From the IMG/VR virus record IMGVR_UViG_3300023174_000421, positions 1 to 33,483 of that record: a stretch of DNA of 33,483 nucleotides. The stretch is one strand, 5' to 3'. This document shows positions 1-33,483 of the stretch, piece by piece. The position numbers and the translations under genes were made by a program. Positions within the stretch are counted from its first letter, which is position 1. Each line of letters starts with the position of its first letter. Source of the stretch: a virus. The notes under the pieces are model-generated. The model saw nothing but the letters and a program-made list of their open reading frames with translations, ran no database searches and was not told the DNA's origin.

Positions 1-4
1 TAAA

Positions 5-250
5 ATGACTGACCCTGACCGTATGCCACATCTCCCTACAGAAGAAGAGGTTGAAATTCTTCGTGAGGAACGGGAGACTTATTTCAAGGCACACGATGAG
101 TTGCTGGCTCAGATAATTGAATTGAGAGCAGAGCGCGACTCAGCAAGGCGAGAAGTCTGCGACCTCAAGACATTCAACTTTGACAACACCATCTCCGCAT
201 ATCGCTATGCTGACCTACGAAAGTGGGATTGCTTCAAAGATAATGCTTGA
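5..250 (+). CDS. Small coiled-coil protein, GWDCF-motif family copy 1
   Basis: Hypothetical protein of 81 residues, function unknown. A charged helical middle (about residues 12-55) contains AERDSARREVC and the C-terminus reads RKWDCFKDNA. The same two motifs recur in the genes at 599-874 and 20361-20723, so the three look like paralogues. The gene begins 4 bases from the window edge, so its ribosome-binding site and upstream neighbour cannot be seen and the ATG at position 5 is provisional. An ATG at 23 is the alternative. The early promoter for the next gene overlaps its last codons. Confidence 0.7.
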   Translation: MTDPDRMPHLPTEEEVEILREERETYFKAHDELLAQIIELRAERDSARREVCDLKTFNFDNTISAYRYADLRKWDCFKDNA

Positions 251-275
251 CAACACCAATAGACTGTACTATACT
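247..275 (+). promoter_or_regulatory. Early sigma70-type promoter
   Basis: TTGACA (247-252), a 17-bp spacer and TATACT (270-275): a near-consensus host-type promoter. Transcription should start near 282, giving a short leader with a GGAG Shine-Dalgarno site before the ATG at 300. It would drive the run of small genes from 300 to 1399. Confidence 0.85.
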
Positions 276-299
276 ATACCAACAACAAGGAGAACAACA

Positions 300-602
300 A
301 TGCCTAACACCAAGAAGAAGACCAAGACCACCCGCATCACCAAGATGGAGCGTCTGCGTATGGAGGCAGAGAAGACTCGTCCAACAGGCGTGACCGTTAC
401 TGTGGAAAGACACTACGAGGTGGAGATCACTTCACTCTACGATTCCATGATGAATCGGCGCATGGCGGGGGTTCGTGCTGACCATCGGGCTGCCCCCGAT
501 GACACCGCCGCACCGACCGTCTACATGGACAATCCGAAGGACTTGCGAGTCCTTGCTGCGGCTTTGCTTGCAGTAGCGGATTGGATGGAGGACGGCAAGT
601 GA
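300..602 (+). CDS. Hypothetical early protein with basic N-terminus
   Basis: Protein of 100 residues with no recognised family. The first 20 residues are rich in Lys and Thr (KKKTKTTRITK), followed by a mixed region and a C-terminal helix (LRVLAAALLAVADWMEDGK). The ATG at 300 is chosen because GGAG lies 8 bases upstream and the early promoter at 247-275 predicts a start site only about 18 bases before it. Its stop overlaps the GTG start of the next gene (GTGA), so the two are probably translationally coupled. Confidence 0.75.
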   Translation: MPNTKKKTKTTRITKMERLRMEAEKTRPTGVTVTVERHYEVEITSLYDSMMNRRMAGVRADHRAAPDDTAAPTVYMDNPKDLRVLAAALLAVADWMEDGK

Positions 603-874
603 GCGACAACGACGCACTCCACGCATTGCTGCGGCTACAGAAGAAACTCATCGGACGAGGTAGCGGTGCATCTTGCTGCACGGATGTCAAGATCGTCAAG
701 ATCCGTGAGGATTTCAAGACGATCAAGGACACTCTCGCCAACCTTGCAGCCGAGCGTGACGAGGCGAGGCGGATGTATTGTGAGGCAGTAAACCGCCATC
801 ATGTGCGGCTTGATGCGTTTGGTATTGCAAAGAACCACGGCTGGGATTGCTACAAGGATCGCGCCGATGATTAA
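599..874 (+). CDS. Small coiled-coil protein, GWDCF-motif family copy 2
   Basis: Protein of 91 residues, function unknown. It carries AAERDEARRMYCEAV in a predicted helix and ends with HGWDCYKDRADD, matching the pattern of the genes at 5-250 and 20361-20723. The start is taken as GTG 599 because it overlaps the upstream stop and GGAGG lies 8 bases before it. The ATG at 581 has no such site and would overlap the upstream gene more deeply. The 3' end overlaps the start of the next gene. Confidence 0.72.
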   Translation: MSDNDALHALLRLQKKLIGRGSGASCCTDVKIVKIREDFKTIKDTLANLAAERDEARRMYCEAVNRHHVRLDAFGIAKNHGWDCYKDRADD

Positions 875-1181
875 TTTTAGAAATGAAAATCAGATCGTGA
901 AGGATTGGGTCAAGGTGGCAGTTCTGTCTTCTATTGATCCCGTTGCCCCCTACAGTTGGCAACCCATTGAGACCGTACCCAAGGATGCCCATTCTGTTGA
1001 TCTATGGGTAGTCTCCTGTTGCTTTGGACGAGAGAGGGGAATGAGATACCCCGATTGCTATTGGTCAAGCCAAAGAGGCAAGTGGATGAAGGGTGGGTAT
1101 GAATTTGAGACCGATGGCATCAGAATCACTCATTGGATTCGTATTGGCACTCCTACCCCTATCAAGAAGGAAGAAGCATGA
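867..1181 (+). CDS. DUF551-like protein
   Basis: Protein of 104 residues. The pattern YSWQPIETVPKD near residues 30-40, a central LWVV strand, then CYWSSQRGKW and THWIRIGTPTP near the C-terminus resembles the DUF551 type of small phage and prophage protein (W-x-PI-x-x-x-PKD ... HW-x-x-x-x-x-P). The function of that family is unknown. The ATG at 867 overlaps the stop of the preceding gene and is preceded by AAGGA. The stop overlaps the start of the following membrane gene. The family call rests on recalled motif spacing only. Confidence 0.65.
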   Translation: MINFRNENQIVKDWVKVAVLSSIDPVAPYSWQPIETVPKDAHSVDLWVVSCCFGRERGMRYPDCYWSSQRGKWMKGGYEFETDGIRITHWIRIGTPTPIKKEEA

Positions 1182-1399
1182 CACCCAAGAACATCGTTTT
1201 CATCACAGTCGCAGCATTGACAATCCTTGTCCTTTACTGTAGCCTTGTCTTCCTTGGCTATGCTGCCTTGTTTGGCATCTACCAATTCCTTCGGGATCAT
1301 GGCTACGGATTCTGGTCAGCCGTCACCGTCATGGTTCTTGGAAGTTCGTTTCTCGCCGTTCCGTCAATAGTTGCTCGTCTGCAACTGCGGAAAAAGTAA
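1178..1399 (+). CDS. Small membrane protein, two transmembrane segments
   Basis: Protein of 73 residues. Two hydrophobic stretches (roughly residues 7-30 and 44-66) separated by a short polar turn, with a basic C-terminus (ARLQLRKK), suggest an inner-membrane hairpin. No family is recognised. The ATG at 1178 overlaps the previous stop (ATGA) and has AAGGAAG just upstream. It is the last gene of the operon, and a terminator follows 28 bases after the stop. Membrane-acting phage proteins such as superinfection-exclusion or lysis factors are possible, but nothing specific supports a role. Confidence 0.72.
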   Translation: MTPKNIVFITVAALTILVLYCSLVFLGYAALFGIYQFLRDHGYGFWSAVTVMVLGSSFLAVPSIVARLQLRKK

Positions 1400-1426
1400 A
1401 ATACCCATCACCTTTCCTCTGTTTCC

Positions 1427-1455
1427 ACAGCCCCCTTGATTGGGGGCTGTTTCTA
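1427..1455 (+). terminator. Rho-independent terminator
   Basis: ACAGCCCCC and GGGGGCTGT form a 9-bp stem around a short loop, followed by TTTCT. It closes the early operon, so the next gene must have its own promoter, which is found immediately downstream. Confidence 0.85.
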
Positions 1456-1459
1456 TGAT

Positions 1460-1466
1460 CTAAATA
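1460..1466 (+). promoter_or_regulatory. Late promoter, leaderless configuration
   Basis: CTAAATA, a variant of the T4 late -10 box TATAAATA recognised by gp55-RNA polymerase. In T4, transcription starts 6 bases after the last A of the box. Here the 6th base is the A of the ATG at 1472, so the mRNA should have no leader. Confidence 0.8.
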
Positions 1467-1471
1467 CTCCC

Positions 1472-1759
1472 ATGCGTGATCATCGTGAACCAGCCGATCC
1501 CGATCTTTCCGAGACTACCGTATTCGTAGCACAGGATCTGTTTACCCGTGAGTTTGTGCCGGTGCCGATTTGGGTATTCTGGCGCATCTATAAGCAGAAC
1601 GATATCAAGGATTACTACGGCAACGATGCCTATACTTTCAACTGTGGGTGGGTTGACTTGGAAAGTGGAAAGGTCTTTCAGCGATTCGTTGAGAGCAGCC
1701 CCATCACCGACAAGAAGTTCAAGGCATTTGTCGGAGCCGTTGTTACTGGCGAACTGTGA
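1472..1759 (+). CDS. Hypothetical late protein
   Basis: Protein of 95 residues, no family recognised. The middle is aromatic (VPIWVFWRIYKQND, then DYYGNDAYTFNCGW) and suggests a small folded beta-rich domain. The ATG at 1472 is exactly 5 bases downstream of a late promoter box and no Shine-Dalgarno site precedes it. A longer reading frame beginning at a TTG inside the terminator is rejected. This gene is isolated from the early operon upstream by the terminator and is predicted to be expressed late. Confidence 0.7.
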   Translation: MRDHREPADPDLSETTVFVAQDLFTREFVPVPIWVFWRIYKQNDIKDYYGNDAYTFNCGWVDLESGKVFQRFVESSPITDKKFKAFVGAVVTGEL

Positions 1760-1799
1760 AATTGAACTCTGAACTGTTTGTTTAAAATGAAAGATTGAA

Positions 1800-2180
1800 A
1801 TGTCTGAAGAAGAACCGCTACCCCATCGTGTCTGCAACAAGTGTCGCGTCAGCAAGCCCATCACCGAATACTTTCGGGATAATGGTCGCCGCGATGCTCT
1901 CAAGCGTCATCCTGTCTGCAAGGTCTGCGTCAAGAAGAGCATGAAGGTGGTCATGCGGCTCAAGAAGACCGCGCCACCCAAACCCGCCGTATGCGAATGC
2001 TGCGGACGCGATCCTGCTGCTGAACCAATCTGTCGTGGGTGGTGCTTGGATCACGATTACGAGACAGAGAAGTTTCGTGGTTGGATCTGCCAAACCTGCA
2101 ACATCGGATTGGGACATTTCAAGGATTCTATTGAGGGAATGATGAAGGGTATTGAATATTTGAAAAGGACGGGGGGCTAG
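1800..2180 (+). CDS. Endonuclease VII-like nuclease
   Basis: Protein of 126 residues. The C-terminal half carries the His-Me finger signature of recombination endonuclease VII (T4 gp49 family): zinc-binding Cys pairs at about C65/C68 and C97/C100 flank LDHDYETEKFRGW, followed by CNIGLGHFKDS. That family cleaves Holliday junctions and branched DNA, which is needed before packaging. An additional N-terminal zinc ribbon (C12, C15, C40, C43) precedes it, an arrangement common in phage relatives. At 126 residues it is shorter than T4 gp49 (157). It could be the resolvase or a free-standing nuclease of the same fold; the order here does not decide. Confidence 0.85.
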   Translation: MSEEEPLPHRVCNKCRVSKPITEYFRDNGRRDALKRHPVCKVCVKKSMKVVMRLKKTAPPKPAVCECCGRDPAAEPICRGWCLDHDYETEKFRGWICQTCNIGLGHFKDSIEGMMKGIEYLKRTGG

Positions 2181-2183
2181 ATA
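2177..2183 (+). promoter_or_regulatory. Probable late promoter variant, leaderless configuration
   Basis: CTAGATA differs from CTAAATA at one base and sits exactly 5 bases before the ATG at 2189, the same geometry as the clearer leaderless late promoters in the window. It overlaps the stop codon of the upstream gene. A G-run just upstream could act as a weak ribosome-binding site on read-through transcripts. Confidence 0.5.
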
Positions 2184-2188
2184 TTGGT

Positions 2189-2953
2189 ATGCACTACAGA
2201 GCAGTCTTTCTGTCGGACTTTCACCTTGCATCCAAGAAATGCCGCACCAAGGAACTGAACAAGTTCCTCAAAGAAAACGAATTTGATCATCTGTATTTGG
2301 TTGGGGATATCATTGACATATGGCGGTTCAAGCAAGTCTTTCACATGAACCCACAGAAGCAGAATGATCACCTTGAGGTCATTGAAAGAATCCTGAAGAT
2401 GGCTAGAAAGGGGACGGTTGTCCATTACATCTATGGCAATCACGATGAATTCATGGCAAAGTTCATCGGGCATCATATCTTTGGCAACATCTCTCTCCAT
2501 GAGCGAATTGAGCATACGACATCTTCGGGCAAGAAATACCTGATCATGCACGGGCATCAATTTGACCTGTTGACGAAGTATCCTGTCAGTTCTTGGGTCT
2601 ACAAGATTGGAGATCATGGATATGAACTTCTTCTTGGAATCAACGATTGGTTCAATATGGCAAGGCGGCTTCTTGGAATGCGCTATTGGTCAATTTCCAA
2701 GTATGTGAAGATCAAAGTCAAACGAGCCACACAATTCATTGAAAGTTTTGAGGAAATAGTCTGTCGCTATGCCCGTGACAGAAAGTATGACGGAATCGTA
2801 TGTGGGCATCTGCACGAACCCAAACTGAAGAACAAGGATGGGTTGGTATATGCCAATACAGGCTGTTGGACGGAAAAAGATAATTGCACCTTTCTCTACG
2901 AAGATGAGCATGGAAATTTAAAATTGGAGTCTTATTCAAATGTCAACACCTGA
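2189..2953 (+). CDS. LpxH-like metallophosphoesterase
   Basis: Protein of 254 residues in the calcineurin-like phosphoesterase superfamily, closest by pattern to the UDP-2,3-diacylglucosamine diphosphatase group (COG2908). Metal-binding motifs are in order: SDFHL (D10, H12), GDIIDIW (D40), GNHDEF (N84, H85), HGHQFD and CGHLHEP. LpxH hydrolyses UDP-2,3-diacylglucosamine to lipid X in lipid A synthesis on the cytoplasmic face of the inner membrane. A phage copy might remodel host lipid A, but substrate cannot be told from motifs and another phosphodiester is possible. It sits between an endonuclease VII-like gene and a small membrane protein gene that overlaps its 3' end. Confidence 0.85.
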   Translation: MHYRAVFLSDFHLASKKCRTKELNKFLKENEFDHLYLVGDIIDIWRFKQVFHMNPQKQNDHLEVIERILKMARKGTVVHYIYGNHDEFMAKFIGHHIFGNISLHERIEHTTSSGKKYLIMHGHQFDLLTKYPVSSWVYKIGDHGYELLLGINDWFNMARRLLGMRYWSISKYVKIKVKRATQFIESFEEIVCRYARDRKYDGIVCGHLHEPKLKNKDGLVYANTGCWTEKDNCTFLYEDEHGNLKLESYSNVNT

Positions 2954-3137
2954 TACGAGCCGCAAATACCATCTTGATAGGCTATATCGCACCAAGAATG
3001 TATTTCACGATCTGTATGATCGGTTGATCGTGGTCGGTTGCATTCTCATCATCATTCCGTTCATGCTTTACGGGATGACAGAGGCAATGATACGAAGATT
3101 GCTGACCAAGAAGGAAAAGAAAGGTTGTGAGGTTTGA
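2940..3137 (+). CDS. Small single-span membrane protein
   Basis: Protein of 65 residues, no family recognised. A basic N-terminal part (RKYHLDRLYRTKN) leads to one hydrophobic stretch at about residues 28-50 (LIVVGCILIIIPFMLYGM), then a basic tail (RRLLTKKEKKG). The gene overlaps the end of the LpxH-like gene by 14 bases, so its product may be made with that enzyme and could anchor or act beside it; this is inference from position only. Confidence 0.65.
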   Translation: MSTPDTSRKYHLDRLYRTKNVFHDLYDRLIVVGCILIIIPFMLYGMTEAMIRRLLTKKEKKGCEV

Positions 3138-3165
3138 ATGTGGCGATGGTTGGATAATCCAATTC

Positions 3166-3172
3166 CTAAATA
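3166..3172 (+). promoter_or_regulatory. Late promoter
   Basis: CTAAATA. The predicted start is 3178, giving a leader of about 19 bases that contains GGGAG before the ATG at 3197. It should drive the two large genes that follow. Confidence 0.75.
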
Positions 3173-3196
3173 TCTGCTGCAACTAGGGAGACTGTA

Positions 3197-4852
3197 ATGT
3201 ACGATTTCATGGAATACCTCAAAGAGGAACTGCTATCAGAAGCGACCGGCGTTGACAAGGGTCGCATTTCGCAGGGACTCATCTCATTTCAAGATAGCAA
3301 GAGCAAGGTTTGGAATGTGTTGAGTCAAGGGGGCTGGCTGTTCTCTCCTCGCTATGCACCGAATGCCCCAAAGGTATCCACCACAAAGAAGGTTGGTGCA
3401 AAGCCAACCATGCAGATGATTGAACTTCCCGAATACACCAAGTTGGTGAAGAAGGTCAAGGTATGGGTAGGTGATGTCAGCGCAGACAAGGCAAAGGCAA
3501 TCGTTGTCATCACGGCAAAGTCGGGGAATGAGCAGATTGTGTTCGGGCGATACTTAAGCACCGATACAGAGCCAGGAGCATTGAACAACAAGGACTTTGC
3601 AAACGCAAAGTATCTTCGTGTTAGTGCGAAGGGCGGCAAGATGAGTCAGTTGACCGCTAGCGAATTCCTTGTAGGCTCTCCGACTACAACCATCATGGTT
3701 GAAAAAGAAGGAGAAGAAAAGCCAGTTGAACTTTTCGTGTTCAAAACCGCGAATGCCTTGAGAACAACAATCCTGAACAACATGAAAGCGAGTTCTTTGT
3801 CTATCCTGAAGGATCCAATCGTATTGGACGAGACCAAGAAGTTTCTTGATTCGTTGATGAAGTCAGGCACAGCAACATTCAACTGGGAACGAATCGGCAA
3901 GAAGATGAACGAGGAAGATAGAACCAAGTTGGGAATCTTCTTGGTCTCTGAAGTAGGTTGGCCTTTCATCGTCATGGGTGCAGGAAAGAGCATCGGTGCA
4001 GGGTTTCCAGGCTTGCGTGGCATTGACTTCTTTGGAGTTCCAACAAGTTCCACAAACGCTGCCTTTGACTCCTGCCTCAAGGGAACGCTCTCTACGGGAG
4101 GCAAAGGACAAATCTTGGTTTCTTCCAAGGCAAAGTTGAAGTCCTCAAAAGGAGCAGCAGCAAGTGCAATGCCCAAGTTGCAAGAGACTGCCGCTTCATT
4201 CCGAAAGAGTGGAGAAAAACCAAACAATCCATTTGTCGCTGCCATGCTTCCATACATCACGCCAACCAATGGACCAAGCGCAACGATAATGAACTTTGGC
4301 ATCTACGAGATTGCAAAAATCAATAAGTCCACAATCCCCGATGCGGTAGAGTTCTGGAATTTCTGCAAGGCTTATTCGGGATATCCAGGCGGTCAGTCGG
4401 GAGACTCCGAAGCCCAACTCCGAGCGAAGTCCAAGAAGTTGTTGGCAAAGTATTCAAAGGAAGAGATAGCGCAGGGGGAAAAGGCTCTACGCGCCGTACA
4501 GCAAAAATTTGCATCTGGAGTCACATTGCCAGGCATCAAGGTTGCTGGTGTGATTGACCAACTCATTGCAGGATATCTTCAACCAAAGCAAATGCTTATG
4601 TTTGCACGGTATTTGCCTCATGCAATCTGCAAATTGATAGCGCAAGGATTGAATCACGACTCATCGGATTTCGTTCCGCCAAAGATGTGGCAAGTAACTG
4701 CGGACAACAATGTGTTCGTTGCATCCGGAACTGCACAACTTACTGCGCGATACCTTGGAGGCGGCGATTTCAAATACATCTTTACGCCAGGCAAAAATCC
4801 TCCACACGATCCACGAAGAGAGACATCGTGGCTTGGCTATGACCCACTCTAA
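3197..4852 (+). CDS. Large late protein, possible internal head protein
   Basis: Protein of 551 residues with no recognised domain. The N-terminus (MYDFMEYLKEELLSEA) is a short amphipathic helix ending in L-S-E followed by Ala. That resembles the capsid-targeting sequences of T4 internal proteins, which the gp21 prohead protease removes after an L/I-x-E motif. Much of the rest is Lys- and Ser-rich with Gly/Pro-containing turns, and the C-terminus is WLGYDPL. The ATG is preceded by GGGAG within a leader from the late promoter at 3166. Its stop overlaps the start of the next gene (TAATG). A virion role is inferred from late expression and the N-terminus, not from homology. Confidence 0.7.
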   Translation: MYDFMEYLKEELLSEATGVDKGRISQGLISFQDSKSKVWNVLSQGGWLFSPRYAPNAPKVSTTKKVGAKPTMQMIELPEYTKLVKKVKVWVGDVSADKAKAIVVITAKSGNEQIVFGRYLSTDTEPGALNNKDFANAKYLRVSAKGGKMSQLTASEFLVGSPTTTIMVEKEGEEKPVELFVFKTANALRTTILNNMKASSLSILKDPIVLDETKKFLDSLMKSGTATFNWERIGKKMNEEDRTKLGIFLVSEVGWPFIVMGAGKSIGAGFPGLRGIDFFGVPTSSTNAAFDSCLKGTLSTGGKGQILVSSKAKLKSSKGAAASAMPKLQETAASFRKSGEKPNNPFVAAMLPYITPTNGPSATIMNFGIYEIAKINKSTIPDAVEFWNFCKAYSGYPGGQSGDSEAQLRAKSKKLLAKYSKEEIAQGEKALRAVQQKFASGVTLPGIKVAGVIDQLIAGYLQPKQMLMFARYLPHAICKLIAQGLNHDSSDFVPPKMWQVTADNNVFVASGTAQLTARYLGGGDFKYIFTPGKNPPHDPRRETSWLGYDPL

Positions 4853-6252
4853 TGAAAGCCTTTGGCGACTGGCTCCTGCTTGAACGAGAACTTGATCGCG
4901 GAATGCGCGAGGCAGGTGGTCAGACATTTGATCGTATGTACAAGACGATCATGCAGATCATCAACAAGGGAGTTGAGAACTATCTCTTCACGATAAAGGA
5001 TGAGCCGACTCCAAAATACGATCCCTCCGACAAGGGTCTTGTTCGTGCGGAGATCAATAGGTTGATTTCGCGTATTTCCATCATCGGTGCATTCCAAAGC
5101 GGTAGCAAAGTCAAATTGGATGCGACTTTGTTCAACAACACTTCATACTTTCGTTACTTGATGAAGGACAAGGGAGAGATGTTCTTCCCACCGAACATCA
5201 AGTTTGCCGACTTTCAGAAGTATCTGGCGAACTCCATCGGTCTGATGGCGGTGAACATTCGTTCTCCATATGGCGGCGAAAGTTGGGGCGGGACATACAA
5301 AACGGGAAGGAAGGATGCGAGTTTTGAGATCAACATGAACAACTTCGCAACCCTCTATGCCGATGAGAACTCCCTGCTGCATGAAACAATGGATGCGGTT
5401 CTCAAGTTGAGATCACAAGGTAAGTCTGCAAACGCAATCATTCGCCCAATCAACAAGTGGATAGCGACATTCCAAAACGAACTGGCGACAAAGCGCGACC
5501 TCTTCGTCCACGAATACATTCACTTCTTGGATGACATGAGATACAAGTCAACGAGCGACAGACCAGGCAACATTGCTGCTGGCATAGAGGCATCTACTGG
5601 TCGTGATGATCCATTCAAGCGCAAGTATTACATGAGCGATGCAGAGACCAACGCATACTTCCAAGGCGCAGCATCTGAAATTGAAGATGCCGTCAAGTCG
5701 TTCTTGATTGCTGCAACCACGAATCGGGCAGCGGCTTTGGCGATACAGCAATCCAACATGATGATTCCAAAGTTCAATGCAATGACTACTCAAGCAAGAT
5801 GCGCTGCCGTTGGAGATGCGGTCATTGGAGATCTCTACAGGAAGATGAACGATGAGTTGCGCGAACCGTGGGTAGCACAGCACATAATGAAGATGCTTGA
5901 CATTGAGCCATCCCAAACAGGTCTCAAGGGGCTGCATCTATTCTGTCTTGCAATCGTATCGTGGCACTCTTTTAGCACAAGCCTGTTCTCGTTTGAAGAT
6001 CCAAAGAACCGCAAGAAACTCCTATCTCGCATCACGACATTTGCCCAAGATATTGAAAAAGTGATTGCGGAATACCGAATTAACATGACTCAAGGCAAGG
6101 TTCCATCCTCGCAGGAGTTCAACAAGGCTATGGAGAAGTTCAAGCCAGGTCGTGACCCCACCAAATCCAAGGGAACTTACAACATACTCTATACTGGTCT
6201 GATGATGGACAAGAAGGTCTATGACCCCAAGAAGCCATTTACAGGCACCTAA
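4852..6252 (+). CDS. Predicted zinc metalloprotease, possibly head-packaged
   Basis: Protein of 466 residues. RDLFVHEYIHFLDDMRY contains HEYIH (H220, E221, H224) plus D227 three residues on, the HEXXHxxD form of zinc metallopeptidases. An acidic residue in SEIED further along could be the third ligand. The N-terminus (MKAFGDWLLLERE) resembles a T4 capsid-targeting peptide with an L-x-E site. Start and stop are tightly coupled to the preceding large gene (TAATG overlap), so both probably come from the same late promoter. A protease that is packaged and injected, or one that acts in head maturation, would fit. The classical gp21 serine protease has a different fold, so this is not gp21. Confidence 0.72.
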   Translation: MKAFGDWLLLERELDRGMREAGGQTFDRMYKTIMQIINKGVENYLFTIKDEPTPKYDPSDKGLVRAEINRLISRISIIGAFQSGSKVKLDATLFNNTSYFRYLMKDKGEMFFPPNIKFADFQKYLANSIGLMAVNIRSPYGGESWGGTYKTGRKDASFEINMNNFATLYADENSLLHETMDAVLKLRSQGKSANAIIRPINKWIATFQNELATKRDLFVHEYIHFLDDMRYKSTSDRPGNIAAGIEASTGRDDPFKRKYYMSDAETNAYFQGAASEIEDAVKSFLIAATTNRAAALAIQQSNMMIPKFNAMTTQARCAAVGDAVIGDLYRKMNDELREPWVAQHIMKMLDIEPSQTGLKGLHLFCLAIVSWHSFSTSLFSFEDPKNRKKLLSRITTFAQDIEKVIAEYRINMTQGKVPSSQEFNKAMEKFKPGRDPTKSKGTYNILYTGLMMDKKVYDPKKPFTGT

Positions 6253-6270
6253 AGGTAACATTTTCAAGAA

Positions 6271-6277
6271 CTAAATA
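6271..6277 (+). promoter_or_regulatory. Late promoter
   Basis: CTAAATA, predicted start 6283. The leader of about 29 bases carries AGGAG upstream of the ATG at 6312. Confidence 0.8.
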
Positions 6278-6311
6278 GGGGAGCAGATCGCTTTCCACAG
6301 GAGACAAAGAA

Positions 6312-7928
6312 ATGCCAAATTCCTATTACTGGCAAGGTAGCACAGGATCAGACATCAGCAAATACGATTGGAACTACGCTCCAAATTGGAAGGTCGCCAA
6401 TTGGAGTAAGCCTTACACTCAATGGCCTGCATCCGCAACTGCACCTGGTCCCAACGATAGCGCATATGTCGGAGAATACTTTTTTGTCGCCCGTTCGCCT
6501 CTTCTCTTTGGTGGATATTCAGGAAGTGTTGCTTCTGGTACATGGTTAAATGGAGGAACAGGAGGAACAGGCACTACTTTTAGTAGCAGCCTGAGTTTGT
6601 TTAGCGGAAGATTGGCAACTCCAAAGTCAACAACAGGAACAAACTACTATCCATTTCCTTGGTTGGGTGGTGGAATCACCGGCGATATCTACTTTTGGGC
6701 TGCAAATATTGATGGATGGGACACCAATACCCTTACAGGAATCACAGGTGCAAGAGCAAATCTTGGATTGACCCTAAAGGTTGCTTACAATGCCAACATC
6801 TTCACTACAGGAAGAATCAATAGAAACTTTAATATTGGTGGTTTGGATGGAAATGGTTATCCCAATTATAGCGTTGTAAATCTAAACTTCGTACAATCCA
6901 AGAACTACAACAATGGAGGAACTGCTGCTACCCAAACCTATTTGTCCATAGGAGCGGGTAACGGAGGTTACAGCCCTTTAAGCGCAGGCGGAACCGAAGT
7001 AGGAATGGGAAATGTAACTATTAATGGTGGAGGATTCCAAAGCATCGGCATGGACAATGGCACAAGTGGATCCGTACCCGGTATATCAGGCGCATTGGCA
7101 AGACCAGTCAAGGCAAACTTGACGAATGTTGTCGCAAGCAATGCATCAGTACATAATGGCGATATCAATGTAGATAAGTCATGCACCTTTGGAACATTTA
7201 CGGTAAAGGGCGGTGCAAATCCTTATTATCTCGCAATGGACGAAAATACTCAAGTTCCAATTGGCTATAATGGTCAACAAATTAACCTTGCAGGAACTTA
7301 TAATTCCACTTCTGCCGCTAATTTGTTGGGCTGGGCACCACCAAGCGTAACATCTAGTCCGTTCATCTCGGGTGTATATCTTTATGATCAATACACAACC
7401 GTACCAGGAAATTACGATTACGATTACATTCCAACTATCCTGTTGGGCAACCCTGTTGATGGTGCAACCTTCACCGCACAGACTGTAGCAGTATTCAATG
7501 AAGTTGCTCCGTATTCCACAACTACATCTGGAAATGCACAGCGTCCTTGGAGAATTGAATTCTTCGGTGATGCAAACATCACTTCAATGAGTACAGAAGG
7601 AACCACAATTGCCGCATGGGCGCAATTGGATCCAAGTAAGCAATTGAATATTACAAGATTGACAATGGCAGAGCGGTCGGTTCTTGATCTGCAATACGCA
7701 AAGCAGTTTGACAATTGGTACTTTGGTTCCATTACAGGAAATACCGTTGCAGGCGGCATCAACTTTGCCGATGATACTTGCTATGTTATGGGTTCTGCTG
7801 GTGTTCGTCTGTACAACACCAAGATTGTCAACAATTACGATTTCCGTGCCGCAAAGGCTCTTCCAATTCAGTATGCAGAATTGGATGTTGGTCCTGCCGG
7901 TGGCGGCGGATTATTCGAAAAACCATAA
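6312..7928 (+). CDS. Large Gly/Ser/Thr/Asn-rich virion protein
   Basis: Protein of 538 residues rich in Gly, Ser, Thr, Asn, Tyr and Trp, with few charged residues and no long helices, typical of beta-structured surface proteins of virions (fibres, decoration or adhesin proteins). No specific family is recognised. It opens with an aromatic segment (YYWQGSTGSD ... YDWNYAPNW), continues in repeated Gly/Asn-rich strands and ends with a glycine tract (GPAGGGGLFEKP). It has its own late promoter and Shine-Dalgarno site, and a terminator follows, so it is a single-gene late unit. High late expression and this composition make a structural role likely. Fibre versus head decoration cannot be decided. 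Confidence 0.75.
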   Translation: MPNSYYWQGSTGSDISKYDWNYAPNWKVANWSKPYTQWPASATAPGPNDSAYVGEYFFVARSPLLFGGYSGSVASGTWLNGGTGGTGTTFSSSLSLFSGRLATPKSTTGTNYYPFPWLGGGITGDIYFWAANIDGWDTNTLTGITGARANLGLTLKVAYNANIFTTGRINRNFNIGGLDGNGYPNYSVVNLNFVQSKNYNNGGTAATQTYLSIGAGNGGYSPLSAGGTEVGMGNVTINGGGFQSIGMDNGTSGSVPGISGALARPVKANLTNVVASNASVHNGDINVDKSCTFGTFTVKGGANPYYLAMDENTQVPIGYNGQQINLAGTYNSTSAANLLGWAPPSVTSSPFISGVYLYDQYTTVPGNYDYDYIPTILLGNPVDGATFTAQTVAVFNEVAPYSTTTSGNAQRPWRIEFFGDANITSMSTEGTTIAAWAQLDPSKQLNITRLTMAERSVLDLQYAKQFDNWYFGSITGNTVAGGINFADDTCYVMGSAGVRLYNTKIVNNYDFRAAKALPIQYAELDVGPAGGGGLFEKP

Positions 7929-7953
7929 TTCATACATTTCAATACATGAAACG

Positions 7954-7982
7954 GACGGCATCGCAAGGTGCCGTCTTTTTCT
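7954..7982 (+). terminator. Rho-independent terminator
   Basis: GACGGCA and TGCCGTC form a 7-bp stem with an 8-base loop, followed by a T-tract (TTTTTCTTT). It ends the transcript of the virion protein gene. Confidence 0.88.
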
Positions 7983-7987
7983 TTCCC

Positions 7988-7995
7988 CATACATA
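7988..7995 (+). promoter_or_regulatory. Probable late promoter variant, leaderless configuration
   Basis: CATACATA lies directly after a terminator and exactly 5 bases before the ATG at 8001. The same octamer with the same 5-base gap precedes the GIY-YIG gene on the other strand (30664-30671). No Shine-Dalgarno site is present. Confidence 0.6.
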
Positions 7996-8000
7996 CTCGC

Positions 8001-8396
8001 ATGGGAATTACTCAGATCTACAAAGGCGTTGGAACAAGCACCCCACTCTTCAAGAAGTATGAGAATACTTTCTATGATCAGAGCAGTACGGGCAAGGGAC
8101 TGTGTAATGTTCGCAACAATCAAGTTTTCTTGGGTACATCAACTGCCAAGGCTCTGTTAACTGTAGTTGATGGCAAGATCTTTTCAGGTTCGGGTACAAG
8201 CAATTGCCTTTTCAATATTTCAAATGATGTGGTTTTCAAAGGTACAAGTACAAGCACCGCCCTCTACAGAATCTCTAAGAGAGCCTTGTATCAAGGGACG
8301 GGATCCAGTAAGATGGTGATCAACTGGACAGGCACTCAACTCACGGAAGTTGATATCGCCGCAGCAGTCTGGCTACTTCAATATGCGTACAACTGA
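8001..8396 (+). CDS. Repeat protein with GTST motifs, probable virion component
   Basis: Protein of 131 residues built of about five imperfect units of roughly 20 residues. Each has a G-T-S/G-T/S turn followed by a hydrophobic strand (LF-x-I) and a second V-F-x-G strand; examples are VFLGTSTAKALL, SGSGTSNCLFNI, VFKGTSTSTALYRI and LYQGTGSSKMVI. Such short beta-hairpin repeats suggest an elongated or propeller-like structure. The C-terminal 25 residues (TEVDIAAAVWLLQYAYN) are helical and outside the repeats. Its position after the large virion gene and its late-type promoter suggest a structural role. No family is recognised. Confidence 0.72.
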   Translation: MGITQIYKGVGTSTPLFKKYENTFYDQSSTGKGLCNVRNNQVFLGTSTAKALLTVVDGKIFSGSGTSNCLFNISNDVVFKGTSTSTALYRISKRALYQGTGSSKMVINWTGTQLTEVDIAAAVWLLQYAYN

Positions 8397-8520
8397 ACCT
8401 ACCCAAATTTCAAAAGACGAAAAAATTGTCAAACTTCTCACCGAATGGCTAGAAACCATTGAGGAGAAAGAAGCCGCACTTGAACTTGCTAGGGTAAATT
8501 TTGAAATGGAATGTGGCTGA
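8383..8520 (+). CDS. Small helical protein
   Basis: Open frame of 45 residues that overlaps the end of the repeat-protein gene by 14 bases and ends just before the next early promoter. The product is highly charged and probably one long helix (KIVKLLTEWLETIEEKEAALELARVNFE). No clear Shine-Dalgarno site lies before the ATG at 8383, so translation may depend on coupling. Function unknown. The call rests on the good fit between neighbours and coding-like composition. Confidence 0.5.
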   Translation: MRTTEPTQISKDEKIVKLLTEWLETIEEKEAALELARVNFEMECG

Positions 8521-8527
8521 TTTGGTA

Positions 8528-8555
8528 TTGACAGCGACCTCAAAGATGCTATAAT
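8528..8555 (+). promoter_or_regulatory. Early promoter, leaderless configuration
   Basis: TTGACA (8528-8533), a 16-bp spacer and a perfect TATAAT (8550-8555). The ATG of the next gene begins only 8 bases after the box, where transcription should start. The mRNA is therefore predicted to have no leader. Confidence 0.85.
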
Positions 8556-8562
8556 TTGGAAC

Positions 8563-8865
8563 ATGGCAAAAGCACCCAACCGTCCTCGTAACTCTCGCAC
8601 CGCAAATGGTCTCAAGCGCGGCGTTCGTGCTGAATGGGATGAACCCAAGCCCAAGCGCAAGCCTGAACCAAAGTTTGATCCGATTAAGTTCCTCAATGAC
8701 TGCATCAATGACAAGGAAGCATACAGCGCAAAGGAACGAGCAGGATTTCGCAAAGTTCTTGAGCAGTATGAAAAGATCGTCCTTGAGAACGAAAGTCTGT
8801 ATGAAGCGGAATGGGATCGTAATTGTCAGGGCGCGTATGGAAAGTTTCTTGACGAAAAAGAATAA
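8563..8865 (+). CDS. Hypothetical early protein
   Basis: Protein of 100 residues with a basic, Pro-rich N-terminal third (PNRPRNSRTANGLKRG, KPKRKPEPK) and a charged helical C-terminal part (KERAGFRKVLEQYEKIVLENESLYEAEWD). No family recognised. The basic start might bind nucleic acid. The promoter's -10 box ends 7 bases before the ATG, and no Shine-Dalgarno site is present. A Lys-rich membrane-protein gene follows 19 bases after the stop and is likely co-transcribed. Confidence 0.72.
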   Translation: MAKAPNRPRNSRTANGLKRGVRAEWDEPKPKRKPEPKFDPIKFLNDCINDKEAYSAKERAGFRKVLEQYEKIVLENESLYEAEWDRNCQGAYGKFLDEKE

Positions 8866-8884
8866 GAGTAAATAAGGAGAACAC

Positions 8885-9301
8885 ATGAGCAAGAAGAAAA
8901 AGCCAACCACAAAGAAGAACACAAAGACTCCTGTTACCAAGAAGGTGACAAAGAGAAGCAAGCCCAAGTCCAAGAATGTTGTCGTGGAGAACAACTATGT
9001 AAACGACAGCACAAAGTTCTGGCAAGACTTTGAGAAGGATCTTCTCTATTCCAAGGATGCCAAGGAGATTTTCGTTACTCCTATTGATCACAGCAACAAG
9101 ATCTACTCAACGAACAAGTTGATTGCGGATCTTCCAAAGTCCTCAAAGTCTTGGAGCAAGAAGTATGCCGAGAACTTGGATGAAGCATGGTCGGAAGTAG
9201 TCACTTACCTCTTTGAGCATCCGCTGATTGCTTCAATTGCCGCTACCACAATTGTGTTTATAATTGTCATGGCAGTTATGATTCTGATGGGTCATAAGTA
9301 A
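8885..9301 (+). CDS. Lys-rich membrane-anchored protein
   Basis: Protein of 138 residues. The first 35 residues are a Lys/Thr/Ser-rich tail (KKKKPTTKKNTKTPVTKK), the middle is soluble and mixed, and the last 30 residues form one transmembrane helix (about 112-135, IASIAATTIVFIIVMAVMILM). This is the layout of a C-tail-anchored protein with a basic region that could contact DNA or RNA. AGGAG lies 5 bases before the ATG. The tRNA pair begins only 7 bases after the stop, so the tRNAs are probably carved from the same transcript. No family is recognised. Confidence 0.72.
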   Translation: MSKKKKPTTKKNTKTPVTKKVTKRSKPKSKNVVVENNYVNDSTKFWQDFEKDLLYSKDAKEIFVTPIDHSNKIYSTNKLIADLPKSSKSWSKKYAENLDEAWSEVVTYLFEHPLIASIAATTIVFIIVMAVMILMGHK

Positions 9302-9307
9302 ACAGTT

Positions 9308-9390
9308 GGGAGTGTACTCAAGCGGTCAACGAGGACAGACTGTAAATCTGTTGGCTTATGCCTACGAAGGTTCAAATCCTTCCGCTCCCA
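9308..9390 (+). tRNA. tRNA-Tyr (GUA)
   Basis: Class II cloverleaf of 83 nt. The acceptor GGGAGTG pairs with CGCTCCC (one G-U), the anticodon stem ACAGA/TCTGT closes loop CTGTAAA with anticodon GTA at 9342-9344, and a long variable arm and T-loop TTCAAAT follow. The discriminator is A and CCA is not encoded. Confidence 0.93.
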
Positions 9391-9393
9391 TTT

Positions 9394-9465
9394 GCCATTT
9401 TAGCACAGAGGTAGTGCAGTTCACTTGTAATGAACAGGTCATCGGTTCAAATCCGATAAATGGCT
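9394..9465 (+). tRNA. tRNA-Thr (UGU)
   Basis: Complete cloverleaf of 72 nt. GCCATTT/AAATGGC acceptor, GCAC/GTGC D-stem, GTTCA/TGAAC anticodon stem with loop CTTGTAA (anticodon TGT at 9426-9428), ATCGG/CCGAT T-stem, discriminator U. It lies three bases after tRNA-Tyr, so the two are co-transcribed. Confidence 0.95.
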
Positions 9466-9502
9466 TTTGTTTGAGATGTGGACAATTTAACAAGGAGTGC
9501 AA

Positions 9503-9751
9503 ATGAGCATCAATACTCTCCCCGCCTTGGATCTCGCTGATCGTTTTGATAAGGCTGCTGATATGCAGAAGAAATCAGAACGCAATAAGATCTTCATGGA
9601 GATCACTTACCCTATGGCTAATGATGCGATTCGTTCTTTGCGCGAATTGTCTTCTCTTGTTGCAAAGGCTCAAGAGATTCTTGGTAACAGCAATCCCGAA
9701 TTCACTCAAATGATTTCGGACGCTGAAGCCAAGAACATCATCAAGCAGTAA
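9503..9751 (+). CDS. Hypothetical helical protein
   Basis: Protein of 82 residues, mostly helical and charged (DRFDKAADMQKKSERNKIFME, RSLRELSSLVAKAQEILG). No family recognised. The ATG at 9503 is chosen over the ATG six bases earlier because AAGGAG lies 6 bases upstream of it. It follows the tRNA pair, and its 3' end overlaps the 3' end of the convergent ADP-ribosyltransferase gene by 11 bases. Confidence 0.7.
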   Translation: MSINTLPALDLADRFDKAADMQKKSERNKIFMEITYPMANDAIRSLRELSSLVAKAQEILGNSNPEFTQMISDAEAKNIIKQ

Positions 9752-10439
9752 TACGAAGTCCTGCCGTGGTTGCCAAGTGATCAATGACGGGTTGTGATAC
9801 CCCTTCAATCATCTTCAGGTATTGCACGGGAATCAGGAACTTGCATGGGAGCGAGTCATTACTCACTCTTACTATCTCCTGCTCATTGCTGAACTTTGCA
9901 GTTCGCTTGCTGCTCATCTTCAGATTCTTGACAAATGAGGTGTTGAACAGCATCTCGTTCTTTGACGGTACTGCAATCACAATAGCAGGAACAATCTTCT
10001 TCTTGCGCCACGATGGAAAATCAATGGCAAAGAATTCTGCACGAATCTTGCTAGCAGACCACGATTGAATTGGATACTTGGATTGATAGTTTCCCGTGCC
10101 GATGATCTCTTGACGAGTATCATCAACAAATTTCCAATCCTTTATCTTGAGAATGTCAGGCATCGTCATTCTCACCCCACGATAAACAAGGCTGACATTG
10201 GGCTGAAGTTCGTTGGGGAACTTGCCTTTGCATTTTAATAGTTCACGAAAAGCGTTGACCACAGTTTCGGGTTTGTCCCGATAAGTCAATTTGTCGCTGA
10301 AGAAACTTTGAACTGCTTTTCTAATTTCCTTTTCTTGGGTCAAGTCCCTTTCCCCACCGTTTAAATCTCCAAAAAGGGTATTTCCAAAAATACGGGCGCA
10401 GTCGTCTTCCTGCAAAAGATGTTCCAAAAGTCTCTTCAT
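9741..10439 (-). CDS. Alt-like mono-ADP-ribosyltransferase
   Basis: Protein of 232 residues with the R-S-E signature of arginine-type ADP-ribosyltransferases: YRG (R87), SWS (S126-S128), and EQE (E186, E188) in NEQEIV. These enzymes move ADP-ribose from NAD to protein arginines; T4 Alt and ModA modify host RNA polymerase. The N-terminus MKRLLEHLLQED resembles the short start of T4 Alt and has an L-Q-E site that a prohead protease could cut, so the protein may be packaged and injected. The start at 10439 is fixed by a late promoter box 5 bases upstream. A 52-codon upstream extension is rejected because it would run through that promoter and the divergent gene. It is much shorter than Alt, with a single catalytic domain. 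Confidence 0.78.
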   Translation of the reverse strand: MKRLLEHLLQEDDCARIFGNTLFGDLNGGERDLTQEKEIRKAVQSFFSDKLTYRDKPETVVNAFRELLKCKGKFPNELQPNVSLVYRGVRMTMPDILKIKDWKFVDDTRQEIIGTGNYQSKYPIQSWSASKIRAEFFAIDFPSWRKKKIVPAIVIAVPSKNEMLFNTSFVKNLKMSSKRTAKFSNEQEIVRVSNDSLPCKFLIPVQYLKMIEGVSQPVIDHLATTAGLRITA

Positions 10440-10444
10440 GTGGG

Positions 10445-10451
10445 TATTTAG
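10445..10451 (-). promoter_or_regulatory. Late promoter, leaderless configuration
   Basis: On the minus strand this reads CTAAATA, then CCCAC, then ATG. Transcription starting 6 bases after the box begins at the A of the ADP-ribosyltransferase start codon. It lies back to back with the early promoter at 10455-10483. Confidence 0.82.
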
Positions 10452-10454
10452 GGG

Positions 10455-10483
10455 TTGACAGAAGGCAGGGCTTGGTTTATACT
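10455..10483 (+). promoter_or_regulatory. Early promoter, near-leaderless configuration
   Basis: TTGACA (10455-10460), a 17-bp spacer and TATACT (10478-10483). The ATG at 10492 lies 8 bases after the box, so the leader would be 0-2 bases. It is divergent from the late promoter 3 bp away. Confidence 0.87.
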
Positions 10484-10491
10484 TCACCCTA

Positions 10492-10992
10492 ATGGAAAAC
10501 ACCAACGACAACATCTCCATCCTCCGTGCTACCGTAGACAAGCAGAAGAATACGATTGAGAGCATGGGCAACTCAAACAACCTTCTTCGCACCATCGTTG
10601 AGCGTCAGCGAGGAATCATGGATGAACAGAGTCGCCGCATGAGTGGCTACCTCTCTGTCATTGACTTCATCTCTACTCTTGCGCGATCCAAGAATGTTGT
10701 CATCCCTTTGGACAAGATCACGGATTTGCTTGACGCAAAGACCAATGATGACCGTGACCGTCTGCTCGTTCAGTTCAAGATGGAAATCGTGCAGGATGTG
10801 CTGAACGAATTTGAAAAGACTGTGGAAACTTTCAATGGGCATGATGAGCCGCCCGTGTTCAATGATGCAGATTCGTGGGCATCACCTGAATGGGACGATG
10901 GTGCCTACGCTCCACCGCCCGAAGAGGTTAACACGGATATCACCAAGTGGAAGGTCTTTGACCGAAAGTGGAGGATGTTTGGCAATGGCTAA
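10492..10992 (+). CDS. Coiled-coil early protein
   Basis: Protein of 166 residues. The first 55 residues look like a coiled coil (ISILRATVDKQKNTIESM, LLRTIVERQRGIMDEQSRRM). A second helical region (DRDRLLVQFKMEIVQDVLNEFEKTVETF) is followed by an acidic, Pro-rich tail with many aromatics (SWASPEWDDGAYAPPPEE). No family recognised. It is first in a three-gene operon driven by the early promoter at 10455-10483. No Shine-Dalgarno site is present, in line with a leaderless message. Its end contains the GGAGG used by the next gene. Confidence 0.75.
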   Translation: MENTNDNISILRATVDKQKNTIESMGNSNNLLRTIVERQRGIMDEQSRRMSGYLSVIDFISTLARSKNVVIPLDKITDLLDAKTNDDRDRLLVQFKMEIVQDVLNEFEKTVETFNGHDEPPVFNDADSWASPEWDDGAYAPPPEEVNTDITKWKVFDRKWRMFGNG

Positions 10993-11116
10993 GATTCGCA
11001 AAGCAAAGGTTTCCAAGCCAAAGAAGGCAAAGGGACCAAAGAAGGCAAATAGTTCTAAGAAGTCAAAGGGACCAAAGAAGGCACAAGGACCAAAGAAGGC
11101 ACAAGGACCACGATAA
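10985..11116 (+). CDS. Lys-rich repeat protein, histone H1-tail-like
   Basis: Protein of 43 residues that is nearly half Lys, with tandem KGPKKA / QGPKKA units after a short start (MAKIRKAKVSKPKKA). The composition resembles the C-terminal tails of histone H1 and of bacterial H1-like proteins, which bind DNA without sequence specificity. The DNA shows near-perfect 18-bp tandem repeats from about 11039 to 11113, so the copy number can expand or shrink. The ATG overlaps the previous stop region and is served by GGAGG within that gene. The stop overlaps the next ATG (TAATG). It might bind DNA or RNA polymerase, but this is inferred from composition alone. Confidence 0.7.
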   Translation: MAKIRKAKVSKPKKAKGPKKANSSKKSKGPKKAQGPKKAQGPR

Positions 11117-11403
11117 TGTTGAATAAAGAATCAATGACAAAGATGCTCCGCGAGAGCGAAACAGGTTGTGAAGTCAAGTTCCGCAAGGTTGATGGAACCG
11201 AGCGCACAATGTGGTGTACTCTCAATCCCGCGCTTATGCCGCAGATTGAGGAAAAGCCCAAGAGCGAAAAGCCCAAGAAGACAGGGCTTACAGAAAGCAA
11301 CGATCATGTTGTTGCTTGGGATTTGGAGAAGAGTGCTTGGCGTTCCTTCCGCTGCGATTCCATCCTGCTGTTTAGCAGGGAGCGGGTTGCCGTGCAGAAA
11401 TGA
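11116..11403 (+). CDS. SH3-fold DUF2693-like protein
   Basis: Protein of 95 residues. The pattern GCEVKFRKVDGTERTMWCTLNP near residues 17-38, a Lys/Pro-rich linker, and HVVAWDLEKSAWRSFRCDSI near the C-terminus match a small SH3-barrel family found in T4-like phages (DUF2693 type: F-x-K-x-DGT-x-R-x-M-x-C-T-L-N, then VWDLE-x-x-x-WR-x-FR). Its role is unknown. The ATG overlaps the previous stop and AAGGA lies 8 bases upstream. It ends a three-gene early operon, and tRNA genes follow 23 bases later. Confidence 0.78.
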   Translation: MLNKESMTKMLRESETGCEVKFRKVDGTERTMWCTLNPALMPQIEEKPKSEKPKKTGLTESNDHVVAWDLEKSAWRSFRCDSILLFSRERVAVQK

Positions 11404-11426
11404 CGAGAGCAAATTACGCTTAATTC

Positions 11427-11500
11427 GTCCTCGTAGCGCAGTTGGATAGAGCAGTTGCCTTCTAAGCAACAGGTCACAGGTTCAAGTCCTGTCGGGGACG
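11427..11500 (+). tRNA. tRNA-Arg (UCU)
   Basis: Complete cloverleaf of 74 nt. GTCCTCG/CGGGGAC acceptor, GTTGC/GCAAC anticodon stem with loop CTTCTAA (anticodon TCT at 11461-11463), CACAG/CTGTC T-arm region with TTCAAGT loop, discriminator G. It is separated by 5 bases from the intron-containing tRNA-Lys. Confidence 0.93.
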
Positions 11501-11505
11501 CTTAC

Positions 11506-11762
11506 GCTCTCGTAACTCAACTGGTAGAGTAGCGGACTTCATAGGAGCATTACATTAGGAATGGTGTAATGAATCCCGTCAAATTCGGTGAACGGCTAAA
11601 TGCCCAACGCCGAGCCAAGCGCAGAAATGCGAAGGTGTAGAGACTTGACGGCGGGCATCCAGAACGGATGAAGGCAAAGTCCAGACCACGAACCGCAAGG
11701 GCGGCGCAAGCCGAAGTGGTAAGTTAATCCGCAAGTTATGGGTTCAAGTCCCATCGGGAGCA
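11506..11762 (+). tRNA. tRNA-Lys (UUU) interrupted by a group I intron
   Basis: Exons 11506-11539 and 11724-11762 join into a perfect 73-nt tRNA. Acceptor GCTCTCG/CGGGAGC, D-stem ACTC/GAGT, anticodon stem GCGGA/TCCGC, loop CTTTTAA, variable AAGTT, T-stem ATGGG/CCCAT, discriminator A. The joined anticodon is TTT, with the break between positions 34 and 35, the same site used by the classic cyanobacterial tRNA-Leu intron. Read without splicing, the anticodon loop would be grossly misfolded, so splicing is needed for a functional tRNA. CCA is not encoded. Confidence 0.92.
11540..11723 (+). ncRNA. Compact group I intron (184 nt) in tRNA-Lys
   Basis: All core helices can be drawn. P2 is CATTACA (11548-11554) with TGTAATG (11565-11571). 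P3 is CCGTCAA (11576-11582) with TTGACGG (11645-11651). P4-P6 lie between them: TTCGG/CCGAG, GGC/GCC, and CGC/GCG. P7 is GACTT (11642-11646) with AAGTC (11677-11681), P8 is CATCC/GGATG, and P9 is CCAC/GTGG with two small inner hairpins. The R segment GTAGAGACTTGACGG and S segment AAAGTCCAG are the conserved core. The 5' exon ends in U, which can pair with G in P1, and the intron ends in G. It has no ORF. The architecture resembles the tRNA-intron subgroup IC3; splicing itself is inferred. Confidence 0.92.
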
Positions 11763-11770
11763 TTGTTTTA

Positions 11771-11777
11771 CTAAATA
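11771..11777 (+). promoter_or_regulatory. Late promoter of the HNH gene
   Basis: CTAAATA. Transcription should begin at G 11783, inside the 5' arm of the hairpin that holds the HNH ribosome-binding site. Confidence 0.82.
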
Positions 11778-11798
11778 GATTAGCAGGAGGTGCTAATC
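11778..11798 (+). promoter_or_regulatory. Hairpin presenting or sequestering the HNH Shine-Dalgarno site
   Basis: GATTAGCA (11778-11785) and TGCTAATC (11791-11798) form a perfect 8-bp stem whose 5-base loop is GGAGG, one base before the ATG at 11800. Transcripts read through from upstream can form it. Those from the late promoter start at 11783 and lose five bases of the 5' arm. This is the layout known for T4 homing endonuclease I-TevI, where early messages are translationally silenced and late ones are active. Confidence 0.8.
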
Positions 11799-11799
11799 T

Positions 11800-12165
11800 A
11801 TGCACAAACCGATATGCAAATACTGTGGTAAGGAATGCAAACTCGCGCCTTCCCAACGAAAAAGAAAATCAAATGGTAGATCACAATGTAATTCATGCGG
11901 AGTCACAAAACGCCGATGGAAAACCAAAATGCAACTGATTGAAGTCAAAGGTGGAAAGTGCGAACGATGTGGTTGGAGCGGACATCCTGGTGCATTTCAG
12001 TTTCATCATAAAGATCCATCCAAAAAAGAATTTGGCATAAGTGGAAATGGATTACTATTGAAAGAGCGTTGGGCTGAATTGGATAAATGTGAACTTTTGT
12101 GTGCGTGTTGCCACAGCATAGAGCATTCTAATACCGATTTGATGAAACGCATGGGTTTGGTCTAA
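11800..12165 (+). CDS. Free-standing HNH homing endonuclease
   Basis: Protein of 121 residues. An N-terminal zinc ribbon (C6, C9, C30, C33) is followed by a Cys-flanked HNH domain: CERC (C54, C57), FHHKDP (H69, H70), and CELLCACCHSIEH at about 97-109. Such enzymes nick or cut DNA and spread their own gene by recombination. It begins 37 bp after a tRNA gene that holds a small ORF-less group I intron, so it may have helped spread that intron by cutting intron-free tRNA-Lys genes. Expression looks tightly timed by the late promoter and hairpin upstream. It could also simply be an unrelated intergenic homing gene. Confidence 0.9.
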   Translation: MHKPICKYCGKECKLAPSQRKRKSNGRSQCNSCGVTKRRWKTKMQLIEVKGGKCERCGWSGHPGAFQFHHKDPSKKEFGISGNGLLLKERWAELDKCELLCACCHSIEHSNTDLMKRMGLV

Positions 12166-12168
12166 ATA
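12162..12168 (+). promoter_or_regulatory. Late promoter
   Basis: CTAAATA overlapping the stop codon of the HNH gene. The predicted start at 12174 gives a 13-base leader beginning with AAGGA, so the Shine-Dalgarno site is at the extreme 5' end of the message to the ATG at 12187. Confidence 0.78.
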
Positions 12169-12186
12169 CCTCAAAGGAACTTTACT

Positions 12187-12468
12187 ATGGACACACTCAC
12201 AATCATCTTGATCGCAGTCGCCGCCTTTGGTTGGATCGCCAACTTCCTCATCTTTTCCGAGAATCAAGAACTTGCACGGAAGTACAAGGCGGAAACGGAA
12301 GAACTTATTCTCAATAATAGGCTAAAAGAAATGGATCATTCCATCAGCCATCGTATTGAAGAATTGGAACGAGAACTGAACTATTGGCGCGAAGACATTG
12401 ATACTCGCGTTATGAAGGTAGAGATTGATTTGGCAAAGCACCAACGGGCTACAGGAAAGCAGAAGTAA
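12187..12468 (+). CDS. Membrane-anchored coiled-coil protein
   Basis: Protein of 93 residues. An N-terminal transmembrane helix (residues 3-24, LTIILIAVAAFGWIANFLIF) is followed by a long charged helix likely to form a coiled coil (ENQELARKYKAETEEL ... ISHRIEELERELNYW). No family recognised. Late expression and this layout would fit a spanin-like or membrane-remodelling role, but no lipobox or partner is seen. tRNA-Gln begins 9 bases after the stop. Confidence 0.72.
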   Translation: MDTLTIILIAVAAFGWIANFLIFSENQELARKYKAETEELILNNRLKEMDHSISHRIEELERELNYWREDIDTRVMKVEIDLAKHQRATGKQK

Positions 12469-12477
12469 TACTCTTTC

Positions 12478-12548
12478 TCTCCTGTGGTGTAATGGTAGCA
12501 CGGAACCCTTTGAAGGTTCTTGTTTAGGTTCAAATCCTAATGGGAGAA
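12478..12548 (+). tRNA. tRNA-Gln (UUG)
   Basis: Cloverleaf of 71 nt. Acceptor TCTCCTG/TGGGAGA with two terminal wobble pairs, D-stem GTGT/GCAC, anticodon stem GAACC/GGTTC with loop CTTTGAA (anticodon TTG at 12510-12512), T-stem TTAGG/CCTAA with loop TTCAAAT, discriminator A. Its 3' acceptor strand doubles as the ribosome-binding site of the next gene. Confidence 0.92.
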
Positions 12549-12553
12549 TTCCT

Positions 12554-12886
12554 ATGGAAAACTACGATAGCGAATGGCATCCTGAAGACGAAAACGAAGA
12601 AGAGGATGATAATTATCCTGTTGAAGATGAAGACGAAACAGTAGAAGAGGCTCTTGCTGCTGAGGAAGAGTTGTTGGAGATGGAAGAAGAACTCCTTGTC
12701 AGAGAAGCACTACTTGAATTCTCTTTCAAATTCAGCGAATATATTCGTGAGATGGATCCTGAACTTTGGAAACGGGGAATTGATTACGCCGTGACCTTTA
12801 CAGAAGTTGAAGGAGTTGAATTCTTCACAGAAGTAAATGGCAATACAGGAAACAGCGAAGAGCCGCCTGAGCCGCCCACTACATAA
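12554..12886 (+). CDS. Highly acidic protein
   Basis: Protein of 110 residues. The first 55 are dominated by Glu and Asp (PEDENEEEDDNYPVEDEDE) and run into a helical stretch (LLEMEEELLVREALLEF). A folded aromatic middle and a Pro/Glu-rich tail (NSEEPPEPPTT) follow. No family recognised. Strong acidity is seen in DNA-mimic inhibitors, and also in many unrelated proteins, so no function is assigned. The ATG at 12554 is served by GGGAG that lies within the 3' end of tRNA-Gln, so cutting out the tRNA would remove the ribosome-binding site. Confidence 0.72.
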   Translation: MENYDSEWHPEDENEEEDDNYPVEDEDETVEEALAAEEELLEMEEELLVREALLEFSFKFSEYIREMDPELWKRGIDYAVTFTEVEGVEFFTEVNGNTGNSEEPPEPPTT

Positions 12887-12890
12887 AGAC

Positions 12891-13418
12891 ATGAGAGACT
12901 TTCAAACACATATTGACGAAGCCCCACAAGGAACCATCTATTGCGATATGGATGGTGTTCTTGTTGATATCATCGGCGGAATGACTTCTTTGGCGGGTAT
13001 TCATCGCCTTGCACCAGATCAGTTTGAGACTTGGTTAGAAAAGAACAAGAAGAAGTTTGATGCAGAGCATCCAAACCTTTTTGCCCATTTGCCTTGGATG
13101 ACAGACGGCAAGAGGCTTTGGGCATATATTACTCGTTATGGCGCACACATTCTTTCTGCCCATACCAAGTCTTGGCAACCTACCTCCAAGCCGGATAAGA
13201 TGGCTTGGATCAAGGCAAACATGAGTCCTATTCCACAAAACATTCACTTGGTGCTGCGTAAGGACAAGCAGAAGTATGCCAAGTTGAATGGCATTCCAAA
13301 TATTCTGATTGACGATTACCCACCCAACATCAAGGAATGGAATGCTGCGGGTGGAATCGGCATCCTACATACAAGCGCAGAAGATACGATTCAGCGACTG
13401 AAGAAACTTGGTTATTGA
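12891..13418 (+). CDS. HAD-family 5'(3')-deoxyribonucleotidase-like phosphatase
   Basis: Protein of 175 residues. YCDMDGVLVD (D19, D21) is the nucleophile and acid/base motif of HAD phosphatases. ILSAHTKS supplies motif II, the lysine in VLRKDKQKYA fits motif III, and NILIDDYPPNIKEWNAAGG gives the acidic motif IV. The arrangement and size match the NT5C-type deoxyribonucleotidases found in many T4-like phages, which remove phosphate from nucleoside monophosphates. The ATG at 12891 lies four bases after the acidic gene's stop. Substrate is inferred from the family only. Confidence 0.82.
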   Translation: MRDFQTHIDEAPQGTIYCDMDGVLVDIIGGMTSLAGIHRLAPDQFETWLEKNKKKFDAEHPNLFAHLPWMTDGKRLWAYITRYGAHILSAHTKSWQPTSKPDKMAWIKANMSPIPQNIHLVLRKDKQKYAKLNGIPNILIDDYPPNIKEWNAAGGIGILHTSAEDTIQRLKKLGY

Positions 13419-13432
13419 AAGGCGATTTCGTT

Positions 13433-14425
13433 ATGAAGACAGCAATGATTACGGGGGTCAACGGACAAGACGGCTCTTACTTGGCAGAACTTCTTCTTGA
13501 GAAGGGCTACCGAGTCATCGGTCTCAAGCGCAGAACATCAACAATCAATACGGGGCGAATTGATCACCTGATGGGAAATCAAAATTTCTCCATCAAGTAT
13601 TATGATCTCCATGATGCTTACTTCATCAATCACATAATGAAGGAAGAGAAGATTGATGAGGTCTACAATCTAGCCGCACAGAGCCATGTCGCGGTTTCAT
13701 TTGAAATCCCCGATTACACTTCAGACGGTATCTGCCGTGGCACTCTCAATATTCTGAATGCCATTCGCAACATCTCACCGACTACGAGAATGTATCAGGC
13801 TTCGTCATCAGAAATGTATGGAGATAGTTCTGACTATACCGAAAAGGGCTTCAATGAGAACAGCCGCATGATGCCTGTCTCTCCCTATGCCGTAGCCAAG
13901 TTGTATGCTCATCAAATGGTGAATGTCTATCGCAAAGCGTATGGACTGCATCTATCTTCAGGTATCTTGTTCAACCACGAAAGCCCACGCCGTGGCGAAA
14001 CATTCGTCACACGCAAGATTACGATGGCAGCAGCCAAGATCAAGAAGGGATTGCAGAAGGATCTGTATCTTGGAAACCTTGATGCCAAGCGCGATTGGGG
14101 TCATGCCAAGGATTATGTCAACGCCATGTGGTTGATGTTGCAGCAGGAAAAGCCTGACGATTATGTCATTGCTACAGGTGAAACTTATAGTGTTGAGGAT
14201 TTCCTCACCGAGATCTTCACCTATTCGGGTCTAGGAAATTGGCGTAACTATGTCAAGATTGATCCTCGCCTGAAGCGTCCAAACGAAGTGCCATACCTAC
14301 TAGGAGACTCCACCAAGGCACGAACTGTTCTTGGTTGGAAGCCTGAATACAATATGCAGACACTTGCAAGACGAATGTTTGATTCTGATTGTGCCATGCT
14401 TGATTGCGGTGCGATCATCTACTAA
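13433..14425 (+). CDS. gmd: GDP-mannose 4,6-dehydratase
   Basis: Protein of 330 residues in the extended short-chain dehydrogenase family. It carries the NADP-binding start ITGVNGQDGSYLAELLLEKGY, the catalytic SSSEMYG and YAVAK (Tyr and Lys), and the family hallmark NHESPRRGETFVTRKI. Gmd turns GDP-mannose into GDP-4-keto-6-deoxymannose, the precursor of GDP-fucose, rhamnose and perosamine sugars. A phage copy may alter the host surface polysaccharide or feed glycosylation of phage components. No partner synthase is seen in the window. The ATG at 13433 is used because the upstream extension overlaps the nucleotidase gene; the length is only slightly below that of bacterial Gmd. Confidence 0.92.
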   Translation: MKTAMITGVNGQDGSYLAELLLEKGYRVIGLKRRTSTINTGRIDHLMGNQNFSIKYYDLHDAYFINHIMKEEKIDEVYNLAAQSHVAVSFEIPDYTSDGICRGTLNILNAIRNISPTTRMYQASSSEMYGDSSDYTEKGFNENSRMMPVSPYAVAKLYAHQMVNVYRKAYGLHLSSGILFNHESPRRGETFVTRKITMAAAKIKKGLQKDLYLGNLDAKRDWGHAKDYVNAMWLMLQQEKPDDYVIATGETYSVEDFLTEIFTYSGLGNWRNYVKIDPRLKRPNEVPYLLGDSTKARTVLGWKPEYNMQTLARRMFDSDCAMLDCGAIIY

Positions 14426-14435
14426 AGGAGCAGCC

Positions 14436-14657
14436 ATGTATACACCAGGTCAAGGTTACAAAGATGGATTCAATGATCGTATGAACGGTCTTCCCAACAA
14501 GGCAGAATCAAAGTTTGGATTCTCCAAGAACGCATACGATCAGGAATATCTCACCGGTTATTCCGATGCAGAGCGCAGAGTTCTTGAAAATGCCCGTAAG
14601 GAAGTCAATGAGGATCGCCGCTACCTAGCGGAATCCCATAAGCACGGGGCTGACTAA
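14436..14657 (+). CDS. Hypothetical small protein
   Basis: Protein of 73 residues, hydrophilic and rich in Tyr, Gly, Asp and Asn in the first half (GYKDGFNDRMNGLPNK, DQEYLTGYSDAERR) with a charged helix at the end. Short proteins with repeated G-Y/F-x-D-G patterns are common in phages but have no known function. AAAGGAG lies 5 bases before the ATG and 1 base after the gmd stop, so the two genes are one operon. Confidence 0.72.
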   Translation: MYTPGQGYKDGFNDRMNGLPNKAESKFGFSKNAYDQEYLTGYSDAERRVLENARKEVNEDRRYLAESHKHGAD

Positions 14658-14692
14658 TTTCTAAAATTCATCGTGTGGGCGCATAATCAATC

Positions 14693-14699
14693 CTAAATA
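14693..14699 (+). promoter_or_regulatory. Late promoter
   Basis: CTAAATA, predicted start 14705, with AGGAG in the 15-base leader before the ATG at 14720. Confidence 0.8.
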
Positions 14700-14719
14700 A
14701 AAGTCTAGGAGATTCAGAT

Positions 14720-15079
14720 ATGCACATCAGCACATTTCTCACCATTCAGGCTCAACTTCGTATTCTGCATTGGCAAACCAAGTCGTATGCAGAACATAAG
14801 GCTCTAGGCAAGGCGTATGATGCGCTAGATGATCTCGTTGATCAGTTCGTTGAAGTTCACTCCGGTAAGTATGGCAACACCCTTGCCAAGAACAATTTTC
14901 AATTCTCTGCCGTGAACTACAAGGATGCAAATGTTATGGCACTCATTGATTCTTACATTTCGTATCTTACAAATGAGTTGCCCCAAGTTTGCAAAGAGGG
15001 CGATACTGATCTTTTAAACATTCGGGATGAAATGCTTTCTGTCCTGAATCGGACCAAGTATTTGCTCCGTCTGACTTGA
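14720..15079 (+). CDS. Ferritin-like (DUF5856-type) protein
   Basis: Protein of 119 residues. The stretch QLRILHWQTKSYAEHKALGKAYDALDDL, continuing to DQFVE, resembles the first helices of Dps/ferritin-like proteins: H-W-Q-T, Y-A-E-H-K and a later acidic pair are spaced like metal ligands. A family of this kind (DUF5856) is frequent in T4-like phages. Whether it binds iron or protects DNA is untested. It has its own late promoter and Shine-Dalgarno site. The next early promoter overlaps its stop. Confidence 0.75.
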   Translation: MHISTFLTIQAQLRILHWQTKSYAEHKALGKAYDALDDLVDQFVEVHSGKYGNTLAKNNFQFSAVNYKDANVMALIDSYISYLTNELPQVCKEGDTDLLNIRDEMLSVLNRTKYLLRLT

Positions 15080-15104
15080 CACGAACAGCATTGCCTCGTA
15101 TACT
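15076..15104 (+). promoter_or_regulatory. Early promoter, near-leaderless configuration
   Basis: TTGACA (15076-15081), a 17-bp spacer and TATACT (15099-15104). The ATG at 15113 follows the box by 8 bases, so the leader would be 0-2 bases. The -35 box overlaps the stop codon of the upstream late gene. Confidence 0.87.
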
Positions 15105-15112
15105 CATACCAA

Positions 15113-15460
15113 ATGAGCGAAGATATCACATCATCATATTTCCCGATCTCCCGTTTCGCTTCTCGTTACGGTGATGATCGCAAGGTCTTCAAGGTCTCCG
15201 AGAACGAATACAAGTTGGTCGGATCAATGCGCTACTGTCGTACAGGTGGGGATGCAGATCGCGTCCTCTACATGGATCCTGAAGGTGGACCATTCATCTG
15301 TGTGGGTGACTCCATCGCAGAAAGCCTTGGCGTAGTATCAGACAATCGCTATATCTGTGAAGTCAAGGGACTTGGCACAGAGAAGGATCCAATGACAGGC
15401 GAAGAACTTTCCGTCATCGGCATCAAGGTTTCCCCTATCAAGGAAAAGGTGGAACTCTGA
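15113..15460 (+). CDS. Hypothetical early protein
   Basis: Protein of 115 residues with no recognised family. Alternating strands and turns (YKLVGSMRYCRTGGDADRVLYMDPEGGPFICVGDS, YICEVKGLG, LSVIGIKVSPI) suggest a small beta-rich fold. No Shine-Dalgarno site precedes the ATG, matching a leaderless transcript from the promoter just upstream. The stop overlaps the ATG of the next gene (TGATG). Confidence 0.75.
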   Translation: MSEDITSSYFPISRFASRYGDDRKVFKVSENEYKLVGSMRYCRTGGDADRVLYMDPEGGPFICVGDSIAESLGVVSDNRYICEVKGLGTEKDPMTGEELSVIGIKVSPIKEKVEL

Positions 15461-15621
15461 TGCTTGGTGGCGAAGCAGGAAAAGGCGATTCGTATCGCCC
15501 CGTTGACCGCAGGATGTGGTCAAAGAATTGGGATGCTATCTTTAGTAAGAAGAAGCCTTCCAAGAAGAAAGTCAGGAAGACTAATGTTAACCATTCCAGA
15601 AAGGAGAATACAAATGGATAA
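15460..15621 (+). CDS. Small basic protein of the GGKGD-type phage family
   Basis: Open frame of 53 residues: start GGEAGKGDSYRPVD, middle RRMWSKNWDAIFSKKK, and a Lys/Arg-rich tail. The pattern G-G-x-x-G-K-G-D-x-x-R-P then W-D-x-I-F-x-K-K is one I have seen in small proteins of many phages; its function is unknown. The ATG overlaps the previous stop and the 3' end overlaps the start of the next gene by 8 bases. A longer reading frame in another phase across this stretch is rejected because this fit is tighter. Confidence 0.72.
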   Translation: MLGGEAGKGDSYRPVDRRMWSKNWDAIFSKKKPSKKKVRKTNVNHSRKENTNG

Positions 15622-15808
15622 GGTTAAGACAAGTGTTTGCCCAGTTACTGGTGGTTGTGATAAGATTTCGTGCCTTCTATCAAAGGTCGGAATTACTCGT
15701 AGCCTCCTAATTACTCTCGCAATCCTTCCATATGCTTGGAAGGGTACTGTCCTCTGCGCCGAAGGAATTACGGCACTATGGGGCATCGTCACTAACGCCG
15801 TTAAGTGA
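15614..15808 (+). CDS. Small membrane protein with Cys cluster
   Basis: Protein of 64 residues. A Cys-containing start (CPVTGGCDKISC) precedes two hydrophobic stretches (about residues 27-43 and 46-62, SLLITLAILPYAWKG and LCAEGITALWGIVTNAV). No family recognised. The Cys residues could bind metal or form disulphides. The ATG at 15614 follows AAAGGAG by 7 bases, and the gene ends the early operon that begins at 15113. Confidence 0.7.
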   Translation: MDKVKTSVCPVTGGCDKISCLLSKVGITRSLLITLAILPYAWKGTVLCAEGITALWGIVTNAVK

Positions 15809-15845
15809 TTTCAATTGGTTGGCGGCGTGGTAGGAACACGCGGAC

Positions 15846-15874
15846 TTGACAAGAGTTGCAGTTGGTAATAAAAG
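15846..15874 (+). promoter_or_regulatory. Possible promoter for the tmRNA
   Basis: TTGACA (15846-15851), a 17-bp spacer and TAAAAG. The -35 box is perfect and the -10 box weak (4 of 6). It lies about 100 bases before the mature tmRNA 5' end. The stretch from 15809 to 15971 otherwise holds only a small hairpin (GCGTG/CACGC) and no convincing gene. Confidence 0.5.
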
Positions 15875-15971
15875 GTTTAGTAGGGTGTCACATCCTTACA
15901 ATGAAATCAACCCATAAAGCCAACAAAGAGGGTGACCTGGGTCATACACAAATCCCTCCCAACCCCACTAC

Positions 15972-16310
15972 GGGGATGAACAGGTTTAGACTGGATGGAC
16001 AAGAGAACGGAGCATGACGAAGAAGGATGCTAGGCTTCGTAAAAATGCATTCAAAATAAGACTGCCAATCGCAGACTTGCCCTCGCTGCTTAATCAGCGA
16101 ACGAATCTTGCCTAACCCCGATGGGGTAAGATTCGCAATCATCGGGACTTGACTTCAAGCCTCCACCGTGCTTGGAGATCATAAGATGAACGGTGGAAAA
16201 CTTGTCAAGGGTGTCCATGCCCAAGACATTTTAAAATGACATGGAATAATCATGTAGTAGCCGTTCTGGCGTTTCATACCAACACAGGGGTTCGACTCCC
16301 CTCATCTCCA
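15972..16310 (+). ncRNA. ssrA: tmRNA (one-piece), tag ANRRLALAA
   Basis: The ends form a tRNA-Ala-like acceptor: GGGGATG (15972-15978) with CATCTCC (16303-16309) and discriminator A. It includes a G-U pair at position 3-70, the alanyl-tRNA synthetase identity element. The T-arm is AGGGG, loop TTCGACT, CCCCT. In the middle a resume codon GCC at 16064 follows AAAATAAGACT and opens the tag ANRRLALAA, stopping at TAA 16091-16093 inside a hairpin (CGCTG/CAGCG). Several stems and probable pseudoknots follow. Length 339 nt, close to the bacterial size. tmRNA frees stalled ribosomes and marks the unfinished protein for proteolysis; the LALAA end fits ClpXP-type tags. Confidence 0.93.
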
Positions 16311-16327
16311 TTAACCAAAGGACTTTT

Positions 16328-16534
16328 ATGCAAATAGAAGATTTCATAATTCATACCAACATAGGCGAGTTTGCTCGTAAGGTTTCATGGATTTTGCAAT
16401 TGGAACACGAAGGAAAGTTCACTTCGTCAAAGGCATTTGAAGAGATCAAGAAACTCTACATAGAGTTAGAGAAGTCACAAGATACAGTTCGTGGAAATAC
16501 AGGAGCAGACAATGCAACAGGAAGATCGGTTTGA
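16328..16534 (+). CDS. Hypothetical small protein
   Basis: Protein of 68 residues, mostly helical (GEFARKVSWILQLEHEGK, SSKAFEEIKKLYIELEK) with a polar tail. No family recognised. AAAGGA lies 5 bases before the ATG, directly after the tmRNA 3' end, so it may be read from the same transcript. The 3' end overlaps the next gene by 23 bases. Confidence 0.7.
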   Translation: MQIEDFIIHTNIGEFARKVSWILQLEHEGKFTSSKAFEEIKKLYIELEKSQDTVRGNTGADNATGRSV

Positions 16535-17147
16535 GCGACATCCAATCAACGAAATCAGTCTCGCCAGAGTGGCGAACCATGTTGAAAATCGCCCGTTTAC
16601 ACTCCTTACTGCGTTTCGCTTCAAGAACAGAACGACTGGCGAACTTGTCTCCCTACAGACCAACCGAGCCAACAACGCAAAACTTGAAAATGACATTCGT
16701 GCTGCGGGGTTCGGATTTGACAAGATGATCGGCAAGTACGAAGAAGACTATGGCGATCACAAGGTCATGGTTTCCGAAGATTCGTTCATGGTCATCGGCA
16801 AGGACAATACTCCTGCTAGCGTTGGTGCAATCAAGGGATTTGCCAAGAAGATGGGGCAGAAGTATGGTCAGGACTGTGTACTCTTCAAGGATCCAAACCG
16901 TGAAGATGCCGTTGTCATCGGAACCTTTGAGGGTGCTTGGCCTGGTCTGAATGTCATCGCCTCTGTTGGTACATTCCATCCGATGCGCCTAGACGGCATT
17001 TATACCGAACTCAAGAAGAAGAACTCTCTAGGTGCGCGCACTTTCAAGTTTGAGGCTATTGAGTATCCACTTACGGTTATGGAAATCTGGGCAAAGAAAC
17101 TCCAGAGAAAGTTGAAGCCTGAAGATTATGAGCGAGACACCGACTAA
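16512..17147 (+). CDS. DUF3293-like protein
   Basis: Protein of 211 residues. The N-terminal two thirds has the order TAF(R)FKN, TNRANNAKLENDIRAAGFGF, a strand with a conserved acidic pair (MVSEDSFMVIG), then KGFAKKMGQKYGQDCVLF. This resembles the DUF3293 domain (N-A-x-L-x-x-x-L-x-x-x-G, E-x-S-x-x-V, and a YGQ-x-A/C-x-x motif). Function unknown. The ATG at 16512 is used because AGGAG lies 6 bases upstream. The 3' end overlaps the next gene by 20 bases. The family name is a motif-level guess. Confidence 0.62.
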   Translation: MQQEDRFERHPINEISLARVANHVENRPFTLLTAFRFKNRTTGELVSLQTNRANNAKLENDIRAAGFGFDKMIGKYEEDYGDHKVMVSEDSFMVIGKDNTPASVGAIKGFAKKMGQKYGQDCVLFKDPNREDAVVIGTFEGAWPGLNVIASVGTFHPMRLDGIYTELKKKNSLGARTFKFEAIEYPLTVMEIWAKKLQRKLKPEDYERDTD

Positions 17148-17430
17148 AAAGTCATGGAACGACATCAAGCCAAAGATTGAAGAAACACTCAAGGCTGACG
17201 GATTTGAAGATGCATTCATTGGGGTAGTAAGACGCTGCGGCAAACCCGCAATGTTCGTCTACGATTATCAAAAGTGTGTCAACATTCTGATGGCACGGGG
17301 GATTCCTACTGAAGAGGAAGCCATTGAATTCATGGAATACAATGTCGTAGGTGGTTGGCACGGCGAAGGCACGCCAGGCTTCATGGTTCGCTGCTCCATG
17401 CAGGAAACTTTTGAAGCCCTACAAGATTGA
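17128..17430 (+). CDS. Conserved phage protein of unknown function
   Basis: Protein of 100 residues. A central PAMFVYDYQKCVNILMARG segment precedes TEEEAIEFMEYNVVGGWHGEGTPGFMVR. The string E-x-Y-N-V-x-G-x-W-x-G-E-x-T-P is shared, as far as I recall, by short phage proteins of unknown role. The ATG at 17128 lies within the end of the preceding gene, so the pair is probably translated together. Nothing suggests an enzyme. Confidence 0.72.
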   Translation: MSETPTKKSWNDIKPKIEETLKADGFEDAFIGVVRRCGKPAMFVYDYQKCVNILMARGIPTEEEAIEFMEYNVVGGWHGEGTPGFMVRCSMQETFEALQD

Positions 17431-17478
17431 ATTGTTAAGCCGCAGTTCAACTTATCGCCCAAGCAACATACTGTCCCT

Positions 17479-17724
17479 ATGAATTACCTCTCTCTTATTT
17501 CTTTCTCCATTTCGGGTCTCGCCTCTATCACCGCTTTTCAAATTTGGCTATATCGTTTTGCCTATCAGCAGGGCTATGATGTTGGCAAGCATTGCGGTTT
17601 TACAAATGGTCTCTACCAAGGCAAAATTCGTGAGAATCACCGCTTGACAGAACAGGCGAATAAGAGTAAGATGTCCACATCATGGGCGAACAGCAATTCA
17701 TCAAAGCGTATGTCCACAGTCTGA
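17479..17724 (+). CDS. Small protein with N-terminal membrane anchor
   Basis: Protein of 81 residues. A hydrophobic N-terminal segment (residues 3-26, YLSLISFSISGLASITAFQIWLY) is followed by a polar, Gly- and Asn-containing tail (QQGYDVGKHCGFTNGLYQGK). No family recognised. No Shine-Dalgarno site is visible. A weak CATACT box 6 bases before the ATG could be another leaderless early promoter, but no good -35 box accompanies it. The early promoter for the next gene lies inside this coding region. Confidence 0.62.
   Translation: MNYLSLISFSISGLASITAFQIWLYRFAYQQGYDVGKHCGFTNGLYQGKIRENHRLTEQANKSKMSTSWANSNSSKRMSTV
17644..17672 (+). promoter_or_regulatory. Early promoter inside a coding region, near-leaderless
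   Basis: TTGACA (17644-17649), a 17-bp spacer and TAAGAT (17667-17672). The ATG at 17682 lies 9 bases after the box, so the leader would be 0-3 bases. It lies in the 3' part of the gene at 17479-17724. Confidence 0.72.
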
Positions 17725-18077
17725 CCAAGGTCGGGCTTGATGGTCTACTCATCACCAAGAAGTATCTGACTCATCCCGACAAGGGAAATGCTGTACTTCA
17801 ACTCTCTGTAGAGGGGCAGGGTCAGGGTGAAGAGATCATCACCAAGGAAGAAGCCCGTCAAGATTGGGAATTGTCCATCAAGCAGGGATACACTCCTGTT
17901 CTTGATGAAAACGGTAATCTCAAGGTTAAAGAGGGGCATCATCCATACTTCAATCCTTTCATGTTCGCCTCAAGCCCATATGCAAAGAACACATGGTCTT
18001 ATCGCGCCGAGATTTTGCACAAACTCAAGGATGAGTTTGAAGTGAACGATATTACTTCCTATGCCCTCCGCGCATAA
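17682..18077 (+). CDS. Hypothetical early protein
   Basis: Protein of 131 residues with no recognised family. It has an N-terminal helical part (FIKAYVHSLTKVGLDGLL), a strand-rich middle (AVLQLSVEGQGQGEE), a segment with aromatics and His (EGHHPYFNPFMFASSPYAKNTWSY) and a final helix. The start overlaps the previous gene by 43 bases in another frame. It is set by the promoter just upstream, and no Shine-Dalgarno site is present. The deaminase-like gene follows with overlapping ends. Confidence 0.72.
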   Translation: MGEQQFIKAYVHSLTKVGLDGLLITKKYLTHPDKGNAVLQLSVEGQGQGEEIITKEEARQDWELSIKQGYTPVLDENGNLKVKEGHHPYFNPFMFASSPYAKNTWSYRAEILHKLKDEFEVNDITSYALRA

Positions 18078-18474
18078 CATGAAGCAAGTGGATTGTCCCT
18101 GCAACATCTATAGTCTTGCAAAAGAACTGTGTCTGCACATTGATCGCCCCAAGCGTCATTGCAGCATCATTCTCCGCAAGGGTCGCGTGATCTCCGTTGG
18201 AACGAATCTGATGAAGACTCATCCGATGGCGAAGAAGTATGGATATTTGTTTGATGAACTGCATTCGGAACTTGATGCTTTCCGAAAGTGCGAGGAGCGC
18301 AACGGACTTGAACTTTGGAATTTTCGTTTCAATCGTTTTGGCAACGAACGGTTGAGTCGCCCGTGTCCGAAGTGTCTGCCTTGGTGTGTTGAGGTGTTTG
18401 ATACGATCTACTACACAACAGGCAACGGCATCTCTGAACTGCCTCTTGATAATCTACGAAACAAAGTCCGATAA
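18061..18474 (+). CDS. Cytidine deaminase-fold protein
   Basis: Protein of 137 residues. HSELDAFRKC (H68, E70) and RPCPKCLPWC (C102, C105) match the zinc motif H-x-E ... P-C-x-x-C of the cytidine/deoxycytidylate deaminase fold, with the usual preceding strand (SIILRKGRVISVGTNLMKTHP). Family members deaminate free nucleotides, nucleosides or bases in nucleic acid; T4 encodes a dCMP deaminase. This one is shorter and has HSE in place of the common HAE, so its substrate is open. The ATG at 18061 overlaps the previous gene by 17 bases. An ATG at 18079, just after that gene's stop, is equally possible, as neither has a good ribosome-binding site. Confidence 0.75.
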   Translation: MPSAHNMKQVDCPCNIYSLAKELCLHIDRPKRHCSIILRKGRVISVGTNLMKTHPMAKKYGYLFDELHSELDAFRKCEERNGLELWNFRFNRFGNERLSRPCPKCLPWCVEVFDTIYYTTGNGISELPLDNLRNKVR

Positions 18475-18492
18475 TAAAATCGGAAATAGGGC

Positions 18493-18521
18493 TTGACTTT
18501 TCCAAATAGATAGGTTATGAT
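18493..18521 (+). promoter_or_regulatory. Early promoter upstream of a non-coding RNA
   Basis: TTGACT (18493-18498), a 17-bp spacer and TATGAT (18516-18521). Transcription should begin near 18528. No plausible coding region follows. Confidence 0.75.
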
Positions 18522-18527
18522 TAGGTG

Positions 18528-18650
18528 TCAAAGATGCGGCAAAGAGGATTCGCTCCCTGCCAAGGTTCGCCAAGGCTAGCCGCCCTCGTCTGTGCGAGGT
18601 TAAACAGGATTTAGGCACAGAGCGGCGGGGGAGAGTTTCCCCCGCGTATA
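18528..18650 (+). ncRNA. Predicted structured small RNA
   Basis: About 120 nt between an early promoter and a GC-rich hairpin, with no convincing ORF. One two-part hairpin pairs CCGCC (18580-18584) with GGCGG (18624-18628) and TCTGTGC (18589-18595) with GCACAGA (18615-18621). A second, CGGGGGA (18626-18632) with TTCCCCCG (18637-18644), overlaps the first by three bases, so the two may compete. The second is followed by GTATATTTG and could end transcription. The stretch 18651-18712 that follows contains only a weak TTGACG box. Homology to a known RNA family was not recognised. Confidence 0.55.
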
Positions 18651-18712
18651 TTTGCTTGACGGTAACTGCCTCGTCATGCCATTAAATCTCGCAGAGAGCA
18701 GAGAGATAACTT

Positions 18713-18744
18713 CCCCACGGGTTGCAAACCGTGGGGTTGTTGTT
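18713..18744 (+). terminator. Rho-independent terminator
   Basis: CCCCACGG and CCGTGGGG form a perfect 8-bp stem around an 8-base loop, followed by TTGTTGTT. It ends the transcripts of the non-coding region before the next promoter. Confidence 0.8.
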
Positions 18745-18771
18745 ATCGGACTTTCCCCTTAAACATGGGGG

Positions 18772-18800
18772 TTGACAGAAATAGCAGGGGTTGCTATACT
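18772..18800 (+). promoter_or_regulatory. Early promoter flanked by a 9-bp inverted repeat
   Basis: TTGACA (18772-18777), a 17-bp spacer and TATACT (18795-18800), then a leader of about 16 bases with AAGGAG before the ATG at 18823. CATGGGGGT (18764-18772) and ACCCCCATG (18817-18825) flank it as an inverted repeat, one arm touching the -35 box and the other the start codon, which could serve as an operator. Confidence 0.85.
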
Positions 18801-18822
18801 TCAATTGTTGAAGGAGACCCCC

Positions 18823-19230
18823 ATGACTACCCAAGCCACCAACTCTGCCACCGCCGTCAATCTCTTGAACGGCGTACCCAATCTCCCCGCTAGCGTTTGG
18901 GGAACCGACAAGGCATTGATAGTGCTGCGACTCAATACTTGGCTCCAAGGAGCGCAGGACATCATCAACAACGACTACGCAAAAAACTTTCCGACTCTCA
19001 ACGCTCCTTTCCTTGAAATGTCCGATGGTCGCCGTTACATCCGTGTGGATCGGGTTGACAACAGCGGTTATCGTTCTCGTAGCATCCATGTCTTCATTGA
19101 CAAGAAGACGGGAGACATTCTCAAGGCTGCGTCCTATAAGGCTCCTGCCAAACACGCCCGTGGCAACATCTTTGATGCTTCATGGGGTCTCCAAGAGATG
19201 ACCCCCCACGGCGCAAGTTACCTCCGCTAA
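18823..19230 (+). CDS. Conserved phage protein with KAPAKHARGN motif
   Basis: Protein of 135 residues. The C-terminal half reads RYIRVDRVD, then RSIHVFIDKKTGDILKAASYKAPAKHARGNIFD. I recognise this block, a beta-hairpin followed by KAPAKHARGN, as common in small proteins of phages and plasmids, where its role is unknown. The N-terminal half is helical. The ATG at 18823 is set by AAGGAG and the promoter upstream. It heads an operon of small genes running to 21570, several with good ribosome-binding sites. Confidence 0.78.
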   Translation: MTTQATNSATAVNLLNGVPNLPASVWGTDKALIVLRLNTWLQGAQDIINNDYAKNFPTLNAPFLEMSDGRRYIRVDRVDNSGYRSRSIHVFIDKKTGDILKAASYKAPAKHARGNIFDASWGLQEMTPHGASYLR

Positions 19231-19249
19231 CTTTGAAAGGAAAGTTCAA

Positions 19250-19516
19250 ATGACTCTTGAAGCAAAAGCCCTGACAGAACGCCTGAAGAAGGCAACGACC
19301 GCAACTCTCAACGATGGCGCACAGAATCCCAAGTATGGTGCTTGGTATGTCGTTTCGCGCTACAACACCACCGCCGCCAAGTATATCGTGCTGACTGCCA
19401 TGATCGGTGCGGTTGGTAACCTCTACGGCACCGTGCTGACCGCTGAAGGTGCAGACGGCAAGATCGTCACCACTTACCCGAAGACCTATAAGCAGGTTCT
19501 CGCCGCTTTCAACTGA
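19250..19516 (+). CDS. Hypothetical small protein
   Basis: Protein of 88 residues. A helical start (LEAKALTERLKKATTATL) is followed by two or three strands (AWYVVSRYNTTAAKYIVLTAMIG, LYGTVLTAEG) and a final short helix. No family recognised. GAAAGGAAAGTTCAA precedes the ATG, and the same 15 bases precede the next gene, so the leader has been copied or both are held to one pattern. Confidence 0.72.
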   Translation: MTLEAKALTERLKKATTATLNDGAQNPKYGAWYVVSRYNTTAAKYIVLTAMIGAVGNLYGTVLTAEGADGKIVTTYPKTYKQVLAAFN

Positions 19517-19533
19517 ACGAAAGGAAAGTTCAA

Positions 19534-19908
19534 ATGAAGACTGTTTACAACAACCTTCCCGAAACCACCCGCAACGCTGCTCTGAAGGCGAAGCGCACCA
19601 AGCGCGTAAACCCGTATCTGTATGATGTCCGCAAGGACAATGAACTCCGCGAACTGCTCACCGATGCCGCTGAATACGGCGAAACGGTGCAATTGCCCGT
19701 AGGTGCATACATGGTTGACCGCGAAGATCCGATTGACAACTGCTACGCAGGATCGGTAACATGGGTTCTCGTCAGCCCCAAGGGAAAGACTCGCTACTGC
19801 TCCAACGGTCTTCCCGAAGAGGATACTACGAAGTGGGTGAAGTGGGTGCAGAAGTTCCTTGGGATTGCACCAAAGACCACGAAGAAGACCACTACCAAGA
19901 AGAAGTAA
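19534..19908 (+). CDS. Hypothetical protein with Lys/Thr tail
   Basis: Protein of 124 residues. The N-terminal half is helical and charged (NAALKAKRTKRVNPYLYDVRKDNELRELL). A strand-rich part has paired Cys (NCYAGSVTWVLVSPKGKTRYC), then a helix (KWVKWVQKFLGI), and finally a repetitive basic tail (KTTKKTTTKKK). No family recognised. The tail resembles those of the proteins at 300-602 and 8885-9301. The leader is identical to that of the preceding gene. Confidence 0.72.
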   Translation: MKTVYNNLPETTRNAALKAKRTKRVNPYLYDVRKDNELRELLTDAAEYGETVQLPVGAYMVDREDPIDNCYAGSVTWVLVSPKGKTRYCSNGLPEEDTTKWVKWVQKFLGIAPKTTKKTTTKKK

Positions 19909-19914
19909 TCCACC

Positions 19915-20043
19915 ATGTTGGAATTTGTCTACACCACAATTCAACTCATCGTCACTCTTGGGTTTCTTGCCTTTGCATTTGGCTTGATCCTTGGAGTGTG
20001 GTATCTCGCCGTCCTCATCCTGATGGATGCATTAGGAGCATAA
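19915..20043 (+). CDS. Small single-span membrane protein
   Basis: Open frame of 42 residues almost wholly hydrophobic (IQLIVTLGFLAFAFGLILGV, then WYLAVLILMDALGA). It fits exactly between the genes ending at 19908 and starting at 20051. GAAGAAG at the end of the upstream gene is the only ribosome-binding site candidate. Function unknown; it was found by reading the short frame between its neighbours. Confidence 0.62.
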   Translation: MLEFVYTTIQLIVTLGFLAFAFGLILGVWYLAVLILMDALGA

Positions 20044-20050
20044 TCATTAT

Positions 20051-20368
20051 ATGCTTTCCAACGAGTACATAGAAGACTGCATGGCTTCCGAAGCATACAT
20101 GGTCACCAAATCTTTCTGCATACACAGCCCTGATGTTCAGGAAATGTTGTTTTTCCTGACCTATCAATCGGAGCGCGGGGACGAACCGTATTTCGTTGGG
20201 ATTCGTTATGTCTCAACAGTCACAGACTTGTACACGCTATCGCACAAGGGATTTAAGTTTTCTGCCAACGAGATCAAGTTGGTGGTTGACGAAGCCCGAA
20301 ATGTGTGGTATGATTTTATCAATAAAGGTTGGATTCCGACATCCCCCAAGGACAAGAACAATGGTTAA
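20051..20368 (+). CDS. Hypothetical protein
   Basis: Protein of 105 residues, apparently a compact mixed fold (YMVTKSFCIHSPDVQEMLFFL, YFVGIRYVSTVTDLYTL, then a helix NEIKLVVDEARNVWYDFINKG). No family recognised. The ATG has AGGAG 12 bases upstream, rather far, so it may be coupled to the small membrane gene just before. The stop overlaps the start of the following gene. Confidence 0.7.
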   Translation: MLSNEYIEDCMASEAYMVTKSFCIHSPDVQEMLFFLTYQSERGDEPYFVGIRYVSTVTDLYTLSHKGFKFSANEIKLVVDEARNVWYDFINKGWIPTSPKDKNNG

Positions 20369-20723
20369 CAACGAATTCATTCCCGCTTCACTCCGCATCG
20401 GCGGTGCGCCTACGAATCCTCCACATAAGCCGTCCTTCAATGTATTGCTGCGTGGAATTGAAACTCGCTATGCAGATTACTTGGACGATCAGTTGGCTTG
20501 GGGTCAGCGAGATACCCGCGATCTCATCATCAGCATGAAGATTGCTCTTGAGCAAATGCAGCAGCAGCGCGATGAAGCACGGCAGGAAGTTTGTCGCAAC
20601 AACCATCAAAATGGCGGTGTGATGCCCCATCACTACGCAGAGTCGCGTGGTTGGGACTGTTTCAACGACAAGACCGAAGCCGATACGAACAACACCCTTT
20701 TCCGCACAACGGATGGAGAATGA
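20361..20723 (+). CDS. Coiled-coil protein, GWDCF-motif family copy 3
   Basis: Protein of 120 residues. A polar N-terminus and a long helix (DLIISMKIALEQMQQQRDEARQ) lead to EVCRNNHQ, then YAESRGWDCFNDK. The last two motifs are shared with the genes at 5-250 and 599-874. This copy is longer at both ends. AAGGA lies 9 bases before the ATG at 20361, which overlaps the upstream stop. Function unknown; a conserved Cys plus WDC could point to metal binding or a structural role. Confidence 0.72.
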   Translation: MVNNEFIPASLRIGGAPTNPPHKPSFNVLLRGIETRYADYLDDQLAWGQRDTRDLIISMKIALEQMQQQRDEARQEVCRNNHQNGGVMPHHYAESRGWDCFNDKTEADTNNTLFRTTDGE

Positions 20724-20724
20724 C

Positions 20725-20871
20725 ATGAACAAGAAGACACAGAAGGATAGATACGCGAAGATCAACGAATTCCTTGGTTATGCCCTTGGCGTATCCTTGA
20801 TTTTTGTCACGGGAATGATGCTGTTGCTTGCATATGCCGAAGTCTTGCACATCAAGCACATGAGTAAGTAA
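20725..20871 (+). CDS. Small membrane protein
   Basis: Protein of 48 residues. A charged start (MNKKTQKDRYAKINEF) precedes one transmembrane helix (about residues 18-40, YALGVSLIFVTGMMLLLAYAEV). No family recognised. The ATG at 20725 follows GGAG by 6 bases and overlaps the upstream stop. Its stop overlaps the next ATG (TAATG). Confidence 0.68.
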   Translation: MNKKTQKDRYAKINEFLGYALGVSLIFVTGMMLLLAYAEVLHIKHMSK

Positions 20872-21146
20872 TGAAAAGCCCAATTGAAGTTCTCAACGAT
20901 CCGAATACGCTTGAATCCCTAGCACGGGTTCAGTATCAGATTTTCAAAACCAACATTCAAACTTTGAAGGATGTTGGTGCTTTTTCTGATGAAGATCCGA
21001 AGATCATGCTTACATACATGGGTGACTTTGATTCTCTCTCCTACAAGGAGCAAGAGCATTATCGTGACCAAGCATGGAAGGTAATTCAAACGGTCGTGGT
21101 ATCCTTTCTTGCAAATTCAATGACCCCCGACCAGTATGGAGGCTGA
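20871..21146 (+). CDS. Hypothetical protein
   Basis: Protein of 91 residues, mostly helical (LARVQYQIFKTNIQTLKDVGAF, KEQEHYRDQAWKVIQTVVVSFLANSM). No family recognised. Its stop codon lies next to the GGAGG that serves the next gene. Part of the continuous operon of small early genes. Confidence 0.7.
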   Translation: MKSPIEVLNDPNTLESLARVQYQIFKTNIQTLKDVGAFSDEDPKIMLTYMGDFDSLSYKEQEHYRDQAWKVIQTVVVSFLANSMTPDQYGG

Positions 21147-21147
21147 A

Positions 21148-21570
21148 ATGACTCTGCCCTATGAAAACTTTTTCTCGCTTCAGAACACTCGCAACTTCCT
21201 GACGGAACTGATGGACACCAAGAAGTCTCCAAAGGTTCCAAAGGCTGTGCGTCAACGGGCGCGGAATCTACTTAAGCACTTCCCCGCAGACTACGAGATC
21301 TGCGAATGGATCAGCACCTATCAGAAGGTCGCCTACGAGCGTTACGAGAATCCCCGTGCAGCGGTCATCAAGTTGCGTAAGAACGACCCCGTGGAATACT
21401 CCGCAGTCCACATGGGTTGGATCTTTTGGGATGAGGCAGCAGTCAACTTCTACGGTCCTTTCCTGACTCGCAAGCAATGTGAAGAAGCCCTTGAGAAGTA
21501 TGCCGAAGATCTTGAATCCGAAGGCAAGGGAAAATCTTCAAAAATCCTAGATACTATATCGGAGGGTTGA
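21148..21570 (+). CDS. BPSL0761-like protein with C-terminal WFFGP-type domain
   Basis: Protein of 140 residues with two recognisable blocks. First, NTRNFLTELMDTKKSPKVPKAVRQRARNLLKHFP resembles the BPSL0761 family (R-x-F-L-x-x-L ... VP-x-x-VR-x-x-A-x-x-LL-x-H-x-P). Second, HMGWIFWDEAAVNFYGPFLTRKQCEEALEKYAE matches a small domain in phage and plasmid proteins (GW-x-FWDE ... GPF-x-T-x-x-x-A-x-x-AL). Neither has a known function. The ATG at 21148 is chosen over 21136 because GGAGG lies 5 bases upstream. It is the last gene before a strong terminator. Confidence 0.75.
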   Translation: MTLPYENFFSLQNTRNFLTELMDTKKSPKVPKAVRQRARNLLKHFPADYEICEWISTYQKVAYERYENPRAAVIKLRKNDPVEYSAVHMGWIFWDEAAVNFYGPFLTRKQCEEALEKYAEDLESEGKGKSSKILDTISEG

Positions 21571-21607
21571 GGAGCCGAAGTAGCACTCGCCCTCCCACGA
21601 AACTTCC

Positions 21608-21640
21608 AAGCCCCCTACGAAAGTGGGGGGCTTTGCATTT
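21608..21640 (+). terminator. Rho-independent terminator
   Basis: AAGCCCCC and GGGGGCTT form an 8-bp stem, followed by a T-rich tail (TTGCATTT). It ends the operon from 18823. As at 1427-1455, a late promoter lies immediately downstream. Confidence 0.87.
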
Positions 21641-21648
21641 GGGGGAAT

Positions 21649-21656
21649 GATAAATA
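21649..21656 (+). promoter_or_regulatory. Late promoter
   Basis: GATAAATA, one base from the T4 consensus TATAAATA. The predicted start at 21662 gives a leader of about 25 bases to the ATG at 21687, with AGGAA the best ribosome-binding site. Confidence 0.82.
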
Positions 21657-21686
21657 CCTTGACTCAAGCCACAGGAACCCCCAACA

Positions 21687-22781
21687 ATGAACTTTCAAGA
21701 TCTAAAGCAGAACCTAGAAGAAAAGTTGATCATGCCCAACAACGGGGCAAGATACGGTCAAGTTGTCTTCATGGCGGGTGGAGCGGGAAGCGGCAAGGGG
21801 TATGCTATTGGCAACCTGATGAATGGCATGGATTACAAGGTCATTGACCCCGATCACTTCAAAGAAGCCGTAGTCAAAATGGGCAAACTCCATGCTTCTC
21901 TTGGTATCAGCAGCAAGTTCGTGCAATTCAAGGACATCAACTTCCGCAATCCAAAGGATGTTGAGAAGATCCACTTGGCTCTCAAGGACTGGCCTCTTGA
22001 ACAGAGGCAAATTGGATTTTTACTGGCTCCGCATATCAAGGCTCTGATGTTGCAGAAACTTGGAATCAAAAAGGGAACGACAGGACGCGAGTGGGAGACT
22101 TATGGTAGTGAGAAAGCGTTTCTTCCCAACATCATCTTTGACAGAACCTTGAAGAATGCAAGTGAGATCAAGGATATCAGCGATCTTCTTGTTCAGGCAG
22201 GATACAAAACCAACAACATTCATATTATTTGGGTGTTGACAAACTGGCGTGTTGCGATGATCAACAACGACAATCGTCCTCGCCGTGTTCCCGATCACAT
22301 TCTGCTATTGACCCACGAAGGCGTTGGCAAAACAATGGGAGAAATTGCTGCGGGTGCATATCCTCCAAATGTCAATGGCGATGTATACATGGTTCTTGGA
22401 GGCGGCGAAGGTCAAGTCTTCTACTCTGACAAGAATGGAAAGCCACTTGATGGAAAGACATTGACGCAGAGTATGATCTCTCCTGAAGTCAAGAATAAGA
22501 AGGGTGAACTCATAAAGGCAATGGCAGTTCCCCAAAGAGTCATCAAGGATTTCATTGGTATTCGTTTGAAGATAGCAGGAACAAAGACTCCAATTCCTGA
22601 AGACAAGATCAAACTTGCATTGGCACACCATTTGACAAACGACATTGACTCCATTCAAAAGTTGATTCTTGCAAATGTTCCACCACACGCAGTTGTTCAG
22701 GACTTCCAACAAATCCACAATGATGCCGAGGGAGATCTTGCCCGTGTTCGTTATGGATTGAGCAAAGCACCGAAGGAGTAA
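21687..22781 (+). CDS. P-loop kinase, zeta-toxin-like
   Basis: Protein of 364 residues. VVFMAGGAGSGKGYAIGNLM is a Walker A loop (G31-G38), followed by YKVIDPDHFKEAVVKM, with an acidic residue placed as in zeta-toxin and related nucleoside/sugar kinases. The middle contains conserved helices (NIIFDRTLKNASEI, WVLTNWRVAMINNDNRPR). The N-terminus MNFQDLKQNLEEK resembles a capsid-targeting peptide with an L-E-E site, and the gene is late, so delivery with the DNA is possible. Substrate unknown: zeta enzymes phosphorylate UDP-N-acetylglucosamine, but T4-like relatives may act on other targets. No antitoxin partner is seen beside it. Confidence 0.72.
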   Translation: MNFQDLKQNLEEKLIMPNNGARYGQVVFMAGGAGSGKGYAIGNLMNGMDYKVIDPDHFKEAVVKMGKLHASLGISSKFVQFKDINFRNPKDVEKIHLALKDWPLEQRQIGFLLAPHIKALMLQKLGIKKGTTGREWETYGSEKAFLPNIIFDRTLKNASEIKDISDLLVQAGYKTNNIHIIWVLTNWRVAMINNDNRPRRVPDHILLLTHEGVGKTMGEIAAGAYPPNVNGDVYMVLGGGEGQVFYSDKNGKPLDGKTLTQSMISPEVKNKKGELIKAMAVPQRVIKDFIGIRLKIAGTKTPIPEDKIKLALAHHLTNDIDSIQKLILANVPPHAVVQDFQQIHNDAEGDLARVRYGLSKAPKE

Positions 22782-22783
22782 AT

Positions 22784-23149
22784 ATGAATGAATTGATTGC
22801 CATGATGTGGGTTGCAATGGTGTTGTATGTGCTGCGCGAAACTAGCGCAGTCTACGAATATTTGAAGTTGTTGCGGATTCCCAACTTCATTTCTAAACTC
22901 AAGGATTACAAAAGCGAACTTGAGTTCAATCCGCAGATGTCCTACGGCGAATACATTCGCATCTTCCATGACAACTTTTTAATTCGGTGGGCGACTTGCC
23001 CGTACTGCTTTGGGCTACCCTTGGCGGTCGCGGCATCCATCGGATTTTCAAATTGGACAGTAACTCCGATAACTTATTTGGGTGGATTATTAAGTTATTG
23101 GTCATTTACAAGAGCCATAGAGCGGCTTGAGGAGGGTTTTAATGACTGA
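22784..23149 (+). CDS. Membrane protein with CxxC motif
   Basis: Protein of 121 residues. It has a hydrophobic N-terminus (about residues 4-18), a charged middle, then CPYCFG (residues near 72-77) leading into one or two hydrophobic segments (LPLAVAASIGFSNW, ITYLGGLLSYWSF). A C-x-x-C next to membrane segments resembles small DUF1360-type membrane proteins, though the match is loose. GAAGGAG lies 6 bases before the ATG. Its last bases overlap the next gene by 8. Confidence 0.66.
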   Translation: MNELIAMMWVAMVLYVLRETSAVYEYLKLLRIPNFISKLKDYKSELEFNPQMSYGEYIRIFHDNFLIRWATCPYCFGLPLAVAASIGFSNWTVTPITYLGGLLSYWSFTRAIERLEEGFND

Positions 23150-23450
23150 AATGCCCTCTGTCACCTTTGATACGCCCGAAGCCCTGTACGGGCATCTACG
23201 CCCCAAGGAAAAGGAACTGGTAACAGCCCAGATCCGCCCTTTGACGGCTTGGATGATGGGCATGAAAGATTATCTGGACCCAAATACCTGTGGTTGTCGC
23301 AAGGGACAAAAGGCACGGGAAGCCCTGATTTTACAAATGGTCAGATTACCCGACTCTTTAACTATTGAACATAAAGAGGCAATTAGACAAATTATGGGAA
23401 CCAAAATTTCCCTCTTGATTGAAGGACGCAGAACTGCTATGCTAGCGTAA
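23142..23450 (+). CDS. Hypothetical protein with CGC motif
   Basis: Protein of 102 residues, helical (PKEKELVTAQIRPLTAWMMGMKDYL, KAREALILQMVRL, EHKEAIRQIMG) with NTCGCRKGQK in the middle. The two Cys separated by Gly could bind metal. No family recognised. The ATG at 23142 follows GAGGG and overlaps the membrane-protein gene; the HEXXH gene follows 27 bases later. Confidence 0.7.
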   Translation: MTEMPSVTFDTPEALYGHLRPKEKELVTAQIRPLTAWMMGMKDYLDPNTCGCRKGQKAREALILQMVRLPDSLTIEHKEAIRQIMGTKISLLIEGRRTAMLA

Positions 23451-23477
23451 ATCACCCCGATCAAAGGAGATACACCC

Positions 23478-24077
23478 ATGCTTAAGGCGCAACGAGAGTT
23501 CGTGCAGATGGCGAGGAAACACCTCAAGGAGCATGAGTGTCGGCTAGTGTGGGGCAGGGGCAAATCCGTGAACTGTAGTGGATGTCGTGCTTCGGGTTAC
23601 TTTGACGAAGACGGCAAACAGATTCGTGTGGCGAGGAATAACAAACTTTGGTTTGAAGTTTTCATTCACGAATACTGTCACTTCCGTCAATGGATTGAGA
23701 AGTCTCCCGTCTATCGCAAGACCGACAACTCTACTACAATCATTGACAACTGGTTCAACGGCAAGACTTACAAGAACAGAATCATAGACAAGGCATTTGA
23801 ATCCGTTCGTGAGATGGAACGAGATTGCGAAATGCGTTCAATCAAACTCATCAAGAAACACAATCTACCTGTCAATGTGGATCGGTATATCCGTGCTGCA
23901 AACTGCTACATCTATGCTCACTTCTTCATGCGCGAGTATCGTAAGTTTTGGCCTTTTGAAGCCGATATGATGCAAGCCACTTCAATCTTGTCAGAGATGC
24001 CCTCAAGTTTCCGAGCGCAAGCACACCGTAAGATACCAAGAAAAGTATATGATGTTCTTTCAAACTATCGCAACTAA
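23478..24077 (+). CDS. Predicted metallopeptidase-like protein
   Basis: Protein of 199 residues. FIHEYCHFRQW contains HEYCH (H64, E65, H68), the HEXXH zinc motif. A later acidic segment (FESVREMERDCEMRSIKLIKKH) could supply the third ligand. An N-terminal Cys pair (NCSGCRASG) precedes it. The layout resembles phage minimal metallopeptidases, but the target is unknown; proteolysis of host proteins or processing of phage proteins are both possible. AAAGGAG precedes the ATG. Tandem hairpin repeats begin 19 bases after its stop. Confidence 0.72.
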   Translation: MLKAQREFVQMARKHLKEHECRLVWGRGKSVNCSGCRASGYFDEDGKQIRVARNNKLWFEVFIHEYCHFRQWIEKSPVYRKTDNSTTIIDNWFNGKTYKNRIIDKAFESVREMERDCEMRSIKLIKKHNLPVNVDRYIRAANCYIYAHFFMREYRKFWPFEADMMQATSILSEMPSSFRAQAHRKIPRKVYDVLSNYRN

Positions 24078-24095
24078 AGTCTTTGGTTGGCTAAA

Positions 24096-24161
24096 CATAT
24101 CTGTCCTTCTTAAAAGGACAGTTAAGGACATATCTGTCCTTCTTAAAAGGACAGTTAAGGA
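24096..24161 (+). repeat. Two perfect tandem 33-bp repeats, each a hairpin
   Basis: Units at 24096-24128 and 24129-24161 are identical. Each contains an 8-bp inverted repeat CTGTCCTT / AAGGACAG around a 5-base loop and ends with TTAAGGA. The second unit's AAGGA can act as the ribosome-binding site for the ATG at 24169. The units could be two protein-binding operators or two adjacent RNA hairpins controlling the gene downstream. Confidence 0.9.
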
Positions 24162-24168
24162 GAGTCGT

Positions 24169-24597
24169 ATGAGTTGGAATTACCGAGTCATCCGCAAGAC
24201 CACGCACATGGGAAGCCGTTCATACCATTCTTACAACATCTACGAGGTGTATTACGATGAAAAGAATCGGGTGACTGCCACAAGCGAAGATCCAATTTGT
24301 CCATCAGGCGAGACTGTCATGGAACTCATACATGACATCTATGCGATGATTCGTGCTTTCACTCAACCGATCCTTGAATGGGACTTGGTTTTCCGCAAGG
24401 GACTTGAGCCTTCCATGCATGAATTGAAGGAAGCCAAGACCATCACCCACGAATGGGTGCCTCCGACCAAGGATGAAATTCGTAAAATTGAATACGAAAT
24501 GGACTGCGAACGAGTCCGTGCCGAAACCATTTACAAGAAAGAGTGCTGCAACAAGACTTTGAAAGAAGTCTTGGATTTCATGGATACCCATAAGTAG
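24169..24597 (+). CDS. Conserved phage protein (MSWNYRV-type)
   Basis: Protein of 142 residues. The start MSWNYRVIRKT, then YNIYEVYYDEKNRVTATSEDPICPSGETVMELIHDIYAMIRAF and a C-terminal region with ILEWDLV, follows a pattern I recall from small conserved phage and bacterial proteins (MSWNYRV-x-R ... EVYYDE-x-G-x-x-x-x-x-x-E-x-P). Function unknown. The ATG at 24169 is used because a longer frame would run through the tandem repeats. AAGGA in the second repeat unit lies in a suitable position, so the repeats probably affect its translation. Confidence 0.76.
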   Translation: MSWNYRVIRKTTHMGSRSYHSYNIYEVYYDEKNRVTATSEDPICPSGETVMELIHDIYAMIRAFTQPILEWDLVFRKGLEPSMHELKEAKTITHEWVPPTKDEIRKIEYEMDCERVRAETIYKKECCNKTLKEVLDFMDTHK

Positions 24598-24611
24598 ACT
24601 GTTTGAAAATC

Positions 24612-24618
24612 CTAAATA
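24612..24618 (+). promoter_or_regulatory. Late promoter
   Basis: CTAAATA, predicted start 24624, with TAGGAG in the leader before the ATG at 24652. Confidence 0.8.
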
Positions 24619-24651
24619 TGGGTATCCGATTGCTCATTTTTAGGAGATCCT

Positions 24652-26667
24652 ATGGAACGGTTGACTTACAAGTTTCCCTCACTCTCGCTAGCCAATTTCG
24701 CCGCCAACGCTGTCCGCAAGGACGAAGTAGGCACAGTTGTAAATGTTCAAAACGGCTTCGTCACCGTTGAAACCACAAACGCCGCTGCGGTTAATCAGAT
24801 CACAGAGAGCGTTCGGGGCTATGAAGCCTTCCGAGAGGCTGTAGCGGCTCCTGCGGGGCTTCCTACGCGCCCTGCGAATGCCGTGGCGGCTCGTCTTGTC
24901 AACTACAAGGTTCCAATGACATTCGTCAAGCAGTATCCACTTTTGAAAAAGAAGAAGGATGCATTACCAGGCAGCAAGATCATGTGGAGCAAGGATGATA
25001 ACGATCTTGATGTTATCGCTGCCAAGGATGTTGATTCGTATACCAAGGATGGCTGGGTCATCATTGAGAAGTTCAGCGAGGAGACAATGGAAGTTGAAAT
25101 CCTTGAGGCTAAGTTGACTCCAAATACAGGCGTTCCTGCTGGTGCAAGCCAAGATAAGTTCAAGAAGGCTGCTGCTGTTGTCAAGAAGGCAGGATACAAG
25201 GCTACTCTTGGCAAGGGAGTTCCCGCCGGTGCAAAGAGTGAGGAAGTTGAAGAAGAGGAAGAAATCATAGAGAAGGTCAAGTTGACTCCCGATCAGTTGA
25301 AGAAGATCAGAGCAGGAGTCAAGAAGGACACCAAGAAGGAAGAGATTGAGGAAGAGGAAGAGGAAGAGATTGAGGAAATTGCAGAGCAGTTCGGAACCGA
25401 TGGCACATTTGCCACCGCTCGTTTTGATGGCGAGAATTCAACTGTTCCTGTCTTCTGCGTCACACTCAATCACAAGCAGTATGCTGCATATGGCGCAAAG
25501 GAGAACATGGGTTCGTGGAGCCTGTTCCCCGTCATGGCAACAGAGGATAAGAATCTCGTCATCTCCAAGGAAGCAATCGCAACTGATGTCAGCGCAAAGA
25601 ATCTTTTTAATCGCCTGTATGCAGGACTGATCAGCATCCATGAGAACTTCGTTGCAAGCAAGGGTCTATCAGAAGACTACAAGGCAACACTCAAGGGCGT
25701 TCGCAAGGTCAAGATTGTCAAGCCAGTTGCATTTGCAAAGTTGGATGTTGGGACAACCTATACCCTGATGTATGACACTTCGTACATGGGTGAGCCAATG
25801 TATAAACTTGGCGCAGAAGGCAAGAAGCAATCAGGACGCATCTCTGGCAAGAAGATTGCCAAGGCAATTGAAACAGGTCTTGCACAAGCCATCAAGGAAG
25901 AAGTTGAAGTTGATGAAGAAATCACTCCTGCCCGTCAGGCTATAATTGACCGTGAAAAGGAGAAGGCTTCAAAGGCTTTGAACAAAGGCAAGACAGCGGC
26001 TGAACGAGACAGAGGATATGTCCGTGGTTCGCGCATCAACTACCTTGAACTCGTACACAAATACGGACGCAAGTCCGACAAAGAAGGCAGTCCGTATCAG
26101 GTAAACAAGCGTGAACTGAACAAATGGCGCAAGGCTGAACACGGCATGAGGGAAGAAATTGAACTTGATGAAGCCAAGGGCAAGGTAAAGTATCTCACCG
26201 GTCCAGGCAAGAAGGATTCAAAGAGAATCATCGGCATCTATACGATGGGTGGCAAGTGGGTAAAGGACATGGGTACAGAAAAGGAAGCCGCAAACTTCGT
26301 CAACAAGAGTTGGGGCGAAGAAGTTGAACAGGTTGACGAAGCCAAGCCTCTCGTTGGTGGTCAGAAGAAACTTGATGTCAACAAGAACGGCAAACTAGAT
26401 GCCCATGACTTCAAGGCTCTTCGTGCAAAGAAGGAAGAAACAGAAGTCACCGAAGCCGCTCCTGCAATCAAAGCAGGGATGAGTCTCCGTGCCAAGCAGA
26501 GTAAGCGTGTGCCTAGTGGTAGCGTTGTCAAGGGCGAAGTCTATAAGGTTGCCGATGCTGGTAATGGTAAGTTTAACCTGATCCATCAATCAACTGGATA
26601 TCGCAAGGCTATTAGCGGAGTCACCGCTAGCGTTATCCAAGCAATGATTCAGGACAGAATTCTTTAA
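24652..26667 (+). CDS. Large modular late protein with acidic linkers and EF-hand-like loop
   Basis: Protein of 671 residues. Short modules are separated by six or seven acidic linkers of related form, such as EEVEVDEE, EEIELDEA, EEVEQVDEA, EETEVTEA and two long Glu runs near residues 200-245. One module contains KKLDVNKNGKLDAHDFKALRAKK, a dockerin/EF-hand-type calcium loop (D-x-N-x-N-G-x-L-D-x-x-D). Another is repeated as PAGAxxxK. T4-like prohead core and internal proteins often show such acidic joints, which can be sites for the prohead protease. Its late promoter and end position before the convergent gp46 gene fit a virion protein. No single homologue is recognised. Confidence 0.72.
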   Translation: MERLTYKFPSLSLANFAANAVRKDEVGTVVNVQNGFVTVETTNAAAVNQITESVRGYEAFREAVAAPAGLPTRPANAVAARLVNYKVPMTFVKQYPLLKKKKDALPGSKIMWSKDDNDLDVIAAKDVDSYTKDGWVIIEKFSEETMEVEILEAKLTPNTGVPAGASQDKFKKAAAVVKKAGYKATLGKGVPAGAKSEEVEEEEEIIEKVKLTPDQLKKIRAGVKKDTKKEEIEEEEEEEIEEIAEQFGTDGTFATARFDGENSTVPVFCVTLNHKQYAAYGAKENMGSWSLFPVMATEDKNLVISKEAIATDVSAKNLFNRLYAGLISIHENFVASKGLSEDYKATLKGVRKVKIVKPVAFAKLDVGTTYTLMYDTSYMGEPMYKLGAEGKKQSGRISGKKIAKAIETGLAQAIKEEVEVDEEITPARQAIIDREKEKASKALNKGKTAAERDRGYVRGSRINYLELVHKYGRKSDKEGSPYQVNKRELNKWRKAEHGMREEIELDEAKGKVKYLTGPGKKDSKRIIGIYTMGGKWVKDMGTEKEAANFVNKSWGEEVEQVDEAKPLVGGQKKLDVNKNGKLDAHDFKALRAKKEETEVTEAAPAIKAGMSLRAKQSKRVPSGSVVKGEVYKVADAGNGKFNLIHQSTGYRKAISGVTASVIQAMIQDRIL

Positions 26668-28391
26668 ACCTTACTGTTTGCAATCCCGCTGAAATTGTTC
26701 TTCTTGACGAAGGTCAGGATTCTGCTGAACTTTGATTCAAGCAGTTCCTTTGGCTTGTGACTGATGACGAACACATTTGTGTTCTCGTCCATTCCCTTGA
26801 GGATATCAAGGAATGATTCACAGGCAGCATCGTCAAGGCTTCCATCAAGCACCTCATCAAGAATCAGGAGATTGGTTGACACAGAGTTCTTCATCTGTGC
26901 AATCGTTCTCCATGCAAACAGAAGAGCCAAGTCAATCTTCTTCTTCTCTCCCTCGCTGAATGAGGCGTAGGTAAAGGAGTCGCGGTGACGGCTCAAGATG
27001 GTCTCATTAAACTCTTCGTCCAAGTTGAAATTTACAAACAGACCCATCTGCGTAAGGTATTGATTGATTACCTTGTTGATGATGGGAATGTAGTGCTTGA
27101 TGATACGGCTTTTGATACCGCTGTCCTTGAGAAGAGTTGCAGCAATACCATAGTAGTGCTGTGTGTCCACGATTTCCTTGCGATTACCAATGTTGTCTTC
27201 TTCTTCCTTGGCAAGCACCGCAAGGGCTTCCTGCTCCTTGGTATCATCCTTCTTGTTGTTCTTGGACTCTTGCAGTTTCTGCTTGGTCTTCTCAACGAAC
27301 TTCTTATGTCCTGATAGATCGGACTTGCGCTCCTGAATCGCACCTTCGGTTACCTTCAATACCCGAATGATTCCTGCAATCTTTTCCAATCGCTTGTTTG
27401 TATCTGATAGGGATGTATTGATATCATTGATTGCCTTTTCCACTTCTTGCTTCTTTGTGTTCAGCGAGGCAACCATTGAATCCTTGAACTCCTGCTCAAT
27501 GTGCTGTGTGCAGGTTGGACAAGTATCGTTCTTCTCGTAGAAGTCCACACTTGAATTCAAGTTCTTGGTCTTGCTGTTCAACTGCCGCTGAACGGACTCA
27601 AGATTGTTCTTGGTCTTGTCTACGGTTTCTTTATCGTCAATTTCGCCAAGATGAAATTCAATCTTCTCGCGCAGAACTGAGATCTCTTCCTCAAGGACAG
27701 CAGCCTTATCCTCTGCCTCCTTGATCTCATCCTCATACTTCTGTGCCAAGTCGTTCTCATCTTTGGTTCGCTCATCCATATACTTCTTCTGAAGTGCGAT
27801 GCGCTCCTTGATGACTGACAACTTACTTTCTACTTCCGTCAATTCCTCGCGGCTTTGAGATACCTTGCCCTTGAGCAAAGTGTTCATGGTGCTGAACACA
27901 TTGATGTCAAGAATGGTTTCTACGATTGATCTGCGTTCGGCAGCGGTCAATCGCATGAACGGAACATAGTTTGCAGAACCAAGGATGATAACCTGACAGA
28001 AGGACTTGTAGGTCATTCGCAGGATCTGTTCCTCAAACATCCGCTGATAATCCTTGCTCTTGGCATCTTGATCTATCAACTTGGCATTCTTGTAAACTTC
28101 AAATACCTTTGGCGACAAGCCACGAATGACTTTGTACTCATCTTGACCAATCGTAAACTCAATCTCAACCACGCAATCCTTCTGATTGATCGTGTTGACC
28201 AACTGCGGGATGTTGATGTTGCGATAAGGCTTACCAAAAAGAACAAAGCACAGGGCATCCAACATCGTGGACTTTCCTGCGCCGTTCTCACCACAGATCA
28301 GCGTGGTGTCTGCTTTAACAAGATCAACCTCCGTGAAGTACTGCCCTGTAGAGAGCAGATTTCGCCATCTCAATTTCTTGAACTTAATCAT
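26664..28391 (-). CDS. 46: gp46 recombination endonuclease subunit (SbcC/Rad50-like)
   Basis: Protein of 575 residues (T4 gp46: 560). N-terminal ABC half with Walker A GENGAGKST (34-42), a long coiled coil (about 170-400) with the zinc-hook CPTC at 291-294, and a C-terminal half with the ABC signature FSEGEKKKIDLALLFAWR and Walker B LLILDEVLDGSLD. With gp47 it forms the Mre11-Rad50-type complex that resects DNA ends for recombination-dependent replication and helps degrade host DNA. Two small genes separate it from gp47. Its stop overlaps the end of the convergent modular late gene by 4 bases and no terminator is visible there. Confidence 0.95.
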   Translation of the reverse strand: MIKFKKLRWRNLLSTGQYFTEVDLVKADTTLICGENGAGKSTMLDALCFVLFGKPYRNINIPQLVNTINQKDCVVEIEFTIGQDEYKVIRGLSPKVFEVYKNAKLIDQDAKSKDYQRMFEEQILRMTYKSFCQVIILGSANYVPFMRLTAAERRSIVETILDINVFSTMNTLLKGKVSQSREELTEVESKLSVIKERIALQKKYMDERTKDENDLAQKYEDEIKEAEDKAAVLEEEISVLREKIEFHLGEIDDKETVDKTKNNLESVQRQLNSKTKNLNSSVDFYEKNDTCPTCTQHIEQEFKDSMVASLNTKKQEVEKAINDINTSLSDTNKRLEKIAGIIRVLKVTEGAIQERKSDLSGHKKFVEKTKQKLQESKNNKKDDTKEQEALAVLAKEEEDNIGNRKEIVDTQHYYGIAATLLKDSGIKSRIIKHYIPIINKVINQYLTQMGLFVNFNLDEEFNETILSRHRDSFTYASFSEGEKKKIDLALLFAWRTIAQMKNSVSTNLLILDEVLDGSLDDAACESFLDILKGMDENTNVFVISHKPKELLESKFSRILTFVKKNNFSGIANSKV

Positions 28392-28433
28392 GTATACAAT
28401 CGCTCCCTACAGGGACAATACTCACGGTAATAA

Positions 28434-28556
28434 TCACTTATTCCAAGGCAACTTGGGCGAAACCCACTTCCACAGCGGTACGCCGATCACCGCGCCTGCG
28501 ATGAAAACGACTACCGTGTAGAAGAAAGTTCCAAGGGCGTTTTGAATGACTTCCAT
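28434..28556 (-). CDS. Small membrane protein
   Basis: Open frame of 40 residues. A transmembrane helix (about residues 9-30, GTFFYTVVVFIAGAVIGVPLW) is followed by a short basic tail (KWVSPKLPWNK). AAGGAGG lies 6 bases before the ATG, a strong site that supports expression. It sits between the LSm-like gene and gp46 in the recombination operon. No family recognised. It is short and was found by reading the gap between its neighbours. Confidence 0.68.
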   Translation of the reverse strand: MEVIQNALGTFFYTVVVFIAGAVIGVPLWKWVSPKLPWNK

Positions 28557-28571
28557 TGGAGCCTCCTTTCT

Positions 28572-28892
28572 TTATGTTGTTAGTTTGAGACCTGAAGGTG
28601 CTGCTTCAACCTTCTTGGAAGGAACGATCAGACCCGACACAAATCCTGTGTTGTATTCATTGAGCAGGGATTCCTGCGGATCAACGATGAAGTTCACACC
28701 GCGAGTGGTGATGCCGTTCTCTGCATCGGTGTATGGTAGCCACGGAACAAGAGCCAACTTGCCCTGTCCTGCGGGGATGAGAATTGCAGGATTCTTGACG
28801 GTAACCATGCCGTTGGCATAATCATCCTTGACAATCTGTGCAATGAGTTGTTCGCCGCCATGTAGTCCGACTAGTTTAATTGGTAGTGACAT
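28572..28892 (-). CDS. LSm-like conserved phage protein, copy 1
   Basis: Protein of 106 residues. The pattern IKLVGLHGGEQLIAQIVKDDY, VTVKNPAILIP, LVPWLPYT, FIVDPQESLLNEY resembles a small beta-barrel (LSm/Hfq-like) family common in T4-like cyanophages (V-x-L-x-x-G-E-x-x-x-A, a middle P, then PW-x-P, and a final V-x-P-x-x-x-x-x-x-Y). The gene at 31407-31931 has the same order and is probably a paralogue. AAGGAG lies 10 bases before the ATG. Its role, RNA-related or otherwise, is unknown. Confidence 0.66.
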   Translation of the reverse strand: MSLPIKLVGLHGGEQLIAQIVKDDYANGMVTVKNPAILIPAGQGKLALVPWLPYTDAENGITTRGVNFIVDPQESLLNEYNTGFVSGLIVPSKKVEAAPSGLKLTT

Positions 28893-28906
28893 AGTAATAA
28901 TGCTCC

Positions 28907-29954
28907 TTAAGCGTAAAGTGATTCCAAATACAGTTCTTTAAGAATGGTCTTGAGTTTGTTTGGATTGCCGACTTTCAGTTGGTCAATCTCATTATTGATG
29001 ATGGACAGAGTGTCTTGAGCAACATCAACTTGTTCTGTGAGAGTGATGCCCATCTCCTTGTCCTCAATTACCGTTGCTCCATAGACTCCGATGTTCGTGA
29101 GTCTATCAATCAGCGTATCAAACATCACGGGATTGGTCTTCTTACGAACTACCACACGAACGAATGTGTGCTTGTATCTATCCAAGTCACAAGAGGTATA
29201 ATCCTCCTGCTCATCGTCATAGATGAGTTGTGTAAAAATAGTGAGTGGATTGCGAATGTATTCAAGCGTCCGATTATCGGTGTCAAATACATGGAACCCC
29301 TTTGGCTCATTGAGATCAGCAAATGTAATCTGATATGGAGTGCCAAGATAGTTCACATTCCCACGGCTGTGCTTTTGGTGGAAGTGACCGCTGAAGACCG
29401 CTTCAAAATCCTTGAAAATCGCAGGATCCATTCCGTCTTCATGCTTCACTCCACGCATGACTTCATAGCCTGTGAGTTCCAAGTGACCCATGAGAAAAGG
29501 AACCTTGTTCTTCACAGCCTTCTCAATGAATGCCATGCACTCATCGTTGTTGTCCTTCGTGATCCAAGGAACAAAAGCAATCTTCACTCCATCAAACTCA
29601 AGAACCGTTGGCTGCTCCAAGAGACCGTCACCAAAGTCATTGTGAAACAACTCGCGCATGGAGTTGACTTGGTTTGTGTTCTTGAAGTAGACATCGTGAT
29701 TACCAAGGATCGCATACACCTTATGATTGGAAACAAGAGGTTGTATGAAACGCTTGCGAACCTCGTTCAGCGTGGCGAAGTTGATGAACTTGCGCCGATC
29801 AAGCAGATCGCCCAAATGAAACACGGTATCAATCTTATTCTTCTTCAAGTACGGCAAGAACACCTCGTCCGTAAACTTGAAGAAATGGTGCAGGAAGATC
29901 GGTGAATCACTACGCGCACCGAAAGTGGGTATCACAGATGATAGCGATTTTCAT
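28907..29954 (-). CDS. 47: gp47 recombination nuclease subunit (SbcD/Mre11-like), apparent +1 frameshift
   Basis: Mre11-type phosphoesterase of about 348 residues when read through a frameshift (T4 gp47: 339). The ATG at 29954 opens MKIAIICDTHF, with metal motif I (D-x-H). An extra C at 29921 then shifts the frame, and the rest follows as GARSDSP, GDLLDRR, GNHD, GHLELTG and SGHFHQKHS. Without the shift, frame 0 hits TAG at 29910-29912. A GTG at 29935 would start the second frame but loses the D-x-H. The slip site TTT-C lets tRNA-Phe move +1 onto TTC before a CGG codon. Programmed shifting, a real mutation or a sequence error are all open. The ATG overlaps the stop of the GIY-YIG gene (ATGA). 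Confidence 0.88.
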
Positions 29955-30658
29955 GGGTGATTCTCCAATCTGGCAAATCTGAATCCCTTGTGATGTGCTT
30001 GTTTACCTTCAAGCACACCGCAAGCATTGCGGTAAGTAAGACCATTGTTTTTACAAAACTCCGTCAGACAGTTTGTTATTGTTTCTTTACCATCTGGAAA
30101 CCAAACCCTGTATCGTTTTGCCGCAGGATTGGCAGCACCAGATTTTCCTTTTCCAGGAAATTTTAGACCTTTATTCCAAGCAGTTTTGCTTTTTCTTCCA
30201 TTTTCTCTTGCTAGTTCCTGCCGTTTTTGTTTTTCCGATGTGGGCAAGTTTTTCCAGTAGTTCCGTATACCCTCTATGTGGTTTTTCTTTTTTATCGGAT
30301 CGGAGTGTTGCTCCAAAGCGTTCTTTCTGATTTTGTTGGAAAACTCCGATGTCTTATATGGATCTATATTTCGCACCACAGGACTGCAATCTCCACCTTT
30401 TGTGCAGTTGTAGCCACTACCAAATGATTGGTAATGCGCCACCCACTTCTGTTCAAGTTGCAACACTTCTGTCAAATCATCGCATTCTTCAATCATTCTG
30501 ATAGTAAAACACTCTTTTCCATGCAAGCGTATTGCCTTACCTATTGGCTTGTCTGATCTTGTGTGTTGGTAGAAGCGATGTTTCAAAGTGGTTGAAGTAT
30601 ATCCGACATACTTCTTGCTATTTACGGAGTTTTCTATTAGGTAGACTTTGTATCTCAT
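29951..30658 (-). CDS. Free-standing GIY-YIG homing endonuclease
   Basis: Protein of 235 residues. The GIY-YIG core opens with KVYLIENSVNSKKYVGYT (residues 4-21) and continues with R28 and the family's later NCTKGGD. The C-terminal half carries NUMOD-like DNA-binding segments (NKIRKNALEQ, KSKTAWNKGLKF) and a basic FRFARL end. Such enzymes cut a target near their own insertion point and spread by homing. It sits between gp55 and gp47, overlapping the gp47 start codon by four bases, so translation of gp47 may be coupled to it. A CATACATA box 5 bases before its ATG predicts late leaderless expression. Confidence 0.9.
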   Translation of the reverse strand: MRYKVYLIENSVNSKKYVGYTSTTLKHRFYQHTRSDKPIGKAIRLHGKECFTIRMIEECDDLTEVLQLEQKWVAHYQSFGSGYNCTKGGDCSPVVRNIDPYKTSEFSNKIRKNALEQHSDPIKKKNHIEGIRNYWKNLPTSEKQKRQELARENGRKSKTAWNKGLKFPGKGKSGAANPAAKRYRVWFPDGKETITNCLTEFCKNNGLTYRNACGVLEGKQAHHKGFRFARLENHP

Positions 30659-30663
30659 ACATC

Positions 30664-30671
30664 TATGTATG
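30664..30671 (-). promoter_or_regulatory. Probable late promoter variant, leaderless configuration
   Basis: On the minus strand this reads CATACATA, then GATGT, then ATG at 30658. The same octamer and spacing occur at 7988-7995. The box and the start codon together also form an imperfect hairpin (CATACAT / ATGTATG). Confidence 0.58.
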
Positions 30672-30728
30672 TCTCATCTACCCCCAAAGTGCTGATTATC
30701 TCTTTTTCTCTTGATAGCGTCTATTGTA

Positions 30729-31301
30729 TCACTCGTCCATGAACCCGTCAAGCACATTGTTGCCGGTTTTGCTGGTCTTGCGCTTGCGCTTCTTCTTGAG
30801 TTTGTTCTTCTTCTCTTTATTGAAGTTTGCCATGTCGGTTTCTGAAAGACCGATGATCTCTGCAATCTCCTCTGATGAAGTTTCAACTTTGCCTTCATCC
30901 ATCCAGTTTCTAAACTTGCCTGTTGGATCGTTATCCTCAAAGCACTTCAACTTGATGTAGAGTTGCTTCTTCTCCTTCTGTATGCGCCGTAGAAAGGCAT
31001 AGAAGGTGATCTGCGTGAAGAAGGCGAATGGGTTGGTTGATTTCTTGGGATCAAAGTTGGTGGCATACATGATGCAATTTTCAACTGCATCTCCAACCAT
31101 CTCTTCTTTAAAACTGTAGTTTGTAAAATTAGGCTTCTTGGCTAGGTTGTTTGCAATGTCTAAAAAGCATTGACCAATGTAATTGCTTACGCCAGGTGGC
31201 TTTGTGCCTTCCTTCTTTGCCTTATTAACTATCTTGCGGTGCTGTGTTATCTCTTCTAAAAACTTCTTGTTGTCAATGTAATGCGCGTTTTTCTTACTCA
31301 T
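30729..31301 (-). CDS. 55: gp55 late sigma factor
   Basis: Protein of 190 residues (T4 gp55: 185). The conserved central part NYIGQCFLDIANNLAKKPNF, KEEMVGDAVENCIMYATNFDPKKSTNPFAFFTQITFYAFLRRIQKEKK matches sigma region 2, which binds the RNA polymerase beta' coiled coil and reads the late -10 box. The C-terminus NNVLDGFMDE is a short hydrophobic-acidic motif like the one that docks on the gp45 sliding clamp in T4. The start at 31301 is preferred over the ATG 12 bases upstream because GGAG lies 6 bases before it. It is the expected reader of the CTAAATA-type promoters seen in this window. It lies 105 bases downstream of the LSm-like gene. Confidence 0.93.
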   Translation of the reverse strand: MSKKNAHYIDNKKFLEEITQHRKIVNKAKKEGTKPPGVSNYIGQCFLDIANNLAKKPNFTNYSFKEEMVGDAVENCIMYATNFDPKKSTNPFAFFTQITFYAFLRRIQKEKKQLYIKLKCFEDNDPTGKFRNWMDEGKVETSSEEIAEIIGLSETDMANFNKEKKNKLKKKRKRKTSKTGNNVLDGFMDE

Positions 31302-31406
31302 TATTTTCTCCATAATCCAGAATAATTATTGCTTGGCTCAATCAGTTGGTCATAAATACCGGTGTCCAGTATGAAATGAAAGGTTCTATAGTTACTTAAG
31401 TAGGTA

Positions 31407-31931
31407 TCAGAACCGTATACGAGGGTTACCTTCCCACCACGGTAGTCCGTCATCCTCGTCCCCTTCATCACCCTCATCTTGTTCTTCTTCATTGGTAGGT
31501 TTGGCAGTATACCCACTCTCTGCTGATTTGTCATCTTCTTCTGCCATTTCCACCAAAGGAAATGGTGCTTGTTTGATGTATTCCTGCATCACCTGTTGCA
31601 ACTCATCCTGAGCCTTCTGAAGATCCGAATGAATCTTTGCCTCAATGTAGTCTGCATACATCTTCGTATCCGGTTCTGCGGTGCAGATGACTATATCCTT
31701 CGGAACGACAAAGTATGTATCGTTCGTGTAATCAATCCAATCCTTGAGGTAAACCCCAATCTTGGCAACCTTGCCATTTCTATCCGTAGCAGGAACAGAT
31801 ACAACAGTCATCGGTCGTTCAAAGATGTACTCATCCCCAATCCCTTGAATAGTTGCAATCAAAGTTTCTCCGTTACGCAAGCGAACAATCTTGGTAGCGG
31901 GAGGGGATCCTTCTTTTGAGAACTGAATCAT
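31407..31931 (-). CDS. LSm-like conserved phage protein, copy 2, with acidic tail
   Basis: Protein of 174 residues. The N-terminal 95 residues repeat the pattern seen at 28572-28892: KIVRLRNGETLIATIQGIGDEY, FERPMTVVSVPA, LKDWIDYTNDTYFVVPKDIVICTAEPD and a following YIEAK. A helix and a very acidic, Glu/Asp-rich tail (NEEEQDEGDEGDEDD) ending in LPWWEGNPRIRF are added. Such proteins are frequent in T4-like cyanophages without known function. Its ATG overlaps the stop of UvsW (ATGA), so it is translated with it. The gap between this gene and gp55 (31302-31406) holds nothing convincing. Confidence 0.66.
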   Translation of the reverse strand: MIQFSKEGSPPATKIVRLRNGETLIATIQGIGDEYIFERPMTVVSVPATDRNGKVAKIGVYLKDWIDYTNDTYFVVPKDIVICTAEPDTKMYADYIEAKIHSDLQKAQDELQQVMQEYIKQAPFPLVEMAEEDDKSAESGYTAKPTNEEEQDEGDEGDEDDGLPWWEGNPRIRF

Positions 31932-33469
31932 AGAACCTCCTTGATCGGAATCTTCACCATCTTATATTCAAACGATTCTTCGTTGTAGATTTTCACTCTT
32001 TCAATGAAGTGCTTCAGCGTGTGATTCTTCTTTGACTTCCAATGCAAGTCATCTGCAATATCATAAAGCCTAGCCTTGTCCTTGCGCTCGGATTTGCGGA
32101 GTTGGCGACCAATGCTCTGCAAGACACGAATACGGCTCTTGGATGGAGAAGCAAAGATGATGTTTCGTAGAGACCGAATGTTGATGCCTGTTGAGAATGT
32201 GCCATAGGAAGCAACAATGATGGCGTTGTCTTCTTGCTCCGTGATTTGACGAATGTCTTCACGAACTTCGCCATCAGTCTCGCCCGACACATAGAAGACC
32301 TTACGAGTATCACCTGCATCGGTCTTTATTTTCTCAAAGAGTGGCTTGCCGTGCTTCTCAACAAACTGAAAGAGAACAAGCGTATTGCCTTTCGTGGAAC
32401 AGGCAAGTTTTGAAATGAGTGAATTGCGTCCATCGCAAGAGACAATCCAATCAATCTCTTCTTGATAAGGAAGTCCCGCAACAGTCTTACTGATCTCGTC
32501 AGGATAGGTCAGGAGAATGCAGTCAATCTCAAGATTGGAAAGTAACTTCTTCTCCATCAGATCCTTGGTTGTCGTGACTTGCTTGACAGGACCAAACAGA
32601 CCTTCAATTGCCAACTTGTGAGTCTGTGTTCCATCTAGTGTGCCTGTAAGCGCAATACGATACGGGCAGTTGGTCAACTTTGTCATTATGCTTGTCAGGC
32701 TAGCCGCCTTGAACAGGTGAGCCTCGTCACCGATTACAGCACCAAACTGATCAAAGTATTCCTTGGGCATCTTGTAAATGGACTGCCAAGTAGTGATGAC
32801 TATTTGCTTGTTTGGATCGTCTTTTTCCTCACCGCCAAACACTTTGTGGACAAAATCGTTGACATTCCATCCGAATGTGTCATTTGCGGAGTAATCCTTG
32901 AAATCGTTGAAAAGTTGTGTTACAAGTGAAATGCTTGGAACAACGATCAATACTCTTCGTTGCTCTTCTTTATTAGAATCCGCTAGATGCAAGAGATCTG
33001 CATAAAATCGTGCAAGGACATAGATGATCAGGCTCTTGCCGCTAGCAGTAGGCGACAGCAGAAGGCAGCGGTTTGTATTCAGGGCATGATGAATTGCATC
33101 TATCTGATGCTCATGGGGTTCAATTGCCTCGCCCCGTGCAGACAGATTCAAGCCCTTGATGATCTTGCTGACACAATCCTCGCGTGTGCAAGGCTCCACA
33201 GGATTGATGAGTTTATGGTCAACTGCAAGATGATACTTGCGCTCTTCGCAGAACTGCGCTAGGTAGTCAAGGAGACCGACATACAACAGCCCGTTCCTTG
33301 GTTGGAACATTCTGATCTTACCGTCCCAATGACGATTGCGGAATGCGGGGGTGAATCTTGCGTTCGGAACTTCAAAGGTGAAGTATTCCTGAATCTCACG
33401 GGCAATCGCAGGTTCGCATGATAAACGGGTGTAGACCGTGTTATGTCTATGAACGACAATCTCGGGCAT
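31928..33469 (-). CDS. uvsW: UvsW-like DNA helicase
   Basis: Protein of 513 residues, close to T4 UvsW. The N-terminal double-stranded DNA-binding part (residues 1-110, with FRNRHWDGKIRMF) precedes two helicase domains: Walker A SPTASGKS (139-146), DEAH in GDEAHLF, a SAT-like ALTGTLDG, and motif VI QSIGRQLRKSERK. UvsW unwinds R-loops and branched DNA and in T4 switches replication from origin to recombination mode. In T4 it is made late. Here its ATG lies 5 bases after a late CTAAATA box, in accord with that timing and predicting a leaderless mRNA. It heads the recombination/late-sigma block on the minus strand. Confidence 0.95.
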   Translation of the reverse strand: MPEIVVHRHNTVYTRLSCEPAIAREIQEYFTFEVPNARFTPAFRNRHWDGKIRMFQPRNGLLYVGLLDYLAQFCEERKYHLAVDHKLINPVEPCTREDCVSKIIKGLNLSARGEAIEPHEHQIDAIHHALNTNRCLLLSPTASGKSLIIYVLARFYADLLHLADSNKEEQRRVLIVVPSISLVTQLFNDFKDYSANDTFGWNVNDFVHKVFGGEEKDDPNKQIVITTWQSIYKMPKEYFDQFGAVIGDEAHLFKAASLTSIMTKLTNCPYRIALTGTLDGTQTHKLAIEGLFGPVKQVTTTKDLMEKKLLSNLEIDCILLTYPDEISKTVAGLPYQEEIDWIVSCDGRNSLISKLACSTKGNTLVLFQFVEKHGKPLFEKIKTDAGDTRKVFYVSGETDGEVREDIRQITEQEDNAIIVASYGTFSTGINIRSLRNIIFASPSKSRIRVLQSIGRQLRKSERKDKARLYDIADDLHWKSKKNHTLKHFIERVKIYNEESFEYKMVKIPIKEVL

Positions 33470-33474
33470 CCCAT

Positions 33475-33481
33475 TATTTAG
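33475..33481 (-). promoter_or_regulatory. Late promoter of uvsW, leaderless configuration
   Basis: On the minus strand this reads CTAAATA, then ATGGG, then the ATG of uvsW at 33469. The predicted start is the first base of the start codon. An in-frame choice of the ATG inside the spacer is not possible because it is out of frame by one base. Confidence 0.82.
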
Positions 33482-33483
33482 GG

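Follow-up and report, generated by a model that had tools for sequence, protein, structure and literature searches.

A small group I intron in a phage tRNA-Lys gene and its probable spread with a neighboring HNH endonuclease gene

How does a ribozyme come to sit inside the anticodon of a phage tRNA, does it leave the transcript again, and what carries it from one genome to the next? The locus that raises these questions is a tRNA-Lys(UUU) gene at positions 11506-11762 of a viral DNA stretch of 33,483 nt, the whole of which we call the window, and this gene is interrupted by a group I intron. We put at roughly 80% the probability that the intron is a functional ribozyme that splices and that, lacking an endonuclease of its own, it spreads together with the HNH endonuclease gene downstream, a reading built on comparison of sequences from phages and bacteria.

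The window carries UvsW, gp46/gp47-like and late sigma factor genes, which identify the phage as T4-like; by UvsW, its nearest named relatives are the Methylophilales phages Melnitz, at 53% identity. Elsewhere in the window lie a tmRNA gene (15972-16313; Rfam, 116 bits), a Pistol self-cleaving ribozyme (18584-18651; 58.7 bits, above gathering) and a GIY-YIG endonuclease gene (29951-30658, minus strand) with an I-HmuI-like NUMOD match, which is flanked by the gp47-like gene (28907-29935) and the late sigma factor gene and is probably a further free-standing homing gene.

A tRNA-Lys gene split by a group I intron

The tRNA-Lys gene lies between a tRNA-Arg(UCU) gene and the HNH endonuclease gene (Table 1). 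ARAGORN in intron mode reports tRNA-Lys(UUU) with positions 34 and 35 separated by an intron of 184 nt, and the joined exons give a 73-nt tRNA with each stem paired, in agreement with the first-pass annotation, which had proposed a perfect 73-nt tRNA-Lys(UUU) split at this very point; run without the intron option, ARAGORN did not call the gene. The border nucleotides named in that annotation are both present: U11539 precedes the 5' splice site and pairs with G11545 (the U.G of P1), and G11723 ends the intron. Searched at its gathering thresholds, Rfam made no group I call in the window. A covariance search had been suggested as a check, and a relaxed search of a short stretch (461 bases) matched RF00028 at 11529-11705 with the model aligned end to end (1-253), at E = 3.6e-8 and 37.7 bits, below the curated gathering score of 50. 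The pre-tRNA has a minimum free energy of -89.9 kcal/mol (z = -3.75), a value that none of 200 shuffles reached. No endonuclease reading frame occurs within the 184 nt. The intron is indeed small, as first remarked, but it is not exceptional within its family, where lengths of 176, 181 and 183 nt also occur. Codon usage in the phage is a separate matter: AAG outnumbers AAA by 397 to 91 in 14 larger window genes, so that tRNA-Lys(UUU) would be used mostly in wobble reading or for a minor codon.

Table 1. Positions of the tRNA genes, the intron and its elements, and the HNH gene in the window
Feature	Positions	Strand	Remarks
tRNA-Arg(UCU), intronless	11427..11501	+	neighboring gene
5' exon of tRNA-Lys(UUU)	11506..11539	+	ends at U33-U34; ARAGORN intron mode
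Group I intron, 184 nt, site 34|35	11540..11723	+	ARAGORN, Rfam, covariation of 23 homologues, L191 empty site
P10 guide UAG	11542..11544	+	pairs with UUA 11724-11726, the first three bases of the 3' exon
Internal guide sequence GAG	11545..11547	+	pairs with exon CUU 11537-11539 (P1); invariant in 23/23 introns
P2, 10 bp, GGAA (GNRA) loop	11548..11571	+	two-sided changes in 9/10 pairs
P3	11575-11580 with 11650-11655	+	encloses P4-P6a; two-sided changes in 5/6 pairs
P4	11585-11590/11608-11613	+	
P5	11594-11596/11602-11604	+	two-sided changes; third pair forms in only 6/23 rows
P6 and P6a	11614-11636	+	two-sided changes in P6a
P7, pseudoknotted guanosine-site helix	11642-11646 with 11677-11681	+	encloses P8
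P8	11656-11660/11666-11670	+	
P9 with P9b	11685..11720	+	terminal G 11723 lies beyond
P9b, GCAA loop	11702-11705/11710-11713	+	two-sided changes in 4/4 pairs
3' exon of tRNA-Lys(UUU)	11724..11762	+	ARAGORN intron mode
Insertion patch, ~394 nt, holding the HNH gene	11763..12157	+	absent from L191, which matches 11733-11764 and 12157-16500
HNH endonuclease gene, 121 aa	11800..12165	+	probable homing enzyme of the cassette; starts 38 nt past the tRNA

The fold was examined in an alignment of 23 tRNA-Lys introns from phages and Actinobacteria, scored against a structure comprising P1-P9, P6a, P9b and P10 with the P3/P7 pseudoknot. Paired cells amount to 95.0%, against 30-43% in controls whose partners were slid 1-3 columns out of register. 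Because the window served as the template for the structure, this percentage is biased in its favor, but the two-sided changes are independent of that choice. Such changes occur in 29 of the 56 pairs, and double-changed cells number 196 as against 64 in shuffles. P3 and P7 are paired in 100% of cells and carry two-sided changes; P7 reads GACUU/AAGUC in the window and GACUA/UAGUC or GACUG/CAGUC in relatives, its closing pair varying among U-A, A-U and G-C. Three positions are unpaired in many of the 23 rows, namely the third of P5, the last of P8 and the outermost of P9. The helices proposed at first reading (P2, P3, P4-P6, P7, P8 and P9) can all be paired in the window and are kept across the homologues, and comparison thus shows a predicted fold of P1-P9 with the P3/P7 pseudoknot. 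The covariation and the RF00028 match together bear out the earlier assignment to group I. The subgroup is tentatively IC3, to which the P3-P4-J6/7 sequence bears a presumed resemblance.

The window is one metagenomic viral contig, and one might therefore suspect an assembly chimera, or a resemblance due to chance. The probability of either is close to negligible: the cassette or the intron recurs in independent contigs and in isolate genomes, the insertion is base-exact at a known group I site, and the covariation lies well above both the shuffled and the slid controls.

Guide pairings and splicing

Does the intron splice? We compared the three bases before GAG with the start of the 3' exon in 66 introns inserted after U34 in tRNAs of several isotypes. 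P10 forms in 177 of 198 pairs, against a mean of 116 and a maximum of 144 in 10,000 sets of shuffled exons, and the pairing partners change with the tRNA: UUU faces AAA in Leu, UAG faces UUA in Lys, UAC faces GUA in Thr, and UAG faces CUA in Arg. Because the guide tracks the isotype, the introns appear to select their own splice sites, which argues comparatively that they splice. The anticodon loop of tRNA-Arg(UCU), CUU|CUA, would suit the guide of the window intron as well. The actinobacterial carriers point the same way as the guides: in eight of ten intron-bearing genomes, a pattern search allowing two mismatches found no intronless tRNA-Lys copy, so the interrupted gene probably supplies the tRNA and must be spliced.

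In the reaction that we propose, the ribozyme would bind guanosine in P7, GAG would pair with CUU of the 5' exon to form P1 and UAG with UUA of the 3' exon to form P10, and two transesterifications would then yield tRNA-Lys(UUU). We infer that this would take place in infected cells with no obligatory help from protein. Could the insert instead be a decayed relic that no longer splices and has left a tRNA pseudogene behind? The Rfam score below the gathering cut-off would suit such a relic, but every core base and pair is intact, the nearest kin (L003) is 98% identical within the intron, the guide pairings are kept on both sides and the joined tRNA is perfect, and we regard decay as very improbable.

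Two relatives (L004, at ~4857-5110, and L011) carry a tRNA-Lys intron that apparently lies one base over, at 35|36, with guide GAA for exon UUU, possibly a site shift with a matching change of guide.

Exchanged flanks and the HNH gene

How did a splicing intron reach this gene? The most telling relative is L191, whose identity to the window is 97.7% at 9966-11531 and 98.2% at 12157-16500. Its tRNA genes follow the window order (tRNA-Arg, tRNA-Lys, tRNA-Gln), but its tRNA-Lys is intronless and the HNH gene is missing. Nor is the HNH gene present in six more intronless relatives (L193-L196, L199 and L201); both elements occur in L200 and the intron alone in L198. The first-pass annotation had proposed looking at related phages without the intron; such phages were found, and in them an ordinary tRNA-Lys is continuous across precisely the 34|35 point. 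Around the insertion, 8 of 17 exon bases (positions -8 to +9) differ between the window and L191, with no difference in the 26 bases before this stretch or the 32 after it. The flanks of the window, GCGGACTT/TTAATCCG, are those of the intron-bearing contigs L003 and L008, and with the exchanged bases the anticodon stem is still paired. The comparison with L191 thus yields both a precise intron-minus allele and co-conversion of the exons, as expected of mobile group I introns with a homing endonuclease.

Flanks exchanged in this manner are the mark left by double-strand-break homing. They are not explained by reverse splicing into tRNA-Lys with subsequent reverse transcription and recombination, a route that would leave the exons unchanged, whereas here both flanks are exchanged within DNA that is otherwise 98% identical. 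The 5' exon sequence CUU, common to Leu, Lys, Arg and Thr tRNAs, does make ectopic entry possible; for the insertion in the window we consider reverse splicing unlikely, and older moves between isotypes could have followed this route.

The neighboring gene, which was passed over at first reading together with the exchanged flanks and the occurrence of the intron in other phages and in Actinobacteria, encodes a 121-aa protein that matches PHROG 2255, an HNH endonuclease, at E = 8.4e-23, with no Pfam match. Among the searches made, L003 shares only positions 11512-12159 with the window (86%), i.e. the tRNA-intron-HNH cassette, and on this comparison the cassette has been transferred between otherwise dissimilar contigs. 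Relatives of the HNH gene lie directly downstream of tRNA-Lys introns in L003, in L157 (the same contig as L200) and at six Microbacterium loci, and in Gordonia phage Daredevil a relative lies 489 nt downstream, on the other strand. Of 24 tRNA-Lys introns, 9 have a member of the family in the 600 nt downstream, as do 2 of 54 other tRNA introns (Fisher p = 2.5e-4, in a test that ignores kinship and is partly carried by Microbacterium). Full-length introns are present in 11 of 149 Microbacterium genomes, and nine of these 11 have an HNH homologue within ~125 nt, one of the nine being broken.

Ten HNH homologues without an intron of the window type beside them were examined; six of these adjoin a tRNA gene that carries another intron, and the remaining four adjoin a tRNA-Lys-like gene that has none. 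It is thus with the tRNA-Lys gene, more than with the intron as such, that the enzyme seems to be associated, as would fit collaborative or trans homing, in which a free-standing endonuclease acts with an endonuclease-free intron, as in T4 mobE with the nrdB intron (PMC2988022). Adjacency of the HNH gene to the intron and its co-absence from intronless relatives are both observed here. We infer that the HNH protein is probably the homing enzyme of the intron: in a co-infection it would cleave or nick the intronless tRNA-Lys gene of the other phage, whose recombination-dependent repair would then bring in a copy of both the intron and the HNH gene. The 32 bases that separate the intron from the HNH patch match the recipient, as in L191, and the two insertions may reflect one event with patchy conversion or two separate events.

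The six neighbors with a different intron (L278, L281, L282, L284, L285 and L286, all Microbacterium) hold a longer group I-like element of 247-262 nt with the core CAGAGACT; ARAGORN labels these genes Asn(GUU), and their boundaries permit Lys(UUU) too. The four intronless neighbors (L277, L279, L280 and L283) have an odd T arm and are possibly decoys or relics.

The 32 recipient bases between the two insertions also suit another account, in which the intron is functional but the HNH gene beside it stands free and homes on its own, with no more than a preference for tRNA clusters, and the intron, without a dedicated endonuclease, has moved between co-infecting phages by ordinary homologous recombination. 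L198 keeps the intron without the HNH gene, relatives of the HNH gene in Microbacterium adjoin intronless or otherwise interrupted tRNA genes, HNH genes are frequent in phages, and many tRNA-Lys introns have no HNH neighbor; T4 SegB is a known free-standing endonuclease in a tRNA cluster (PMC2988022). The enrichment downstream of tRNA-Lys introns over other tRNA introns, and the absence of the HNH gene from every intronless relative examined, argue against such independence, which we hold to be possible but doubtful. Joint spread of the intron and the HNH gene is the reading that we favor.

A family of phage tRNA introns and its known counterparts

The first-pass annotation named no parallel to the window gene among tRNA-Lys genes, yet it belongs to a large family. 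The core pattern occurs in at least 120 viral contigs, and most introns that could be placed lie in tRNA genes, chiefly Leu(UAA), at the 34|35 site. Dozens of phage tRNA genes carry group I introns, Leu(UAA) most commonly, and a two-part gapped pattern located tRNA-Lys introns at 34|35 in some 15 viral contigs and, among bacteria, in Microbacterium, Nesterenkonia and Phytoactinopolyspora genomes. The relatives are largely metagenomic contigs, and we rederived their sites by combining the U/G splice rule with the guide and the pairing of the anticodon stem, some remaining uncertain; the window sites are those of ARAGORN. We set aside a first 3'-junction pattern, whose matches fell mostly by chance in protein genes, and the ARAGORN isotypes Tyr, SeC, Stop, Asn and Pyl given for many relatives, which are probably artefacts of ambiguous boundaries.

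Named phages are among the carriers. In Agrobacterium phage Atu_ph07, a jumbo phage, a group I intron of 278 nt splits a tRNA-Leu(UAA) gene that is not annotated (L018, 1871-2232), and the word "intron" is absent from the paper on this phage. Gordonia phage Daredevil has an unannotated tRNA-Lys intron of 238 nt adjoining an integrase gene. An integrase or recombinase lies beside the split tRNA-Lys both in Daredevil (L014, 1-1272 and 1839-2150) and in Nesterenkonia (L181, 4922-6727), and integration at tRNA-Lys could be a route by which the intron enters bacterial chromosomes. In L172, upstream of a match on the minus strand (4851-4866), what seems to be a reading frame within the intron precedes a tRNA-Lys-type 3' end and exon, possibly a version with an intron-encoded homing endonuclease. 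A related core also lies between two ORFs both annotated as capsid protein, in Pelagibacter phage HTVC120P (L013, 1973-2165) and in L015, probably a capsid gene split by a group I intron.

Where did the tRNA-Lys introns come from? A tree of 66 introns places the window with L003 and L008. Its well-supported branches require several Lys/Leu switches, and at least six label changes in all, in a short alignment whose bootstrap is unsettled. These changes leave a single origin of all phage tRNA-Lys introns unsupported, and the tree gives no support to a derivation of the Lys intron from tRNA-Arg(UCU), which the common guide UAG had suggested. The clearest pair is a Lys intron (L176) and a Leu(UAA) intron (L096), which differ only within their initial 36-40 nt, where the guide and P2 lie, and are identical from the P2-P3 junction onward. 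We therefore speculate, tentatively, that the core serves as a portable chassis that shifts among Lys, Leu, Arg and Thr by replacing just its 5' guide/P1-P2 module, and that a stand-alone HNH enzyme specific for the tRNA-Lys gene mobilizes the Lys version in two parts, with bacterial chromosomes among the destinations. More broadly, these introns seem to form a mobile class that passes from one tRNA gene to another and has so far escaped notice.

A 2014 review described phage introns as known only in protein genes, despite the many phage tRNA genes (PMC3984707). In the open literature, with few preprints and subscription journals covered, our searches brought up no subsequent description of a group I intron in a phage tRNA gene, nor of a genuine tRNA-Lys intron. 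Group I introns in the anticodon loops of many phage tRNA genes run against that protein-gene-only view, and phage tRNA counts made without an intron-aware search are underestimates. The window and L191 form a natural intron-plus/intron-minus pair, 98% identical, with a candidate homing enzyme. How group I introns change host gene, how introns without their own endonuclease move, and whether phages carry tRNA introns into bacteria can now be tested.

The nearest counterparts by position are the group I introns of cyanobacterial and plastid tRNA-Leu(UAA), small ribozymes inserted between U34 and position 35, for which PMC3984707 and PMC5733544 cite the original work. The window intron shares their fold, insertion point and small size, as the phage Leu(UAA) introns share the site, and it differs in its Lys isotype, its phage genome, its length of 184 nt and its adjoining endonuclease gene. 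The IC3 intron of Azoarcus pre-tRNA-Ile(CAU) is likewise small, lies in the anticodon loop, and has a three-base guide and GNRA loops on P2 and P9; the short guide and the GNRA loops recur in the window, whereas the Azoarcus intron is about 20 nt longer and occupies another tRNA at another position. A 49-nt "group I intron" of cyanobacterial tRNA-Lys (PMC5733544) is much too short to be one. Group I introns in the T-psi-C loops of tmRNA in many bacterial phyla (PMC11915505) resemble the window intron in entering a tRNA-like RNA and differ in gene and site.

Among phage introns, those of T4 td, nrdB and nrdD, of SPO1 and of Twort are self-splicing, as predicted for the window intron, phage-borne and spread by DNA homing; they lie in protein genes, often with an endonuclease inside, whereas the window intron lies in a tRNA gene with its candidate enzyme outside. 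T4 SegB offers a homing endonuclease gene among phage tRNA genes, but it is a GIY-YIG enzyme without an intron, in contrast to the HNH gene with an intron here. Closest in arrangement is T4 mobE/nrdB, which likewise combines an intron without an endonuclease frame, an adjacent endonuclease gene and exchanged flanks (PMC2988022); the target in the window is a tRNA gene, and the activity of its HNH protein is putative. The mechanism is that of known group I introns together with the proposed collaborative or trans homing (PMC2988022).
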